From: Stigmatella ashevillena
Lineage (GTDB): Bacteria > Myxococcota > Myxococcia > Myxococcales > Myxococcaceae
Assembly: GCF_028368975.1 (NCBI RefSeq)
Contig: NZ_JAQNDM010000002.1
Location: forward strand, 1,240,001 to 1,304,000
Length of the DNA stretch: 64,000 nt
Reading direction: 5' to 3'
The stretch's first letter is position 1. Each line of letters starts with the position of its first letter. The position numbers were made by a program, and so were the translations under genes. Shown here one piece after another: positions 1 through 64,000 of the stretch. Under the pieces are notes generated by a model. It saw only the letters and a list, made by a program, of their open reading frames with translations, did no database searches and had not been told where the DNA came from.

Positions 1-285
1 GCGGGGAGGAACAGGACGGGGCGCGGCGGCCTTCTCGGGCGCCTTCTCGGGCGCCTTCTGGGGCGGAGGCGGCGGGGGGGGCGGCTTCGCGGCAGGCGGC
101 TTCTTTCCTGGCAGCCACTGCGACAGCTTGAACGGTGAGAGCCGGGCCAAGGCCTTCAGCGCGGGGACGAAACCGGCCAGGGCTGCGATGAGCTCCTTCT
201 TGGTGAGCTTGCTGTAGCCCCGGCCCAGGTGCTTCCGGGCCAACTCCCGTAGGTGCTTCACGGTGACGCTCTTGAAGTCGTCCAT
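1..285 (-). CDS. Rho termination factor N-domain-like protein (partial, 5' end of gene)
   Basis: The visible 95 codons start at an ATG complementary to 283-285 and run off the left edge of the window. Residues about 7-33 (VKHLRELARKHLGRGYSKL, then a TKKEL helix) look like the Rho_N/SAP-type helix-extended-loop-helix nucleic-acid-binding domain. After residue 60 the chain becomes Pro/Ala/Lys-rich with repeated EKAP units, a probable disordered linker. In myxobacteria such N-termini often precede a DUF4912 domain, but that part is outside the window, so the full architecture is unknown. It is divergent from the glycosyltransferase gene. Confidence 0.7.
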   Translation of the reverse strand, partial: MDDFKSVTVKHLRELARKHLGRGYSKLTKKELIAALAGFVPALKALARLSPFKLSQWLPGKKPPAAKPPPPPPPPQKAPEKAPEKAAAPRPVPPR

Positions 286-414
286 AGGCTGTTGGGCTTA
301 GGCCGCCGTCCACGAGGGGTCAACGAGGCTGTGTTTTTTTCTGTTCGTCGCACGACCGCGCTCCCCGTCACGGCCGATGACACCTTGGAAACGGACCGAG
401 TATCCTGGGGCCGC

Positions 415-2940
415 TTGAGCGACCTGCCCAGACTCCTGCTGTGCAGCTTCGACGTCATCCCCGGACCGTCGGGCTCGTCGCGCCGACTGACCGAGTACCT
501 CAAGGCGTTGCCGGACCGCTTCACCGTCGTGGTCCTCTCGGCCAAGACGCCGGATCACTCCCACATCGAGAAATACCAGGGCGCGCGCCTGCTGCGCGTC
601 CCCGTGGGTTCCGGAGACCTCACCTCGCGCCTCCAGACCTTCGAGCGGGCCGTGCGGCGCCAGCTCGAGAGCGAGGAGTACACCCTCGCCCACTTCATGG
701 ATCCGTTCGGTGGCTATGCCCTGTGCGAGCTCAAGGGCGATTACGGCTACCGCCTCATCTATGAGGCTCAAACCTTCTCTTCTCAGGAGCTGCCCTACAC
801 CCACCCCCAGACCGAGGGCGACAAGCGCTTCCTCGCCAAGGTGCGCCGTCAGGAGCTGTTCTGCCTGATGAACGCCGACCGGGTCATCACCGGCTCGCAG
901 ACTACCCGGACCTACATCCAGTCCCTGGGCGCCAGCACGGAGCAGACCCGGGTGCTCCGGTCCCCCGTGGACCTGGCCTCTTATGTCCCCGAGGTGCTCG
1001 GAGCGCCGGACGGCACCCCGATGCGGATGATGTACCTGGGCAGCCAGGCGGGGTGGCAAGGGTTGCCCGTGCTCCTGCGGGCCATGGCCCTGGCGGTGGA
1101 GCAGCAGGCGCAGGTGCGGCTCACCCTGGTGGGCGCGCGTCACCCGGATTGGCAGCCCCATCTGGAGGATCTGGCCAAGGAGCTGGGCATCCAGGAGCAC
1201 GTGGAGTTCCAGCCCCCGGTCCTGCACGACGACATCGCCAAGGTCCTGGCGCTCTCGGACGTGGGCGTGTTGCCGCTGGACGACGTGGATCGCAACCGCC
1301 TCCAGGGAGGCCCCCTCGCCAAGGTCTCCGAGTACTTCGCCGCGGGAAGGCCGGTGATCACCGCGGATCTTCCGGTGACGCGGGAGCTGATCCCCGGGAA
1401 CGCCGCGGTCTTCCACGCGCCTGGAAACGCCCGGGAACTCGCGGATCGCATCATCGAGTTGGCCGCAGACGTTCCACGCCGGGTGGAGTTGGGACGACGG
1501 GCCCGTGAATTCGCGGAGCAGGAGTTCGACGCGGGCCTCATCCGCGGACAGCTTCTGGACATCTATGATGATCTGCTCGGCCAGGCCATGCCCACCGGGG
1601 GCCGCCCGAGTGATGAACCCGCGCCCACGATGATGGGCACCCCCACGGGACGCCTCGCGCACCTCATGCGCCCTCCCGAGGGGAGGCCCACAGCCCCTGC
1701 CGAGAAGCCAGCGGCCGCCGCGCCCGGGGAGAGCCCCCCCGAGCCCAGCCCCCCCCCCACGCTCCCGCCCCCTGCGCGACAGAAGAAATCCGCCCGGGAG
1801 GATCTGCCCCTCGTGCTGGGACAGGTGCTGGACGAGGGCCTCGATACCCGCCTGATCAAAACGGAACCCGACGTGCGGCCCCATGAGCCCCCCGTGGTGA
1901 TGGGACTGCCCCTTCGGGACAGGGGAACTGAAAGGACGGATAAGGGAGCCGACGATCGACCGAGCCCCTCGCGGGAGGGGTTGCCTGCCACACCCCCTCC
2001 GCTCCGCACGTCCGCCACCGCGCGCAAGGAGGAGCGTCCCGCGTCCCCGTCACGCTCGGTGCCCACCCTCCCGCCCCAGGAACCTCCGACCCCCATCGTT
2101 CCCATCAAGAGCCTGGAGCGGAATCGCCCTTCGGGAACCTTCCGGGTCGAGCCCCCGCCGATCCGTCCTTCGACTCCCGCCCCGGTGCCGGGCCCCCGCG
2201 AGGGCAAACCCGCCCCGGAGCCCCTGGCCTCGCAGGAACTCTCCGACAAGGCCCGGACCCCCGCCACTCCGCCCGCCCTGCCCTCTCGCACCGCGCGCAT
2301 GTCGGGGGCCTGGCCCGCCCTTCCCCCGAAGCCGGTGGAACCGCCCCCCAAGGCCGCGCCCGACGAACTTCCTGAAAGCGAGGCTCAAGAGATTTCGGGC
2401 GACGAGGCCCAGGAGATCCCGGAAAGCGAGGCCCCAGGTGCCTCGAAGACCTCCAGGCCCGGCGCTGCGGCTGCTCCGGCCCAGGCGCGCGCCCGGCCGG
2501 AGGAACCGGAGGAGATCAGCAACGAGGAGATCCACGAGGCGGGCGAAGGAGTGGTGGAGGGCGTCGAGATCGCCGAGGGCGTCGAGATCGCCGAAGGCGT
2601 GGAACTCGCCGAGGGGGTCGAAATCGCCGAGGGCGTGGAGCTCACCGAGGACGCGCCCGAAGCCGGGGCAGAGGACGTGCTCGAAGCGTCCCCTCCGGAA
2701 ACGCCCCCGTCCGCCGAGCAGCCTCTGGCCGCCAGCCCTCCGGAGCCGGACGCACCCGTCTCGGTGCTTGATCCGTGGTTCGCCCAACTGGCCCACGGCT
2801 ACTGCCCGCCCGAGGGGGCCCAGTTCGCCCGTCACACCCCCCCGACCACCTTTCCGGGACGTGATGAGGAGCCGACAGATCCGTCTCGCGAACCGCCGCC
2901 CCCCCGCCTCCAGGGCGCCGCGCGGGGCAAGTCCTCGTGA
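415..2940 (+). CDS. GT4-family glycosyltransferase with long Pro-rich disordered C-terminal tail
   Basis: The first 390 residues form a GT-B glycosyltransferase: an N-terminal Rossmann half with a GPSGSSRR loop, and a C-terminal GT4 half with MMYLGSQAGWQGLPVLL and the acceptor segment GGPLAKVSEYFAAGRPVI. Such enzymes transfer a sugar from a nucleotide sugar to glycan or lipid acceptors. Residues about 400-840 are Pro/Ala/Glu-rich low complexity, ending near a repeated EGVEIA block; the tail's role is unknown. The open frame extends up to 253, but that overlaps the divergent gene. I chose TTG 415 because the conserved core starts immediately after it (SDLPRLLLCSFD); GTG 331 and TTG 385 are alternatives. 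It precedes aglZ by 108 bp on the same strand, so co-transcription is possible. Confidence 0.8.
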   Translation: MSDLPRLLLCSFDVIPGPSGSSRRLTEYLKALPDRFTVVVLSAKTPDHSHIEKYQGARLLRVPVGSGDLTSRLQTFERAVRRQLESEEYTLAHFMDPFGGYALCELKGDYGYRLIYEAQTFSSQELPYTHPQTEGDKRFLAKVRRQELFCLMNADRVITGSQTTRTYIQSLGASTEQTRVLRSPVDLASYVPEVLGAPDGTPMRMMYLGSQAGWQGLPVLLRAMALAVEQQAQVRLTLVGARHPDWQPHLEDLAKELGIQEHVEFQPPVLHDDIAKVLALSDVGVLPLDDVDRNRLQGGPLAKVSEYFAAGRPVITADLPVTRELIPGNAAVFHAPGNARELADRIIELAADVPRRVELGRRAREFAEQEFDAGLIRGQLLDIYDDLLGQAMPTGGRPSDEPAPTMMGTPTGRLAHLMRPPEGRPTAPAEKPAAAAPGESPPEPSPPPTLPPPARQKKSAREDLPLVLGQVLDEGLDTRLIKTEPDVRPHEPPVVMGLPLRDRGTERTDKGADDRPSPSREGLPATPPPLRTSATARKEERPASPSRSVPTLPPQEPPTPIVPIKSLERNRPSGTFRVEPPPIRPSTPAPVPGPREGKPAPEPLASQELSDKARTPATPPALPSRTARMSGAWPALPPKPVEPPPKAAPDELPESEAQEISGDEAQEIPESEAPGASKTSRPGAAAAPAQARARPEEPEEISNEEIHEAGEGVVEGVEIAEGVEIAEGVELAEGVEIAEGVELTEDAPEAGAEDVLEASPPETPPSAEQPLAASPPEPDAPVSVLDPWFAQLAHGYCPPEGAQFARHTPPTTFPGRDEEPTDPSREPPPPRLQGAARGKSS
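2557..2646 (+). repeat. Five imperfect tandem 18-bp repeats coding EGVE(I/L)A units
   Basis: Within the glycosyltransferase tail a hexapeptide EGVEIA/EGVELA is repeated five times, with units of 18 bp differing mostly by synonymous changes and I/L swaps. This makes a short strongly acidic segment and is a candidate for length variation between strains. Confidence 0.8.
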
Positions 2941-3018
2941 ACCAGCCAACCGAGCACGCCGCGGAAACTTCCCTGCCTTGCCAACGATAGGTAGGCTGTC
3001 CCGGTTTTCACTGCACTC

Positions 3019-3036
3019 TTCGCGATCCGTCGCGAA
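3019..3036. promoter_or_regulatory. Inverted repeat in the leader of aglZ
   Basis: A 7-bp inverted repeat TTCGCGA-tccg-TCGCGAA lies 12 bp upstream of the aglZ ATG, just before its AAGGAC Shine-Dalgarno. It could be an operator or an mRNA hairpin near the ribosome site; no protein partner can be named from sequence. Confidence 0.4.
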
Positions 3037-3048
3037 TCGAAGGACTTC

Positions 3049-6000
3049 ATGGAGCGTCGGGTCCTCATCATCGAAAGCCAGAATGACTTTGCCCTCAGCA
3101 TGGCCACCGTGCTCAAGAGCGCGGGCTACCAGACGGCCATGGCCACCACCGCGGCGGAAGCCCAGCGGGAGATGGAGAAACGCCGGCCGGATCTCGTGGT
3201 GCTCCGCGCGGAGCTCCCGGACCAGTCCGGTTTCACCCTCTGTGGCCAGATCAAGAAGGGGAAGTGGGGCCAGAACCTGAAGGTGCTGCTGCTGTCCTCC
3301 GACACCGGCCAGGACGGGCTCAACCAGCACCGGCAGACGCCGGGCGCGGCGGACGGCTACCTCATCATCCCCTTCGAGATGGGAGAGCTGGCCTCGCTCA
3401 GCTCCGACATCATGCCCCCTGGCACCCAGGAGGACGCCGAGGATGCATCGATGGACTCCGCGCTGTCCGGCAACAGCCCGCGCGAAGCCCCGCCGCCCAT
3501 GCCCCTGAAGGCCTCTCCGGCCGGCGGTCCGCCCAAGCTGCCCAAGCGCGAGCGCCGCAGCGCCATCACGGACGAGGACCGGGGATTCCTGGACAGGGCC
3601 TTCCAGTCCATCGCGGACCGTAAGGCGGAGCTGCTCGCCGAGTCCCGGCAGCTCAAGCGCACCCCGCCCAAGCGCGAGCTGATGGGCACCCCCGAGGGGA
3701 AGATCCAGGTGCTTCGCGACGAGCTGAAAGTGCGCGAGGCGCAGCTGGCGCGTCTGTCGGAGATCTGGAGCGTGCGCGAGCGCGAGCTGGTCTCCGTCGA
3801 GGACCGCCTCCACGAGAAGGACGTGGAGCTGCAGGGCCTGAAGATGCAGGTGGATGACCTGCTGCGCCGCTTCAACGAAGCGCAGACGGCCATGCTCCAG
3901 AAGGAGCGTGAGCACGGCGCCACGGTCGATGACCTGCTCCTGCAGAAGTTCTCGTCCGAGAAGGACCTCATCGAGGTCGTCGCGGCCAAGGAAAAGGACA
4001 TCAACGTCCTCAAGCGAGAGGTCAACAACCGCGACGACGAGCTGTCGCGCCGCGCCACGGAGCTGGACACCGCGCGCGCCGAGTACGACAAGCTGGAGAA
4101 GCAGTACGGCGTCGCCACGCTGGAGTTCGAGGTCCGCGAGCAGAAGCTCGACGAGACGGTTCGCGGGCACGAAGCGGACATCGCCCAGCTGCGCAAGCGC
4201 GGCGAGGAGCTGGACAGCACCCTGGCCCAGACCGTCAGCGAGCGCGACCAGCGCTACGCGGAGCTGGAAGGAGAGATCCAGGCGCTCCAGGAGCGCTTGC
4301 AGCAGACCGAGCAGGAGCGCGACAGCTCCGTGCGCGCCCTGGAGCAGCGGGCCCTGGCCGCCGAGGATCACGGCGCCCAGTCCGACGCGGAGATCGAACG
4401 GCTCAAGGCCGAGCGCGCCGCGCTCGAGGCCCGGCTGAACCAGCAGATCGCCGAGCTGGAAGCGGACGTTGCCCGCACGATCGGGGAGCGCGATCAGCTC
4501 AAGCAGGAGAAGGACGCGCAGGAGGAGGAGCTCACCCAGCAGCTCAACGAGCGCGACGCGAAGCTCGCCACCCTCGAGCGCGAGCTGGCCGACACCATCG
4601 CCCGCAACGAGCACCACGAGGCGGAGCTCAACTCCACCATCCAGCAACACCTGGAGCGCATCGGTGAGCTGGAAGGCGAAGTCGAGGCCCTCAAGGCCCA
4701 CCTGGCCGACCGCGAAGCCGAGCTGACCTCCGAGCTGGAGGCCCTGGGCCAGGCCAAGGATGCCCTGGAGACGGACCTCACGGGCCAGCTCGAGGCCTCG
4801 CAGCGGACCGGCGAGCAGCTCCAGGCGCGCATCGTCGCTTTGGACGAGACGGTCGCCCAGCGCGACAGCACCATTGAAGGGCTGCAGACGGACATCTCCG
4901 ACCGCGACGCCAAGATCGCGGACCTGACGGGCAACCTGGAGGCCACCTCCCAGACGCTCGCGGAGACCCAGACCACCCTGGCCACCACGGAGGAGACGCT
5001 CTCCACCACCCGCGGCGAGCTGGAGGCCACCTCCCAGACGCTCTCCGAGACCCAGGCCACCCTGACTCGGACCGAGGAGACGCTGTCCAGCACGCGCGGC
5101 GAGCTGGAGGCCACCTCTCAGACGCTCTCCGAGACCCAGACCACCCTGGCCACCACGGAGGAGACGCTCTCCACCACCCGCGGCGAGCTGGAGGCCACCT
5201 CCCAGACGCTCTCCGAGACCCAGACCACCCTGGCCCGGACCGAGGAGACCCTCACCAGCACCCGGGGCGAGCTGGAGGCCACCTCCGAGACACTCGCCAA
5301 GACCCAGGCCACCCTGGCCACCACGGAGGAGACGCTCTCCACCACCCGCGGCGAGCTGGAGGCCACCTCCCAGACACTCTCCGAGACCCAGACCACCCTG
5401 GCCAGCACGGAAGAGACGCTGTCCAGCACGCGTGGCGAGCTGGAGGCCACCTCCGAGACGCTCTCCAAGACCCAGGCCACCCTCCAGCAGACCCTCGCGG
5501 ATCTGGCGCAGACCACCACCGTCCGCGACGAGCTGGCCGTCGAGCTGGACGATGCCCGCTCCACCCTGGAGTACACCCGGAGCGAGCTGGCCCTCACCTC
5601 CCAGTCGCTCTTCACCCGCGATGGGGAGCTGAAGACGGCCCGCGGCGAGATCGACCGGCTCACCGGCGCGCTCAGCGCCACCGAGCAGGCCAAGGCAGCG
5701 CTGGAAGAGGATCTCACCGGCCAGATTGGCCAGCTGCGCGCCGATCTGTCCGAGACCCAGGGCAACTACGAGGCCGAGCGCTCCGCCCACGCGAAGCTCG
5801 CCGAGGAGACCACCGAGCAGATCCAGGCGCTCACCTCCGAGCGCGATGGGCTGAGCCAGCAGCTCGGCACCACCCAGGAAACGCTGGCCTCCACCCAAGA
5901 TCAGCTGGCCCAGACGCGGGACTCGCTCGCCGACGAACAGACGGCGCACGAGAAAACCCAGAAACAGGCCGCCCAGGTCCAGGCGGATCTGGAATCTCAG

Positions 6001-7368
6001 CTCAACGATGCGAAGGATCACGGCCAGGATCTGGCCGAGCAGCTCGCCCACACGAAGCAGGAACTGGGCGAGCGCGTGGCCGAGGTGACGCAGCTGACTT
6101 CTCAGCTCGCCCACACCGAGGATGCCCGGCACGACTTCGAGGTGCGGCTCCACACGCTCACCGAGGAGTCCCAGCGCCGCGAGGAGATGCTGCAGAGCGA
6201 TCTCTCCAGCAAGAGCCAGGAGCTGTCGGACACGCTGCGCAAACTCTCCTCCGTCACCCAGGAGAAGCAGCGCCAGACCGAGGTCCTCACCCGCGAGGTG
6301 ACCGCCAAGACCGATCAGCTCAAGCAGCTCGACGCCAAGCTGGAGCACCAGACCGCCGAGGCCAAGCGCCAGGCGGACACGCTCCAGCAGCAGGTGGCGC
6401 AGCTCAGCGGAGAGCTGGACAGCGTGCGCAAGGAGAGCGCCGAGCAGCTCCGCGTGGCGGGCAATGCCCAGGCAAAGCTCACCTCCGAGCGCGACGGTCT
6501 GGCTGGCCAGCTCCAGCAGTCCGAGAACCGGCTCCAGCAGCAGACCCAGGCCCAAACCAACGAGCGCGCCGAGGCCAAGCGGGCCACGGACGAGTTGGCC
6601 CGGAAGCTCGCCACCGCCGAAGCCCGCGTCGCGCAGCTCTCCCAGGAGGGCCAGCAGCGCGCCACGGAGGCCGACGCGAAGCTCAAGGAGGTGCAGACGC
6701 AGCTCACCACCCGGGCTCGGAAGATCCAGGAGCTGGAGCTGGCGGTGGAGAACTCGGTCAGCACCAAGGCACGACTGGAGAAGGAGCTCACCGCCAAGGC
6801 CACCGCCGCCGAGGCCAAGGCCAACGAGACGGTCACCAAGCTCGCCACCCTTCAGCGCGAGCGCAAGGAACTCGAGGCCAAGCAGCTCAAGGAGCTCGAG
6901 GACCTCAACGCCAAGCAGAAGGCCGAGTTGGAGCGCCGCGACGCCATCAAGGTCCAGGAAGTCACTCGCCTGCAGCAGTCCGTTCAGGAGAAGAGCAAGG
7001 CGCTCAAGGTCGCCGAGCTGGAACTGGCCCGCTACAAGAGCAAGTCACCGGCGCCCGCCGCGGCCCCTGCCGCCAAGCCCGGAGCCAAACCGGCCGCAGC
7101 CGGCCCGGAGGACGAAGAGGCGGCCGTGAAGACCCAGACCAGCGCGGCCCCCGTGGCGGCGGCACGCCCAGCCGCCAAGGCCGCGGCCCCCGCGGCGCGC
7201 CCGGCCGCGGTGGCCAAGAAGCCCGCGGCCCCCGCTCCGGCCCCGGAAGTGGATGGATTGCCCGAGGACTTCGCCCCAGGCGATCGCACCGTCATGGTGC
7301 CGCTCGCCTCGATGAAGAGCGAAGACGACGATTGGTCGTCCATCGTGGACGATCTGGACAAGTCGTAA
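3049..7368 (+). CDS. aglZ: AglZ, adventurous gliding motility pseudo-receiver/coiled-coil protein
   Basis: Residues 1-120 form a response-regulator fold and residues about 190-1330 an almost continuous coiled coil, followed by an Ala/Pro/Lys-rich linker and an acidic C-terminus. This architecture and length (1439 aa; Myxococcus AglZ is about 1.4 kb residues) identify AglZ, the focal-adhesion/A-motility scaffold that works with the MglA polarity GTPase and the Frz system. The receiver is degenerate: the phospho-acceptor Asp position carries Arg53 (DLVVLRAELP) and the conserved Lys before Pro-Phe is Ile107 (YLIIPF), so phosphorylation in the usual way is not expected. Seven 84-bp repeats lie mid-coil. 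ATG 3049 has AAGGAC upstream. Followed by a strong hairpin. Confidence 0.93.
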   Translation: MERRVLIIESQNDFALSMATVLKSAGYQTAMATTAAEAQREMEKRRPDLVVLRAELPDQSGFTLCGQIKKGKWGQNLKVLLLSSDTGQDGLNQHRQTPGAADGYLIIPFEMGELASLSSDIMPPGTQEDAEDASMDSALSGNSPREAPPPMPLKASPAGGPPKLPKRERRSAITDEDRGFLDRAFQSIADRKAELLAESRQLKRTPPKRELMGTPEGKIQVLRDELKVREAQLARLSEIWSVRERELVSVEDRLHEKDVELQGLKMQVDDLLRRFNEAQTAMLQKEREHGATVDDLLLQKFSSEKDLIEVVAAKEKDINVLKREVNNRDDELSRRATELDTARAEYDKLEKQYGVATLEFEVREQKLDETVRGHEADIAQLRKRGEELDSTLAQTVSERDQRYAELEGEIQALQERLQQTEQERDSSVRALEQRALAAEDHGAQSDAEIERLKAERAALEARLNQQIAELEADVARTIGERDQLKQEKDAQEEELTQQLNERDAKLATLERELADTIARNEHHEAELNSTIQQHLERIGELEGEVEALKAHLADREAELTSELEALGQAKDALETDLTGQLEASQRTGEQLQARIVALDETVAQRDSTIEGLQTDISDRDAKIADLTGNLEATSQTLAETQTTLATTEETLSTTRGELEATSQTLSETQATLTRTEETLSSTRGELEATSQTLSETQTTLATTEETLSTTRGELEATSQTLSETQTTLARTEETLTSTRGELEATSETLAKTQATLATTEETLSTTRGELEATSQTLSETQTTLASTEETLSSTRGELEATSETLSKTQATLQQTLADLAQTTTVRDELAVELDDARSTLEYTRSELALTSQSLFTRDGELKTARGEIDRLTGALSATEQAKAALEEDLTGQIGQLRADLSETQGNYEAERSAHAKLAEETTEQIQALTSERDGLSQQLGTTQETLASTQDQLAQTRDSLADEQTAHEKTQKQAAQVQADLESQLNDAKDHGQDLAEQLAHTKQELGERVAEVTQLTSQLAHTEDARHDFEVRLHTLTEESQRREEMLQSDLSSKSQELSDTLRKLSSVTQEKQRQTEVLTREVTAKTDQLKQLDAKLEHQTAEAKRQADTLQQQVAQLSGELDSVRKESAEQLRVAGNAQAKLTSERDGLAGQLQQSENRLQQQTQAQTNERAEAKRATDELARKLATAEARVAQLSQEGQQRATEADAKLKEVQTQLTTRARKIQELELAVENSVSTKARLEKELTAKATAAEAKANETVTKLATLQRERKELEAKQLKELEDLNAKQKAELERRDAIKVQEVTRLQQSVQEKSKALKVAELELARYKSKSPAPAAAPAAKPGAKPAAAGPEDEEAAVKTQTSAAPVAAARPAAKAAAPAARPAAVAKKPAAPAPAPEVDGLPEDFAPGDRTVMVPLASMKSEDDDWSSIVDDLDKS
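4936..5523 (+). repeat. Seven tandem 84-bp repeats inside aglZ
   Basis: The motif LEATSQTLSETQ recurs with a period of exactly 84 bp (starts at 4936, 5020, 5104, 5188, 5272, 5356 and 5440). Each unit encodes 28 residues, that is four heptads, so gain or loss of a unit keeps the coiled-coil register. Units are rich in Thr/Ser/Glu (TTLATTEETLSTTRGE), unlike the flanking coil. Confidence 0.9.
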
Positions 7369-7401
7369 GGGTGGATGGAACCCCGGAGCGCGAACCTTCA
7401 C

Positions 7402-7427
7402 GGGACGCGCTCCGGAGCGCCCGTCCC
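7402..7427 (+). terminator. Hairpin after aglZ
   Basis: GGGACGCGCTCC pairs with GGAGCG-cc-CGTCCC 34 bp after the aglZ stop, a 12-bp GC-rich stem without a clear U-tract. A terminator or mRNA 3' stabiliser is likely, and it separates aglZ from the convergent small gene. Confidence 0.55.
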
Positions 7428-7449
7428 GGCTTCGGCACAACGGGCCTGA

Positions 7450-7662
7450 CTACAGGGCCGCGCGGGCCTCTCGCACCAGATCCTTGAAGTGCAGCGTGGC
7501 CACCACGTCCCGCCAGGTCACTTCACGGCCAGCGGCTTGCTCCCGGGCCACCCGCCACCGGGCGCGCAAGGTGCGTGTCGTCACGTAGGCGAGCAGCAGG
7601 GGAAACCCGCCTGGCAGGAGCGCCACCGCCATCGCCATCACCATCCTCAGCCACACCCACAT
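7450..7662 (-). CDS. Small membrane protein, unknown function
   Basis: A 70-residue protein with one hydrophobic N-terminal segment (MVMAMAVALLPGGFPLLLAY) followed by a basic amphipathic tail with TTRTLRARWRVAREQ and a charged C-terminus. ATG at 7662 is preceded by GAGGTG at good spacing, which favours it over the upstream ATG 7707. I do not recognise a family. It lies convergent to aglZ and divergent from the MoxR gene. Confidence 0.55.
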   Translation of the reverse strand: MWVWLRMVMAMAVALLPGGFPLLLAYVTTRTLRARWRVAREQAAGREVTWRDVVATLHFKDLVREARAAL

Positions 7663-7804
7663 GACCACGCACCTCGACAAAACCGGAATACGCAGGGTTG
7701 GATGCACACCCTGTGCCTACGGTGCGAAAAAAATTTCCGCGAGTCGTTCCAAGAGGTTGCACGTAGGGGGAGGTAAGATCTCTCCGTCAGAGGCCACAAA
7801 ACCC

Positions 7805-7844
7805 TGGCATTTTTGCCACAGTGGTCCTCCTTTCCTTGGATAAT
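7805..7844 (+). promoter_or_regulatory. Palindrome and -10-like element upstream of moxR-type gene
   Basis: TGGCATTTTTGCCA (7805-7818) is an inverted repeat, and GATAAT (7839-7844) resembles a sigma-70 -10 site some 24 bp before the GTG start at 7868. The -35 (TTGCCA, inside the palindrome) is 20 bp away, so spacing is poor. Tentative operator/promoter. Confidence 0.3.
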
Positions 7845-7867
7845 TTCCCCACCGTGAGTTCCCTTCC

Positions 7868-8809
7868 GTGAGCCCTCCCTCCGCCCCGTCCCCGGTTCGC
7901 TCCTTCTCCAGCGTGGAGGACGCAGCGGCCCGCCTGGAGCAGGTGGGGTACCTGACCTCCCCCGAGATCGCCACCGCGTGCTTTCTGGCGGATCGGATGA
8001 ACAAACCCATCCTGGTCGAGGGCCCCGCGGGGGTGGGCAAGACGGAGCTGTCCAAGGCGCTCGCCCAGGCCCTGGGCCGGGAGTTCATCCGGCTCCAGTG
8101 CTACGAGGGGCTGGACGAGGCCAAGGCGCTCTACGAATGGGAGTACGCCAAGCAGCTGCTCTACACCCAACTCTTGAAGGACAAGATCGGCGAGATGGTG
8201 TCGGGCACGGGCACGCTGGCGGAGGCGGCGGACCGGCTGGCCGCGAGCGATGCGGTCTTCTTCTCCGAGCGCTTCCTGCTGCCGCGGCCAATCCTCAAGG
8301 CCCAACTGTCCGAGCACCCTGCCCTGCTGCTCGTGGACGAGATCGACAAGGCGGATCCGGAGTTCGAGGCGTTCCTGCTGGAGGTGCTCTCGGACAACGC
8401 GGTGACCATCCCCGAGCTGGGAACCTTCCAGGCGAAACACATCCCGCGGGTCATCCTCACCTCGAACAACGCGCGGGAGCTGTCGGACGCGCTGAAGCGG
8501 CGCTGCCTGCACCTGCACATCGACTTCCCGGACCGCGAGCGCGAGCTGCGGATCGTCCGGGCACGGCTGCCCCAGGTGGCCCAGACGCTGGCCGAACAGG
8601 TGGTGGAAGCCGTGGCGGCGCTCCGGACGCTGGACCTGAAGAAGGCGCCGTCGATCAGCGAGACCCTGGACTGGGCCCAGAGCCTGGCGTTGCTCAACGC
8701 CGAGTCGCTGAGCGGAGAGCTGGTGCTCTCCACGCTGAACCTGGTCCTCAAGTACGAGGGCGACATCGAGAAGGCCAAGGCCCACCTGTCCCAGATCGCC
8801 CAGGCCTGA
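7868..8809 (+). CDS. MoxR-type AAA+ ATPase
   Basis: A 313-residue AAA+ ATPase with Walker A GPAGVGKTEL near residue 52, Walker B ALLLVDEIDKAD near residue 152, sensor-1 ILTSNNAREL and arginine-finger region LKRRCLHLHIDFPD. These are hallmarks of the MoxR/CbbQ branch, chaperone-like ATPases that usually act with VWA-domain partners in metal-cofactor or complex maturation. The expected VWA gene is not adjacent in this window (ilvE follows), so its partner is unknown. The GTG start has only a weak ribosome site. Confidence 0.85.
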   Translation: MSPPSAPSPVRSFSSVEDAAARLEQVGYLTSPEIATACFLADRMNKPILVEGPAGVGKTELSKALAQALGREFIRLQCYEGLDEAKALYEWEYAKQLLYTQLLKDKIGEMVSGTGTLAEAADRLAASDAVFFSERFLLPRPILKAQLSEHPALLLVDEIDKADPEFEAFLLEVLSDNAVTIPELGTFQAKHIPRVILTSNNARELSDALKRRCLHLHIDFPDRERELRIVRARLPQVAQTLAEQVVEAVAALRTLDLKKAPSISETLDWAQSLALLNAESLSGELVLSTLNLVLKYEGDIEKAKAHLSQIAQA

Positions 8810-8908
8810 ACACGGCCCTGGGACCATTCCTGCTTTGACGGGCCCCCTTGGCATGTGAAACAAGGCCAAGCGGCCCATCCCTTCCTCTCAATACCCAAGG
8901 ATCGCTCG

Positions 8909-9856
8909 ATGAGTTCTACGTCGTCCTCCGTACTGCGCGCTGATCAGATCTGGATCGACGGCAAATTCGTGAAATGGGACGAGGGCCACATGCACGTGAT
9001 GACGCACGCGCTGCATTACGGCCTGGGCGTCTTCGAGGGCATCCGCGCCTACCGGACGCACGACGGCCGGCTGGCGGTGTTCCGCCTGCGCGAGCACATC
9101 CAGCGGCTGATGGACTCGGCGCACATCTGCATGTTGAAGATGCCGTTCACGACCGACCAGCTCGTGGAGGCGTGCCTGGAGTTGCTGCGCAAGCAGCGGG
9201 ATCTCTTCGCCAACGGCGCCTACTTGCGCCCCATCGCGTTCATGGGAGACGGCGCCATGGGCCTGGGCGCGGTCAACCCCACCCGCGTCGTCATCACGGC
9301 CTGGGATTGGGGCGCATACCTGGGCGACAAGGGCATCCGCGAGGGCATCCGCGCCAAGGTCAGCTCCTTCACCCGCCTGCACGTCAACGTCAACATGGTG
9401 CGCGGGAAGATCTCCGGCCAGTACGTCAACTCCATCCTCGCCAAGCGCGAGGCGGTGCTGGGCGGCTACGACGAGGCCATCCTGCTGGACATCAGCGGCT
9501 TCGTGGCCGAGGCCTCCGGCGAGAACATCTTCATGGTGAACAAGAAGGGCATCATCAAGACCCCGCCCCTCTCCTCGCCCATCCTTGATGGCATCACCCG
9601 CGACTCGGTGCTGAAGCTCATCCGCGACAGCGGCCGCAGCGTGGAGGAAGTCACCTTCACCCGCGACGCGCTCTACATCAGCAACGAGATCTTCTTCACC
9701 GGCACGGCCGCGGAGATCACCCCGGTGCGCGAGGTGGACAACCGCATGGTGGGCGAAGGCAAGCCGGGCCCCATCGCCCAGTTCGTCCAGGACACCTACT
9801 TCCGGGTCGTCCGCGGCCAGGAACCCCGCTACGCCGAGTGGTTGACCTACATCTAA
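8909..9856 (+). CDS. ilvE: Branched-chain amino acid aminotransferase
   Basis: A fold-type IV PLP aminotransferase of 315 residues. The N-terminus IWIDGKFVKWDEGHMHVMTHALHYG and GVFEGIRAY are diagnostic for IlvE. The PLP Lys is about residue 167 (MVRGKISGQYVNS), and EASGENIFMV and TGTAAEITPV complete the phosphate and substrate pockets. It catalyses the last step of Leu/Ile/Val synthesis with 2-oxoglutarate/glutamate; in myxobacteria branched-chain amino acids also feed iso-fatty acids. ATG 8909 has AAGGA upstream, preferred over the longer frame from 8855. Confidence 0.95.
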   Translation: MSSTSSSVLRADQIWIDGKFVKWDEGHMHVMTHALHYGLGVFEGIRAYRTHDGRLAVFRLREHIQRLMDSAHICMLKMPFTTDQLVEACLELLRKQRDLFANGAYLRPIAFMGDGAMGLGAVNPTRVVITAWDWGAYLGDKGIREGIRAKVSSFTRLHVNVNMVRGKISGQYVNSILAKREAVLGGYDEAILLDISGFVAEASGENIFMVNKKGIIKTPPLSSPILDGITRDSVLKLIRDSGRSVEEVTFTRDALYISNEIFFTGTAAEITPVREVDNRMVGEGKPGPIAQFVQDTYFRVVRGQEPRYAEWLTYI

Positions 9857-9908
9857 CCACGCACCGCCGCGTGCCGGGCGGCCTCCAGATCGGCTAAAAG
9901 ACCCGATA

Positions 9909-11243
9909 ATGCCTCCGGCCGGTCACTCGGACGACAACCCCTTCAACCTCGAGAATCCATCGATTCTCGACATCGCTCCTCCAGAGCCAAAGTCCCTGGA
10001 GGAGACCGGCTTGAAGATGGGGCTGCTGTCGGACATTGCCCTGAAGTTCCTCTACTACTCGGGCACGGGCACGGGCATGGCCATCGCCGAAGAGCTGTGC
10101 CTGCCCTGGCCCGGCGTCATCGAGCGGGTGGTGGATTTCGTGGCCACCGAGAAGCTCGTGGACCTGCGCGGCGGCAAGGGTTTTGGCCGCGCCTCGGTGG
10201 AGTTCGTCCTCACCGAGAAGGGCCGCGAGTACGCGCGCGATGCGTTGACGCGCACCACCTACGTGGGGCCCGCACCGGTTCCCATCGATCAGTACAACGC
10301 CCTCATCACCAGCCAGACCGAGGAGAACCCCGTCGTCAGCCGGGAGGATCTGCTGATGGGGCTCTCCCACCTCACCGTCACCGAGGAGCTGCTCGACAAG
10401 CTGGGCCCCGCGGTCAACTCCAGCCGCTCCCTGTTCCTCTACGGGCCCCCGGGCAACGGCAAGACGAGCCTCGCCGAGGCCATCTCGCGCATGTTCGGCG
10501 GCGAGGCCTTCGTCCCCTACTGCCTGGAGATCGACAACCAGATCATCAAGGTCTTCGACAGCCTCAACCACTCCCCCGTCCCGCTGGAGGTCGGCCGGGA
10601 CGGCGCGGGGCGGCGGCAGACCTTCGAGATGGACCAGCGCTGGCAGCTGTGCCGCCGCCCGGCCGTGGTGGTGGGCGGCGAGCTGACGCTGGAGACGTTG
10701 GATCTCATCTACTCGGAGACGGCGCGCTTCTACGAGGCCCCGTTCCAGGTGAAGGCCAACGGCGGCATGCTCCTCATCGACGACTTCGGCCGCCAGAAGG
10801 TCCACCCCACGGACCTGCTCAACCGGTGGATCGTCCCCCTGGAGAAGCGCATCGATTTTCTCACCCTCCACACGGGCAAGAAATTCGAGATTCCTTTCGA
10901 GCAGCTCCTGGTCTTCTCCACCAACCTGGACCCCAAGGAGCTGGTGGACGAGGCCTTCCTGCGCCGCATCAAGTACAAGATCGAGGTGAAGAACCCGGAC
11001 GAGGAGACCTTCCGGGACATCTTCCAGCGGGTTTGCGAGGCCGTGGGCATCCCCTACGTCGACCAGGCCATCACCTACCTCATCGAGGCCTACTACAAGC
11101 CGCGCAACATGCAGATGCGTGCCTGCCACCCCAGGGACCTGGTTTCCCTGATCAAGGACGCCGCGAGATACCGGCAAATCCCCCCTGCCCTTTCGAAGGA
11201 TTTGCTCGACCAGGCATGCGAGGTCTTCCTGGTCGATCTGTGA
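9909..11243 (+). CDS. AAA+ ATPase with N-terminal winged-helix-like region
   Basis: A 444-residue protein. Residues about 35-110 (FLYYSGTGTGMAIAEELCL, then FGRASVEFVLTEKGREYA) look like a winged-helix module. The ATPase core has Walker A YGPPGNGKTSLAEAI near residue 180, Walker B GMLLIDDFGRQ near residue 288 and sensor-1 LLVFSTNLDPKEL. The type is widespread in myxobacteria but has no firm function; the wHTH plus AAA+ layout would fit a regulated nucleic-acid or protein-remodelling ATPase. It begins a co-directional run through fic, nfo, DHH and cysteine desulfurase genes. Confidence 0.75.
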   Translation: MPPAGHSDDNPFNLENPSILDIAPPEPKSLEETGLKMGLLSDIALKFLYYSGTGTGMAIAEELCLPWPGVIERVVDFVATEKLVDLRGGKGFGRASVEFVLTEKGREYARDALTRTTYVGPAPVPIDQYNALITSQTEENPVVSREDLLMGLSHLTVTEELLDKLGPAVNSSRSLFLYGPPGNGKTSLAEAISRMFGGEAFVPYCLEIDNQIIKVFDSLNHSPVPLEVGRDGAGRRQTFEMDQRWQLCRRPAVVVGGELTLETLDLIYSETARFYEAPFQVKANGGMLLIDDFGRQKVHPTDLLNRWIVPLEKRIDFLTLHTGKKFEIPFEQLLVFSTNLDPKELVDEAFLRRIKYKIEVKNPDEETFRDIFQRVCEAVGIPYVDQAITYLIEAYYKPRNMQMRACHPRDLVSLIKDAARYRQIPPALSKDLLDQACEVFLVDL

Positions 11244-11366
11244 AAAGAGGGTTTTATTTGTCCTAACCACGCGGAATTTCTAGAATCAGTCTCTGGTTTC
11301 AATTCCCGGTCGACCGCTCGGTCCAGCTGACGTGACGGGAAGCGGGCACGAAGGAGCCGCAGGTCC

Positions 11367-12200
11367 GTGAAGGAACGCTACCAAGAGATCGATGAGAAGA
11401 ACGAGACGCTGCGCGACTACCTCGGCATCTTCAAGGACAAGTCCCACGACTTCCTCGAGAAGTTCGAGATGTCGTGGATCTACCATGACGCCGCGCTCGA
11501 GGGCGTCGTGTACACACAACAGGAGCTGCTGGCGGCGTTGTTCCCCGGGAAGATCGCCGCCGAAGCCTCGCTGATGCCCGTGGTGCTGGAGGTGCGCAAC
11601 CACAAGGCCGTCTGCGACTACATCCGCGAGGAAGCCGCCGCCAGCAAGAAGACCGCGCAGATCACCCTGACGCAGATCAAGCGCATGCATGATCTGCTCA
11701 TCGGCAACACGCCCGAGGCGATGGCGGCGCGCGCGGCCACCGAGCGCCGGGAGCGCACCGAGAAGGAGCTGTCCAAGGAGCGCGAGCGCGCCGGCTTCCG
11801 CAAGGACATGCCGCTGCACCGCACCTACTTCCACGACATCGCCCAGCCGGCGAAGATCCAACCCGCGCTGGACAAGCTGGTGGACTACACCGCGAGCGCC
11901 GAGTTCCGCGAGTTCCACCCCATCAAGCAGGCGGCCACGGTGCAGCACATGTTCCTGCAGATCTTCCCCTTCACCGAGCACAGCGGGAAGGTGGGCCGGA
12001 TGTGCACGAACCTCATCATGCTGCGCAACAACTACATGCCGGTCATCATCCACTCCATCGACCGGCAGAAGTACTACGAGGCCTTCCGCGGCAACGTGGC
12101 CGGCTTCCGCACCCTGTTGATGGATGCCATCGAGAACTCGCTCGACAACGGCATCAAGTACTTCAAGGATCTCAACCGGCGGTACAAGGCCATCAACTAG
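11367..12200 (+). CDS. Fic-domain-like protein with degenerate active-site motif
   Basis: A 277-residue all-helical protein. The region around residues 185-225 aligns with the Fic core: active enzymes read HPFxDGNGRxxR, here it is FPFTEHSGKVGR (residues 200-211). The catalytic His is Phe200, and the anion-binding Gly-Asn-Gly-Arg is changed to His-Ser-Gly-Lys. The flanking helices (QHMFLQI before, MCTNLIMLRNN after) are well kept. Classical AMP transfer is therefore unlikely; a structural, regulatory or altered-chemistry role is possible. GTG 11367 has AAGGAG ten bases upstream. Eight bases separate its stop from the nfo start, so the two are probably co-transcribed. Confidence 0.75.
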   Translation: MKERYQEIDEKNETLRDYLGIFKDKSHDFLEKFEMSWIYHDAALEGVVYTQQELLAALFPGKIAAEASLMPVVLEVRNHKAVCDYIREEAAASKKTAQITLTQIKRMHDLLIGNTPEAMAARAATERRERTEKELSKERERAGFRKDMPLHRTYFHDIAQPAKIQPALDKLVDYTASAEFREFHPIKQAATVQHMFLQIFPFTEHSGKVGRMCTNLIMLRNNYMPVIIHSIDRQKYYEAFRGNVAGFRTLLMDAIENSLDNGIKYFKDLNRRYKAIN

Positions 12201-12208
12201 GCCGCCCC

Positions 12209-13042
12209 GTGCTCCTCGGCGCTCACGAGTCCATTGCAGGAGGCGTGAGCCAGGCCTTCGCGCGGGCCGAGGAACACGGCGCGCGCAGCCTGCAGATCTT
12301 CACGAAGAACGCGCGCGGCTGGAACGCGCCGCCGCTCACCGAGCCGGAGCGCCGCGCCTTCCGCGCCGAGGCCCGGCGCAGCGGCCTGCCCGCCATCGCC
12401 CATGGCAGCTACCTGGTGAACCTGGGCACGGAGGACCCCGTGCTGCGCGAGAAGTCCATCGCGTGTGTGACGGAAGAGCTGACGCGCTGCGAGCAGCTGG
12501 GCATCTCCTGCCTCGTCATCCACCCGGGCACCCACCCGGACGAGAAGCGCGGGCTGGCCCTGGTGGCCGAGGGGCTGGACGAGGTGCACCGGCGCACCCC
12601 TCGCTTCCGCTCTCGAATCTGCCTGGAAATCACCGCGGGCCAGGGCCACTGCCTGGGCTGGCGCTTCTGGCACCTGACCGAGATTCTCTCGCGCGTGGCC
12701 CGAGAGGACCGGCTGGGCCTGTGCCTGGACACCTGCCACCTCTTCGCCGCGGGGTATGATTTGTCCTCCGAAGAGGGTTACGAAGCGGTGATGGCCGAGT
12801 GCGATGCCGCCGTGGGGCTGGAGCGTGTGCGATGCTTCCACCTCAACGACTGCAAGAAGCCGCTCGGGTGCCGCGTGGACCGGCACGAGGAGGTCGGTAA
12901 GGGAACAATCGGGCGCACAGCCTTCCGCTGCCTCGTGAATGATTCGCGGTTCGTCAACACCATTGGGGTACTTGAGACCCCCTTCCCGGAACGATACGCG
13001 GAAGCCCTCCGGCTTCTCGAATCCCTCCGCCGAAGGCAGTAA
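12209..13042 (+). CDS. nfo: Endonuclease IV (AP endonuclease)
   Basis: A 277-residue TIM-barrel AP endonuclease. Zn-ligand segments are visible in order: LGAHESIAGG at the N-terminus, AHGSYLVNLG, LVIHPGTH, ICLEITAGQG, LCLDTCHLFAAGYD, FHLNDCKKPLG with the VDRHEEVGKG loop, and the final VLETPF. The enzyme cuts 5' to abasic sites and processes blocked 3' ends in base-excision repair. The open frame extends upstream into fic, but the conserved start is GTG 12209 (MLLGAHES), giving the family's usual length. Confidence 0.93.
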   Translation: MLLGAHESIAGGVSQAFARAEEHGARSLQIFTKNARGWNAPPLTEPERRAFRAEARRSGLPAIAHGSYLVNLGTEDPVLREKSIACVTEELTRCEQLGISCLVIHPGTHPDEKRGLALVAEGLDEVHRRTPRFRSRICLEITAGQGHCLGWRFWHLTEILSRVAREDRLGLCLDTCHLFAAGYDLSSEEGYEAVMAECDAAVGLERVRCFHLNDCKKPLGCRVDRHEEVGKGTIGRTAFRCLVNDSRFVNTIGVLETPFPERYAEALRLLESLRRRQ

Positions 13043-13054
13043 ATAAGAGAGCCC

Positions 13055-14170
13055 ATGCCTGCAACACAGTCCTCCAACCCCCGCCGTCCCCTGGCCACGG
13101 GCGAGCCCGAAGACCCTCTGCCACCGCGGCTCGCCCACCTGCCGGCCCGGGACAAGCTGGAGCGCCTGCTCAAAGTGGCTCGTGGGAAGAAGAAGGCGCT
13201 GATCCTCACGCACGACAACCCGGACCCTGACTCCCTGGCAGCCGCGGTCACGCTCGCCCACATCCTGGAGCGGCGGGCGGGCATGGAAGCCCGGGTCGGC
13301 TACGGTGGCATCATCGGACGAGCAGAGAACGTGGCCTTCGTCCGGGTGCTGCGGCTGCCTGTCTCGCACGTCTCGCAGATCGACTTCGACACGTACGACT
13401 TCTTCGGCCTGGTGGACACGCAGCCGTCGGTGGGCAACCACTCGCTGCCGACCCGGCTGCGCGCGGACGTGGTGATTGATCACCACCCGCTCCGGGACGA
13501 GAGCCTGCAGGCCCCCTTCGCGGATGTGGGCGGCGACTTCGGCGCCACCGCGACGATGCTGGTGGAGTACCTGCGCGCGGCCCGCCTGGAGCCCTCGGTG
13601 GATGTGGCCACCGCGCTCTTCTACGGCATCAAGGCGGACACGCGGGACTTGGGCCGCGAGACGACCCAGACGGACATCGACAGCTACCTGTGGCTCTTCC
13701 CGCGCTGCGACAAGCACCTGCTGGGACAGATCGAGCACCCCGAGGTGCCGGCGCGCTACTTCCATCTGTTCCACACGTCCATCGAGCGGGCCAAGGTATA
13801 CGGCACCGCCATCGTCACGGATCTCGAGGAGGTCTACTCTCCGGACATGGTGGCCGAGATCGCCGAGCGGATGATGTCCCTGGAGGGCACGAAGTGGTCG
13901 CTGGCCTATGCAACGTTCCGCAATCAGCTCTTCGTCTCCCTGAGGGTGAAGGACCGGCGGATGAACGCAGGGCGGCTGATCCGCGAGACGTGTGAGGACT
14001 TTGGCGGCTCCTCGGGAGGCCACGGCAGCATGGCGGGCGCGCGCCTGCCGCTGTCCGGCAAGGCCAGCCAGCGCAAGGCGCTCAAGCGCGAGTTGGTGAA
14101 CCGGTTCCTCAAGGCCTTCGGCGTCGCCGATCAGCGGCCCGTCTCGCTGCTGGCCGCCCAGGACGCGTGA
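13055..14170 (+). CDS. DHH-family phosphoesterase (NrnA/RecJ-like)
   Basis: A 371-residue DHH/DHHA1 protein. The metal centre motifs are LILTHDNPDPDSLAAA (motif I), DFFGLVDTQPS (II) and DVVIDHHPL (III, the DHH triad), with the C-terminal DHHA1 domain ending in GGSSGGHGSMAGARLPL. Relatives degrade nanoRNA, pAp or cyclic dinucleotides; which applies here cannot be told from motifs. It starts 12 bp after nfo and its stop overlaps the start of the cysteine desulfurase gene by four bases. Confidence 0.88.
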   Translation: MPATQSSNPRRPLATGEPEDPLPPRLAHLPARDKLERLLKVARGKKKALILTHDNPDPDSLAAAVTLAHILERRAGMEARVGYGGIIGRAENVAFVRVLRLPVSHVSQIDFDTYDFFGLVDTQPSVGNHSLPTRLRADVVIDHHPLRDESLQAPFADVGGDFGATATMLVEYLRAARLEPSVDVATALFYGIKADTRDLGRETTQTDIDSYLWLFPRCDKHLLGQIEHPEVPARYFHLFHTSIERAKVYGTAIVTDLEEVYSPDMVAEIAERMMSLEGTKWSLAYATFRNQLFVSLRVKDRRMNAGRLIRETCEDFGGSSGGHGSMAGARLPLSGKASQRKALKRELVNRFLKAFGVADQRPVSLLAAQDA

Positions 14171-15324
14171 TCTACTGGGATCACAACGCGGCCACGCCGC
14201 TGCTCCCCGAGGTCTCCCAGGCCCTCGCCCGCGCCATCCTGGAAGGGGGCTCCGGCAACGCCTCCAGCATCCACCGGGCAGGCCGTGAAGCCCGGGGACG
14301 TCTGGACGCCGCCAGGGCCCGGATCGCCCGGGTGCTGGGATGCGAGCCCAAGGAGGTGTGCTTCACCAGCTCGGGCTCCGAGGCGGACGCGCTGGCGCTC
14401 AAGGGCGCCTTCCTCACGCGGAAGGATCCCCTCCGCCGACGCATCGTCACCTCCTCCATCGAACACCCCGCCGTGCTCGCCACGATGGCGCAACTGGAGA
14501 AGCTGGGCGCGGAGGTGGTGCGGCTCCGGCCCGGCGCGGACGGCCGGGTGCCCACCGAAGCAGTCCTGGAAGCCCTCACGCCACAGACGGCCCTGTGCTC
14601 GTTGATGTGGGCCAACAACGAGACGGGCGTGGTGCAGCCCGCGAGGGAGGCCGCCCTGGCCTGCCGCCAGCGCGGCATTCTCTTCCACACAGATGCCGTC
14701 CAGGCGGCGGGCAAGCTTCCCTTGAGCCTGCGCGAGGTGGACGCGGACCTGCTGGCGATCTCCGCCCACAAGTTTGGCGGGCCCGCGGGCGCGGGCGTGC
14801 TGGTGGTGCGCAAGGGCGTGGACGTCCAGGCGCTCACCCCCGGGCACCAGGAAGGAAGCCGCCGGGGCGGAACGCAGAACGTGCCCTACGCGGAGGCGCT
14901 GGCGCTGGCGCTGGAGTTGTCCCAGTCCCGGCAGGAGGCCTCCCGTGCCCAGCTCGGCGCCCTGAGGGATCTCTTCGAGCGCGAAGTCCGGGCGCGCATT
15001 TCCGGCGTCAGCATCAATGGAGGCGCCGCGCCGCGCGTGCCCAACACCAGCAACCTGGCCTTCCACGGCACCGATGGCGAAGCCCTGTTGATTGCCCTGG
15101 ATCTGGAAGGCATCTGCGTCTCTTCGGGTTCGGCCTGTGCTTCGGGAACCCTCTCCCCCTCCCATGTCCTGCGAGCCATGGGGCTCACGCCCGAGCAGGC
15201 CCATGGCTCGCTGCGCTTTTCCCTCGGCGCGGGCACCACCCAGGCGGAAGTGCAGCGCGTCGTGGAAGCGCTCGAGACCCACGTGCCCCGCGCGCGCGCC
15301 ATCGCCGCCCGGGACATGGCGTGA
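14167..15324 (+). CDS. Cysteine desulfurase (NifS/IscS family)
   Basis: A 385-residue fold-type I PLP enzyme. It has the N-terminal DHNAATPL, the PLP-binding FTSSGSEADALALKG, HTDAVQAAGKLPL, the Schiff-base lysine in ISAHKFGGPAG, the RGGTQN turn and the catalytic Cys loop SSGSACASGTLSPSHVL. The enzyme moves sulfur from cysteine for Fe-S clusters or thio-tRNA. GTG 14167 overlaps the DHH stop (GTGA). No iscU/sufBCD genes are near, so the acceptor is unknown. Confidence 0.92.
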   Translation: MIYWDHNAATPLLPEVSQALARAILEGGSGNASSIHRAGREARGRLDAARARIARVLGCEPKEVCFTSSGSEADALALKGAFLTRKDPLRRRIVTSSIEHPAVLATMAQLEKLGAEVVRLRPGADGRVPTEAVLEALTPQTALCSLMWANNETGVVQPAREAALACRQRGILFHTDAVQAAGKLPLSLREVDADLLAISAHKFGGPAGAGVLVVRKGVDVQALTPGHQEGSRRGGTQNVPYAEALALALELSQSRQEASRAQLGALRDLFEREVRARISGVSINGGAAPRVPNTSNLAFHGTDGEALLIALDLEGICVSSGSACASGTLSPSHVLRAMGLTPEQAHGSLRFSLGAGTTQAEVQRVVEALETHVPRARAIAARDMA

Positions 15325-15339
15325 CGCGGCGGGGAGGAC

Positions 15340-16275
15340 TCAGTCGCTGGTGCCGAACAGGCCCCGGACGAGCGCGGCGATGGCCAGAGGCGTCCCCACG
15401 CGCTCGTCATAGTGGGGCGTGAGGGCCTGGGCGTAGGCCTCCGCCGAGGGAAAACGGTCCTCGGCCTGCGCGGCGAACCCCCGCGAGATGAGCTCCTCCA
15501 AGGACTCGGGGATCTCCGGCCGCAGCGCATGAATGGGCCGGTAGCGCCGGTGGCTGATGTTGAAGAACACCTCCTCCGGGTTGCTGCCCGTGAAGGGACG
15601 CTCCAGGGTCAACAGCTCGTAGAGCACCACGGTCGCGGCCCACAGGTCCGCCTCTGGCGTGACGCGCCCTCGCAGCGACTCAGGGGACAGGTAGTAGGGC
15701 TTGCCCAGCACCTCCTCGCCATCGCGTGAGCCATCGACGAACGCCCGGGCCACCCCGAAGTCCCCCAGTTTGATCTCCCCCACCCGGGAGATGAAGAGGT
15801 TCGAGGGGGAGACATCACAATGGACGATGCCCAGCGCATCGCCGCGGGGGCCCGTGGCGGTGTGCGCATACGCCAACGCATCCAGGAGCACCTTGCCCAG
15901 GTACACCGCGAAGTCCACCGGCAACGGGATGCCCAGCTGCTTGCAGCGGCGGAGGATCTGTCCCAGATCCCGGCCGTCCACCAACTCCATCACGATGTAA
16001 TAGGTGTCTCCAGCGATCCCCACATCCAGTACCTTGACGATGTTGGGATGGTCCAGCTGCGTGGACAGGTCCGCCTCCCGGATGAAGAGCTCGACCGAGG
16101 CGGGATCCTTCACGAGGGACGGGAGCAGCCGCTTCAGGGCCACCATCCACCCTTCGTAGCGGCCCGAGAGCACCTTGGCCCGGTACACCTCGGCCATCCC
16201 CCCTTTGCCGAGCTGCGCCAGCAGCTCGTAGTTGCCAAAGACCCGGGGCTGGCGGGGCGTGGCGGGGGGGTTCAC
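15340..16275 (-). CDS. Pkn2-type Ser/Thr protein kinase, kinase domain only
   Basis: A 311-residue Hanks-type kinase: Gly loop LGKGGMAEVYRAK, catalytic Lys in MVALKRLLP, HRD variant IVHCDVSPSNLF (the Arg is Cys), DFG as LGDFGVARAF, and the APE-region YYLSPESLRG. There is no transmembrane or sensor domain after the kinase, so it is cytoplasmic. The Cys before the catalytic Asp means it is not an RD kinase; this HCDVSPSN form is common in myxobacteria. GTG 16275 overlaps the upstream TPR gene's stop (GTGA), showing translational coupling. Confidence 0.9.
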   Translation of the reverse strand: MNPPATPRQPRVFGNYELLAQLGKGGMAEVYRAKVLSGRYEGWMVALKRLLPSLVKDPASVELFIREADLSTQLDHPNIVKVLDVGIAGDTYYIVMELVDGRDLGQILRRCKQLGIPLPVDFAVYLGKVLLDALAYAHTATGPRGDALGIVHCDVSPSNLFISRVGEIKLGDFGVARAFVDGSRDGEEVLGKPYYLSPESLRGRVTPEADLWAATVVLYELLTLERPFTGSNPEEVFFNISHRRYRPIHALRPEIPESLEELISRGFAAQAEDRFPSAEAYAQALTPHYDERVGTPLAIAALVRGLFGTSD

Positions 16276-17237
16276 GGGCTCGGGGTTCCGGGACCTGGCG
16301 TTCCGCGTGAAAAAGCCGCCTTCTTCTCTTTCGACCGCTTCACCAGCGCCTGGAACTCCCGGTCGTTGCCCAGTTGGCGAACCAGCTCGGGATCGCCTTC
16401 GATGACCGTATGCAGTTCGTAGCCCAGCTCGACCGTCTGCCGCAGGTAGCCCAGCGACCGCTTCTTGCCACCGGTCTGGGCCGCATGGGCACACCCCAAC
16501 ATGTAGAGCACATTCGGGTTGTTCGGCTGAAGCTTGGATGCCCGGTCCAGAGCACCGATGGCGGCGGTCACCTGCCCCAGCTTGAGCTGGCTGGACCCCA
16601 GACCCAGATACGCGGACCAGCTCGGATCGCTGTCCACGCTGCGCTGAAAGGCCTCCGCGGCCTCCTTGTACTGCTTGTTCAGATAATGCCGCTCCCCCTT
16701 CTCCAGCTCGGCCCGGGCCTGCTCGAACTTCGGATTGCCTCGCTTGCCCGCCAGCTCGGCGGCGAGGGTGGGCACTCCGGGGCTGGCGCCGGGGGTCGCC
16801 TTTTCCGGGGCCATCGCCTGGAGGACGAAGCGCTTGTTGCTCAGCACGGGAGACTCACACCCGCTGCGAAGCCGCACGTGGGCCATCAGGATCTGGGTGT
16901 CCTCGTTATAGAAGCCCAGGATGGAGTAGGCCTGCTCCGGCACGCAGCCGTTTCCCGTCTGACAGACCTTCAACCACCCGACGAACACCGAGCCCTGGAG
17001 CGTGCCTTCCAGCACCTTGCCCTTGCCCACCTGGGAGCAGGCCCCTCCGCTCTGGGTCTGAACGCCCGAGAGGGTCTCGCCCTCGAGCATCAGCTCGAAC
17101 TGGCCGTAGTGCTCTGCCCGGAAGGGACCTGACGAGAGGGGCCGCGCGGCGGCCAGTCCAGGCACCAGGAGCAGGGCCACGGCGAGGCCGGTTATAGAAG
17201 ACGCGGGGGCCATGGAGAGGGCGGACGGGCGCATCAT
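16272..17237 (-). CDS. Secreted TPR-repeat protein
   Basis: About 321 residues with a signal peptide (ITGLAVALLLVPGLAAA), a Cys-containing beta-rich N-terminal half, then two to three TPR units from about residue 190 (EKGERHYLNKQYKEAAEAFQ, the SDPSWSAYLGLGSSQLKLG unit). The C-terminus is basic. It is the first gene of a two-gene operon with the kinase downstream and coupled, so it may sense or scaffold for that kinase across the envelope (inference). ATG 17237, 17234 and 17213 are all possible; none has a good ribosome site. Confidence 0.78.
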   Translation of the reverse strand: MMRPSALSMAPASSITGLAVALLLVPGLAAARPLSSGPFRAEHYGQFELMLEGETLSGVQTQSGGACSQVGKGKVLEGTLQGSVFVGWLKVCQTGNGCVPEQAYSILGFYNEDTQILMAHVRLRSGCESPVLSNKRFVLQAMAPEKATPGASPGVPTLAAELAGKRGNPKFEQARAELEKGERHYLNKQYKEAAEAFQRSVDSDPSWSAYLGLGSSQLKLGQVTAAIGALDRASKLQPNNPNVLYMLGCAHAAQTGGKKRSLGYLRQTVELGYELHTVIEGDPELVRQLGNDREFQALVKRSKEKKAAFSRGTPGPGTPSP

Positions 17238-17277
17238 AGGAGGCGGATGGCGGCGTTGTAAACGGACGCGGGACACC

Positions 17278-17306
17278 TTGACCTTCCCGAGGGGCATCCC
17301 TATCAT
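17278..17306 (+). promoter_or_regulatory. Sigma-70-type promoter upstream of 6S RNA
   Basis: TTGACC (17278-17283), a 17-bp spacer and TATCAT (17301-17306) form the best housekeeping promoter in the window, with a start near 17313. It would give a precursor with a 60-70 base leader before the 6S fold. A nearer weak -10 (TATTTT, 17359-17364) could instead start the RNA at its mature 5' end. Confidence 0.65.
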
Positions 17307-17375
17307 TTATCCGGATCTTTCGAGGAAACTCCAACAAGTTCGAGGACTTAAGAGACCTATTTTCTGGGTTGTTCA

Positions 17376-17580
17376 AAGACTGTCCCCTGCGGGGCGCGTG
17401 ATGCCCAGCAGAAATTCGAACCGATACGTCCATCACGGGGGCCGTTTCGGGTTCCATGCGCAAGCCCTCCCTCTTCGCGGGGGATGAGGGAAGCCTACGG
17501 AACCATGACTTCGGTCCCCACCTGGCTTCTAGAGGGTTCAATGGACGCTGGGCACACGGCCATACGGCGGGGGACTTTTT
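17376..17580 (+). ncRNA. ssrS: 6S RNA (RNA polymerase mimic), ends approximate
   Basis: No convincing protein is encoded here, but the stretch folds like 6S RNA. The closing stem pairs GTCCCC (17382-17387) with GGGGAC (17570-17575), then TGCCCAGC (17402-17409) with GCTGGGCA (17547-17554); GGGGGCCG (17437-17444) pairs with CGGTCCCC (17512-17519), and GGTTCC with GGAACC inside a long stem. Conserved-looking elements appear in the 6S order: CCGATAC, CATGCGC, GGGAAGCCTACGG. It ends in a U-run (17576-17580). A 5-formyl-THF cyclo-ligase gene follows directly, the same neighbour as in E. coli (ssrS-ygfA). 6S RNA binds housekeeping RNA polymerase in stationary phase. Confidence 0.75.
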
Positions 17581-17597
17581 CTGTGGAGCGGCAGGCG

Positions 17598-18221
17598 GTG
17601 AGCGAGACGGTGGCGGCAGAAGAGGCGGCGAAGAAGCAGTCCTTGCGCGATGAGCTGACAACACGACGCAAGGCGATGACGCCAGACCTCATCGATGGGC
17701 GAGGGTTGAAGGTGCAGTCTCGGTTCCTGGCATCGCCGTACTATCAGAAGGCCAGGACGGTGGCGCTGTACGCGCCAATCCGAGGAGAGGTGCCGACGCG
17801 GGACATTCTGATCGCGGCTCTGCAGGACGAGAAGATCGTCTGCTATCCGCTGTCCCACGTGCATGGGCGCATTCTCTCCTTCCGGGCCATCAAATCGGAG
17901 GGCGAGCTGGAGCCGGGAAGGTTGGGGGTGCGAGAGCCCACCAACTCCTCGGATCTGGTGCCGGTGGACCAGATCGATCTCTTCGTGGTGCCGGGGTTGG
18001 GCTTCACGAGAGACGGCAAGCGGCTGGGCCGGGGCGGCGGCTATTACGACGCCACCCTACGGGCCGCATCGGCCCGCAGCCGGCGGGTAGGCCTGGGGTT
18101 CAATGACCAGGTCGTCCCCTGGATGCCCGTGAATGGTGACGATGTGGACATGGATCTCATCGTCACCGAGAGCGAGTCCTTGCGTGGGCTGTACCGGGAC
18201 TGGGACTTTCTCGACACGTAG
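17598..18221 (+). CDS. 5-formyltetrahydrofolate cyclo-ligase (YgfA family)
   Basis: The protein converts 5-formyl-THF to 5,10-methenyl-THF with ATP. Motifs are ARTVALYAPIRGEV, the KIVCYPLSHVHGRILSF strand, the VVPGLGFTRDGKRLGRGGGYYD phosphate/substrate loop (read in two parts) and a C-terminal VDMDLIVTES. The frame is open from 17484, and ATG 17541 would give 226 residues, but that lies inside the 6S fold. GTG 17598, with TGGAG nine bases upstream, gives 207 residues, the normal family size, so I prefer it. Co-transcription with 6S RNA, as in E. coli, is likely. Confidence 0.9.
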   Translation: MSETVAAEEAAKKQSLRDELTTRRKAMTPDLIDGRGLKVQSRFLASPYYQKARTVALYAPIRGEVPTRDILIAALQDEKIVCYPLSHVHGRILSFRAIKSEGELEPGRLGVREPTNSSDLVPVDQIDLFVVPGLGFTRDGKRLGRGGGYYDATLRAASARSRRVGLGFNDQVVPWMPVNGDDVDMDLIVTESESLRGLYRDWDFLDT

Positions 18222-18240
18222 CGGGTGCGCAACACGGGGT

Positions 18241-18283
18241 GGAGGGGTGGCCTGACCCGGATTCCGGGCCGCGCGTCCCCTCC
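18241..18283 (+). terminator. Nested hairpin after cyclo-ligase gene
   Basis: GGAGGGG (18241-18247) pairs with CCCCTCC (18277-18283), enclosing a second CCCGG/CCGGG stem, 20 bases after the stop. No U-run follows, so termination is only probable. Confidence 0.45.
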
Positions 18284-18341
18284 CCCTTCGTGACAGAAGG
18301 GCCTCGTTGCGGGAGCCGTTTCGGCTAAGGTCCCGCGCGCC

Positions 18342-19604
<1,263 letters not shown>

Positions 19605-19690
19605 CGGGTACCCGGATGAATAAGCCAGCAAGCAAGCGGTCCAAGCTCCCAAGCCCCCCGTACAGGTGAGGGCCTACGGACCTCCCAGGT

Positions 19691-20758
19691 ATGCTGCCAA
19701 ACGCCATGCCACGCCTCTTCTCCTTGCTGCTTCTGTCCCTGCCCTTCTCGGTCCTGGCTTCAGGGCCCGGGGCCTTCATCTCCTCCGTCCGGGTGGATGC
19801 GGTGGATGAGCCAGAGTCGAAGGCGGCCGTCTTCACCGTGGAGCCGGACACGTCCTATCCCCTCCTCAAGAAGGGCGGGCCTGGGCGCAAGTGGTGCAAG
19901 CTGCGCGGCGCCACGGGCGAAGGTTGGGTGCTCTGTGACGGCGCGGAGGAGACCGCTGTCGCCGCGGCGCCCGGCGCGGTGGAGCTCGCCGTGGCGGACA
20001 AGGCCCCGAGCCTCGAGGTGCTCTCCACGATGGCCCCCGAGGCCTCGGGGTGTGCGGCCACGTGTGAGCATCCTCGCCTCTTCTCGGAGCTGCCCGCCTT
20101 GTCGGACGTGGACCGGGAGATCCTCGCCCTGTGCCCCTCCCGGCCGGATGGCTCGGTGAGCGCGGAGGCCATTCACCAGTTCTTCTCCAATCACTACGAG
20201 GACAAGGCCCTCCAGCATGCGCTGGCCGTGGCGGGACGGCCGACAGAAGGCCCCGAGGCCCGGCAGGCCAACCTGACGTGGCTCACCGGGCTCTGGGTCG
20301 GCACCGGCCCACACAACGCCTTCACCTATGTCTTCTGTGGGGACGACTGGATGCGGGGAACCATCGGTGGGCTCCACTTCCTGCCCCGCTACGCGCAGCT
20401 CGAGGCCGAGGGGAAGATCTGCTTCAACGGCCCCGCGCGAGGCGAAGAGGTGTTGCAGGGGGACGGCTACCTCATCCAATTCCGAGGGGTGGCGCCCTGG
20501 TCCTGCGGAGAGAAGAAGCTGGGCGGGTTCTCACGCTCGCAAGACGCGGTGAGCATCACCGCCATCGGGGCACAGGCCTTCGCGAACTGCTGCGCGCGGG
20601 ACGGAGCGAAGAAGGAAGGCGGCGTCTACTCGGTGCCGGAGTTGGATGGCGCCTCGTGGAAGATCCGCTGCGGCACGCGCAACGGCACCTACGGCATCTC
20701 CTCGCTCTACCCCACCGACGAAAGCCCCACCTGCTCGGGGCCGCAGGCCACGCGGTAG
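19691..20758 (+). CDS. Secreted protein with SH3-like N-terminal domain, unknown function
   Basis: About 355 residues with a signal peptide (LFSLLLLSLPFSVLASG). Residues 25-80 look like a bacterial SH3 fold (FTVEPDTSYPLLKKGG, then WCKLRGATGEGWVLCDG). The remainder holds about ten cysteines and aromatic-rich blocks (GLWVGTGPHNAFTYVFCGDDW, CCARDGAKKEGGVYSV), suggesting a disulfide-stabilised periplasmic or secreted domain. I do not recognise the C-terminal family. ATG 19706 is an alternative start five codons in. Confidence 0.72.
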   Translation: MLPNAMPRLFSLLLLSLPFSVLASGPGAFISSVRVDAVDEPESKAAVFTVEPDTSYPLLKKGGPGRKWCKLRGATGEGWVLCDGAEETAVAAAPGAVELAVADKAPSLEVLSTMAPEASGCAATCEHPRLFSELPALSDVDREILALCPSRPDGSVSAEAIHQFFSNHYEDKALQHALAVAGRPTEGPEARQANLTWLTGLWVGTGPHNAFTYVFCGDDWMRGTIGGLHFLPRYAQLEAEGKICFNGPARGEEVLQGDGYLIQFRGVAPWSCGEKKLGGFSRSQDAVSITAIGAQAFANCCARDGAKKEGGVYSVPELDGASWKIRCGTRNGTYGISSLYPTDESPTCSGPQATR

Positions 20759-20813
20759 CCCCCTCCAGGCCCCCCGCTCCCCCTCCCTGTCCGGGCTTTT
20801 GAAGCCGATGGAC

Positions 20814-20842
20814 TTGCCTCGGGCTTGCGCCAGCGCCATAAT
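20814..20842 (+). promoter_or_regulatory. Promoter giving a probable leaderless mRNA
   Basis: TTGCCT (20814-20819), 17 bp, CATAAT (20837-20842) lies so that the expected transcription start falls on the A of ATG 20849, seven bases after the -10. The gene has no Shine-Dalgarno, which fits a leaderless transcript. Confidence 0.5.
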
Positions 20843-20848
20843 TTGGTC

Positions 20849-22372
20849 ATGCGACCAATTTACTCGGGTTCTTCGGAGATCGTCCGCGAGGCGGCGGACG
20901 TCCGGACGTCCCTGTCCTGCTTCCTGCTCCGGGGGGTGTTCTCCCGGAGCGAATGCCTGCGTCTCATCCAAGAGGCGGAGCGCGCGGGCTTCCAGGCCAC
21001 CGGAGGGGACTACCCGCCCTCCTACCGGGACAATGACCGGCAGGTGCGCGACGACGGGGCGCTCGCGGATGCGGTCTTCGCGCGCCTCCGGCCGTTTCTG
21101 CCCGAGCGTCTGGTGGATGCCGAGGGAGAGGTCTGGCGCCTGAGAGGGCTCAACCCACGCTTTCGCTTCTGCCGCTACCGGGGAGGGCAGCGCTTCTGCA
21201 TCCACCGGGATGGGGCCTACGCGCCCAGCCCATCGGTGCGCTCGCACCTGACCTGCATGCTCTACCTCAACGACGCCGGGGACTTTTCAGGCGGCGCCAC
21301 CCGCTATTACGCCGAGCGCTCTGAGGACTCCGAGCTGCTGGGCGCGGTCCGGCCCCAAGCGGGCACGTTGATCGTCTTCGACCATGCGCTCTGGCACGAT
21401 GGCGAAGCGGTCTCCTCGGGCACCAAGTACGTCCTGCGAACCGATGTCCTCTATGAGCGCGAGGCCGCCTCCAGCGTCCAGGAGGACCTCTCCACCGACG
21501 TCCTCACCGGACACCAGGGCTACGTCTGGAGCGTGCTGGCGCGCCGGGATGGCACCCTGGCCACGGCCTCCCGCGATGGCACCGTGCGGTTGTGGCGCCT
21601 CGAAGAAGGACGGTGGAACGCCGAGGCAGTCCGGACGGGCCACACCGCCTCGGCCGTCGCCCTGGCGGAGGACACCCAGGGCCGACTCTGGAGTGCCTCA
21701 CGTGACCGGACGGTGCGCCTCTGGGAAGGCGGCACCTCCCGCGTCGTGGGGCGCCATGAGGGGGCGGTGTTGAGCCTTGCCCCGCTCGAAGACGGACGCA
21801 TGGCCAGTGGCGGGGCGGACGGGGCCATCCGGCTGTGGTCCGCCGAGGGGGCTTCGCCTGAAGTCCTGCGCGGCCATACGGGCTGGGTCTGGGCCCTGGC
21901 GCCTCTGCCGGGAGGGGCGCTCGCTTCAGCCTCCGAAGATGGAACGATGCGCCTGTGGCAAACCGCCCCCGCGCGCGAAGCCTCTCTTCCCACGCCGACA
22001 GGCCCCCCGGTCCGCGCCCTTGCCGTGCTACCGGGGGGAGGCCTCGTCTCGGGCCATTCCACGGGCGAGCTGACCCTCTGGAGCCTCTCCCTCTCCCCCC
22101 ACCCCACCCTCCAGGCCCTGCGCTCCCACCGCGTCCACACAGGCGCGGTGTGCGCCCTGGCCCCCTTGAGAAAAGGGCTCCTGGCCAGTGGCGGAGAAGA
22201 CGACGGCATCCACCTGACCCACTTGCCAGACTTCACCGCCCTCGCCCGCCTCCACCACGCGGGCTTCGTCCGGGGACTGGCCGCGCTGCCGGGAGGCCAG
22301 CTCGCCAGCGCCTCCTACGACACCACCGTGCGGCTGTGGCACATCGAAACGCCGCCCCTCGGAACGACCTGA
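20849..22372 (+). CDS. Prolyl-4-hydroxylase-like 2OG-Fe(II) oxygenase fused to a seven-blade WD40 propeller
   Basis: Residues about 20-205 are a double-stranded beta-helix oxygenase of the prolyl 4-hydroxylase type: Fe ligands H119 and D121 (CIHRDGAY) and H183 (FDHALWHDGEAV), and the 2-oxoglutarate-binding basic residue at K193 (SGTKYVLRTDVLY). All catalytic residues seem intact. Residues 215-507 carry seven WD-type repeats (for example LTGHQGYVWSV, the ASRDGTVRLW ends), enough for a closed propeller. The oxygenase could hydroxylate a protein that the propeller captures (inference). The frame opens at TTG 20825, but ATG 20849 fits the leaderless promoter. Convergent with rlmE, four bases apart. 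Confidence 0.88.
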   Translation: MRPIYSGSSEIVREAADVRTSLSCFLLRGVFSRSECLRLIQEAERAGFQATGGDYPPSYRDNDRQVRDDGALADAVFARLRPFLPERLVDAEGEVWRLRGLNPRFRFCRYRGGQRFCIHRDGAYAPSPSVRSHLTCMLYLNDAGDFSGGATRYYAERSEDSELLGAVRPQAGTLIVFDHALWHDGEAVSSGTKYVLRTDVLYEREAASSVQEDLSTDVLTGHQGYVWSVLARRDGTLATASRDGTVRLWRLEEGRWNAEAVRTGHTASAVALAEDTQGRLWSASRDRTVRLWEGGTSRVVGRHEGAVLSLAPLEDGRMASGGADGAIRLWSAEGASPEVLRGHTGWVWALAPLPGGALASASEDGTMRLWQTAPAREASLPTPTGPPVRALAVLPGGGLVSGHSTGELTLWSLSLSPHPTLQALRSHRVHTGAVCALAPLRKGLLASGGEDDGIHLTHLPDFTALARLHHAGFVRGLAALPGGQLASASYDTTVRLWHIETPPLGTT

Positions 22373-22376
22373 CGGT

Positions 22377-22985
22377 TCAGGGCGCGGCGGCCTTCAAGCG
22401 CAGGCCCACCAGGTACACCTCCATGCTGGCCCCTCGCGTGGCCTCGGGCCGGACCACCTTCACCTCCTCGTAGCTGGCGCGCACCTGGTCACGGAACTCC
22501 TCGAAGTCCCCCCCCATGAAGAGCTTGGCCACGAAGCTCGAACCGGGCCGCCCCCTTGCCACCGCCACCTCCAGCGCCTTGCCCGCCAGCCGCAGGCTGC
22601 GCGCCTCATCCGTCGCCTTGATGCCGCTCGTCTTGGGCGCCATGTCCGAGATGACCGCGTCGAGTGGACCCTCGTACAACGCTCTCAGCCGCGCGTCGAA
22701 GTCGTCCGCCAGCACGTCCAGCACCGCCGTCGTCACGTGCTTCTGCGTGAACGGGCGGATGGCGACGATGTCCACGCCGATGACACGTCCGGACAGGCCC
22801 ACGGTGTCGGCGAGAATCTGAAGGAAGCCTCCGGGCGCGGCTCCAAGGTCCAGCACCACCCCCCCTTTCTTCACGACCGGGAAGCGCCTTAAAATTTCGT
22901 CGACTTTGAAGGCGGACCTCGCGCGGAGCCCTTCTTGTTTGGCTTTCTGGAAATAGTGGTCTTTCGGACGGTAGGGCTTGCCCAT
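22377..22985 (-). CDS. rlmE: 23S rRNA 2'-O-methyltransferase RlmE/FtsJ
   Basis: A 202-residue SAM-dependent methyltransferase starting MGKPYRPKDHYFQKAKQEG. Motif I is VLDLGAAPGGFLQIL, with SDMAPKTSGIKATDEARS and KLFMGGDFEEF supplying the rest of the RrmJ K-D-K-E tetrad (early Lys in FQKAKQEG, Asp of SDMAP, Lys of AKLFMG, Glu of SMEVYLV). It methylates the ribose of U2552 in 23S rRNA on the large subunit. The longer frame from 23084 is ignored because the conserved start is at 22985. Confidence 0.94.
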   Translation of the reverse strand: MGKPYRPKDHYFQKAKQEGLRARSAFKVDEILRRFPVVKKGGVVLDLGAAPGGFLQILADTVGLSGRVIGVDIVAIRPFTQKHVTTAVLDVLADDFDARLRALYEGPLDAVISDMAPKTSGIKATDEARSLRLAGKALEVAVARGRPGSSFVAKLFMGGDFEEFRDQVRASYEEVKVVRPEATRGASMEVYLVGLRLKAAAP

Positions 22986-23082
22986 GGCAGGAGGGCTCCC
23001 TACCATCGGGCACTGTCTTCCGAAAAGGTGGGGGCGGTCGCGGGTGTTGGATACCCGTGGGTGCGGCGAACCGGGAGGGTCC

Positions 23083-23508
23083 ATGGGTACGCGTAGCGTG
23101 GTGGTCGCCGTCAGCGTCGCCCTGTTCTCCGCGGGAGCCGCGATCTACTGCTATACCCGTGCCGAAGCCCTCCACTCCGAAGCCCGCTGGCTGCTGGAGC
23201 GAGGCAATGCCCAAGCCCTCGAATACGCCCAGCGCCTGGACAGCAACGTGGCGGACGAGCAGTTGAAGACGTTCTCCTCGCGGCGCTCGGTCATGGAGCA
23301 GGCGCACCTGTGGCAGCGCGGGCAGATGCTCGGCGTCATGGGGGCGGCGCTCTCCCTCCTGGCGGCCTACATGCTCTTCCTGCTGCGGCGCCTGGATTCG
23401 CAACTGGATGACGCGGCCGGCGACGAGTTCCAGCCGCCTCCGCCCTCCTCCAGCCCGCCTCCTGCCTCGAAGTCCCCGCCATCGTTCGTCCCCAGCCCTC
23501 ACCGCTGA
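23083..23508 (+). CDS. Small two-helix membrane protein
   Basis: 141 residues with hydrophobic segments at about 5-22 (VVVAVSVALFSAGAAIYCY) and 80-102 (LGVMGAALSLLAAYMLFLL), separated by a charged helical loop of about 55 residues, and a Pro/Ser-rich tail. ATG 23083 follows GGGAGG at ideal spacing. The loop would sit outside the membrane. No family recognised. Divergent from rlmE with 97 bp between starts. Confidence 0.7.
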   Translation: MGTRSVVVAVSVALFSAGAAIYCYTRAEALHSEARWLLERGNAQALEYAQRLDSNVADEQLKTFSSRRSVMEQAHLWQRGQMLGVMGAALSLLAAYMLFLLRRLDSQLDDAAGDEFQPPPPSSSPPPASKSPPSFVPSPHR

Positions 23509-23562
23509 GCGCTCGCCGCGTCTGGCGCCGTGCTGGCAAGATGGCCCCTCCTTGGAGGTGCC

Positions 23563-23850
23563 ATGCCCGGCTGCGCCCACTGCGGACGTCCGCTCGACAT
23601 CGTTGGAAACCAGGTGGGGAGGCGCGACACCTGCCCTCACTGCGGCGAAGAGGTGCGCTCGTGCCGCAACTGCCGCCACTTCGAGCCCTCCGTGGCCAAG
23701 CAGTGCAAGGAGCCCTTCGCGGACGTGCCGTCCGACAAGGACGACGCCAACTTCTGTGAGCTGTTCCAGATAGGCGAAGGGGGCCTCCACGCCAAGGAGA
23801 GCCGCGACGCGATGCTCTCCGCCGCGGAGGCCCTGTTCCGCAAGAAGTAG
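23563..23850 (+). CDS. Small zinc-ribbon protein
   Basis: 95 residues. The N-terminal half carries paired Cys motifs CAHC, CPHC and CRNC plus further Cys/His (RHFEPS, QCKEP, FCELF), consistent with one or two treble-clef or ribbon zinc sites. The C-terminus is helical and basic. GGAGG precedes ATG 23563. Relatives occur as conserved hypotheticals in myxobacteria; a nucleic-acid or protein-binding role is only a guess. Confidence 0.75.
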   Translation: MPGCAHCGRPLDIVGNQVGRRDTCPHCGEEVRSCRNCRHFEPSVAKQCKEPFADVPSDKDDANFCELFQIGEGGLHAKESRDAMLSAAEALFRKK

Positions 23851-23853
23851 CCC

Positions 23854-25146
23854 CTACTGCTGCTGGGTCATCAGCTTCAGGCCCGCATCCGGGGTGACCT
23901 CGGGCTCGTCCTTCACCAGGTGGAAGAACTGGTCCCGGAACGCCTCGGGCGTCAGGTGGGTCACCGTGGCCAGGCGGGCCAGCTCTTCGGATTTGGTGAA
24001 GTCCTCGCGCTTGAGGCGGAGCATGAACCCCCGGGCAATCTGGAAGCGGTCCGAGTCGACATCCACCAGCCGCACCCGGGGCATCCCCGTGTCCGGATTC
24101 TTCATCGTCTGGAAGGACAGGGGCTGGAACTGGCCGTTGATGATGGCCACCACGGCCTCGGTGCCCCCCTGGATGATGTAGCGGGCCGCGCAGTGCCCCA
24201 AGTCGCGCGTGTACTCCATGTCGAAGGGGATGGGGTCAGCGCAGCGCACCTCGTAGCCGATGTACTTCGGAATGAGCGTGGCCTTGAGGCCCAGCCCCGC
24301 AAGCCGCTCCTTCACGCCCCTCTCGAGCACCTCGCCCAGCTGGATGTCCGCCACGTGGAGGTTGCCCATGTGGTCCCTCGGCAGCTCCGTGTACCGGGCC
24401 AGATCCTCGGGGATGATGCAGTCGGCGAGCCCCTCGGCCAGCAGCGCGATGCCATCCGGCCGCCCATAGGCCAGCCGCTTGATGACCGAGCCCGTCAGGA
24501 TGTCGACCACGGTGGCAAAGGGGACCTTCTTGCCCCGGAACTCCTCGGGGATGAGGGTGACGGTGGCCCCCACCGCCTTGCCGATCGACAGCGCCAGGTG
24601 GCCCGCCTTCCGGCCCTGGGCGACGACGAAGTACCAGCGCGATGTGGTCTTCGCGTCGACCATGAGGTTCTTCACGATGTCCACGCCCACGTGGCGCGCC
24701 GTCTGGAACCCGAAGGTGCTCGTGTCGTGGGGCAGATCGATGTCGTTGTCGATCGTCTTGGGGACGTGGACCACGCGGATCTTCCCCCGCGTCTTCTCCG
24801 AGATGATTTGCGCCAGCGTCGCGGTGCCATCCCCTCCAATGGTGATGAGCATGCCCACGTCCAGCCGCTCCATCGCGTCGATCGTCCGCTGAAGGTGCTC
24901 GGGTGAGCGCGTGGGGTTGGCGCGGGAGATGCCAATGTGGGAACCGCCCCGGAAGTGAATGCGGCTGGTGTCCGCGATGGTGAGTGGCACCACCCGGGAG
25001 ATGTCCCCCTCGGAGAGCCACTTGAACCCATCCTGGATGCCGAGCACCTCCACCCCCGAGAGACAGGCCCGGATGGTGGCCGCTCCGATGACACTGTTGA
25101 TGCCGGGCGCAGGGCCTCCAGCGACGACGATGGCGAGCTTCTTCAT
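23854..25146 (-). CDS. 6-phosphofructokinase family enzyme
   Basis: 430 residues of the PFK superfamily, group with the longer chain. The nucleotide/PPi loop is GGDGTATLAQI and the catalytic loop VPKTIDNDIDLPHDTSTFGF; IGYEVRCADPIPFD and FRGGSHIGISR are further family signatures. PPi enzymes usually have GGDD plus PKTIDND; here the second Asp is Gly while Lys is kept, the combination of ATP-using members such as trypanosomal PFK. I therefore predict ATP as donor, without certainty. GGAG precedes ATG 25146; the longer frame to 25326 lacks family sequence. Confidence 0.9.
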   Translation of the reverse strand: MKKLAIVVAGGPAPGINSVIGAATIRACLSGVEVLGIQDGFKWLSEGDISRVVPLTIADTSRIHFRGGSHIGISRANPTRSPEHLQRTIDAMERLDVGMLITIGGDGTATLAQIISEKTRGKIRVVHVPKTIDNDIDLPHDTSTFGFQTARHVGVDIVKNLMVDAKTTSRWYFVVAQGRKAGHLALSIGKAVGATVTLIPEEFRGKKVPFATVVDILTGSVIKRLAYGRPDGIALLAEGLADCIIPEDLARYTELPRDHMGNLHVADIQLGEVLERGVKERLAGLGLKATLIPKYIGYEVRCADPIPFDMEYTRDLGHCAARYIIQGGTEAVVAIINGQFQPLSFQTMKNPDTGMPRVRLVDVDSDRFQIARGFMLRLKREDFTKSEELARLATVTHLTPEAFRDQFFHLVKDEPEVTPDAGLKLMTQQQ

Positions 25147-25355
25147 GTCTCCAGCCTCGATGGGGTTCGCCGCATCCTGTCTCGGGGAGGGGGGGGAATC
25201 AGCAAAAACCTGAGGAATCCGAACCCGCGCCGGTTCTCGAAGAAGTGAGCAGCAAACGGCCGGCTCGCATTGTGAGGCGGTGTTCCTGAGGATTAGCGTG
25301 GGACATGCACGCTCGCACCGGTGCATGTCACCCCAAACCCAAGGAGTTTTGCCCC

Positions 25356-25658
25356 ATGCGAATCACTGCGCGTCTGGTTGTCTGTGCCACGGCCCTCACC
25401 CTCGCGATGGCAGGTTGTGGAGGCATCGTCGCCCCCGAGCCGTCCCAGCAACCCGAGTCCACCCTCGCTGGGGAGCAGGTCTCCCGAGAAGACAACCCCG
25501 AGGGGGATGTCTCGGTGATGGCCGGGGGCTGTCCCAGGATCTGGGTGTGTTCCACCACCGGGGCCAGCTACAGCACGGGGGCGACGTGCAGGACCGCGTG
25601 TAGCGGTGGGACGTGCTATGCGGATTACGCGTGCAACGGCTCGTGCGTCTGCCCCTGA
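25356..25658 (+). CDS. Small Cys-rich lipoprotein
   Basis: 100 residues with a lipobox LTLAMAGC (lipidation at about Cys23). After a short acidic linker, the C-terminal 40 residues hold eight cysteines in a compact pattern (CPRIWVC, TCRTAC, GGTCYADYAC, GSCVCP), suggesting a disulfide-knotted or metal-binding surface domain. AAGGAG sits nine bases before ATG 25356. Exposed on the outer membrane or periplasmic face. No named family. Confidence 0.78.
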   Translation: MRITARLVVCATALTLAMAGCGGIVAPEPSQQPESTLAGEQVSREDNPEGDVSVMAGGCPRIWVCSTTGASYSTGATCRTACSGGTCYADYACNGSCVCP

Positions 25659-25680
25659 GGCACGCTGACACCGCTTCCAG

Positions 25681-25703
25681 GGCGGGAGGCTGAGCCCCCC
25701 GCC
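25681..25703. terminator. Bidirectional hairpin between convergent genes
   Basis: GGCGGG (25681-25686) pairs with CCCGCC (25698-25703), with an inner GGC/GCC, between the lipoprotein stop and the convergent acyl-CoA dehydrogenase stop. It is placed to serve both. Confidence 0.5.
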
Positions 25704-25708
25704 AGGGT

Positions 25709-26848
25709 TTAGAAGCCGTAGATCTTCGAGAGGATCTCCTTCATCACCTCGGAGGTCCCTCCTCCGATGGTGATGAGGCGGATGTCCCGCCACGCCCGGG
25801 CGATGGGCGTCTCTTCGATGTAGCCCATGCCGCCGAAGAACTGCTGGCAGTCGTAGGCCACGCGCTGCGCCAGATCTCCCGCGAAGAGCTTCGCCATGGA
25901 GATCTCCTTCACCGCGTTCTCCTTCTGATCGAAGACCGACACCGCGTGGTAGGCCAGCCGCCGGGCCGCCTCGATGGCGGTGAGGTGCTCGACGAACTTG
26001 TGGCGCCACACCTGGAACTTGAGCAGCGGCTTGCCGAAGGCCTCCCGCTCGGTGCCGTAGCGCAGCGCGTCCTCCACCATCCTGTCCATGCCCGCGACCG
26101 CCGTGAGCGCGCCCACCAGCCGCTCGCCCTGGAAGTTGGTCATGATGGAGTAGAAGCCCTCGTTCTCCGTGCCCAGCACGTAGCGCCGGGGGATGCGGCA
26201 GTCCTCGAAGAAGAGGATGGCCGTGTCCGAGGACAGGTTGCCCACCTTGTCGAGCTTCTTGGACACCGAGAAGCCCTTCACGTCCGTGGGGAATGTCACC
26301 AGGGAGATGCCGCCGTAGCCGGCCTCGCCCGTGCGCACCCCCAGCGTGATGAAGTCCGCCCGGGTGCCGTTGGTGATCCACATCTTCGAGCCGTTGATGA
26401 CGTAGTCGTCCCCGTCGATGCGCGCCGTCGTCTTCATGCTGGCCACGTCCGAGCCCATGCTCGGCTCGCTCACGCCCAGCGCGGCGATCTTCTCGCCCTT
26501 GAGCGCGGGCTCCAGGAACTCGCGCTTCTGCTCGTCCGTGCCGATCTCGTTGATGATGGGCGTGGCCATCTGGCCCTGCACCAGGAGCGCCATGTTCACG
26601 CCCGCGTTCTGGCTGCGCGACAGCTCCTCGCAGAACGCCGTCACGAACCAGAAGTCCAGCCCGCTGCCGCCGTACTTCGGATCATGGTTGATGCCCAGGA
26701 AGCCCAGCTCGCCCGCCTGTTTGAAGAGCTCGCGCGGGAAGATACCCTCGCGATCCCACTCCAGCGCGTGCGGCGTCAGCTCCTTCTCGACCCAGGCACG
26801 GACCGACTTGCGAAATGCCTCGTGCTCCGCGGTGAAGGGGGTGAGCAT
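25709..26848 (-). CDS. Acyl-CoA dehydrogenase
   Basis: 379 residues with the three ACAD domains. Signatures are ALGVSEPSMGSDVASM (FAD/substrate loop), KMWITNGTRADFITLG and QFFGGMGYIEETPIARAWRD near the end. The usual catalytic Glu at the C-terminal loop is Gly (TIGGGTSEV), while a Glu is present earlier in GERLVGAL, the arrangement of isovaleryl-CoA and long-chain dehydrogenases. AAGGAG precedes ATG 26848. It stands alone; substrate (branched or long acyl-CoA) is inferred from the catalytic-base position only. Confidence 0.92.
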   Translation of the reverse strand: MLTPFTAEHEAFRKSVRAWVEKELTPHALEWDREGIFPRELFKQAGELGFLGINHDPKYGGSGLDFWFVTAFCEELSRSQNAGVNMALLVQGQMATPIINEIGTDEQKREFLEPALKGEKIAALGVSEPSMGSDVASMKTTARIDGDDYVINGSKMWITNGTRADFITLGVRTGEAGYGGISLVTFPTDVKGFSVSKKLDKVGNLSSDTAILFFEDCRIPRRYVLGTENEGFYSIMTNFQGERLVGALTAVAGMDRMVEDALRYGTEREAFGKPLLKFQVWRHKFVEHLTAIEAARRLAYHAVSVFDQKENAVKEISMAKLFAGDLAQRVAYDCQQFFGGMGYIEETPIARAWRDIRLITIGGGTSEVMKEILSKIYGF

Positions 26849-26921
26849 GGCGGCTCCTTGGAAAGGTTGATTCTCAAGTCAATAGCAGGCGACTCCCTCC
26901 TGAACAAGCCTCCGGCCCGCC

Positions 26922-27998
26922 ATGATCCCCCTGCCCCTGTTGGTCCTTGGACTCGCCGCCACGTCGCCCACCGCTGCTCCTTCCACGGCCGAGCAGCTTC
27001 ACGCGGTGTGTCAAACCCATGCCCAGGAGCCCGGCACCCCCTGGGCCCTCGCCCATGGAATCACCCTGGAGGGCCGTGACTTCCGCGCGCGAGATGGGCG
27101 CCGCGCCGTGGACGTCATCGTCTCGGACTTCTTGCGCCGGGACGCGGCCCCGGGAGGCCGGGGACTGTTCTTCGAGCCTTCCACCCCCCAGGGCCAGCCC
27201 GTGGCGCCCCACCCCGCCCTGTTGGAGAAGACGCTGGTGCTGGCCGGTGTCCCGCTGGGCCGGAAGTTCCAGACGGACGAGGGCCCGGTGACCCTGAAGC
27301 ACTTGGTGGAGGCACTCCAGCGCACCTTCCGCCCCGCCCTCGCGTCCTCTGCCGAGGGGGCTTGGACGCTCGATGCGCTGGGCCATGTCCTCACGCCCGG
27401 GGCATCCTTCCAGAACGGTGCGGGAGAGACCGTGCGCATCGACGCGGTGATGGACGAGGCGCTCGTCACCCTGGAGCGGGCACAGTCGGAGCTCGCCGAG
27501 GGCATGAAGGCGGGCCTGCCCCAGGTCCCCAAACGCAAGCAGGGCATCTACACGCACCCGTGCGGAGGGCTGCACTTCTTCCAAGCGGTGGCGAGCTGGG
27601 CACGCCACCCCGCCGTGCGCCGGGCGTGGGGCGGACGGCTGGAGGCCCAGGTGGACGTGCTCCTCTACCGGCTGGGCTCGGAGGCCCGTCAGTACGAGGC
27701 CGCGCTGGCCACGGCCCCCCAACACCGGCTGGCGCTGCTCTCCCAGTCGCTCAAGTTCTACGGCCACTTTCTGGAGACGCTCGGGCGCTACCGGAAGGAG
27801 AACGGCTGGCGCCCCTCCGCCTCGCAGCAGCGCGCCGTGGTGCGCGCCCACCAGTTGCTGGAGGCCACGGTCCGCAGGCTCGGCGAGGCCCAAGCCTTCC
27901 AGCGAATGCCCACGCTGGCCCGGGAAGAGCCCCAGCTCTTCTGGGATCTCCTCGGGGATTCCTGCCATGCGGCGCATGGCCTCGACCTCTGGAAGTAG
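26922..27998 (+). CDS. Secreted protein of unknown function
   Basis: 358 residues with a short signal peptide (LPLLVLGLAATSPTAAPS). Blocks that look conserved are THPCGGLHFFQAVASWARHP and the C-terminal FWDLLGDSCHAAHGLDLW, which place Cys and His residues that could bind a metal or haem (CHAAH resembles but is not a CxxCH haem site). Mostly helical. I do not recognise the family. Convergent with the FAAL gene. Confidence 0.68.
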   Translation: MIPLPLLVLGLAATSPTAAPSTAEQLHAVCQTHAQEPGTPWALAHGITLEGRDFRARDGRRAVDVIVSDFLRRDAAPGGRGLFFEPSTPQGQPVAPHPALLEKTLVLAGVPLGRKFQTDEGPVTLKHLVEALQRTFRPALASSAEGAWTLDALGHVLTPGASFQNGAGETVRIDAVMDEALVTLERAQSELAEGMKAGLPQVPKRKQGIYTHPCGGLHFFQAVASWARHPAVRRAWGGRLEAQVDVLLYRLGSEARQYEAALATAPQHRLALLSQSLKFYGHFLETLGRYRKENGWRPSASQQRAVVRAHQLLEATVRRLGEAQAFQRMPTLAREEPQLFWDLLGDSCHAAHGLDLWK

Positions 27999-28008
27999 TC
28001 CGAAGGCG

Positions 28009-28032
28009 TCCGCCGACTCAGGACGGCGGACG
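28009..28032. terminator. Hairpin overlapping the FAAL stop codon
   Basis: GTCCGCCG (28009-28016), an 8-base loop, CGGCGGAC (28025-28032): a perfect 8-bp stem whose loop contains the FAAL stop codon (28018-28020). It lies 11 bases after the convergent gene's stop, so one element may end both transcripts. Confidence 0.6.
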
Positions 28033-29769
28033 GGGCCACACCCCCGCGACGAGGCGGTCCTTTCCCTGGCGCAGCCACGCAACACCGGACTGGAGCCACC
28101 GCTCCCCCCACTGCCGCACCTCGAGCACCGAGCCCAGGACAAGCCGCCGGGCCCGGAGCTTCAGCAGATCCACGCGCAGATCCCCCGGGGTGGCCACGCG
28201 GATGTGCCCCTGCTCATAGGCCTCGGTGATGGCCCGGCGCTGCAACTTGCCGCTGCTCGTCTTGGGAAGCTGCCCATAGCGGATGAACAGCACATCCTCC
28301 GGCGCCACGGTGACCCCCATCGCCTCCAAAATCGTGGAGGCCACCTGCCGCTGCCCCACGGCCCTCTGTTCCAACACCTCCGGGTGGCTCACCTCGGCCA
28401 GCACCACCACGCGCCCCTGGGCCTGGATGACCGCCGACCTGCCGGACCGGATGAACGCCAGGCGCTCGATGGCCTGCTCGAAGTCACTGGAGAAGTAGCT
28501 CTGGCCGTTGATCTTGATCCGATCATTGAGGCGGCCGGTGATGAACAGCTCCCCCCCCTGCATGAAGCCCAGGTCTCCCGTGGGGTAGAACCCCTCCTCG
28601 CCGCGCAGGGGACGCTCGTCCGCATAGTACGCCTGCGCCAGACTCCCGCTCCGCAGCTCGATCTGGCCCAGCTCGCGCTCCTCACTCACGCGGCCCTCCT
28701 CGGTCCGCAGCCGCACCTCGAACTCGCTCAGCGGACGCCCCACGGAGATGGCCGGTTGTCCGTTGGGGCCCGTGACCGTGCGCCACCCCTCGTCCCCCAC
28801 ACACGAGACCATCAACACCACCTCGGCCATGCCGTAGCAGGGTTTGATGGCCTCCCGCCGCAAGCCCTGGGGGGCGAGCAGCGCCGTGAAGCGCTCCAGG
28901 TTGGCGATGTTGATGGGCTCGCTGCCCAGGTAGACGGTCCGCAGCGCCGACAGCGCCAACTCCTGCAATTCCTCGGGCCCGAGTCCGTTCAGGATCTTCA
29001 GCGTGTAATCGATCGCGAAGTTCGGAATGACGGCCAGGGTGGCGCGGTGCTCGGACAAGAACTCCAGCCAGCCCATCGGATCCATGAGGAAGCTCATGGG
29101 CGGGGTGAGGAGGCTGTCACAGTGGCCCTCCATGCACGCCAGCATCCCGCCCACCAACCCCATGTCGTGGTACAGCGGCAGCCAGCTCACGCACCGGTCC
29201 TGGGCGCACAGCCCTCCCTGGTTCTGGATCATCCGCAGGTTGGCGTGGAGGTTGCGCCAGGTGATGGGCACCCCTTTCGGAAAAGCCGTCGAGCCCGATG
29301 AGAACTGCACGAAGGCCAGCGCGTCCTCGTCGGGCACCCGTGGGAGCGCTCCCGCCAGACGCGCGCCGGCGGGCGGCAGCGGCACACGAACCAGCGACAG
29401 CTCCAAGGAGCGAAGGCTCGGCACGTCCAGGATGTGGCTCACCCCATGGCGCGAGGACAGGCGCGACAGGAAGTCCCGGTAGGCGGCCTTGGGCGTGCTG
29501 AGAATGAAGGGCTTCACCGAGAACGGCACCGCCCCCAACGCCATCAGCCCGAAGAAGGAGAGGATGACGGCCTCGGAGGTCTCGAACGGAAACAGGATCC
29601 GGTCCCCGGGCCGGATCCCCTGGGCCCGGAAGTGCTCCGCGCTGGCGGCGATCCGCTCCGGCATCGCCCGGTAGGCCAGGAACGAGGGCCGGGAACCAAA
29701 ATCCTCGAACAAATGCAGGCCACGCTCGGGATTCGCCGCCGCGAGCCGCTCGAAGAGGGTATCGGACAT
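28018..29769 (-). CDS. Fatty-acyl-AMP ligase (FAAL)
   Basis: 583 residues of the adenylate-forming family, FAAL branch. The P-loop is FVQFSSGSTAFPKGV, the adenine/aromatic segment LGSEPINIANLERF, then PCYGMAEVVLMVS, and the hinge region TGDLGFMQGGELFITGRLNDRIKI (split here) with the C-terminal Lys in TSSGKLQRR. FAALs activate free fatty acids as acyl-AMP and load an ACP instead of CoA. It is the last gene of a four-gene operon with an ACP, a desaturase and a thioesterase, so that ACP is the likely acceptor. Fifteen bases separate it from the thioesterase. Confidence 0.9.
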   Translation of the reverse strand: MSDTLFERLAAANPERGLHLFEDFGSRPSFLAYRAMPERIAASAEHFRAQGIRPGDRILFPFETSEAVILSFFGLMALGAVPFSVKPFILSTPKAAYRDFLSRLSSRHGVSHILDVPSLRSLELSLVRVPLPPAGARLAGALPRVPDEDALAFVQFSSGSTAFPKGVPITWRNLHANLRMIQNQGGLCAQDRCVSWLPLYHDMGLVGGMLACMEGHCDSLLTPPMSFLMDPMGWLEFLSEHRATLAVIPNFAIDYTLKILNGLGPEELQELALSALRTVYLGSEPINIANLERFTALLAPQGLRREAIKPCYGMAEVVLMVSCVGDEGWRTVTGPNGQPAISVGRPLSEFEVRLRTEEGRVSEERELGQIELRSGSLAQAYYADERPLRGEEGFYPTGDLGFMQGGELFITGRLNDRIKINGQSYFSSDFEQAIERLAFIRSGRSAVIQAQGRVVVLAEVSHPEVLEQRAVGQRQVASTILEAMGVTVAPEDVLFIRYGQLPKTSSGKLQRRAITEAYEQGHIRVATPGDLRVDLLKLRARRLVLGSVLEVRQWGERWLQSGVAWLRQGKDRLVAGVWPRPPS

Positions 29770-29784
29770 GGGGCCTCGTCCTGC

Positions 29785-30213
29785 TCAAGAAGAACTGACA
29801 CGTGACGCCGCCAGGAACTCCTGGAGCGAACACAAGGCACGGCTCTCCGCGTGGACGAAGGCCGCTTGCACCCGGGCCTCCACCGCCAGCCGCGTCCCGG
29901 AGTCGATGAGGATCTGCTGGTGGAAGCGGGCCCGGTAGTGAAGCGCCTCCGGGTCCTTCAGCTCCTCCTCGAGGGGGAACTCCAAGCGGGTGTGGACCAC
30001 CACCTCCTGCGGGGAGATCTCCTTGCGGTAGTCCACTTCGATGCGCAGGGTCAGCGCCACGACCTGGGACACCTTGCGCAGCGCGTTGCGCTCCATCCAT
30101 GCCCAGCGGCCCGCCTCCAGGTACTCCAGGGCGGTGGCGTTGTTCACATGGCCGAGGCTGTCCAGATCATTGGGCCGGACCCGCAACGTCAGCACGGACT
30201 CTTCGAAGCGCAC
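29785..30213 (-). CDS. Hotdog-fold acyl-CoA/acyl-ACP thioesterase (4HBT type)
   Basis: 142 residues of the 4-hydroxybenzoyl-CoA thioesterase/FadM-like group: VRPNDLDSLGHVNNATALEYLEA contains the catalytic Asp and the HVNN turn (quoted in part), followed by the central strand LRIEVDYRKEISPQE. GTG 30213 comes three bases after the desaturase stop, so translation is coupled. In this operon it would release the modified acyl chain from the ACP. Confidence 0.88.
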   Translation of the reverse strand: MRFEESVLTLRVRPNDLDSLGHVNNATALEYLEAGRWAWMERNALRKVSQVVALTLRIEVDYRKEISPQEVVVHTRLEFPLEEELKDPEALHYRARFHQQILIDSGTRLAVEARVQAAFVHAESRALCSLQEFLAASRVSSS

Positions 30214-30216
30214 GGC

Positions 30217-31215
30217 TCAACACCCCACCAGATCCATCCAGGTGTCCTCCACCTCCTCGGCGGAGGCACAGGCCACCCCGGTAATGCGCCGGAGCGAGTG
30301 CAGGATGAGCGAACGCTTGCGATCCAACGCCTCGGGCGCCGCGGCCGCCTGGCCCGCTTCGCTCTCGAGGTGATCCCACCAGTTGATGTGCGTGCCCCGG
30401 TCCTCCACGTGCTCACGCGCGCTGCCGTACAGCTCGCCCTCTTCGCGCAGGAAGAAGTGGGCCACGGCGAAGGCTTCCTTGGCGGGGTAGGCCCCACTGT
30501 CCACCAGCGCCTTGGCGAACGAGATGAAGTACTGCATGTGCTGCACCTCGTCGGCCCCCACGTGCTTGAACAGCATCTTGAGGCCGGGGTCCGAGACCTG
30601 GCGCATGTACTGACCGTAATTGACCGAGGCGATGCTCTCGGAAAACGCCAGCATCGTCACCGTGCGCAGCAGATCATCGTCCGGAAAAACCTTCCGGTAC
30701 TCGATGACCGCGTCATCACTGAGCGGCTCGAAGCCCGCGAGCATGGCCAACTGCGTGAAGCTGGTCTCGTGGTGCGCCTCCTCCTCGTTCCAGTAGCGGC
30801 TCCAGGTGCCGAGCGCCTGGACGATGGAGGCCACCACGCTGTCCTTGCCCACCCAGCGCCGACACTCCTTGTCGGCCAGCCGCGCCATGCGGTCCGCGCT
30901 CGGCTTGGCGGTCATCTCCGCCTTCCCGGCGCTCCAGACCACGAACCGGTCCTTCTCGGTGAGCTGCTCCAGGCAGACGGACTCCACCAGCGCGGTGGCG
31001 CTCCAGCGGCGCGCCTCGTGAAGCCGGTGCTGATCCCAGGTGATGTCCACCAGCCGCCGGCCCTCCTCCTTGAACGCCCGGTAGAGATCCGCCACCACCG
31101 TGGGGCGCCGGGGCGGGGCCAGCTCCGCGGGGCTCTCCACCAGCCCCGACATCCGCACGAGCGCGTCTTCCAGCGAAACGGGTTTGAGGAGCCCGTGCTC
31201 ACGAACGGTGGCCAT
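30217..31215 (-). CDS. Soluble di-iron acyl-ACP desaturase-like protein
   Basis: 332 residues, all-helical ferritin-like protein. Iron-ligand motifs match the plant-type acyl-ACP desaturase family in order and spacing: RYWNEEEAHHE (E146, H149), AFSESIASVNYG (E193) and GADEVQHMQYF (E223, H226). The first-helix Glu cannot be placed with confidence. Members insert a double bond into ACP-bound acyl chains using O2 and ferredoxin. ATG 31215 overlaps the ACP stop codon (TGATG), directly tying it to its probable substrate carrier. A longer start at 31239 would overlap further. Amine N-oxygenase (AurF-like) chemistry is the main alternative. Confidence 0.8.
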   Translation of the reverse strand: MATVREHGLLKPVSLEDALVRMSGLVESPAELAPPRRPTVVADLYRAFKEEGRRLVDITWDQHRLHEARRWSATALVESVCLEQLTEKDRFVVWSAGKAEMTAKPSADRMARLADKECRRWVGKDSVVASIVQALGTWSRYWNEEEAHHETSFTQLAMLAGFEPLSDDAVIEYRKVFPDDDLLRTVTMLAFSESIASVNYGQYMRQVSDPGLKMLFKHVGADEVQHMQYFISFAKALVDSGAYPAKEAFAVAHFFLREEGELYGSAREHVEDRGTHINWWDHLESEAGQAAAAPEALDRKRSLILHSLRRITGVACASAEEVEDTWMDLVGC

Positions 31216-31505
31216 CAAACGGGCCTCCCCTGCTGGCACTCCTGGACGAACAGATCCACAACCTGAGAGATAGGAGTATCCAGAGAAAGGGCCGGAAGCC
31301 GGACTCGGATCGCGTACTGCTTGCGCAGGGCATTGGAGGACTTCGCGAACGCCTCCATCAGGTCCACGCTGTTGGTCATCCGGTCCGAGCGGGCGATGAC
31401 CTCCGCCAGGGTGAGATCCGCGCCGAACAGTTCCTCGGCCTTCAACCCCACGTTCTCGCAGAACTTCTGGCAGATGAAGTCCTTCAACTCGCCGACATCA
31501 GCCAT
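31215..31505 (-). CDS. Acyl carrier protein, divergent
   Basis: 96 residues with ACP spacing. The phosphopantetheine site is probably Ser46 in MTNSVDLMEAF (usual DSLDLVELI). Helix I (LKDFICQKFCENVGL) has two cysteines, unusual for an ACP. ATG 31505 follows GGGAGGT. First gene of the ACP-desaturase-thioesterase-FAAL operon, overlapping the desaturase start. Dedicated carriers like this hold one acyl substrate for tailoring. Identification is by motif and context, as overall similarity to housekeeping AcpP is low. Confidence 0.78.
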   Translation of the reverse strand: MADVGELKDFICQKFCENVGLKAEELFGADLTLAEVIARSDRMTNSVDLMEAFAKSSNALRKQYAIRVRLPALSLDTPISQVVDLFVQECQQGRPV

Positions 31506-31626
31506 CTGATGACCTCCCTGGCGTTGACGGGCGATAGGATTACCGTCCCGCTGAAAACCTCAGCCAGCTCGAAAGTCCCAGCCAAGGGCTACCTGGTCCG
31601 TAGGCTCAGGAGGCTTTCTCAAATCC

Positions 31627-32838
31627 TTATGAAACATCTTCGGAATCATGGGAGACAACAGGAATAATGATTTTCAGCCGCAGCATCTCTTCGGCGCTGA
31701 AACCGGCCTCCGCGAGGATCTCCCGCGAGTGCTGACCCAGCCCGGGAGGCGGCCGCAGCGGCGTGGGACCCATCCGCAAGGGGGTCAACAGGTGGGTCAC
31801 TCTGCGTCCACGCTGCGCGTCATCGGCCTCCACGAAGAGTCCGCGCGCCTGGAGCTGCGGGTCCTTCCATACCTCATCTCCCTCGAGGACCGGTTCGATG
31901 CACAGGTCCGTGCCCGCGAAGCGCTCCTGCCAGTAGGCCAGGGGGTGCTCGGCGAAGAGGCGCGCCAGCTCGGCCTTCACGCGCGCGCCGGCCTCTGCCG
32001 TGTCGTATCCGTCCGCGAAGAGGTCCATCCGCCCCAGCCGCTCGCACAGGCCCGAGAAGAACTTGGGCTCCAGCGCGCCCACCGCCAGCCACCGGTCGTC
32101 CTGGGTGCGGTAGAGGCCGTAGCACGCGTAGCCGCCATTGAGCGCCTCTCGCCCGCGCTGAAGGGGCGCCCCCTGCTCTCCCATGATGAGCCGGGAGGCC
32201 AGGTGCATGTGCAGAAAGGCCAGCGTCCCATCCGTCATGGAGACATCGACGAGGCGCCCCCGTCCGGTGCGCTCGCGCTCGTGGAGCGCCGCGAGAATGC
32301 CCACCAGCGCGAAGAGGCTCCCGCCGCCAATGTCCCCCATCTGCACGCCGGGAAAGGCGGGCGCTCCGCCCGCTTCGCCTCCGTACGCGAGCACCCCGGC
32401 GCGCGCCGCGTAGTTGAGATCGTGCCCCGCCTTGAGCCGATCCGGCCCCGTCTGGCCGTACCCGGAGATGGCGCAGTAGATGAGGCGCGGATTCTCCGCC
32501 CGGAGCACCGCCTCGCCCAGGCCCAGCTTGTCCATGACGCCCGGCCGGAAGCTCTCCACCAGCACGTCGTAGCCGCGCACCAGCCGCTTGAGCGCCTCGC
32601 GTCCCGCGGGGGACTTGAGATCGAGCGTCAGTGAGCGCTTGTTGCGGTTGAGCCCGTAGAAGAGCGCGCTCTCTCCCTCGCGCAGGGGCGGCATCTGCCG
32701 GATGTAGTCCCCTCCTTCGGGCTCCTCCACCTTGTCCACGGTGGCGCCCAGGTCCGCGAGGACGAGCGTGGCATAGGGGCCCGGCAGCAGCCGCGAGAGG
32801 TCCAACACCTTGAGGCCGGAGAGGGGGAGCGTGTCCAT
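31627..32838 (-). CDS. CaiB/BaiF family CoA-transferase, alpha-methylacyl-CoA racemase-like
   Basis: 403 residues, family III CoA-transferase fold: LKVLDLSRLLPGPYATLVLADLGA at the start (quoted in part as LSRLLPGPYATLVL), the RNKRSLTLDLK strand, and active-site segments GHDLNYAARAG (His), DVSMTDGTLAFL (Asp) and GALEPKFF (Glu). This His/Asp/Glu set is that of alpha-methylacyl-CoA racemase, which interconverts 2-methylacyl-CoA epimers, rather than of a true CoA-transferase. It lies 121 bp upstream of the ACP operon on the same strand and may belong to the same lipid pathway. Confidence 0.87.
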   Translation of the reverse strand: MDTLPLSGLKVLDLSRLLPGPYATLVLADLGATVDKVEEPEGGDYIRQMPPLREGESALFYGLNRNKRSLTLDLKSPAGREALKRLVRGYDVLVESFRPGVMDKLGLGEAVLRAENPRLIYCAISGYGQTGPDRLKAGHDLNYAARAGVLAYGGEAGGAPAFPGVQMGDIGGGSLFALVGILAALHERERTGRGRLVDVSMTDGTLAFLHMHLASRLIMGEQGAPLQRGREALNGGYACYGLYRTQDDRWLAVGALEPKFFSGLCERLGRMDLFADGYDTAEAGARVKAELARLFAEHPLAYWQERFAGTDLCIEPVLEGDEVWKDPQLQARGLFVEADDAQRGRRVTHLLTPLRMGPTPLRPPPGLGQHSREILAEAGFSAEEMLRLKIIIPVVSHDSEDVS

Positions 32839-32947
32839 GGAGAACCGGGAGCAGAGAGAACGGCAACGGCGCGGCTCCCAGACGGGAGAACGCGCCGTTT
32901 CAGCCGGGCGCCCCCACCGGGGCGCGCCAGAAATCCTTCGAAAGCAG

Positions 32948-33274
32948 CTACCCCAGCAGCTTGGCCAGCTTCATCGCCAGCCCCATGTCCATGGGCTTGA
33001 ACTTGAGCTTGCCCTGCATGGCGGCCATCTGCGCGTTGAGCTTCTTCTCGCGGATCTTCACGAAGTCATCGCTGCTCACGGTGATGGTCATCTTCGACTC
33101 ACCGTTGATGCCCTTGGTCACCCAGTCCGAGTCCTTCGTGAGGTCCATCGTCCAGGTGCCGCCGCCCTCTCCACTGATGTTGAAGTGGATGACCGCGTTG
33201 ATGTCCTTGCCCAGCTCAGGCTTCGCCTTCAGCAGTTCTGGGATCTGCGCTTCGATAATATCGCCCGCCGTCAT
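32948..33274 (-). CDS. SCP2 sterol-carrier-type lipid-binding protein
   Basis: 108 residues forming a stand-alone SCP2 domain: VIHFNISGEGGGTWTMDLTKD strands, the MTITVSSDDFVKI turn and a C-terminal helix in LNAQMAAMQGKLKFKP. These bind fatty acyl-CoA or other lipids. AGGAGA precedes ATG 33274. Next to the racemase-like gene and the FAAL operon, a lipid-substrate handling role is plausible. Confidence 0.9.
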   Translation of the reverse strand: MTAGDIIEAQIPELLKAKPELGKDINAVIHFNISGEGGGTWTMDLTKDSDWVTKGINGESKMTITVSSDDFVKIREKKLNAQMAAMQGKLKFKPMDMGLAMKLAKLLG

Positions 33275-33345
33275 CAGTCCATCTCCTGTCAGGTTGACTG
33301 CCGAGTCAATAACAGGCGGACCGTAATGTTCGACCCCCTACCGGG

Positions 33346-33774
33346 TCAAGCACGAGGAAGGTTCGAGGCGATCGCTTTGGAGGCCGGTTCGAGCGCGTGG
33401 CGGACCATGTCGAGCAGATCATTGAGCTCGAAGGGCTTGGCCAGGTGTCCCACCGCGCCGATGTCCACCGCCTTGGAGCCCACATTCCGGTCCGCGCTCA
33501 GCACGATGAGCGGGATGCTGGAGATGGCAGGCGGACGCTTGCGCATGCGCTGGGCGAACTCCCACCCATCCATCACCGGCATCATCAGGTCCAGCAGGAT
33601 GAGCTGCGGAGGGTCGGGCTCCAGGCGATCCAATGCCTCCTCGCCGTTGCGAGCCCGGCGGATCTCGAACCCCTCGGCCTCGAGAATCTCCGAGAGGGCC
33701 TCCAGGATGTCCGGATCATCATCCACCACCAGGATGACGGTGGAACCACTGCCGTGTGAGATTGAAGAAGCCAG
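33346..33774 (-). CDS. Single-domain response regulator, probable non-AUG start
   Basis: A complete receiver domain: acidic pocket VVDDDPDI, phospho-acceptor Asp in LILLDLMMPVMDG, Thr/Ser in IVLSAD, and Lys in HLAKPFEL. No output domain, so it works by protein contact. The first usual start, GTG 33729, would remove most of strand beta-1 (ILVVDDD). Reading upstream in frame to the stop at 33799 gives ASSISHGSGSTVILVVDDD, and the best start is CTG 33774 (or ATT 33777), preceded by GGGAG. Annotated here from CTG 33774. Divergent from the histidine-kinase-like gene. Confidence 0.85.
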   Translation of the reverse strand: MASSISHGSGSTVILVVDDDPDILEALSEILEAEGFEIRRARNGEEALDRLEPDPPQLILLDLMMPVMDGWEFAQRMRKRPPAISSIPLIVLSADRNVGSKAVDIGAVGHLAKPFELNDLLDMVRHALEPASKAIASNLPRA

Positions 33775-33936
33775 AATCTTCTCCCGGGGGGACGCCCTTT
33801 CAGATTTTCTACCAATCCGGTCCAGAGGGGCTCAATAAAATCGAGTCCACCCCCACTGCCGGGGAGGCACGTTGCAAAACCGACAGTCGCTGCCCACCCT
33901 TTCCCGAGATTCGTTGAACCGAGATCGGGAGCCACG

Positions 33937-34953
33937 ATGGGTCAAAGGGACCGAGGAGTGGAGGATAGGGCGCGGCAGCCGCCGGGGCTCGTTCTGATTC
34001 CACGTCAAGGCGCCCCTCGGTTGCTGGGTCGGCTGCTGCTGGAGCACCTGGAGTTAGAAGAACTTCCGCCTTTCATCGAATCGGCGAGCGACTTGATGGT
34101 GGCGGCCGGTTTTCGGCCCCGTCCTGGGGTGGCGCACGGCTGGGAGCGGGAGGGCCGGAGCATTGGGGTGACCGAGGAGGTGCTGGAGGACGGGTCGCGG
34201 TGGATCGCCACCTGGCCCACCGAGCGGATGGACTCCGAGGCGGCGAACGAGCGGGTGCGCTACCTGTCCCTGGCCTCGCATGATTTGCGGGGAGCCCTGG
34301 CCAACATCCGCTCCTATGCGGCCCTGCTGCTCAACGGACGGATTGCCCTGGAACCCAAGGTGCACCGGGGGATGGAGACCATCCTGCGCAACGCGGACCG
34401 GGCCTTGTCCTTCTCCCAGGACTTCTTCGATGCCAGCCGGGCGGACCTGAACGCGCTCGCCTTCGAGCAAGAGCCTCAAGCGCTCGAACCCTTGCTTGCC
34501 AGCGCGGTCGAGCGGCAACAGCCGGCGGCCCGCGTGGCCGGAGTGGTGCTGGTGCTGGACGGCCACCCTCCCCTGCCCCCGGTGAACATCGACGGGGGGC
34601 GCATCCAGCACGCCGTGGAGGCCTTCGTGCTGTATCAACTGGGCCGCGCCCAGGCCGGGGAGCGCATCCTCGTGCGGGCCGTGCCCGGACTCTCGGGGAT
34701 CCGCATCGAGGTGCAGCGCGAGGGAAAACCCCTGTCCGAGGAGGAGGTGGAGCTGGTCTTCCAGCGGGAGGAGCGGGCCTTCCGGGAGAAGAAGTTGGAA
34801 GACGCGCTGCGCATCCACCTGGCCCTCCAGGAAGTCGAGGTCCACGGGGGCCGCGTCGGGGTGGAGACCGACACGGGAAGCACCACGCTGTTCCTCTCCC
34901 TTCCGGGCACGCTTTTCCAGGAACTCGCCGACCCAGCGGGCTTGCATCCGTGA
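33937..34953 (+). CDS. Histidine-kinase-like protein with degenerate ATPase domain
   Basis: 338 residues. The dimerisation/phosphoacceptor helix is clear: LSLASHDLRGALANIRSYA with His115. The C-terminal part has the length and strand pattern of HATPase_c (GVRVGVETD-like end, STTLFLSLPG), but the N-box Asn is replaced (HAVEAFVLYQLGRA) and no DxGxG/G1 loop is seen (EGKPLSEEEVELVF). ATP binding is doubtful. It may be a phosphotransfer or dimeric scaffold partner of the divergent response regulator. ATG 33937 follows GGGAG. Confidence 0.75.
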   Translation: MGQRDRGVEDRARQPPGLVLIPRQGAPRLLGRLLLEHLELEELPPFIESASDLMVAAGFRPRPGVAHGWEREGRSIGVTEEVLEDGSRWIATWPTERMDSEAANERVRYLSLASHDLRGALANIRSYAALLLNGRIALEPKVHRGMETILRNADRALSFSQDFFDASRADLNALAFEQEPQALEPLLASAVERQQPAARVAGVVLVLDGHPPLPPVNIDGGRIQHAVEAFVLYQLGRAQAGERILVRAVPGLSGIRIEVQREGKPLSEEEVELVFQREERAFREKKLEDALRIHLALQEVEVHGGRVGVETDTGSTTLFLSLPGTLFQELADPAGLHP

Positions 34954-35028
34954 GGGGCTCCTGAGTTCACTGGCGGGGCACCGGCGAGCCCGGTATGCTC
35001 CGCCCGCTGACTTCCGAGGAGTGGTGCG

Positions 35029-35268
35029 ATGGGTCTCAAGATGTCGGAAATCCTGCTGATTATGGGCGTGCTGCTGCTCCTGTTCGGAGCGTCGCGGCTG
35101 CCACAGCTCGGCTCATCGCTGGGCAGCGCCATTCGCAACTTCAAGCGCGGCTTCGGTGGCGAGGGGGAATCCGCCCCCGAGGAGAAGAAGACGCAGAACG
35201 GGGCGCTCGCCAGCACCTCGACGGTGGAGCAGAACCCCTCGGCCAAGACGCCCAGCCACCAAGGCTGA
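35029..35268 (+). CDS. tatA: Twin-arginine translocase subunit TatA/E
   Basis: 79 residues: short N-terminus, one transmembrane helix (ILLIMGVLLLLFGASRLPQL), the hinge and an amphipathic helix (GSAIRNFKRGF), then a polar tail rich in Glu/Lys/Ser. The LFGASRLPQLG hinge with Phe-Gly is diagnostic. TatA oligomers form the transport pore for folded proteins. It is alone; tatB/tatC must lie elsewhere. GAGGAG precedes ATG 35029. Confidence 0.93.
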   Translation: MGLKMSEILLIMGVLLLLFGASRLPQLGSSLGSAIRNFKRGFGGEGESAPEEKKTQNGALASTSTVEQNPSAKTPSHQG

Positions 35269-35294
35269 ACCGCTTCTTCCCGCCCGTCTCCGGA

Positions 35295-35336
35295 ACGCCC
35301 GTCCCGCCCCGCGCCTCGCGAGGGCCGGCCGGGCGT
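35295..35336. terminator. Hairpin between tatA and the convergent acyl-CoA ligase
   Basis: ACGCCCG (35295-35301) pairs with CGGGCGT (35330-35336) around an inner CCTCGCGAGG stem, in the 147-bp convergent gap. No U-run; likely bidirectional terminator. Confidence 0.45.
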
Positions 35337-35415
35337 CTTCGTTGAGGGGGTGTCCAGGAAGCGGGCGCCCCCCCCTCGCATCCGGAGGGAGGGGAATCGC
35401 GGCGGGGCCCCGCCG

Positions 35416-37278
35416 TCAGTCGCCGCCCTTGCCGCCTTCGTACAGCTTGTTGATGACGGCGGTGTACTTCTGGCTGCAGAACTTGCGCTTCACCTTGAGC
35501 GTCGGCGTCAGCTCGCCACTCTCCTGGGTGAAGTCCGCGTCCATGATCTCGAACTTCTTGAGGGTGCTGTAGGGCGGCTGATCCGAGTTGATCTTGTTGA
35601 GGATCTCCTGGACCGCGGCGCGGATCTCCGGGCGCTTGCCCAGCTCCGCGTAGGAGCCCGCCTGGACGCCCTTGTCCATCAGCAGCTTGCGCGCGGGCTC
35701 CTCCGCCACGGTGATGAGCACCACGAGGAACGGGCGCTGATCCCCGTAGACCATCGACTGGCTGATGAGAGGGAACGTCTTCAGCGTGTTCTCGATGTTC
35801 TGGGGCGCGACGTTCTTGCCTCCCGCGGTGACGATGATGTCCTTCTTGCGGTCGGTGATGCGCAGGTACTGGTCCGCGTCCAGCTCGCCAATGTCCCCGG
35901 TGTGGAACCAGCCCTCCGGATCCAGCGCCTCGGCGGTGGCGGTGGGGTTCTTGTAGTACCCCTTCATCACGCAGGGGCCGCGCACGAGGATCTCGCCGTC
36001 CGAGGCGATCTTGATCTCGGTGCCGGGCAGGACCGGCCCCACGGTGCCGATCTTGATCTTCTCCGGGCGGTTGACGTTGCAGGGCGCGGCCGTCTCGGTG
36101 AGGCCGTAGCCCTCCAGGACCTTGAAGCCGAGCAGATCGAAGAAGTAGGCGATCTTCCGCGACAGCGGCGCGCCGCCGGAGATGAACAGGCGCATGTTGC
36201 CGCCCAGCTTCTCATCGAGCGTGCCACGGACCTTGTTGAACACCAGCTTGCGCGCCAGCGTGAACGACAGCGAGTTGTACTCGCGGCCCTGGAGCTTCGC
36301 CTCGGTGTACTCGTCGAACAGCCGGAAGGCCCAACGGAACATCTTGCCCTTCAAGCCCGGGGCCGCCGAGCCGTTGGCCACGACGTTGTTGTAGACCTTC
36401 TCGAAGACGCGCGGCACCGACGGCAGCACCGAGGGCCGCGTCTCCACCAGGTTGGGCAGCAGCTTGTCCACCGACTCGGCGAAGATGAGCCGGAAGGACA
36501 TCCGCAACCAGGCGGCCTTCACCACCTGCGCGAACACGTGCGCCAGCGGCAGGAACAGCATCACCGAGTCCTGGGGCAACATCAGGCCCAGGTCCTGGGT
36601 GCTCCGCGCCTCGTACGCCCAGTTGCCATGGGTGAGGATGACGCCCTTGGGCTCGCCCGTGGTGCCCGAGGTGTAGATGAAGCCCCAGGGATCCTCCACC
36701 GTCACCTGCCGCGTGCGCTCCTCGAAGGCGCCTGGATGGGCGGCCTCCTCGGCCTTGCCCTGGGCGATGACCTCCGAGAGGGACACCTCCCGCTCCCCCG
36801 AGGCAGGGCCCTCGAAGACGATGACCGTGCGGAGGGTGGGACAGTCCGCGAGCCGCTGGCGGATGCGTGAAAGGCGGCCGAGCTGCTTGGCGTCCTTCTC
36901 GTCATTGTCGACGAGCAGGACGGTGGTCTCGGAGTGGTTGAGGATGTACCGGCACTCATCCGGCGTGTTGGAGGAATAGATGGGCACGGTGACGGCCCGC
37001 GCGGCGGAGATCGCCAGATCGCTGACCACCCACTTCAGGGTGGTGTTGGCGAACAGCGCCACGCGGTCTCCCGGCTTCACCCCCTGCGCCAGCAACCCGG
37101 CCGACAGCTCCTTGACCTGCTGAAGGACCTGGCCCCATGTCACCTCCTGCCACCGCCCATCCACCTTGTGAGTCACAGCGACCTTGGATGGCTCCCTGGC
37201 TTGTTGGATCAGCAGCTCCACCAGGGTCTGCTCCCCCGCCCCGGAGGCCGGGGTGACCATTTGACTCTCTGCTCTCAC
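35416..37278 (-). CDS. Long-chain fatty-acid-CoA ligase (FadD15/ACSL-like)
   Basis: 620 residues of AMP-binding ligase: GFIYTSGTTGEPKGVILTHGN P-loop (AMP motif, quoted in part), FLPLAHVFAQVV, the GLTETAAPCNVN motif and the TGDIGELDADQYLRITDRKKD hinge (in part), with the ITVAEEPARKLL C-terminal region typical of the eukaryotic-like long-chain ACSL group. It makes acyl-CoA from free fatty acid, ATP and CoA at the inner membrane. GTG 37278 has GAGGAG upstream and overlaps the previous gene's stop (GTGA), so the two are coupled. Confidence 0.92.
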   Translation of the reverse strand: MRAESQMVTPASGAGEQTLVELLIQQAREPSKVAVTHKVDGRWQEVTWGQVLQQVKELSAGLLAQGVKPGDRVALFANTTLKWVVSDLAISAARAVTVPIYSSNTPDECRYILNHSETTVLLVDNDEKDAKQLGRLSRIRQRLADCPTLRTVIVFEGPASGEREVSLSEVIAQGKAEEAAHPGAFEERTRQVTVEDPWGFIYTSGTTGEPKGVILTHGNWAYEARSTQDLGLMLPQDSVMLFLPLAHVFAQVVKAAWLRMSFRLIFAESVDKLLPNLVETRPSVLPSVPRVFEKVYNNVVANGSAAPGLKGKMFRWAFRLFDEYTEAKLQGREYNSLSFTLARKLVFNKVRGTLDEKLGGNMRLFISGGAPLSRKIAYFFDLLGFKVLEGYGLTETAAPCNVNRPEKIKIGTVGPVLPGTEIKIASDGEILVRGPCVMKGYYKNPTATAEALDPEGWFHTGDIGELDADQYLRITDRKKDIIVTAGGKNVAPQNIENTLKTFPLISQSMVYGDQRPFLVVLITVAEEPARKLLMDKGVQAGSYAELGKRPEIRAAVQEILNKINSDQPPYSTLKKFEIMDADFTQESGELTPTLKVKRKFCSQKYTAVINKLYEGGKGGD

Positions 37279-38015
37279 TTGAGCTCCTCCTCGATCTCGG
37301 CTTCGACCTTCTTGGCCCGTTCTTGAATGAGCTGCGCTTCGGCCGGGTTGTAGGCCCCACTGCCCTGCTTCACCTTCAAGATGGCCTCTTTGGCCTTCTG
37401 GGCCTTGTCCGCCGCCAGCAGCGTCTCAGCCAAGTAGTAATGCGTGCGCAGATTCTGCGGGAACTTCGCCGCGGCCTTCTCCAGGAGCTTGGTGGACTCG
37501 CTCAAGTCCCTCTTCGGCCAAGGCAGCTCGTAATGGTAGCGCGCCTTGACGACCAGCGGCGCGCCGAGATCAAAGTCCGCGTTGATGCGGATGGCAGCGT
37601 CCAGCCGCTCGTTGAACTTGCCCTCGAGCCCCTCCTTGAGCGCCTTCATGATGCCCACCGCCTGCGAGTAGGTGCCAATGCCCACCGCCGCGAAGTACTG
37701 GCACTCGACCCGCTCCGGAGCGAGCTTCACGCCGCGCTCGCACATGTCCCAGGCCTGCTTGCCCAGCACCTTCTTGAGGCGCGAGTCCTGGGCCACATCG
37801 CCCTGCCACGCCAGGAGCCGCGCGGAGCGCCAGATCAGCTCGTAGTCCTCCGCGGACGCTTGCAGCTCCTTCTTCAGCGACGCCTCCAATTCTTTCGCCG
37901 CCGAAGCATCTGCCCTCCGGGCGAACAGCGCATCCAGGGAGGCCAGCAACTCAGGCGACGCGGCCTGAACGGGCCACGCGGCGAACAGCGAAAGGGCGAG
38001 CAAAATCAAGCGCAT
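37275..38015 (-). CDS. Periplasmic helical-repeat (TPR-like) protein
   Basis: 246 residues with a signal peptide (LILLALSLFAAWPVQAA). The rest is helix-turn-helix repeats (RVECQYFAAVGIGTYSQAVG, the FPQNLRTHYYLAETLLAAD repeat), close in feel to the TRAP-transporter T-component (TAtT) TPR family. It precedes and is coupled to the acyl-CoA ligase gene, so it may deliver or sense a lipid (inference). Start ATG 38015 is at the signal peptide; the longer frame is ignored. Confidence 0.8.
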   Translation of the reverse strand: MRLILLALSLFAAWPVQAASPELLASLDALFARRADASAAKELEASLKKELQASAEDYELIWRSARLLAWQGDVAQDSRLKKVLGKQAWDMCERGVKLAPERVECQYFAAVGIGTYSQAVGIMKALKEGLEGKFNERLDAAIRINADFDLGAPLVVKARYHYELPWPKRDLSESTKLLEKAAAKFPQNLRTHYYLAETLLAADKAQKAKEAILKVKQGSGAYNPAEAQLIQERAKKVEAEIEEELK

Positions 38016-38103
38016 GGACGGCGGTGTTAGCACGCGTACTCCGCTGCCAGCAACCTTGCCTGCCCTGCTCAGGAGGGTCCGGAAAGAGCCCCCCACCCAC
38101 GCA

Positions 38104-38147
38104 AGAAGGGTGGCGCACTGCGCCGTAGCGCCGCACACCACCCTTCT
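38104..38147 (-). terminator. Strong hairpin downstream of the sigma-factor gene
   Basis: AGAAGGGTGG (38104-38113) and CCACCCTTCT (38138-38147) form a perfect 10-bp stem with a further GGCGC/GCGCC pairing inside, 36 bases beyond the sigma gene stop (38183). On the minus strand it ends in TTCTTG. Probable terminator. Confidence 0.65.
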
Positions 38148-38182
38148 CGAAGAACCACGCTCGGAGGAGAGAAACCCGGTGC

Positions 38183-38920
38183 TCAGGCCGCGTCGGCCGC
38201 CATGTTCTCCTCATCCTGGTTGAAGGCCACGAGGTAGCGCTCCAGGAAGCTCTTCGTCTTGAGCTCCACTTGGCGCACCCGCTCACGGGAAACACCCCAC
38301 CGCTGTCCCAGCTCTTCCAGGGTCAACGGCTTATCCTGCGTCAGCCGCTCCTGAAGGATGTCCCAGCCCAGATCGCCGATGCGCTTGCGCACCTTGACCA
38401 GGGCCTCGTGCACTTCCTGATCCTGCTCGCGCGACAGGTACACCTCTGAAGGAGACGGGCCACCGTCCTCCAGCCGATCCATGAAGGTGGTCTCCCCCTC
38501 TTCATCGATGGTGGCGTCCAACGAGAAGTCCACCATGCTGCCGCGCTCGGACTCGCCGCCGCGCACCTGGCTGCGGTTGTCCTTCAAGTAACGGGTGATG
38601 TAGGCGCGAATCCACCACACGGCATAGGTGGCGAAGCGCACGTTCTTCTTGGGATCAAAGTGCTCGATGGCCTTCATCAAGCCAACGTTGCCCTCTTGGA
38701 TGAGGTCATCCAGGCGGGCGCCGCGGTTGGCGAACTTCTTCGCCACCGCCACCACGAAGGCCAGGTTGGAGGTGGCGAGCGTCTGCCGAGCGGACTCGTC
38801 TCCTTTGCGAGCGGCCCTCGCCAGTTCATATTCCTGCTCACGCGTCAGCTGGTGGTGACCGCCCAGATGACGCAGGTAGTGCGACAGGCCTTCCGCCGCA
38901 TACTTCGTCGTGTTGGCCAT
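38183..38920 (-). CDS. RpoH-like alternative sigma factor (myxobacterial SigB/SigC group)
   Basis: 245 residues. Region 1.2 is ARAARKGDESARQTLATSNL, region 2 is RGARLDDLIQEGNVGLMKAI then FDPKKNVRFATYAVWWIRAY, with the RpoH-type box nearby, and region 4 is LTLEELGQRWGVSRERVRQVEL. Region 1.1 is absent and region 3 is short, the heat-shock-sigma layout. Myxococcus SigB/SigC are relatives that act in development; which one this is cannot be decided. ATG 38920 follows GGAGG. The leader carries a long hairpin. Confidence 0.9.
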   Translation of the reverse strand: MANTTKYAAEGLSHYLRHLGGHHQLTREQEYELARAARKGDESARQTLATSNLAFVVAVAKKFANRGARLDDLIQEGNVGLMKAIEHFDPKKNVRFATYAVWWIRAYITRYLKDNRSQVRGGESERGSMVDFSLDATIDEEGETTFMDRLEDGGPSPSEVYLSREQDQEVHEALVKVRKRIGDLGWDILQERLTQDKPLTLEELGQRWGVSRERVRQVELKTKSFLERYLVAFNQDEENMAADAA

Positions 38921-38999
38921 GGTTCCAGTCCTCCGTTCCGAGTGCTCCGGACGCGCCCGGCATCGCCGTGAGCGTCCCTGTGGAACTAAGACGCGCAAC

Positions 39000-39042
39000 G
39001 GCTGAAAGGGTTTCTCATTCCGATGAAGGGGGCTTTTCAGCC
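39000..39042 (-). promoter_or_regulatory. Stem-loop in the leader of the sigma-factor gene
   Basis: GGCTGAAA (39000-39007) pairs perfectly with TTTCAGCC (39035-39042), with a small TCAT/ATGA helix inside. It sits 80-122 bases upstream of the sigma start codon on the minus strand. It could be a transcription terminator for glcD, an operator, or an mRNA element controlling sigma synthesis. Confidence 0.4.
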
Positions 39043-39134
39043 ACGCCTTCGGCGGTCCCCGCCCAGTCCCAACGGGGATTTTCCGTTGGAACTTCCGGAC
39101 TTGAACGCGCCCTCAGCGGTGAGTTGCTGTGTCT

Positions 39135-40565
39135 CTAGAAACAATCGGGCCCGGGAAAGATTTTCCCGGGGTTGAGCAGCCCTGATGGATCGAAAAAGGT
39201 CTTGAGCCGGCGTTGCAGTGCGATCAGCGGCTCGGGTTGCTCCAAAGCAAGGTAGTCCCGTTTGGCGTGACCTACGCCGTGCTCGCCGGTGATGGTGCCG
39301 CCCATCTCCACCGTGAGCTTCAACATTTGTTGGATGGCCTGCTCGACCAATGGCCGCTGGTGAGGCCCCTCGTAGAGGATGTTGGCGTGCAGGTTCCCAT
39401 CCCCCGCGTGACCATACGTGGCGACCAGCAGGCCCAGCCGGTCCCCCAGGGCCTTGAGCTGTTGGATGATGTCGGGAATTCGCGAGCGGGGGACGACGAT
39501 ATCCTCGGAGATTTTATGGGGTTTGAGGGCTCGCAGGCCTGGAGAGACGAGGCGGCGAGCGGCCCAAAGCTTCTCCCGTTGCTCCTCGTTCTGGGCCACC
39601 AGGGTCTCGGTGGCCCCCAGGCGGGCGCAGATCTCCCCGGCCTGGGCCAGTTCGGAGAGCAGGCCCTCTTCCGTGCTTCCGTCCACCTCGACGATGACCG
39701 CCGAGCCGGCGCCGGGCGGAAAGGAGAACCCCCGCCCCGCCACGGCCCGCAGCGCCACCTCGTCCATGAGCTCCAGGGTTCGCGGCAGCAGCCCTGACGC
39801 GAGCACCGCCGAGATGGCGCGGGCCGCGGTCACCACCGAGTCAAAGATGACCAGGGCGGTCATCACGTGCCGAGGCCGGGGGATGAGCTGGAGGGTGATC
39901 TCCGTGGCCACGCCCAGCGTCCCTTCGGAGCCCACGAAGAGGCCCACGAGATCGTACCCCGCCACCCCTTTGATCGTCCGCCGGCCGGCCCTGAGCACCT
40001 CGCCGTCAGGAAGGACCCACTCCAGGCCCAGGACATAGTCGCGGGTCACCCCATACTTGAGCGCCCGGGGGCCTCCCGCGTTCTCCGCGACGTTGCCCCC
40101 CAGGGTGCAGAATTCCCAGGAGTTCGGGTCCGGCGGGTAGAAGAGCCCCGCGGCCTCCGCCGCCCGCATCAGGTCGCCGGTGAGGACGCCCGGTTCCACG
40201 ACGGCGGTGAGGTCCTCCACGGACAGGGAGCGGATGCGGTTCATCCGCTCCAGGCTGACCATCACGCCGCCGTTCAAACAGAGCGAGCCACCACTCTTGC
40301 CGCTGCGCGCCCCACAGGGGGTGAAGGGCACGCCGAGGGCCTGACAGATCTTGAAGACGGCCGACACCTGCGCGGTGTTTTCGGGGAAGACGATGATGTC
40401 CGGCGGGTAGACGCCGCTGTCGGACTCGTCCCGGGAGTACCGCTCGCGCGTCTCCTCGTCTCGGCGAACCTGTCCCGAGGAGAGCTTCTCGCCCAGCGCG
40501 GTCCAGGCACGCTCCAGGCGTCCGGGCTCCACGCGGGAGAAGGTCTTCTCGGACGGCAGGATCAT
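39135..40565 (-). CDS. FAD-linked oxidase, glycolate/D-lactate dehydrogenase GlcD-like
   Basis: 476 residues, VAO/PCMH flavoprotein. FAD-binding half: YPPDIIVFPENTAQVSAV, PCGARSGKSGGSL, VEPGVLTGDL, CTLGGNVAENAGGPRALKYG. C-terminal substrate half: YGHAGDGNLHANIL and the GEHGVGHAKRDYL metal/His site, then the family-typical end FDPSGLLNPGKIF. Oxidises 2-hydroxy acids such as glycolate or D-lactate. ATG 40565 overlaps the folE stop by four bases (ATGA). The long N-terminal extension of the open frame is folE in another frame and not part of it. Confidence 0.9.
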   Translation of the reverse strand: MILPSEKTFSRVEPGRLERAWTALGEKLSSGQVRRDEETRERYSRDESDSGVYPPDIIVFPENTAQVSAVFKICQALGVPFTPCGARSGKSGGSLCLNGGVMVSLERMNRIRSLSVEDLTAVVEPGVLTGDLMRAAEAAGLFYPPDPNSWEFCTLGGNVAENAGGPRALKYGVTRDYVLGLEWVLPDGEVLRAGRRTIKGVAGYDLVGLFVGSEGTLGVATEITLQLIPRPRHVMTALVIFDSVVTAARAISAVLASGLLPRTLELMDEVALRAVAGRGFSFPPGAGSAVIVEVDGSTEEGLLSELAQAGEICARLGATETLVAQNEEQREKLWAARRLVSPGLRALKPHKISEDIVVPRSRIPDIIQQLKALGDRLGLLVATYGHAGDGNLHANILYEGPHQRPLVEQAIQQMLKLTVEMGGTITGEHGVGHAKRDYLALEQPEPLIALQRRLKTFFDPSGLLNPGKIFPGPDCF

Positions 40566-41191
40566 TTCCGCGCTCCCAGCCGGGCCCACAGCTCCCGGCG
40601 CAGGGCCCCCTCCTTGCGCAGGCGGCCCTCGTACGCTTCGACGTGGGTGATGGCGTCCCGTTGCTGCTCGCCTCGCAGGCGCATGCAGGCCTGCTTCGCC
40701 TCGAGGATGCAGGCGGTGGCGGGGCTGCCCAGCACCCGGGCCAGGGCGCCCGCCACATACCGCGCGAGATCCTCCTGGAGGATGAGCCGGTGCGCGAAGC
40801 AATCCACCAGGGTCGACAGGCGTCCAAAGCCCACCACGTGCTTGCCGGGCACATAGGCCACATGGGCCCGGCCCTCATAGGGCAGCAGGTGGTGGGGGCA
40901 CATGGAATGGAAGCTCAGGTCCGTCACCACCACCATCTCCCCGGCGGAATCCGGGGGGGCCGGGTACGTCGTCCCAATCGCCTCCTCGGGGGTGAGCGCG
41001 TAGCCATCGAGAAACTCGGTCATCCAGGCCTCCGCGACGCGCTCGGGCGTGCCTTGGAGGTTCGGATCCGTGGCCAGGGGCAGTCCCGCGGCGAGCAGGA
41101 AGTCCTTCATCGCTTTGGCCATGGCGGCACCGTCCGGAGGGGTGCGCGGGGTTTCACGGGGCGGTCGGCGGGGGGCTCGGGAGGTTCCCAC
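40562..41191 (-). CDS. folE: GTP cyclohydrolase I
   Basis: 209 residues. Zn-site and catalytic segments are SFHSMCPHHLLPYEGRAHVAY, VVGFGRLSTLVDCFAHRL and ACILEAKQACMRLRGEQQRDA (third Zn Cys); together these define FolE. It turns GTP into dihydroneopterin triphosphate for folate or pterin cofactors. The chain starts with a Pro/Arg-rich extension; GTG 41191 is chosen because AAGGAG lies eight bases upstream, whereas ATG 41122 has no ribosome site. Central gene of a Rieske-folE-glcD operon. Confidence 0.93.
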   Translation of the reverse strand: MGTSRAPRRPPRETPRTPPDGAAMAKAMKDFLLAAGLPLATDPNLQGTPERVAEAWMTEFLDGYALTPEEAIGTTYPAPPDSAGEMVVVTDLSFHSMCPHHLLPYEGRAHVAYVPGKHVVGFGRLSTLVDCFAHRLILQEDLARYVAGALARVLGSPATACILEAKQACMRLRGEQQRDAITHVEAYEGRLRKEGALRRELWARLGARK

Positions 41192-41203
41192 GGATGAAAC
41201 TCC

Positions 41204-41533
41204 TTAGATGCGGTCCACCTTCAATTGAATCTCCTCGCCCAGGACGCGGACCGGCCAAGTCCGGACGCGAACGTCTGGAGTGGACGAGCAGATGCCCGAG
41301 CGTACATCGAAGGGCCAGGCATGCAGGGGACAATGCAGGATGAATCCGTCCAGATCCCCTTCCGAGAGCGGACCTTCGCGGTGAGGGCAGGCGTCCTCCA
41401 CGGCGTACAGCGCGCCCGCCACGCGGAGGATGGCCACCGCGCGGCCGTCCACCTGGACCACCGTCCGCCCCCGCGCATCCAGGTCCGAGAGCCGGGCCAC
41501 CGGAATGAACAGGCCTGGGGGATGTCGCTCCAT
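41204..41533 (-). CDS. Rieske [2Fe-2S] ferredoxin (NirD-like)
   Basis: 109 residues: a single Rieske domain with C49-P-H51 (AVEDACPHREGPLSEG) and C68-P-L-H71 (ILHCPLHAWPFD), the two Cys and two His cluster ligands. No transmembrane helix, so a soluble electron carrier, perhaps for an oxygenase or for the neighbouring flavin oxidase. GGAGG precedes ATG 41533. Its stop is 12 bases before the folE start. Confidence 0.92.
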   Translation of the reverse strand: MERHPPGLFIPVARLSDLDARGRTVVQVDGRAVAILRVAGALYAVEDACPHREGPLSEGDLDGFILHCPLHAWPFDVRSGICSSTPDVRVRTWPVRVLGEEIQLKVDRI

Positions 41534-41578
41534 GTCGAAGCCTCCTGTTCTGGACAGAGCCATCCTGGGGCTCCTGCC

Positions 41579-41607
41579 TTGACACCTCGGGGGTACGCCA
41601 TTAGAGC
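41579..41607 (+). promoter_or_regulatory. Candidate promoter of the metal-uptake operon
   Basis: TTGACA (41579-41584), 17 bp, TAGAGC (41602-41607): a perfect -35 with a weak -10, in the 96-bp divergent gap. A loose GGTAC/GTACC inverted repeat (41592-41619) overlaps it and could bind a metal-responsive repressor such as Zur; that is inference. Confidence 0.4.
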
Positions 41608-41629
41608 ACCCGAGCGGTACCTCTTCAGA

Positions 41630-42052
41630 ATGTTCACCCGAGCCGCCACCCTTCGACGCTGCACCGCGATGTTGCTCGCCGTGCTGTGGGCGTTGCCGTT
41701 GCTGGTGGCGATGGGGCACTCCGAGGAGCACGCCCACCGCTTCTGCGCGGAGCACCAGGCCTTCGAGGAAACAGCCCGGGGCACGGGGCAGTTGCTTTCG
41801 CAGTTCGCCCCCCAGGTCCCCTTGCTCTCGGCCTCGCGGCTGGCCGAGGCCTTGGATACCTCGCGGCTCACCCACGACACCTGCCCGGTCCTGACCGCCG
41901 GGACAGGTCAGGAGCTGCTGCTGCCGGAGCTGCTGTGGACCCTCACGGCCTGCATGAGCGTGAGCCTCCCGGCCACCGCACCCTCTCGGCCCACCGTCTC
42001 CGTTCCCATCCTCGCCATCGCGCCCAAGTCATCGCCACCGGCACGCGCCTAG
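41630..42052 (+). CDS. Small exported His-rich protein, first gene of metal-uptake operon
   Basis: 140 residues: basic start, one hydrophobic segment (MLLAVLWALPLLVAM) and then HSEEHAHRFCAEH, a potential Zn/Cu ligand cluster, plus two further Cys. The C-terminus ends IAPKSSPPARA. Size and layout resemble DUF2946-type metal-associated exported proteins. A similar small protein at 50326-50766 ends in the same APKSSPP. It lies 65 bp upstream of the outer-membrane protein gene. ATG 41630 gives a sensible signal sequence; the open frame extends upstream without one. Confidence 0.65.
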   Translation: MFTRAATLRRCTAMLLAVLWALPLLVAMGHSEEHAHRFCAEHQAFEETARGTGQLLSQFAPQVPLLSASRLAEALDTSRLTHDTCPVLTAGTGQELLLPELLWTLTACMSVSLPATAPSRPTVSVPILAIAPKSSPPARA

Positions 42053-42117
42053 CGTCCCGAAGCGGCTGACTGTGGTCGACACCCGTCCCCGGGTGTCTGG
42101 TTCCGAGGAGTCCCAGG

Positions 42118-43413
42118 GTGTTCCTTTCTTCGCGCCGGGTTTCCGGCATGACGGTTCTCGTTGCATGCACGCTCTTTTTCTCTGCCCTGCCCGCCGCGGC
42201 GCAGACCTCTCCGCCTGAAAAGGACCCAGGCTCCGGGTTGAGCCCGGAAGAACTCCAGGAGATCGAAGCCGCCGTGGGCAAGGACCAGACGGCCTCCTCT
42301 CCAGGCGCTCCCGGAGATTCCTCTCCGGGCGGCACGGCCCCGCTGCCCGTCCCCCGGGTGCTGTCCAACCCGTGGATCGACATGAGCTTCATCCTGGATG
42401 TGGCGCTCGCGGCCTTCACCGCCGAAGAGCCGCTCCAGGGAGGCGGGCATGACCCTTCCCGCAATGGGTTCGCCCTCCAGCAACTGGAGCTGTCCCTCAG
42501 CAGCGTGGTGGACCCGTACTTCCGCTTCAACAGCAACATCGTCTTCAGCCAGTTCGGCGTGGAGATCGAAGAGGCCTACGCCACCACGCTGGATCTTCCC
42601 GCCAACCTCCAGTTGCGAGCCGGCCAGTTCCTCACCCGCTTCGGCCGGCTCAACAACACCCACCCCCACTCCTGGGACTTCGTGGACCAGCCCTTCGTCC
42701 TCAGCCGCGTCTTCGGCGGAGAGGGCAACCGGGGCCTGGGGCTGGAGCTCTCCTGGCTCGCGCCCCTGCCCTGGTACGTGGAGCTCCTGGGCTCGGTCAC
42801 CGATGCCAACGGAGAGTCCACCGCGCGCAGCTTCTTCGGTGCCACCCAGAGCCGCGTGGTGTCCCCCTTCGACTTCCAGTTCACCAGCGCGCTGAAGCAG
42901 TTCTTTCCCCTCTCGGACGCGCTGTCTCTGATGTGGGGCCTGTCGGCGGTGACAGGCCCCAACGCCTCGGGGCACCGCAACCACAGCGATGTCTTCGGAA
43001 CGGACCTGTACCTGAAGTATCGCGAGGTCCAGGGCAATGATCCCACCGTGCTCGCCCTCCAGGCGGAGGTGCTCTACCGGCGCCGGCAGGCCCCCGAGGC
43101 GCTGCTCAGTGACTGGGGGGGCTACGCCCAGTTCCATTGGCGCTTCGCGCAGCGGTGGGCCACCAACGCACGCTACGAGTTCGGCACGGCCGCGCATGGC
43201 CAGGACGGGCGGCTCGCCCCGGACCCGCTCGATCCGGAGTGGACCGCCACGCGCCAGCGCCTCTCCGCCAACCTCACCTTCTGGCCCACCGAGTTCTCCC
43301 GGGTGCGCCTCCAGGCCGCCACGGACCGCGTGGGCTGGCGGGACGAGCCCGACTACTCCGCCTTCCTTGCCTTCGAAGTGGTGATGGGCGCGCACGGCGC
43401 CCACGCCTTCTGA
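42118..43413 (+). CDS. Outer-membrane beta-barrel protein, zinc-locus porin-like
   Basis: 431 residues with signal peptide (VLVACTLFFSALPAAAQ), an acidic Pro-rich linker, then a barrel pattern of alternating residues (PYFRFNSNIVFSQFGVEIEEA, LQLRAGQFLTRFGRLN, the DYSAFLAFEVVMG end). The RFGRLNNTHPHSWDFVDQP stretch adds His. The fold resembles phosphate-selective-porin/zinc-regulated outer-membrane proteins without a TonB plug. GTG 42118 follows GAGGAG. With the ABC genes it should pass metal or metallophore across the outer membrane (inference). Confidence 0.8.
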   Translation: MFLSSRRVSGMTVLVACTLFFSALPAAAQTSPPEKDPGSGLSPEELQEIEAAVGKDQTASSPGAPGDSSPGGTAPLPVPRVLSNPWIDMSFILDVALAAFTAEEPLQGGGHDPSRNGFALQQLELSLSSVVDPYFRFNSNIVFSQFGVEIEEAYATTLDLPANLQLRAGQFLTRFGRLNNTHPHSWDFVDQPFVLSRVFGGEGNRGLGLELSWLAPLPWYVELLGSVTDANGESTARSFFGATQSRVVSPFDFQFTSALKQFFPLSDALSLMWGLSAVTGPNASGHRNHSDVFGTDLYLKYREVQGNDPTVLALQAEVLYRRRQAPEALLSDWGGYAQFHWRFAQRWATNARYEFGTAAHGQDGRLAPDPLDPEWTATRQRLSANLTFWPTEFSRVRLQAATDRVGWRDEPDYSAFLAFEVVMGAHGAHAF

Positions 43414-43437
43414 CCCTCTTTGTCCCGGAGCCTTCCG

Positions 43438-44355
43438 ATGAGACACCTCTTCACGGCCTTGAGCGCCGCCCTCCTCTGCCTGCTGTCCCTCCCCGCCCAC
43501 GCCAACCTCAACGTCGTCACCTCCGTGCCGGATCTCGCCGCGCTGGCCAAAGCCATCGGCGGAGACAAGGCCGACGTCACCTCCCTCGCGGTGCCCTCGC
43601 AGGATCCCCACTTCGTGGACGCCCGGCCCAACCTCGCCCTGGCGCTCAACCGCGCGGACCTGCTCATCACCGTGGGGCTGGAGCTGGAAGTGGGCTGGTT
43701 GCCCACGCTCCAGCTCGGCGCGCGCAACGCGAAGATCCAGACCGGCAACCCGGGCTACCTGGATGCCTCGCAGTTCGTGAAGCTGCTCGAGGTTCCCACC
43801 GCCAAGGTCGAGCGGAGCCAGGGAGACGTGCACCCGGGCGGCAACCCGCACTACCTCTATGATCCGCGGGCGGCCGTGACGGTGGCCCAAGGCATCGCGG
43901 CGCGCATGGCGCAGCTCGACTCGAAGAACGCCGCCACCTTCCAGGCCAACCTCCAGAAGTTCACCACCGATCTGGAGAAGGCCCGGGCGGACTGGGAGAA
44001 GCGTCTGGCCGGGCTGCGCGGTGCCCCCGTCATCTCGTACCACCGGACGACAGCCTATCTGTCCGACTGGCTGGGCTTCACGCAGCTCGCGTTCCTCGAA
44101 CCGAAGCCGGGCATCCCGCCCAACCCGTCCCACGTGGCCAAGGTGCTCACCGAAGGGCGGGCGCAGAAGGCGCGGTTCCTCCTTCAGGAGGACTACTACC
44201 CGGACACCACCTCCCAGCTCGTGGCCTCCAAGCTCCCGGCCCCCTTGGTCGTCATTCCCGGCGGCACGAACTTCCGGGGCGGGGAGACGTACCTCCAGCA
44301 CCTGGAGGATGTGGTGAAGCGGCTCGAGCAGGGCCTCGCGGGAAAGGGGACCTGA
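43438..44355 (+). CDS. Metal ABC transporter substrate-binding protein (ZnuA/TroA type)
   Basis: 305 residues, cluster A-I periplasmic binding protein. Signal peptide ALLCLLSLPAHA, then the typical VVTSVPDLAALAKAIGGDKADV. Likely metal ligands are H58 (SQDPHFVD), H132/H138 (VHPGGNPHY), H202 (SYHRTTAYL) and an acidic residue in LLQEDYYPD. It lacks the long His-rich loop of E. coli ZnuA, so zinc versus manganese cannot be fixed; three His ligands favour zinc. ATG 43438 follows GGAG. Confidence 0.9.
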   Translation: MRHLFTALSAALLCLLSLPAHANLNVVTSVPDLAALAKAIGGDKADVTSLAVPSQDPHFVDARPNLALALNRADLLITVGLELEVGWLPTLQLGARNAKIQTGNPGYLDASQFVKLLEVPTAKVERSQGDVHPGGNPHYLYDPRAAVTVAQGIAARMAQLDSKNAATFQANLQKFTTDLEKARADWEKRLAGLRGAPVISYHRTTAYLSDWLGFTQLAFLEPKPGIPPNPSHVAKVLTEGRAQKARFLLQEDYYPDTTSQLVASKLPAPLVVIPGGTNFRGGETYLQHLEDVVKRLEQGLAGKGT

Positions 44356-44356
44356 G

Positions 44357-45202
44357 ATGCGCCTGCCACTGCTTCTGCCCCTGGTCCTGCTGGGAGGCTG
44401 TGCCTGGGAAGCGGGCGAGGGCTTCGCCGTGCTCGAGCCCACCGTGCGCGTGGCCTACACCGCCGAGCCCTCCCGTGCCGTGAGCGATGGGTACCAGCGG
44501 CTCAGCTCGGACTACCAGGTGCACCTCACCACCGCGACGATGCGGCTGGAGCGCATCGAGCTGACGGCCAGCGCCGGAGGGGGAGGCACCAGCACCTTCG
44601 ATCCCGCCAACCCCCCGCCCGGCTACAGCCTGTGCCACAACGGCCACTGCCACCGCGACGATGGGGCCCTCATCGACTACGAGGACATCGCGGCGGAGCT
44701 GGGGGGCGGAGGTGCAGCCCCCCGCACCGTGGCCACCCTGCCCGTGGGGGACGTGAACCTGCTGGTCCCGGAGACCCGCGCGGTGACGTGCGCTCCTGCC
44801 TGTGAGCTGCCCAGCGGCGAGGTGTCTCGCGGGCGATGGGCCGTCACCGCCTTGAGGCTGGAGGGCACCGTGCGCGACGGGCGCACCGAAGCCCGCTTCG
44901 CGGGTGAAAAGCCCTTCCGCCTGGAGGCCACGCCGGGCAGTGCCACCGCCGAGCCCCTCGCGGTGCTCGACGGAGACCTGGATGTTCCCTCGGACCGGGA
45001 GCACGCGCCGCGCGTCCTCCTGGCGCTCCAATTGGAGGTGACGGCCCGGATCTTCGATGGGGTGGCCTGGGAGGTTCCCCAGCCAGGGACCGATGGCACC
45101 GTGGACCTGAGCGCCGCCGCCCATGCCGCCGCGCGCGAGGCGATCCTCAAGAGCGTGGCCGAGCTGGCCCCTTTCGCGGAGGTGAAACGTGAAGACCGAT
45201 GA
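44357..45202 (+). CDS. Lipoprotein with CHNGHCH site, metal-uptake operon
   Basis: 281 residues with lipobox LVLLGGC (lipidated Cys15). The body is beta-rich and carries C93-H94-N-G-H97-C98-H99 (SLCHNGHCHRDDG) and a further Cys pair (TCAPACELP). ATG 44357 comes one base after the receptor's stop and its end overlaps the ATPase gene by 14 bp, so it is an integral part of the operon. The clustered Cys/His suggests metal storage or handover to the receptor. I know no described family. Confidence 0.8.
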   Translation: MRLPLLLPLVLLGGCAWEAGEGFAVLEPTVRVAYTAEPSRAVSDGYQRLSSDYQVHLTTATMRLERIELTASAGGGGTSTFDPANPPPGYSLCHNGHCHRDDGALIDYEDIAAELGGGGAAPRTVATLPVGDVNLLVPETRAVTCAPACELPSGEVSRGRWAVTALRLEGTVRDGRTEARFAGEKPFRLEATPGSATAEPLAVLDGDLDVPSDREHAPRVLLALQLEVTARIFDGVAWEVPQPGTDGTVDLSAAAHAAAREAILKSVAELAPFAEVKREDR

Positions 45203-46004
45203 CACCCTCCCTTCTTCTCGTGAAGCCGCCTCTCCTGCGGTGACCTCGGCCGAGGTGCTCCTGTCCTGCGAGAACCTCGTCATCGGCTACGGGAACAAGG
45301 CGCTCCTGCCCCCCCTCCAGCTCCAGGTGCGGCGAGGAGACTTCGTGGCCGTGGTGGGCCGCAATGGCTCGGGGAAGAGCACCTGGTTCAAGACACTGCT
45401 GGGCCTGCTCCCCCCTGTGTCTGGACGCATCGACAAGGGCACGCCCGGGATGAGGAGCGCGTACGTGCCGCAGACGGCGAGCATGGATGCCCTGCTGCCC
45501 GTGCGCCCCAAGGAGATGGTCCTCTGGGGACGGCTGACCGGCTGGAACTTCCTGCGCCCCTTCTCCAGCCAGGAGGACCGCCGGGTGGCCCGCGCGGCGC
45601 TCGACACCGTGGGCGCCCAGGCGTTCGCCCATCGCCCCTTCCGCGAGCTGTCCGAAGGACAGAAACAGCGCGCGCTGCTCGCCCGGGTTCTCGCCAGCGA
45701 CGCGGACCTCGTCCTCCTGGATGAGCCCACCGCCGCCATGGACGCCGTGGCCGAGCGGGAGACGATGCAGCGGCTGGCGGGCCTGGCCCGGGAGCGGCGC
45801 ATCGCCGTGGTGGTGGTGAGCCACGATCTGTCCATGGCCGCCGAGTACGCCAACACCTTGCTCTTCGTGGACCGAGAGGCGCCCGCCGTCGTCCTGGGCA
45901 ACGCGCGAACCGTGTTCAGCCACCCTGCCTTCCGCCATCAATACGGCGACGAGTACGCCGCCCGCCTCGCCCTTGGATCCCCCCTTGGACCCATCTCTGG
46001 TTGA
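45189..46004 (+). CDS. Metal ABC transporter ATP-binding protein (ZnuC type)
   Basis: 271 residues: Walker A VVGRNGSGKSTWFKT, Q-loop SAYVPQTASMDALLPV, signature ELSEGQKQRALLAR, Walker B LVLLDEPTAAMD and the switch His in VVSHDLSMA. The SMDALLPV after the Q-loop is characteristic of metal-uptake ATPases. GTG 45189 follows GGAGGTG and overlaps the lipoprotein gene. It energises uptake with the permease downstream. Confidence 0.93.
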   Translation: MKTDDTLPSSREAASPAVTSAEVLLSCENLVIGYGNKALLPPLQLQVRRGDFVAVVGRNGSGKSTWFKTLLGLLPPVSGRIDKGTPGMRSAYVPQTASMDALLPVRPKEMVLWGRLTGWNFLRPFSSQEDRRVARAALDTVGAQAFAHRPFRELSEGQKQRALLARVLASDADLVLLDEPTAAMDAVAERETMQRLAGLARERRIAVVVVSHDLSMAAEYANTLLFVDREAPAVVLGNARTVFSHPAFRHQYGDEYAARLALGSPLGPISG

Positions 46005-46857
46005 ACCCTCGAAGTGGGAACAGTTCCTGTCGAGCCTGGATCTGTTCCTGGATCCGGTCCTGTGCGCCCTGATCGCGGGGGGCGTGCTGGGGTTCCTCAG
46101 CGTGTACGTGGTGCTGCGACGCATGGTGTTCGTCAGCGCCGCGGTCACCCAGGCGGCAGGTCTGGGCGTGGCCCTCGCCTTCTTCGCGGAGATCCACCTG
46201 GGCACCCACGTGGACCCCATGCTGGGGGCCACCGGCCTGTCCCTGCTGGCAACGGCCCTGCTGATGGCGGACCCGTCCCGCCTGAAGCTCACGCGGGAGA
46301 GCGTGCTCGGCCTCGCCTTCGCCTTCTCAGGTGGGGCCGCCGTGCTGGTGGGAGACCGCATCGCCCAGGAGGCCCATGACATCCAGGGCATCCTCTTCGG
46401 TACCGCGGTGCTGGTAACCCCCGAGCAGCTCGCCACCGTGACCGGCGTGGGCGGTGCCATCCTCCTCATTCACCTGTGGTGGTTCCGAGGCATCACCTTC
46501 GCCAGCTTCGATCGGGTGGGCGCCCGCGTGCAGGGGCTCCCGGTGCGCTTGCTGGATGCGGTGTTGATGGTCTCCATCGGCATCATGGTGGGCGTGTCGG
46601 CACGGGCGCTGGGAGCCTTGCCCGTGTTCGCCTTCTCCACGCTGTCCGCCATCGCGGCGCTGGTGCTCGACCTGAGGCTGCCGTGGACGTTCCTGCTCGC
46701 CACGCTCGCCGGATGCCTCTCCGGCGCCGGCGGCTACCTCTTCGCCTTCTTCTATGACTTCCCGGTGGGTGCCTCGCAGACGGTGTGCGCCAGCGTGCTG
46801 GTGGGGGTGGCCGTGCTGCTGAGCGGGCTGCGCCGGCTCGTCCGCCCAGCCCACTGA
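45973..46857 (+). CDS. Metal ABC transporter permease (ZnuB type)
   Basis: 294 residues, ABC-3 family, about eight membrane helices (ALIAGGVLGFLSVYVVLRRM at the start, AALVLDLRLPWTFLLATLAG later). VVLRRMVFVSAAVTQAAGLG and the GILFGTAVLVTP region are typical for ZnuB/MntB permeases. TTG 45973 is the best available start and overlaps the ATPase gene by 32 bp; no clear ribosome site. Its 3' end overlaps the convergent TPR gene by 106 bp. Confidence 0.88.
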   Translation: MDPPLDPSLVEPSKWEQFLSSLDLFLDPVLCALIAGGVLGFLSVYVVLRRMVFVSAAVTQAAGLGVALAFFAEIHLGTHVDPMLGATGLSLLATALLMADPSRLKLTRESVLGLAFAFSGGAAVLVGDRIAQEAHDIQGILFGTAVLVTPEQLATVTGVGGAILLIHLWWFRGITFASFDRVGARVQGLPVRLLDAVLMVSIGIMVGVSARALGALPVFAFSTLSAIAALVLDLRLPWTFLLATLAGCLSGAGGYLFAFFYDFPVGASQTVCASVLVGVAVLLSGLRRLVRPAH

Positions 46858-48524
46858 CCCACATTGCCGACCAGGCGAAGGAGCTGTCCCCGCCCGGCCA
46901 TGAACGACCGGGCGCGTCTGAGCTCTGGCAGGTGGGCATCCGCCTGGCGCCAGAGTTCGAGGAAGAGGGCGAAGTCCGGCACGGCCTCCGAGAAATCCCC
47001 CTGCCCGGCCCGGGCTTCGGCGACGAGCAACCGCGCATGGCCACTGCCGGGGCGCTCCGCCGCGAGCCCGAGCGCCAACTCCAACGCCTTCTCTTCGCGC
47101 CCGAAGCGCAGCCGCGCCCGGGCCAGCGTCTCACGCGCGGACCGGGAGAAGGAGGCAGGACCGGCCGCACGCAGGCGGCGCTCCAATCGGAAGGCCCGGA
47201 TGAGGGTCGCCTCGGCCCGGGCGGAGTCTCCCCGGCGCGCCTCCAGCGCTCCCCGCAGCTCCTGGCCTGCTGTCTCCAACACCCGGGCCACATCCCGCGG
47301 GCAGAGAAGGCGGCCCTCGGCGCGGCGCTCATCCGACAACGCCCTGTGCAGCGCGTCGAGCATGTCGCAAGCGCGCTCTGTCTCGAAGAGCTTGCCGGAC
47401 TCCATCGCACAGAGCCCTCGCGTGTAGTGGCGCAGCCCCTCGAGCAGTCCCCGCTCGGCGGCCGTTGCCCCCTCCGCCAGTTCGCCATGGACTTCCGCCG
47501 CCGCGCGCCAGAAGCCGAAGCGCAGATGCAGCCCCGAGAGGACACAGGCCGAGAGCACCACCGCTTGCCCATCGCCCAGCCCTTCTACCCGGGCCCGCAG
47601 CCGCCGAGCCCACACCTGTCCTTCGCCGTACTGGCCCGCCTCGGCGCACCCCGTCACAAGCAGCCGCATCGCCAGCTCCGCCGAGGGTGCCGCGTTCGCG
47701 GGGAGCGTCTCCTGCGCGAGGTAGGCGTCATCGGCCTCCACGGTTTGCTGAAGCACTCCGCGCGCGTCCCCGGTGAGACCGATGCGCTGGAGGAGCCGCC
47801 CCGCGCTCAGCAGTGCGGGGCCCGCACGGGGGGCCAGCGCCACCAGCCGCCGCGCGCTGTCCTGGGCCACCTCGGGCCGGGCGCTGTCCACCCACGCGTT
47901 CACCCACGCATGGTGGACCCCTTCGTGATGCGGGTGCGTCCGCACCATCTCCCGCAGGAGCGATTGGGCATAGGACTGTCCCGCGCAGGGCCTGCCGCTC
48001 GCCTCGTACCCATCCACCAGGAAGCCCGCGAGCAACAGCCGCGCCTCCACCTCTTCTGGGTAGAGCGCGATGAGGTACTCCATCTCGCGCACAAAGGACT
48101 GGCGGCCGTTGGCGGGGCCCTTGTCCGCCAGCAGGCTCGCGGCGACGACGTAGCGCTGCTCGAGATCCGTTGCCCCCTCGCACAGCGCGAGCGCCTGCCG
48201 GATGGCCTGGGTGCGCTCAGCGGCGAAGCGCCCTCCCGCGCCGCGCGTCAGGGCCAGTCCCCAGAAGGCCATGGCGAGGTGGGGATCCTGCCGCGCCGCC
48301 TCGGCGAAGGCCCGGCGCGCCTCGGCCCCCCAGCCCAGGTGCAGCAGGCGCAGCCCCTGGTCGAAGTAGGCCTGGGCCAGGGGCACGCGGGTGCTGACGG
48401 CCAGGTGGGCCTGCCCCACTCCGTCGCGCAGCGGCGGGGTGGGAAGCTCGGCGTTGGGGATGTCCTCCCACGGTTCGTGGGAGAAAAGGGAGGGTTCCTC
48501 GGCTCGAAGAAGTCTCGCCAGCAT
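46752..48524 (-). CDS. TPR-like repeat protein
   Basis: 590 residues of helical repeats. The opening (VPLAQAYFDQGLRLLHLGWG, then EARRAFAEAARQDPHLAMAFWGLAL) resembles TPR proteins that often sit beside metal or oxidase genes. No signal peptide. GAGGAGGAC precedes ATG 48524. The last 35 residues (Ser/Thr/Pro-rich) are read antisense to the permease gene end, either a real convergent overlap or a lost stop codon. Last gene of a minus-strand chain with short gaps. Confidence 0.78.
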   Translation of the reverse strand: MLARLLRAEEPSLFSHEPWEDIPNAELPTPPLRDGVGQAHLAVSTRVPLAQAYFDQGLRLLHLGWGAEARRAFAEAARQDPHLAMAFWGLALTRGAGGRFAAERTQAIRQALALCEGATDLEQRYVVAASLLADKGPANGRQSFVREMEYLIALYPEEVEARLLLAGFLVDGYEASGRPCAGQSYAQSLLREMVRTHPHHEGVHHAWVNAWVDSARPEVAQDSARRLVALAPRAGPALLSAGRLLQRIGLTGDARGVLQQTVEADDAYLAQETLPANAAPSAELAMRLLVTGCAEAGQYGEGQVWARRLRARVEGLGDGQAVVLSACVLSGLHLRFGFWRAAAEVHGELAEGATAAERGLLEGLRHYTRGLCAMESGKLFETERACDMLDALHRALSDERRAEGRLLCPRDVARVLETAGQELRGALEARRGDSARAEATLIRAFRLERRLRAAGPASFSRSARETLARARLRFGREEKALELALGLAAERPGSGHARLLVAEARAGQGDFSEAVPDFALFLELWRQADAHLPELRRARSFMAGRGQLLRLVGNVGQWAGRTSRRSPLSSTATPTSTLAHTVCEAPTGKS

Positions 48525-48534
48525 GATGTCCTCC

Positions 48535-49140
48535 TCAGGCCCCGGCCTGCGGGGCGTTCCAATCGTTCCCTGTGAATTCCAATGCACGGGCGCGCGTGGC
48601 GATCCGCCACCACGCCCCCGCGAGCTCCTCGGCCTTCATGGGCGAACCCTTCCGGCGGCTCGCCAGGCACTCGCGCCGCCAGTCAACTCCCAGCGTGGCA
48701 AGCACCCACTCCTCGTACCCGGCGAGCCACTCCGCCACCTTCACCACGGCCCTGCGCGCGGCGCGCTGCTCCTCGAACGTCACCGGCTCACGGAACGGTC
48801 CCAAGCCTTCCGCCAGGAAGACAGGCCACTGCACGCACGAGGCCTCCACGAGGCGAAGAGAGAAGCCATCCCGAGCGATGAGGACAGCCTCCGTCGCCTC
48901 GCTGCACAGCACACCGAACCCCCACATCGTGAGGGCCCCGCCTCCTGGCAGCACACCGCGATACGCGCTGCATCCCTTCTGGTCCTCCGGACGGCGTGTC
49001 CGGGACAGCCCCCGGCGCAACAGGAGATTTCCTCCCGGGAACGAGACGTCTTTTCCGAGACACCCCATCGTGATGTCGAACAAGCGCTCCGCATCACGCC
49101 GGAGTTCCAGGGACAACAAGGGTGGCAGCGCGGTGGCCAT
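48535..49140 (-). CDS. Conserved-looking protein of unknown function
   Basis: 201 residues, no signal peptide or membrane helix. It contains GKDVSFPGGNLLLRRG near the start and EEWVLATLGVDWRRECLASRR near the end, with scattered Cys. Ten bases separate it from each neighbour (TPR gene downstream, the next gene upstream), so it is part of one operon. Real gene by codon use and spacing; no function inferred. Confidence 0.65.
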   Translation of the reverse strand: MATALPPLLSLELRRDAERLFDITMGCLGKDVSFPGGNLLLRRGLSRTRRPEDQKGCSAYRGVLPGGGALTMWGFGVLCSEATEAVLIARDGFSLRLVEASCVQWPVFLAEGLGPFREPVTFEEQRAARRAVVKVAEWLAGYEEWVLATLGVDWRRECLASRRKGSPMKAEELAGAWWRIATRARALEFTGNDWNAPQAGA

Positions 49141-49150
49141 GAGGTGTTCC

Positions 49151-49528
49151 TCAGCTCGCCTTGGCCGACGCGTTCTGCCGAGGCTTGATGTCCCCGAAGA
49201 GGGAGGCAGGCACGACGGTCGGAGCCCCCTTCTTCGTGAGCAGGGCGTTCACCGCGCGGACGATCTTGCCGCGCACGCGGGGCGGCAGCGACTGATCCGA
49301 GATCGCCGCGTGGAGCTGCCGCTCACTCACCCCTCGCCCGCTCTTCGGCTTGCCGATGCCAAGCTCCGAATAGGACTTGCCCTGCGTGTCCTTGTCCTGC
49401 CGCTTGGCCCAGCGCTTGTGCTCCAAGAGGCGATCCTCATCGGAGTGGCTCTCGAGCTGAGCCGAGAGGCGCACCAAGGTCCGGGGTTCGATCTTCTGGT
49501 CGTTCAAGAACTGCTGAAAGGTACCCAT
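49151..49528 (-). CDS. Small basic protein of unknown function
   Basis: 125 residues, mostly helical and rich in Lys/Arg/Ser (LLEHKRWAKRQDKDTQGKSY, VRGKIVRAVNALLTKKGAPT). AGGAGAT precedes ATG 49528, which is preferred over the open extension to 49693. It sits between the His-tailed lipoprotein gene and the 201-residue gene. A nucleic-acid contact is conceivable from charge only. Confidence 0.65.
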   Translation of the reverse strand: MGTFQQFLNDQKIEPRTLVRLSAQLESHSDEDRLLEHKRWAKRQDKDTQGKSYSELGIGKPKSGRGVSERQLHAAISDQSLPPRVRGKIVRAVNALLTKKGAPTVVPASLFGDIKPRQNASAKAS

Positions 49529-49563
49529 GCCTATCTCCTGGGACTTCGGGAAACGTGTGGTCT

Positions 49564-50058
49564 TCAGTGGACGTGGTCGTGCTCGCCGTGCTCGGCGACG
49601 AGCGAGATGGACGTCTTCGACGTGGGCCCGAAGGTGAGCACGTGCGTGCCCACCGAGAGCTCCACCGTGTAGCGGCCTTTGATCTCCGAGCACTCGGAGG
49701 AGCTCTTCGCCACCTCCTCGGGCTCCACGGCCACCCCGTTGATGGTGCGGATGGCCAACGGAACGTCCTCGCTCACGAAGAAGAGGTAGTCCCCTGCCTC
49801 CGAGGCCGCGAACGTCACGGAGCCGCCCTTTCCGCCCGTCACGTCGACGAGGGAGATGTCGTAGCGCTTGTGATCATTGCTCACCGCCGGAGCGCCCGTG
49901 GCCGTCGCGGCCGCGGTGATGGGCGCGGAGGGCCCTTCCTGGAGGTGCTCACACCCCTCGACGTCGATGCTCTCGCCCTCCGCCTCATCGTCGCCGCAAC
50001 CAGCGCTGAAGAGGATCGACGTAGACACCAGCACAGCGGACAACAGCTTCCTGTTCAT
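49564..50058 (-). CDS. Lipoprotein with His-rich C-terminal tail
   Basis: 164 residues; lipobox SILFSAGC, acidic stretch after the Cys (GDDEAEGESIDVEGCEH), a beta-rich domain (YDISLVDVTGGKGGSVTF, LSVGTHVLTFGPTSKTSISL) and the tail AEHGEHDHVH. The tail could bind Zn or Cu. GGAG lies six bases before ATG 50058. Opposite the zinc-uptake operon, it probably belongs to the same metal response. Confidence 0.78.
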   Translation of the reverse strand: MNRKLLSAVLVSTSILFSAGCGDDEAEGESIDVEGCEHLQEGPSAPITAAATATGAPAVSNDHKRYDISLVDVTGGKGGSVTFAASEAGDYLFFVSEDVPLAIRTINGVAVEPEEVAKSSSECSEIKGRYTVELSVGTHVLTFGPTSKTSISLVAEHGEHDHVH

Positions 50059-50325
50059 GGGTGACTCCACGGGTGGATACTGCGTGCAACAGGGGAAATG
50101 CCCTCAGGCGCCCGGCCCCAAGAGGCGAGGCACGAAGCGCGTGGCGAGGGCATGAAGGCGGGGGCCCGCACGAGGGACTCCTCGCGCGAGAGAGCGCTGC
50201 ATCAACCGGTGCGGACGACAGCGCACGGACCGCGCGGCCTCTTCAAGGCCACCCACGGACGCACACCCTCGAGAACCCCGCACGCACGGCACACGAAGGG
50301 CCGTGACGGTCGCGCTCCGAGAACG
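50059..50325. other. 267-bp gap without a supported gene
   Basis: Between the lipoprotein start (50058) and the stop of the small His-rich gene (50326) I see no good ORF, promoter or hairpin. It presumably holds the lipoprotein's promoter and leader, but no convincing -35/-10 pair is visible on the minus strand. Confidence 0.5.
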
Positions 50326-50766
50326 TCAGGACAGAGGAGGAGAGGACTTGGGTGCGACCCGGAGCCGGGCCACGGGCTCTGCTTGAACCTGCTCCCGCAC
50401 GGACACCGGCCCCGAAGAGACCGGCGCTTCCGTGAGCAGCGGACCCTGCCCAGCAGGGGGCAGCAGCTCGCGGCGGAAGAAGGCATGGGCACAGTGGGCC
50501 TCGGAACCATGGGAGGCCGTGGCCTCCTGGGCCGAGGAGGCCACGCGCGAGTCGGTGAAGGACTCCCGCGCCGGGCCTACCCGCGTGTGCTCGCCTGCCT
50601 CACCTGCGTGAACCACCTCGCCATGCTCCAAGCACGTGGTGTGCTGGACGAGGGCGAAGTGAGCCGCGCTGCCCAGGTACGCCAGCGCGCAGAGCACCAC
50701 CAACGGCAACGCCAACAGGCGCGGCCGGTGAGGACTCCCAGGCAGATGGCGTTTCGAGCGGCTCAC
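50326..50766 (-). CDS. Small exported His/Cys protein, paralogue-like to 41630-42052
   Basis: 146 residues from GTG 50766: basic N-terminus, one hydrophobic segment (LLALPLVVLCALAYLGSA), then CLEHGEVVHAGEAGEH and SHGSEAHCAHAF, and an end VAPKSSPPLS. Layout (short basic start, one membrane segment, Cys/His ligands, APKSSPP end) matches the first gene of the zinc operon 9 kb away, though sequence in between differs. Start uncertain: TTG 50826 also opens the frame. Confidence 0.6.
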   Translation of the reverse strand: MSRSKRHLPGSPHRPRLLALPLVVLCALAYLGSAAHFALVQHTTCLEHGEVVHAGEAGEHTRVGPARESFTDSRVASSAQEATASHGSEAHCAHAFFRRELLPPAGQGPLLTEAPVSSGPVSVREQVQAEPVARLRVAPKSSPPLS

Positions 50767-50843
50767 GCGATGAGGACCCAGATGAATACGAGTTGCGTTT
50801 GTAAGCCAGTTCGACTTCTGGCGCAAGCAGGACGGCGGCGCGC

Positions 50844-51437
50844 TCAGGCCTCTTGCAGCCTCCGCTCCACCAACATCAGTCGATCATTGCCGAAGAACAT
50901 CTCTTCCCCCACGAAGAACGTGGGAGCCCCAAAGGCTCCCCGGGCGACCGCCTCCTCGGTGTTGCGCTTCAGCGCGTCTTTGATCTCCTGGTTCTCGAGG
51001 TGGGCGAGCGCGAACTCCGGATCCAGCCCCGCGGTCTGGGCCAGCTCTCTCAAGACCGTCATGTCGCTCAGATCCCTGCCGTCCACGAAGGCGGCCCGGA
51101 AGGCGGCATGGCTGAAAGGAGCGATGAGTCCCTTCTCGGCCGCCACCAGCCCCAGGCGGTTGGCCTTGAGCGACGGAATGGGGAACGTCTCCGGGATGCG
51201 GCAGGCAGGCAAGCCCAGGAACCGCGTCCAGTCGGCGAGATCCTTGAACAAATACCGTGCCTTATGGGGACAGGTGATGGGGGCCACGTTGCCGGTCGCC
51301 TTGAAGACGGCCCCCAGCAGAAAGGGGCGCCAGCGCAGTTCCACCCCGGTCCTCGCCGCAAGCGCTTCCACCTGGGCCGAAGCGAGGTAGGAATAGGAAC
51401 TGGCATAGTCGAAAAAGAACTCGAGTGTCTTGGACAT
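50844..51437 (-). CDS. DsbA-fold protein, 2-hydroxychromene-2-carboxylate isomerase family
   Basis: 197 residues of thioredoxin/GST-kappa fold. The active-site region FFDYASSYSYLAS has Ser in place of the DsbA CxxC, as in HCCA isomerases; FLLGAVFKATGN and the C-terminal ARGAFGAPTFFVGEEMFFG are family signatures. Usually glutathione-dependent isomerases in aromatic degradation; no such pathway is near, so the natural substrate is open. ATG 51437 is only 24 bases from the divergent gene start. Confidence 0.9.
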   Translation of the reverse strand: MSKTLEFFFDYASSYSYLASAQVEALAARTGVELRWRPFLLGAVFKATGNVAPITCPHKARYLFKDLADWTRFLGLPACRIPETFPIPSLKANRLGLVAAEKGLIAPFSHAAFRAAFVDGRDLSDMTVLRELAQTAGLDPEFALAHLENQEIKDALKRNTEEAVARGAFGAPTFFVGEEMFFGNDRLMLVERRLQEA

Positions 51438-51461
51438 GGTCGAGCAAGAGGGTTTATCCCC

Positions 51462-52934
51462 GTGAATGAGCTTTTAGAAGTGCTGCGCCGCCAGGGGTCC
51501 CACTTTGGACCGGAGCTGGCACGAACAGCCTTCCAACGCGGTCTGGCGGTGACGAAGAAGGACGGCACCCTCCAGCCCATTCCCATCACCGCCACCCCGG
51601 TCATCCTGGAGGCCGCGGAGATCCGCCGCCGCTCGGAGCTGTCCGCGCGGCTCGCCTCCGCCGCGCTGAAGATGGCCGAGGCGGTGCTGGCGGGAAGCAC
51701 CCAGGAGGTGCTGCTCGGCGGGCTCTCCCCCTTGGAGCGCACCCTGGCCGAGCGCACCTGGCGCCACGTCACCCGGCTCGCCACCACGCGCGTGGACTTC
51801 TTCGTGGACGCCGGGCAGCGGCCACGCGCGCTGGAGGTCAACACGACCATTCCCGCGATGCAGGGCTACTCGGACATCGCGGCCCGCACCTTCATCGAGG
51901 AGGTGGCCCGGCACTTCCGCTATCCCGAGCGCGCCATCGCCTCGCTGCTGGCGCTCAACGGCAGCAATGCCCTGGCGCTCTACCGCGCGCTGCTGGATGG
52001 CTACGCCGCCGAGCGGCCTGGGCAGATGCCGGAGACCATCGCCCTGCTCTGCCGCCGCCATGACGCGCAGATCACCGAGCTGCGCTACCTGGCCGACCGC
52101 TTCCGGGAGTTCGGCGCGGATGCGGACGTGGTCCACCCGGAGGACGTCTCCGGCGACGATGCCTTCATCGCCCACGGCAAGACGTACCAGATGGTCTACC
52201 GCCACCTCTTCGTGCGGCGGCTGGAGGAGAATCCCTCTCCGTGGCTGGAGGATTTCTTCGGGACGGTGCCAGGCCGAAAGGCCGTCTTCCTCAACCCGCC
52301 CACTTCCCAGGTCGAGGAGAAGGCGACGTTCGCCCTGCTCTCTCAGGCCCTCACGTCGCCGGAGCTGGCCGACGGCGCAGGCTTGAACCCCGAGGAGCTG
52401 GAGGCGATCCGCGCCAGCGTTCCGTGGACGCGCCGCTTCAAGCCAGGGCCCACGGCGGGCCCCAGCGGCGAGACGCTGGAGGAGTTGGTGGCCACCGTCG
52501 CCGCCGAGCCCCAGCGGTTCGTCCTCAAGCGCTCCTGGGACTACGGCGGCAAAGCCGTTTTCATCGGCCGCTCGGTGGGAACGGTGCCCTACAACGAGCG
52601 CGCGCAGGCCATCTATGGCGCCCCCCTGGCCTGGGCCGAGCTGTGCAAGCGCGCCGCCGCGGACGCCACGGGAGGAGGCTATGTGGTGCAGGAGTTGGTG
52701 GAGACCTCGCCCGAGGATCACCTGCTGTGCACCGAGAACGGCGTGCTGCCCACGTCGCTCTACGTGGACTACTCCGCCTATGCCTCGGTGGGGCTGAACC
52801 GGCAGCCCGCCTGGGGCGGCGTGTGCCGGGGCTCCCTGGCGGAGATCGTCAACATCGTGGGCGGAGGAGGAGTGATTCCGCTCATCACCACCGAAGTGGC
52901 CCACAAGCTGCTGATGGCCTGGAAGGCCCTCTGA
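51462..52934 (+). CDS. ATP-grasp-like protein (circularly permuted type), unknown substrate
   Basis: 490 residues. FFVDAGQRPRALEVNTTIPAM and the QRFVLKRSWDYGGKAVFIG strand (Lys and Gly loop), then GGYVVQELVETSPEDHL with acidic metal ligands, look like a circularly permuted ATP-grasp of the kind next to glutathionylspermidine synthases. Such enzymes ligate a carboxylate to an amine or thiol. GTG 51462 follows AGAGGG; the frame is open far upstream, through the divergent gene. Followed by a strong terminator. Confidence 0.7.
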   Translation: MNELLEVLRRQGSHFGPELARTAFQRGLAVTKKDGTLQPIPITATPVILEAAEIRRRSELSARLASAALKMAEAVLAGSTQEVLLGGLSPLERTLAERTWRHVTRLATTRVDFFVDAGQRPRALEVNTTIPAMQGYSDIAARTFIEEVARHFRYPERAIASLLALNGSNALALYRALLDGYAAERPGQMPETIALLCRRHDAQITELRYLADRFREFGADADVVHPEDVSGDDAFIAHGKTYQMVYRHLFVRRLEENPSPWLEDFFGTVPGRKAVFLNPPTSQVEEKATFALLSQALTSPELADGAGLNPEELEAIRASVPWTRRFKPGPTAGPSGETLEELVATVAAEPQRFVLKRSWDYGGKAVFIGRSVGTVPYNERAQAIYGAPLAWAELCKRAAADATGGGYVVQELVETSPEDHLLCTENGVLPTSLYVDYSAYASVGLNRQPAWGGVCRGSLAEIVNIVGGGGVIPLITTEVAHKLLMAWKAL

Positions 52935-52940
52935 GTGCCT

Positions 52941-52968
52941 GGGAAGCGGGATTCCCCGCCCGCTTCCC
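52941..52968 (+). terminator. Strong hairpin after the ATP-grasp-like gene
   Basis: GGGAAGCGGG (52941-52950), 8-base loop, CCCGCTTCCC (52959-52968): a perfect 10-bp stem starting six bases after the stop and followed by TTCCTCC. Likely terminator. Confidence 0.7.
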
Positions 52969-53073
52969 TTCCTCCCAGGGGCCGAGAGGGCAGCGCGCCC
53001 CCCTGCCCCACGCTATAAGGACGCCGTACCGCCGGGATTCTGGCCGGCTCAACGAACAAAGGACGACGTTCAC

Positions 53074-53784
53074 ATGGCTTGGGAAAACTCAGGATGGCAG
53101 ACGACCTCCTCTTCGGAGGTGCACAACGCCCTCGTGCAGGAGTCCCAACGCGCCTTCATGTCGCGCGTGTACGGGTGGATGTTCGCGGGCCTGATGCTCA
53201 CCGGTGTGACGGCCCTCTACACCGTCAGCAACGAGGCGCTGCTCAATCAGGTCCTCCAGTGGCGGATGGGGCTGCTCTTGGCGGAGCTCGGCGTCGTCCT
53301 CGCCCTGTCGTTCCTGGCGCCTCGTCTGTCTGGACCGGTGGCCGCGGCGCTGTTCCTCGGCTACTCGGCGCTCACGGGCATGACGCTCTCCATCTACTTC
53401 CTCATCTACACCGCGGGCTCCATCGGCCAGGCCCTGCTGCTGACGGGCGGCGTCTTCGGCGCGCTGAGCCTCTATGGCACCTTCACCAAGAAGGACCTCA
53501 GTGCCTGGGCGGCGTTTCTCTTCATGGGCCTCGTGGGCGTGCTGCTCGCGGGCCTGGCCAACCTCTTCATCCGCAGCGAGGGCATGTCCTTCGTCACCGC
53601 CTGTGCGTGCGTCATCGTCTTCGCGGGATTGACGGCCTACGACACCCAGAAGCTGCGCCAGATGCACGCGGCCACCGGCTACAGCAGCGCCGCCACCATC
53701 AGCGTGGTGGGAGCCCTCACGCTCTACCTGGACTTCATCAACCTCTTCCTCGCCCTGCTGCGGCTCTTCGGCCGCCGCCGCTAA
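53074..53784 (+). CDS. Bax inhibitor-1/YccA family membrane protein
   Basis: 236 residues, seven membrane helices after a short polar start. FMSRVYGWMFAGLMLTGVTAL opens the family domain, GYSALTGMTLSIYFLIYT lies mid-way, and FAGLTAYDTQKLRQM with the closing GALTLYLDFINLFLALLRLFG (in part) is the TMBIM signature. In bacteria these proteins act as pH-gated calcium leaks or interact with FtsH. AAAGGACG precedes ATG 53074. Confidence 0.93.
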   Translation: MAWENSGWQTTSSSEVHNALVQESQRAFMSRVYGWMFAGLMLTGVTALYTVSNEALLNQVLQWRMGLLLAELGVVLALSFLAPRLSGPVAAALFLGYSALTGMTLSIYFLIYTAGSIGQALLLTGGVFGALSLYGTFTKKDLSAWAAFLFMGLVGVLLAGLANLFIRSEGMSFVTACACVIVFAGLTAYDTQKLRQMHAATGYSSAATISVVGALTLYLDFINLFLALLRLFGRRR

Positions 53785-53807
53785 GCCGCGCCACGCGGGG
53801 GGGAGCC

Positions 53808-55535
53808 CTACGCCTGGGGAAGCCGCCAGCGCCGGGCGATGGCCGCTCGAAAGGTCGCCCCCTCCCCCAGCGATTGCAGCAGGCTGCCCGAGCCGAAGTG
53901 CTTCACGGAGGAGAACTCCGCGGCGGTGATGGGCACCAGCACCAGCAACGTCACCCCAGGCCCACCATACAGCGCGAGCGTGGCGGCCTGGGCCAGCACG
54001 AAGCCGGCAATCCCGTACTTGGACATGGGCATGTCCAGGCGGTCCCCGGGCTTGAACGCCTCCGCGGAGCGCTCGCGCGAGAAGATGAACCGGGCCACGC
54101 TGCCCACCAGCGCCGCACACTCGGAGTTGGGCACGGGAAGGAACGTGCCCAGCTCGATGCGCGGCAGGCCCGCCCCTTCTCCCCCAGGCTGCACCTTCCG
54201 GCCGAAGCCACTGGTGAAGACCGCGTAGGCGCGCTCGGCCTTGCGCACCAACAAGGCATACGGCGGCGCCCCAGGGTGGGTGCTGGGGTATTCGGCGACG
54301 GCGTCCCCTGGCAACTGCGCGCCGAGGGCTTCGTCCAGAATGGCCTGATAGGCATTGAGCGGAACCTGGCTGGGCTGGGTGCGCCACGCTTCGCCCGGAG
54401 GGGTGCTGGGCTGGCGGCGCAGGACCGCCCGCTTCCCCACTTCCACCCGGTAGCGTTCGAGGGCGCCCTCGCTCACGGAAGGCCAGGCACCCGCCCGGGC
54501 CCGCACCGGCACCTCCAGCGTCTCGCCTCCGGCCAGTGGGCGATCCTCGCGGACCATCTTCGCGCACGCCCACCGCACCGCCTCGACGGCGCGGCACTCG
54601 GCCCACCGGTCTCCCCGCTCGAAGGGCACGCTCACCTCGGACAGCCCGAAGGCGCCCATGCCGAGGCTGGAGTACCCATCGCGCTCCGGGCCCACCGCCA
54701 GCGTCACCCAGGCCGTCCACGGCATGCAGGCGGCATCGTCGAGATCGCCCAGCCGCTGGATGAAGTCCTCCCGGCCGCACACCGTCTCCCGGGCACGGTT
54801 CAGCACCACCCCTGTCCCCCGTCGCAGCAGCGCCACCACCAGCCGCGCGAGCAGCCGCATCTCACCCTGGGGGCCAAAGGGATGGGGGAACACCGCCGAG
54901 AGCGCGCGCATCTGGCGCTCCAGAGAGGGGCCCATCATCAGGCCCAGGTAGGCACGGCCCAGATCAAAGCCGGGGGGGACTTCCCGCAAGTCGAGCCCCT
55001 CCTGGGGATAGGGGCCCTCGCCGAGCACGGCCGGCACCGAGCAGCCCGCGAAGTGGAACCTCAGGAACGGCTGCACGGACACCCGGATCCCCAGCGCGTC
55101 GAGGCCCAGGGAGTCGAACCAGGCCTGCAATGCCATCGGCGTGGAGGGGGGCGGCTCGGCCAACAGCACGGTGATGGTGCCCAGATACGCACAGGCCTCC
55201 GCGGCACTGCAGCCGGGGTGAGATGCGCCGAGCAGCGCATCGAGCACCTCGTTGCCAGGGCCGGGACGCAGCTCGACTTCGAGCGCCCGGAACCCTCCGC
55301 CGAAGGGAGAAGGCCCCGATTGGCGAACCAGGACCTTCGCGCCCAAGGTGGGCTCGAACCCCCGGCACGCCGAGCGGCCAAAGCGCAGGAGCGCACCCCC
55401 CTCGAGCCGGATCGCGCCGGTGCTGTCGGCCACGGCGTACTCGATGATCTCGCCCTCTCCGACCGGCAGCACACCCTGGGCAGGCGCGGAGACAGGCTCA
55501 GGCTTCTTTTTCTTGAACCAGTCGAAGAGCGACAT
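53808..55535 (-). CDS. Large cytoplasmic protein, possibly DUF4261 plus SUFU-like regions
   Basis: 575 residues, no signal. Starts MSLFDWFKKKKPEP. Residues about 110-335 (TVLLAEPPPSTPMALQAWFD, then SSLGMGAFGLSEVSVPFE) recall DUF4261; the C-terminal 200 residues (YALLVRKAERAYAVFTSGFG, LLVLVPITAAEFSSVKHFG) recall suppressor-of-fused-like domains of bacterial immunity/toxin loci. Both likenesses are tentative. It is flanked by housekeeping genes, with no toxin partner seen. Confidence 0.65.
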   Translation of the reverse strand: MSLFDWFKKKKPEPVSAPAQGVLPVGEGEIIEYAVADSTGAIRLEGGALLRFGRSACRGFEPTLGAKVLVRQSGPSPFGGGFRALEVELRPGPGNEVLDALLGASHPGCSAAEACAYLGTITVLLAEPPPSTPMALQAWFDSLGLDALGIRVSVQPFLRFHFAGCSVPAVLGEGPYPQEGLDLREVPPGFDLGRAYLGLMMGPSLERQMRALSAVFPHPFGPQGEMRLLARLVVALLRRGTGVVLNRARETVCGREDFIQRLGDLDDAACMPWTAWVTLAVGPERDGYSSLGMGAFGLSEVSVPFERGDRWAECRAVEAVRWACAKMVREDRPLAGGETLEVPVRARAGAWPSVSEGALERYRVEVGKRAVLRRQPSTPPGEAWRTQPSQVPLNAYQAILDEALGAQLPGDAVAEYPSTHPGAPPYALLVRKAERAYAVFTSGFGRKVQPGGEGAGLPRIELGTFLPVPNSECAALVGSVARFIFSRERSAEAFKPGDRLDMPMSKYGIAGFVLAQAATLALYGGPGVTLLVLVPITAAEFSSVKHFGSGSLLQSLGEGATFRAAIARRWRLPQA

Positions 55536-55609
55536 GCGGATTCATATTCTGCCTGCGCCCAGGACGTGAAGCCCCCATCGCCCCGGCGCCGCATCCCTTT
55601 CTCCGCGGG

Positions 55610-55960
55610 CTACTGGCCGGTCTCCGGCTTCGGTACCTTCTTCATGAACGGCATCATGAGCCGCTCCACGGGTTTGCCCCCCAGCAGGTGCTCTTCGACG
55701 ATGGTGGACACATCCTCCGTCTTCACCCCGCCGTACCAGATGCCTTCCGGGTAGACGACGACCGAGACCCCCATCGCGCACGTGTCGATGCAGCCGGCGG
55801 CGTTGGCCCGCATCTGTCCTTTGATGCCGCGCTTCTCCATCTCGCTCTTGAAGGCGGCTCGGACTTCCTCGCCTCCCTTCGTGGCGCAGCACCCCTTCGG
55901 GTGGCCATCGGGACGGCGGTTGGTACAGACGAAGACGTGCCTTTGGAAGGGAGGTGCCAT
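55610..55960 (-). CDS. Thioredoxin-like [2Fe-2S] ferredoxin
   Basis: 116 residues. Cluster ligands are C12 (HVFVCTNRR), C24/C25 (HPKGCC), C57 and C61 (AAGCIDTCAMG), giving the C-x11-C and C-x3-C pattern of thioredoxin-fold ferredoxins, as in Aquifex/Clostridium types. VVVYPEGIWYGGVKTED is the typical following strand. Soluble electron carrier; partner unknown. Confidence 0.92.
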   Translation of the reverse strand: MAPPFQRHVFVCTNRRPDGHPKGCCATKGGEEVRAAFKSEMEKRGIKGQMRANAAGCIDTCAMGVSVVVYPEGIWYGGVKTEDVSTIVEEHLLGGKPVERLMMPFMKKVPKPETGQ

Positions 55961-56334
55961 GACTCCTTCTCCCTAACGCACCCCCTGCCAGAAAAACACC
56001 TCCCTCCCCTCCGCCCGAGATGCCCTTTTCCCAGCAGGGGCTGGACAAGCAGAAGATCGTGCGCAGATCAGCGCCAGTAGCGACCTGTATCGTGGGCCCC
56101 CCTTCACCCCCTATGTGACCATACATGTCATGGCAAGTGACGACACTCCACGGGTTGGCAAAATTGCTCCGCCTCGCGTTTGGGCCTAGATCCGACCTCC
56201 CTGTCGCCTTGTGAACCACAACCCCTGGTTTGTCGGATGACAGCGGACACAACATATTGATGGGTGTCGGAAGTGCCCGGGAGCTGCTCCCAGGGCGCCC
56301 GTCAGCCTATGGACTCGCAGACTGGGAGAGCGCC
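55961..56334. other. Divergent intergenic region of 374 bp between ferredoxin and nrdJ genes
   Basis: No good ORF. It holds the nrdJ control region, including two NrdR-box-like sites near 56216-56262, and an imperfect palindrome around ACATGT (56123-56128). I could not see a cobalamin riboswitch core. Confidence 0.6.
56216..56262. promoter_or_regulatory. Pair of NrdR-box-like sites upstream of nrdJ
   Basis: ACACAACATATTGATG (56247-56262) matches the NrdR consensus ACACWATATATWGTGT at 12 of 16 positions; CCACAACCCCTGGTTT (56216-56231) matches at 9 of 16. Their starts are exactly 31 bp apart, three helical turns, the usual NrdR spacing. Position 70 bp upstream of nrdJ fits repression by dATP-NrdR. 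Confidence 0.55.
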
Positions 56335-59112
<2,778 letters not shown>

Positions 59113-59172
59113 AACAGACGTGAGCAGCACCCCCGGGGCACGGGATTCACCTCCGAGGCCCTGGCGGCACGC

Positions 59173-62100
59173 TCAGTCCTTGCTGTCCTCTGTCTCCTCG
59201 TCCCAGGGAACAGACGCATTGCTTGCCTCGCCGGGGAGCTTCGCGGCCTCCTGCGCCGCGAACTCCTCGAAGGGATCCGTCTCCACTTCGGGGAAGCCTG
59301 GCATGGGGCCCGAGACGGGGGCGGTGCCGTACTTCGCCGTGGTCGTCACGGCCTGGGACGTGAGCCCGTAACGGCGCGTCGTGGGCTCCGGACTGGAGAG
59401 CTCCGGCGCGTGGACCAGCAGTTCCGTCGGCGCGGCGGGAGGAGGCTTCGGTGGGCTCGGAGGCTTCGGCGCGGCGGGAGTCCCAGGCTGCCACTGCGGC
59501 ATGAAGCTCCAGGTGGGCACCAACGCCACCTCGTCCTGCTCGCTGCTGGAACTCTCCAGGGCCGCCGCCACGGGCGTCTCGAGATCCACGCCGCGCTCCT
59601 CCCACGAAGTGGCCGTCTCATGGCCGGCGTGCACCTCCGCCCCAGCGCCTTGCGTGACGAACTCCCAGGTCGCCGCGAGTTGCAACGGCTCCTCGGGCTC
59701 GGGAGGAAGTTCTCCCAGATCGATGGGAGCCCTCGGCTTTGGCTCCACCGGAGTCTCCAGGGGGGGTACGGGATCTTCCTCCAGGGCCTCGGCCTGGGGC
59801 AAGGCCGGGGCCTTGCTCCCATCCAGGCTCCACGCGCCCGACGATGTCGTCTCGTCCTCCTCGGGCTCCTCCTGGGACGGCTCGGCCTCGGACACTGCCC
59901 CGAGATCAATATCCGGCAGGGAGGCATCCGCTTCGGCAGCGTCCCCCTCCCCCTCCTCCTCTTCTTCTTCTTCTATCTCCGCGTCCTCGAGAGTGGTTTC
60001 GGGCTCGGCAGGCTCCTCGATGCTTTCACTCTCCAGCTCAATCAAGGGCTGGGACGTGGACACCTCCTCATCCGCCGAAAGCTCCAGCGTGTCAGCGGGC
60101 GGAGGAAGTGCAATCACCGGAAGGGCCGCCGCCACGGGAGATACCGATGGCGCGGGGAGAGGCACTGCGGCTGCCGAGGGTCCAACGGATGTGGCCTGAG
60201 GGGCAGGCGCGGCCCCTGGAGGAGGAGCTGCCGGTGCCGGGGGCACAACGGGCGCCGCTGGGCGAGGGGCCGCGAGCGACTCCATCGGCACTGAGATGGA
60301 AGGCCGATGAGGGGCTTGAGCAGCGACGCCTGGAGGCGCCGACGCGGGCACGGAGGGCCCTGGGGAAACAGGCGGAGCGGTTCGCCCTGGAGAGGCCACC
60401 GGAGGAGGTGCCCCCACCACGGGAATGGCCGCCCGGCTCGGGGGCTCTTGCCGCACAGGGGCCACCGGAGGCGCCAGCGCGATGGCCGGAGGCGCCGGCA
60501 CAACGGCGGGAGGAGGCGCCCCCACCACGGGAATGGCCGCCCGGCTCGGAGGCTCTTGTCGCACGGGGGCCACCAGAGGCGCCGGCACGACAGCGGGAGG
60601 AGGCGCTCCCACCACGGGAATGGCCGCCCGACTCGGAGGCTCTTGCCGCGCGGGGGCCACCGGAGGCGCCAACGCGATGGCCGGAGGCGCTGGCGCGCCA
60701 GCGGGAGGAGGCGCCCCTACCACGGGAATGGCCGCCCGGCTCGGAGGCTCTTGCCGCACGGGGGCCACCGGAGGCGCCGACGCGATGGCCGGAGGCGCCG
60801 ACACGACAGCGGGAGGAGGCGCCCCCACCACGGGAATGGCCGCCCGACTTGGGGGCTCTTGCCGCACGGGGGCTACCGGAGGCGCCAGCGCGATGGCCGG
60901 AGGCGCTGGCGCGCCAGCGGGAGGAGGCGCCCCCACCACGGGAATGGCCGCCCGGCTCGGAGGCTCTTGCCGCACGGGGGCCACCGGGGGTCGCGCACCC
61001 GCGGGCACTCCCGCGGGCGGAGCCACACCCGGCACCGGTCCGGGCGCGGGAGGTCTGCCCGCAGCGGGGGCTTGCACTGCGGGAATTCCCGACAGGGTCG
61101 CTCGCGCAGGAGGGGGCAAAGGCACTGCCCCCGGCTGAGCAGGAGCCGCCGGCAGTGGCACCGCTGTGGGCCGAGGCGCCCCCGCAAGAGGCGGTTGGGG
61201 TGCCCCCGGGGGTGGCCGAGGCGCCGTGCCCGGAGCACCTCCTTGCACAACAGGAGGCCCTCCTACGGGCGGAGCCTGAGGCGGCCTCGGAGCCGCCGCC
61301 ACGGGAACAGGAGGCCGCGTCTCCCCCGCTGTCCCAGGCTGCACGACGGGCGGTCCTGCGACCGGTGCCGGGTGAACCAACGGAGGACCCGAGGGAGGAC
61401 CCGAGGGAGGACCCGAGGGGGGACCCGAGGGGGGACCCGAGACAGCCGGCATCACGGGCGCGATCGGCCGTGCGGCCGGTACGGAGGGCGCAGGAGGAAC
61501 GGGGACCTGCGTCTGCCTTGCTCCGGGAGGCACGGGTGCCGCCGCCAACTGAGGGACGCCGCCCGGAGGCATCGAAAGGGGCTTGGGGGCGGCCACCGGT
61601 GCCTGAGGCGGCAGCGGCGCCGCCGTGGGCCTCTGGGGAGCAGGCCCTCCCGCCCCCGTAGAGGAGCTGGAGCTCGGAGCGGCTCCTCCGGGCGCGACCG
61701 GGGATGCGGAAGGAGGCGTTGGCGCGGGAAGTGGAATGGCCGCGGGGCCCGCTCCGCCCGAGAGCTGGAGGGAAGCCGGCATGGAAAGCGGAGGCGGTGA
61801 GCTGTTCGCGGGAGCCGCCAGGGGCGCGGGGCCTGCCTGCGGAGGGGTCGGCCCAGCGGCCTTGACGGGCGCGACGGGCGCGGGCAGCGCGAGCGCCGGC
61901 GGGGCCTCCTCCACGCCCCCGAACGGGCTATCGAGCGAGAGCCCGAGAGGCGCATCGAGGGGCTCCAACATGAACGACGAGGGCACCGAGAGGGACTTGG
62001 GCGGGCCGGAAGGCGCTGGAGGCTTGGGGGCCGGAGCGGGAGGGGCCGCCTGAGGCTTGGCGCGGGGCTTCGGAAGGGAGAGGCTCTGCCCGTCGGGGAA

Positions 62101-62895
62101 GTCCAGCGCGTCCATGGGGCTCTGCGCTTCAGCGGCCGGGGGCCGTCCCGGAGCCGCCGCCGGACTCGCCTTCATCGGGGCAATGGAAATGTCCGAGGGA
62201 AACTCGATCGGATCCTCCAGTTGCGAGGTTCCTCCCCTCGGAGGACTGGAGACAGGCGTCTGGGCTGCCACCGGCGCGCTCTCAGGCGCGTCATCGCTCA
62301 GGTACTCCCCTGCATCGAGGCCTCCGAACATCTCGTTGGACTCGGGGGTTCCTCCGGGGGCCGCGGCCTGGGGAACGGCGGGCGCCGCACTGGGGGCACT
62401 GGGCGGCGGGCGGCCGGGGTGCGCCGGCCTGGAATCCGGATCCAGCCGGATGAAGCGCTCGGGCCGAACGATGCCATAGCGCTTCTCCAGGTAAATGTAG
62501 AGGCGCAACTCCGGAACGATGCACGGAACGATGCGCAGCCCCGTGGCGAACGCCAGCGCATCCACATGCTCCATGTCGGAGGGGCTCGCCATGGCCACCT
62601 TCAACCGGCGCCCTTCCAGCTGCAGGGGAAACACGGCGTGCTTCTCCGCCAGCGCCGCGGGCACCGTGGCCAGCGTCGCCACCGTGACGGCCTCGAACTC
62701 CTGGATCGTCGCCTGGGGGTAGCGCGACTGTTCGGAGAGCACCTCGCCCAGCTTCTCGATGTCTAGAAACTCCAGCTCGACCAGGTTCGTCCCCAGCCGG
62801 CCGCCGTAGATCATCTGAGCCTTGAGGCCCTCGTCGAGCTGCGTCTGATTGATGAGGCCCTTTCGGACCAGGAGGGCACCGAGCTTTTCCGCCAT
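59173..62895 (-). CDS. GspE N-terminal-domain (MshEN-like) protein with giant Pro/Ala-rich tail
   Basis: 1240 residues. Residues 1-150 are a GspE/PilB-type N-terminal domain (KLGALLVRKGLINQTQLDEG, then FEAVTVATLATVPAALAEKH), which in some proteins binds c-di-GMP; the ATPase half is absent. Residues 165-880 are Pro/Ala/Val low complexity with SGPP units and 36-residue repeats; residues 900-1010 are acidic with a run of seven Glu. The C-terminus has PTWSFMPQW and WEFVTQGAG blocks that may be docking motifs. Function unknown; a secretion, pilus or motility adaptor is conceivable. Confidence 0.75.
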   Translation of the reverse strand: MAEKLGALLVRKGLINQTQLDEGLKAQMIYGGRLGTNLVELEFLDIEKLGEVLSEQSRYPQATIQEFEAVTVATLATVPAALAEKHAVFPLQLEGRRLKVAMASPSDMEHVDALAFATGLRIVPCIVPELRLYIYLEKRYGIVRPERFIRLDPDSRPAHPGRPPPSAPSAAPAVPQAAAPGGTPESNEMFGGLDAGEYLSDDAPESAPVAAQTPVSSPPRGGTSQLEDPIEFPSDISIAPMKASPAAAPGRPPAAEAQSPMDALDFPDGQSLSLPKPRAKPQAAPPAPAPKPPAPSGPPKSLSVPSSFMLEPLDAPLGLSLDSPFGGVEEAPPALALPAPVAPVKAAGPTPPQAGPAPLAAPANSSPPPLSMPASLQLSGGAGPAAIPLPAPTPPSASPVAPGGAAPSSSSSTGAGGPAPQRPTAAPLPPQAPVAAPKPLSMPPGGVPQLAAAPVPPGARQTQVPVPPAPSVPAARPIAPVMPAVSGPPSGPPSGPPSGPPSGPPLVHPAPVAGPPVVQPGTAGETRPPVPVAAAPRPPQAPPVGGPPVVQGGAPGTAPRPPPGAPQPPLAGAPRPTAVPLPAAPAQPGAVPLPPPARATLSGIPAVQAPAAGRPPAPGPVPGVAPPAGVPAGARPPVAPVRQEPPSRAAIPVVGAPPPAGAPAPPAIALAPPVAPVRQEPPSRAAIPVVGAPPPAVVSAPPAIASAPPVAPVRQEPPSRAAIPVVGAPPPAGAPAPPAIALAPPVAPARQEPPSRAAIPVVGAPPPAVVPAPLVAPVRQEPPSRAAIPVVGAPPPAVVPAPPAIALAPPVAPVRQEPPSRAAIPVVGAPPPVASPGRTAPPVSPGPSVPASAPPGVAAQAPHRPSISVPMESLAAPRPAAPVVPPAPAAPPPGAAPAPQATSVGPSAAAVPLPAPSVSPVAAALPVIALPPPADTLELSADEEVSTSQPLIELESESIEEPAEPETTLEDAEIEEEEEEEGEGDAAEADASLPDIDLGAVSEAEPSQEEPEEDETTSSGAWSLDGSKAPALPQAEALEEDPVPPLETPVEPKPRAPIDLGELPPEPEEPLQLAATWEFVTQGAGAEVHAGHETATSWEERGVDLETPVAAALESSSSEQDEVALVPTWSFMPQWQPGTPAAPKPPSPPKPPPAAPTELLVHAPELSSPEPTTRRYGLTSQAVTTTAKYGTAPVSGPMPGFPEVETDPFEEFAAQEAAKLPGEASNASVPWDEETEDSKD
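60396..60990 (-). repeat. Tandem 108-bp repeats in the GspE-N-domain gene
   Basis: The block PVAPVRQEPPSRAAIPVVGA recurs about six times. The GGGAATGGCCGCCC word lies at about 60421, 60531, 60618, 60726, 60834 and 60942, a 108-bp period (36 residues) with one shortened unit of 87 bp (29 residues). The variable part alternates AGAPAPPAIAL and AVVSAPPAIAS. Confidence 0.85.
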
Positions 62896-62952
62896 GAGGC
62901 CGCCGATTCTAGACGGCTTCCAGGGCGTTCGGGTTGCGGGTTTTCCTCGGAC

Positions 62953-64000
62953 TCAGTACGCGTTCTTGGACAGGAAGCCACCCAGCGCGGTGCGCACCAG
63001 GATCTTCAAGTCCATCAGAAGCGACCAGTTCTCGATGTAGTACAGATCGTATTCGATCCGCTTCTGGATGGAGGTCTGCCCGCGCAGCCCGTTGATCTGC
63101 GCCCACCCCGTAATGCCCGACTTCACCTTGTGTCTCAGGTGGTAGCGGGGAATCTGCCGCTTGAACTCCTCGATGAAGACCGGCCGCTCGGGACGCGGGC
63201 CCACCAAGCTCATGTCGCCGCGCAGCACGTTGAAGAACTGCGGCAACTCATCGATGGAGTACTTGCGCAGGAAGGTGCCAATGGGCGTGCGCCGCGGGTC
63301 CTCCTGGCTGGCCATGGTGGCGCCAGCCACCTCCGCGTCCGTGCGCATGGTGCGGAACTTGAGAATGGGAAAGGTGCGCCCATCGATGCCCATGCGCTCC
63401 TGGGCATAGAGGACGGGCCCCCGGCTGGTGAGCTTCACCAGCACCGCCGTCACCAGCATGAGGGGGGCCGTCAGGACGATGGCCACCAGCGAGAAGACGA
63501 TGTCGAAGGCGCGCTTGGCCACCCGGCTCCAGCCATCCATCGGGTCGCCCTGGAGGCTGATGATGGGCAGTCCCCCGAACTCCTCCAGCCCTCCATAGAG
63601 GGTGATGTACTGGTAGAGGTCCGGCACCACCTTCACGTCCACGGTGCGCAGCGCCAGCTGCTCCATGAGGCCCTTCACCACCAACTGCTCCTCGAGCGGC
63701 AGCGCGATGATGACCTGGTCCACGGGCCAAGCATCGAGGATGCGCTCCACCTCGCTGAGCTCCCCCAGCACCGGGGCGCCCCTCACCCGCCGCCCCACCT
63801 TGGCCGCATCCTGTGCGAGCACGCCCACCACGCGGAAGCCCAGCTCGCGGTGCTCTCTCACCGTCTCGACGACCCGGCGGCCCAGCGCCCCCTCGCCGAT
63901 GACGAGGATGGTCTTCAAGTTGTAGCCGCGCCGCCGCACCTCGGAGAGCGCCACCCGGAGCACCAGCCGCGTCACCGAGACGAGCACCAGCGCGTAGCCC
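62953..64000 (-). CDS. Polyprenyl-phosphate sugar-1-phosphate transferase (WcaJ/ExoE-like), 3' part
   Basis: The reading frame is open to the right edge, so the N-terminal membrane helices are missing. What is seen: a CoA/NAD-like domain (LKTILVIGEGALGRRVVETV), a membrane helix (AFDIVFSLVAIVLTAPLMLV) and the catalytic bacterial sugar transferase domain (ILKFRTMRTDAEV, TFLRKYSIDELPQFFNVLRG, MSLVGPRPERPVF, GITGWAQINGLRG). It starts exopolysaccharide or O-antigen repeat synthesis by moving sugar-1-P to undecaprenyl phosphate. No other eps genes are in view. Confidence 0.93.
   Translation of the reverse strand, partial: GYALVLVSVTRLVLRVALSEVRRRGYNLKTILVIGEGALGRRVVETVREHRELGFRVVGVLAQDAAKVGRRVRGAPVLGELSEVERILDAWPVDQVIIALPLEEQLVVKGLMEQLALRTVDVKVVPDLYQYITLYGGLEEFGGLPIISLQGDPMDGWSRVAKRAFDIVFSLVAIVLTAPLMLVTAVLVKLTSRGPVLYAQERMGIDGRTFPILKFRTMRTDAEVAGATMASQEDPRRTPIGTFLRKYSIDELPQFFNVLRGDMSLVGPRPERPVFIEEFKRQIPRYHLRHKVKSGITGWAQINGLRGQTSIQKRIEYDLYYIENWSLLMDLKILVRTALGGFLSKNAY

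Follow-up and report, generated by a model that had tools for sequence, protein, structure and literature searches.

The cassettes with which bacteria make alkynes and polyynes appear to offer the nearest known logic for the locus described here. The desaturase of the JamABC cassette is of the membrane type, as presumably are the members of IPR005804, and CylC chlorinates a fatty-acid-derived chain in cylindrocyclophane biosynthesis. According to the available text of the sources, bacterial polyyne clusters (caryoynencin, collimonin, cepacin, ergoyne, protegencin) combine a fatty-acyl-AMP ligase (FAAL), a stand-alone acyl carrier protein (ACP), desaturases and a thioesterase (TE), and are spread over several bacterial groups with three desaturases (IPR005804) and a rubredoxin (PMC8406139); in JamABC, a dedicated ACP is loaded by a FAAL, and the resulting acyl-ACP is the substrate of a desaturase (PMC11837247); and CylC-type dimetal-carboxylate halogenases act on a fatty-acid-derived chain and are clustered with fatty-acid activating enzymes (PMC8406957). 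Here, we describe an operon at 28018-31505 on the minus strand of the window (the whole 64-kb stretch of Stigmatella ashevillena DNA that was analysed), whose four open reading frames (ORFs) read as a divergent ACP, a di-iron protein, a hotdog thioesterase and a FAAL. These genes and their surroundings are as follows:

31215..31505, minus strand: divergent acyl carrier protein (96 aa), with predicted phosphopantetheine Ser46 and the motif N-S-[VI]-D-L-M-E (AF2 model, fold comparison)
30217..31215, minus strand: putative soluble di-iron oxidase (332 aa), with predicted ligands E100, E146/H149, E193 and E223/H226 (profile match, AF2)
29785..30213, minus strand: hotdog thioesterase (142 aa, GTG start), YbgC/FadM-like, with invariant D16-x-D18..G21-H-V-N24 (4HBT_2)
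28018..29769, minus strand: fatty-acyl-AMP ligase (583 aa), with invariant K508 in TSSGKL (AMP-binding)
31506..31626, minus strand: 121-bp gap upstream of the ACP gene, where the operon promoter would likely lie
31627..32838, minus strand: upstream boundary gene outside the cassette, CaiB/CoA-transferase III (PF02515, E 7e-109)
26922..27998, plus strand: downstream boundary gene outside the cassette, convergent, with no assigned function, kept in most of the cassette-less genomes tested

The earlier note on this DNA had described four genes with overlapping or near-overlapping ends and a desaturase ATG placed over the ACP stop, and this description holds: all four ORFs are present, the ACP stop and oxidase start share a single base (TGATG), and the gaps are 3 nt between oxidase and TE and 15 nt between TE and FAAL. 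Pairwise dN/dS between the window and three relatives lies at 0.02-0.28 across the four genes, which are under purifying selection. The longest called ORF of the window is 1440 aa, and its start resembles a response regulator. Neighbours of the cassette in the window include a CaiB-type CoA transferase, an SCP2-like protein and an acyl-CoA dehydrogenase.

The ACP-oxidase pair was found at 43 distinct loci, the window included, which do not amount to 43 independent cases because many come from close Corallococcus relatives, and some may stem from a single species deposited in two collections. The count derives from 46 tallied rows after L061, L062 and L065 were dropped as duplicates of L004, L002 and L003; L089 was reassigned by hand to the ACP-positive loci, its ACP being readable in translation although BLAST had overlooked it. 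Shorter loci of about 4 kb (L001, L027-L049, L071, L076-L082), which come from the same or further genomes and cannot accommodate the full set, were left untallied, and the weak oxidase matches (L050-L055, L072-L075, L083-L086) were excluded from the cassette members. The pair occurs in Myxococcaceae, Streptomyces, Frankia, Saccharothrix and Catellatospora, on two Nostoc plasmids and on one Xenorhabdus plasmid. A FAAL and a TE are each present at 41 of the 43 loci, an AcpS-type phosphopantetheinyl transferase (PPTase; PF01648) lies between oxidase and TE at 33, and an alpha/beta hydrolase precedes the FAAL at 23; both of the latter are absent from the window operon. All six genes occur together at 21 loci, ACP-oxidase-PPTase-TE-FAAL at 11 and the window's four at 6, with 5 other or cut. 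The order ACP-oxidase-(PPTase)-TE-(hydrolase)-FAAL thus recurs in Myxococcota, Actinomycetota, Cyanobacteriota and Gammaproteobacteria, well above what chance would give. The arrangement is therefore not peculiar to this genome, a possibility the earlier note had raised, since 42 other distinct loci exist, and the self-contained FAAL-ACP-oxidase-TE unit it proposed is found in other Myxococcota and well beyond. Its view of a four-gene system stands in part: all four genes are present, but the usual set also has a PPTase and often an alpha/beta hydrolase, and the window operon is a slimmed version of this usual five- to six-gene set. The window genome has three PPTase genes, none of them a clear orthologue of the cassette PPTase. 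A frame before the TE gene in two Frankia loci (L013, L014), whose start VDGSRR resembles that of the PPTase, was considered as a PPTase remnant and rejected, as it overlaps the conserved oxidase end in another frame.

The distribution within phyla is patchy. At E<=1e-3, an oxidase match was found in 31 of 195 Myxococcota genomes (24 strong, E <1e-100; 7 weak, ferritin-like). Matches occur in 5 of 396 genomes of a phylum-level sample of Actinomycetota, with the sample-centre genome as the only strong one and the other four at E 9e-5 to 8e-4, and in 12 of 295 Streptomyces genomes, which comprise three orthologues (59-60%, one being the sample centre), five of a distant form and four weak matches. 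The five distant-form Streptomyces loci have oxidases that are 33-35% identical and keep the order ACP-oxidase-PPTase-TE-FAAL. ACP and oxidase are duplicated together at two loci (L002, L063), the large groups of the oxidase and FAAL trees agree, with reservations, and some actinobacteria have a crotonase-type gene in place of a missing hydrolase.

The ACP and the oxidase are labelled from their motifs, their predicted folds and their conservation, because the ACP has no Pfam match and the oxidase scores below its cut-off. For the ACP, the motif is the one sequence element that points to a carrier: none of the 20 ACP members match Pfam PP-binding at E<=1, and carrier proteins are absent from the matches of the ACP profile against the PDB. 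The AF2 model (pLDDT 87.1) has a carrier-like fold with the invariant Ser46 at the start of helix II (46-64). Of the 50 chains in the VIA-align listing, 40 are identified by their titles as carriers or as enzymes that contain one; the best titled carrier among the matches listed is 8z5e_C (Z 8.2), below two FtsHi-complex chains (Z 8.9 and 8.5) whose titles are silent on a carrier, and the tool warns that Z values of about 8 can arise among small helical bundles. Foldseek matches of this model are weak (best E 0.28). The TE matches 4HBT_2 (E 2e-15) and the FAAL matches AMP-binding (E 7e-44) with a DIP2-like C-terminal domain (E 5e-13) in Pfam. From its sequence, the ligase appears nearer to FAALs than to acyl-CoA ligases: 3pbk, FadD32 and FadD23 are among its best solved matches, ahead of acyl-CoA ligases, with the top three being chains titled just "Polyketide synthase"; the best NCBIfam models are the FAAL models PRK07768 and PRK09192, both under their own cut-offs; and the FAAL motifs are invariant in 16 of 16 sequences.

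For the oxidase, the earlier note's "soluble plant-type desaturase" was an overstatement. The window oxidase scores 13.1 bits against FA_desaturase_2 (PF03405), below the curated cut-off of 22.7, while 17 of 18 oxidase homologues match this family at E<=1 (best E 7.5e-6) and DesA2 (1za0) is the best PDB profile match (E 2.9e-5). The ligand set E, ExxH, E, ExxH is invariant in all 18 aligned oxidases, a chosen set that leaves out L025, in which the stretch with E223/H226 is missing, the only such case among 25 oxidases of a wider alignment; the ligands are predicted by pattern, leaning on what we take to be those of the castor desaturase. The AF2 model (pLDDT 80.6) gives plant acyl-ACP desaturases as the top nine Foldseek rows (probability 1.00, best E 6.6e-3, TM <0.5), and VIA gives a tie at Z 16.9-16.1 between R2lox, desaturases including stearoyl-ACP desaturase, an aldehyde-deformylating protein and the AurF-like VlmB, headed by R2lox 7qbp (Z 16.9, rmsd 4.1 over 226 residues); the NCBIfam R2lox model matches 2 of the 18 oxidases (best E 0.0086). 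The sub-cut-off Pfam score and the tied fold comparison do not establish a plain plant-type desaturase. Grouping with AurF, which the earlier note had named as a danger to its reading, was not found: the AurF family is absent among the 9 Pfam families listed for the 18 oxidases at E<=1, and the position four residues ahead of the Glu in the last ExxH, where AurF-type N-oxygenases presumably carry an extra His ligand, is V or I in all 18. An AurF-like N-oxygenase was ruled out on these two grounds. On its sequence, the window protein appears to be a diverged member of the cassette oxidases, and the models suggest a distant relative of soluble acyl-ACP desaturases that resembles R2lox and AurF-like folds just as closely. 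Because the sequence match is sub-threshold and the predicted folds are tied, desaturation is just one of several possible oxidations; we consider it about as probable as all others together, with hydroxylation and some further oxidation sharing the remainder equally. In particular, the enzyme might be a hydroxylase, a halogenase or a carbon-carbon-cleaving oxidase of acyl-ACP, with CylC as a functional parallel. We regard this as a tentative alternative, favoured by the weak family score and the structural ties with R2lox and VlmB, and opposed by the position of DesA2 and by the near-universal FA_desaturase_2 matches.

Taken together, we think it likely that the locus is a self-contained, horizontally spread cassette for modifying a free fatty acid while it is bound to a dedicated carrier protein. 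We infer its steps, including the position of the oxidation and the electron source, from the observed gene content, order and conservation, intact ligand residues and catalytic motifs, and presence or absence at one chromosomal site. The FAAL would use ATP to activate a free fatty acid and load it onto the Ser46 phosphopantetheine arm of the divergent ACP. This acyl-ACP would then be docked by the soluble di-iron oxidase and its chain oxidised with O2, a general ferredoxin supplying the electrons (the cassette itself contains no electron-donor gene), and the hotdog thioesterase would free the oxidised product. At most loci the in-cassette AcpS-type PPTase would charge the ACP; the window operon has no PPTase, and in its lineage another PPTase of the cell would therefore have to do so. 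In some Streptomyces the product may be handed on rather than freed, because the cassette sits within larger clusters.

Such handing on could also be the general rule, with a distant PKS, NRPS or acyltransferase receiving the modified acyl chain from the ACP in the manner of a JamABC starter unit and the TE serving only to proof-read or recycle blocked ACP. FAALs do work above all in the assembly of polyketides and nonribosomal peptides, as the available text states (PMC11837247); five Streptomyces and Saccharothrix loci (L015, L016, L018, L019, L021) adjoin a second AMP-ligase and an acyl-CoA dehydrogenase, L015 also a P450; and the distant Streptomyces form lies within a cluster with a ketosynthase-like gene and hydroxymandelate-type enzymes. 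The earlier note's remark that no PKS or NRPS is nearby thus applies to the window, judged by ORF size alone, but not to all relatives, some Streptomyces copies adjoining further acyl-activating genes. We nevertheless consider starter supply unlikely, given the window's lack of PKS/NRPS on that measure, the retention of the TE, and the cassette's position in all 15 Myxococcaceae loci measured, where it is flanked by two convergent resident genes, CaiB and ORF 26922. These two genes also bear on a role in lipid salvage or repair, in which the cassette would remove or mend unusual or damaged fatty acids and make no metabolite. The window neighbours named above and the crotonase-type gene of some actinobacteria would suit this role, but the resident genes persist without the cassette: CaiB is kept in 13 of 13 cassette-less Myxococcaceae tested and ORF 26922 in 11 of 13, their stops lying 12 and 81 bp apart in two Corallococcus-group genomes and the genes flanking 27-36 kb in eight others. 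The patchy distribution, with three orthologues among 295 Streptomyces genomes, likewise suits accessory metabolism, and salvage seems improbable to us. Chance neighbours or a decayed remnant, which the missing PPTase and hydrolase might suggest, can be dismissed with near certainty given the gene order kept across phyla, the low dN/dS and the intact motifs.

More speculatively, the fatty-acid-modifying cassette may represent a mobile, orthogonal oxidation system, with an ACP so unlike ordinary ACPs as to need its own PPTase and a new di-iron branch with chemistry other than delta-9-type desaturation, so that myxobacteria, actinomycetes, cyanobacteria and Xenorhabdus would all make identical or related oxidised lipids. 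The operon of the Stigmatella group would have been taken over by an ACP-oxidase pair that arose by duplication and changed faster, and exchange of alpha/beta hydrolase or crotonase would reflect alternative last steps. We hold this extended picture to be possible, though on balance doubtful. If the proposed function is true, four phyla share a compact fatty-acid remodelling machine without a fatty acid synthase, PKS or NRPS, and this cassette for oxidised fatty acids has a private ACP/PPTase pair that could be useful in engineering. With an empty site available in close relatives and with hosts in culture, the question can be addressed directly. We did not find the set described in the literature searched, mostly outside subscription journals, which is weak evidence of novelty. 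Two candidate connections were dropped on the available text of their sources: imidacins, Stigmatella-specific lipids made by a type I PKS and a SAM-dependent cyclopropane step (PMC11301661), and akazaoxime, whose di-iron oxygenase is tied to NRPS-bound glycine (PMC9967187).

Compared with known systems, the soluble acyl-ACP desaturases (castor stearoyl-ACP desaturase, M. tuberculosis DesA2; PF03405) share the E, ExxH, E, ExxH helical di-iron plan and, by expectation, acyl-ACP as substrate, whereas the window oxidase falls under the Pfam cut-off and would use a private rather than a fatty acid synthase ACP. R2lox, with the highest structural Z, level with the desaturases, presumably has the ligand pattern of the window oxidase, and we know of no linkage of R2lox genes to ACP or FAAL genes. 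CylC, likened here by description rather than sequence, differs in its chlorinated product and, in the available text, in being almost only cyanobacterial (PMC8406957). The JamABC-type terminal alkyne cassette is a triad without thioesterase or PPTase that supplies PKS/NRPS, and differs in this from the window cassette. It resembles the proposed working of the window cassette in pairing a FAAL and a dedicated ACP with an oxidase on acyl-ACP (PMC11837247). The earlier note had named the cassette's own thioesterase as a difference from JamABC-type cassettes, but polyyne clusters have one too, and the cassette also has in common with them a FAAL, a stand-alone ACP and a spread over several bacterial groups (PMC8406139). 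No rubredoxin is found among the four window cassette genes and no membrane-type fatty acid desaturase in the operon, whose sole oxidase is the ferritin-like protein. In place of the three desaturases reported for polyyne clusters, the cassette thus has one soluble, ferritin-like di-iron enzyme, which, if our reading is true, would set a soluble di-iron route alongside the membrane-desaturase route of alkynes and polyynes; and its ACP differs in its NS[VI]D motif, unmatched by Pfam PP-binding, and in the dedicated PPTase that usually accompanies it.

The cassette in the window consists of four genes on one strand:

31215-31505, minus strand, acyl carrier protein (ACP) gene
30217-31215, minus strand, di-iron protein (oxidase) gene
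29785-30213, minus strand, hotdog thioesterase (TE) gene
28018-29769, minus strand, fatty-acyl-AMP ligase (FAAL) gene

The ACP and di-iron genes overlap by 1 nt, and gaps of 3 nt and 15 nt separate the di-iron gene from the TE gene and the TE gene from the FAAL gene. The TE and FAAL are clear members of their families, the FA_desaturase_2 match of the di-iron protein lies below the cut-off, and a Pfam search gave no match for the ACP. All four genes show dN/dS values of 0.02-0.28 against three close relatives, and purifying selection acts on all of them. The genome itself comprises two contigs with 10,951,030 bases, and the oxidase of one relative from the same genus is 94% identical to that of the window.

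The cassette is real and widespread. One scan of a species-level collection returned 25 loci with the oxidase, in Hyalangium, Citreicoccus, Corallococcus, further Myxococcaceae, Frankia, Streptomyces, Saccharothrix, Catellatospora and a deltaproteobacterial metagenome-assembled genome (MAG). Strong oxidase matches (E below 1e-100) were found in 24 of 195 Myxococcota genomes, comprising 7/7 genomes of the window's genus and 2/2, 14/16 and 1/1 of three other genera, where the per-genus totals assume that genome handles are grouped by genus. Among 295 Streptomyces genomes, three (one of them the centre of the sample) carry orthologues with 59-60% identity, and five carry a distant form with 34-35% identity. 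The cassette also occurs on three of 72,556 plasmid records, namely pNsp_b of Nostoc sp. ATCC 53789 and p057_K of Nostoc sp. C057, both typed as conjugative, and a plasmid of Xenorhabdus sp. TH1 typed as non-mobilizable; the oxidase gene is annotated as 'acyl-ACP desaturase' in Nostoc and as 'hypothetical protein' in Xenorhabdus.

Comparison of the loci revealed a fuller gene set. An AcpS-type phosphopantetheinyl transferase (PPTase; the two scanned matched PF01648 at E 4e-8 and 1e-11) sits between oxidase and TE in most loci, and in many the TE and FAAL genes are separated by an alpha/beta hydrolase (the one scanned matched Hydrolase_4 at E 8.5e-13). Over 43 distinct loci, many of them from close Corallococcus relatives, the PPTase was counted in 33, the hydrolase in 23, and the TE and FAAL in 41 each.

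Gene content of the 43 distinct loci, window included
All six genes: 21 loci, two of these with a doubled ACP-oxidase pair
ACP-oxidase-PPTase-TE-FAAL: 11 loci
ACP-oxidase-TE-FAAL: 6 loci (window; L056, L057 and L059 of the same genus; L014 and L023 of Frankia)
ACP-oxidase-TE-hydrolase-FAAL: 2 loci (L024, L058)
ACP-oxidase only: 1 locus (L004)
Set cut behind TE by contig end: 1 locus (L013)
FAAL-ACP-oxidase-PPTase: 1 locus (L025, deltaproteobacterial MAG)

Of 12 actinobacterial loci, seven hold the hydrolase and five a crotonase-type gene (ECH_1), and none holds both, although the effective sample is smaller than 12, as L013 is truncated ahead of the hydrolase position and is nearly identical to the other Frankia locus compared with it, L014. 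The crotonase-type gene lies upstream on the opposite strand in L013 and L014 and directly behind the FAAL gene in L019, L021 and L023; it was found in no other locus. The seven loci with the hydrolase are L015, L016, L018, L020, L022, L024 and L026. Because the two genes are mutually exclusive near the cassette, their distribution hints at exchangeable late steps. The window cassette has neither.

The ACP carries its serine, Ser46, within the motif N-S-[VI]-D-L-M-E, and all 20 aligned ACPs have N45 and S46; the distant Streptomyces ACP reads N-S-I-D. Ordinary ACPs have D-S-L at the same motif. In the structural model (pLDDT 87.1), a helix begins at Ser46. While Foldseek alone gave a weak result for this model (E 0.28), a structural comparison listed 50 chains, 40 of which are carriers or carrier-containing enzymes by title, the best such chain with Z 8.2, rmsd 2.7 and 74 aligned residues. 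Since the changed recognition motif stands next to a dedicated PPTase, the divergent ACP suggests a private carrier.

For the oxidase, an alignment showed that E100, E146/H149, E193 and E223/H226 are common to 18 homologues, an E, ExxH, E, ExxH pattern in which di-iron carboxylate proteins also arrange their ligands. The stretch with E223/H226 is missing in one of 25 aligned oxidases, that of the MAG locus L025, through either a deletion or an assembly error; there, the region around the second ExxH is gone and the frame stays open. The best solved relative in a profile search is DesA2 (E 2.9e-5). With an AF2 model built from 25 sequences (pLDDT 80.6), the top Foldseek rows are acyl-ACP desaturases at probability 1.00, yet with a best E of only 6.6e-3. 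In a VIA-align comparison, R2lox (Z 16.9, rmsd 4.1, 226 aligned), desaturases (Z 16.6, rmsd 3.9, 235 aligned) and VlmB (Z 16.2, rmsd 3.3, 230 aligned) were tied. We therefore read the oxidase as remotely related to the soluble acyl-ACP desaturases, a kinship that does not fix its reaction. About 24 kb from the operon, an ORF at 55610-55960 on the minus strand resembles a 2Fe-2S ferredoxin by translation, and could conceivably be an electron donor.

Both PPTase and hydrolase are missing from the window operon. Three PF01648 genes occur elsewhere in its genome, one of which weakly matches a cassette PPTase from Streptomyces (E 0.002, with 33% over 66 residues), while the other two gave no match to it; the best match to the cassette hydrolase in this genome is partial (38%). 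The oxidase tree unites the window protein with the first of two Hyalangium copies and with genome G099 at 100/100 support; the stem of this group measures 0.63 changes per site, and the second Hyalangium copy lies apart from it. Given the missing genes and this placement, it seems that a diverged ACP-oxidase pair was retained in the window lineage and two genes were lost. G095, of the same genus, has an additional set, L058, which is of the other type and not linked to the first. The oxidase and FAAL trees both set the distant Streptomyces form apart (100/100), separate actinobacterial from myxobacterial rows, and contain a Nostoc-Xenorhabdus-MAG group, whose rows are long branches that may be joined falsely. 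The oxidase-tree bootstrap has not settled, and the two trees leave 11 and 8 of their inner branches undecided. The trees conflict in that the Hyalangium FAAL joins the second set of G095 and the first Hyalangium oxidase joins the window; we read this as a result of ACP-oxidase doubling, though it is still a conflict.

The cassette is flanked by two convergent genes, a CaiB-like gene (31627-32838, minus strand) and ORF 26922 (26922-27998, plus strand). The latter encodes a conserved Myxococcaceae protein of 358 aa, for which no significant Pfam or NCBIfam match was found. In 15 of 15 measured carriers, the cassette is contained in the 3.6-7.4 kb that separate the stops of these genes; in two cassette-less Corallococcus-group genomes (G084, G090), this distance is 12 and 81 bp. 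In eight of eight genomes tested from two other genera, 27-36 kb separate the two genes; among the remaining three genomes tested, ORF 26922 is missing from two, and in the third the two genes lie on different contigs. The intervening DNA, examined in two genomes, holds type I PKS genes in G061 (Pfam); in G093 it has ORFs 3015 and 2571 aa long, which look alike by translation only. The site thus occurs empty, with the cassette, or, as in G061, with a PKS cluster, and we regard it (window 26922-31627; L101, L102, L103-L106) as a Myxococcaceae swap site for lipid or polyketide clusters. Other locations exist, as the CaiB-like gene does not adjoin the cassette at L004/L061, L058 and L064.

Larger neighbourhoods were seen in Streptomyces and Saccharothrix, where five loci (L015, L016, L018, L019, L021) have a second AMP-ligase and an acyl-CoA dehydrogenase, divergently transcribed, beside the cassette. 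A ThiS-like gene is present in L018 (Pfam) and in L019 and L021 (by translation), an exporter gene in L015 (Pfam) and L019 (by translation), and a 278-aa protein of no assigned function in L015, L018 and L019. These divergent neighbours possibly form a novel biosynthetic cluster. The cluster that contains the distant Streptomyces form (L087-L094) has, according to Pfam, genes for aminotransferase, AMP-ligase, FMN-dependent hydroxy acid dehydrogenase, PPTase and ACP and, judged by translation only, ketosynthase-, PhyH- and hydroxymandelate-synthase-like genes.

A literature search, in which subscription journals were thinly covered, found no description of the cassette, which is apparently undescribed so far. 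It shares its logic of FAAL, ACP and carrier-bound desaturation with alkyne and polyyne cassettes (PMC8406139, PMC11837247), and polyyne cassettes likewise include a thioesterase (PMC8406139). The FAAL/ACP logic is known; unlike the alkyne and polyyne cassettes, the present one has a soluble oxidase, its own type of ACP and, in most loci, a PPTase, and these set it apart.
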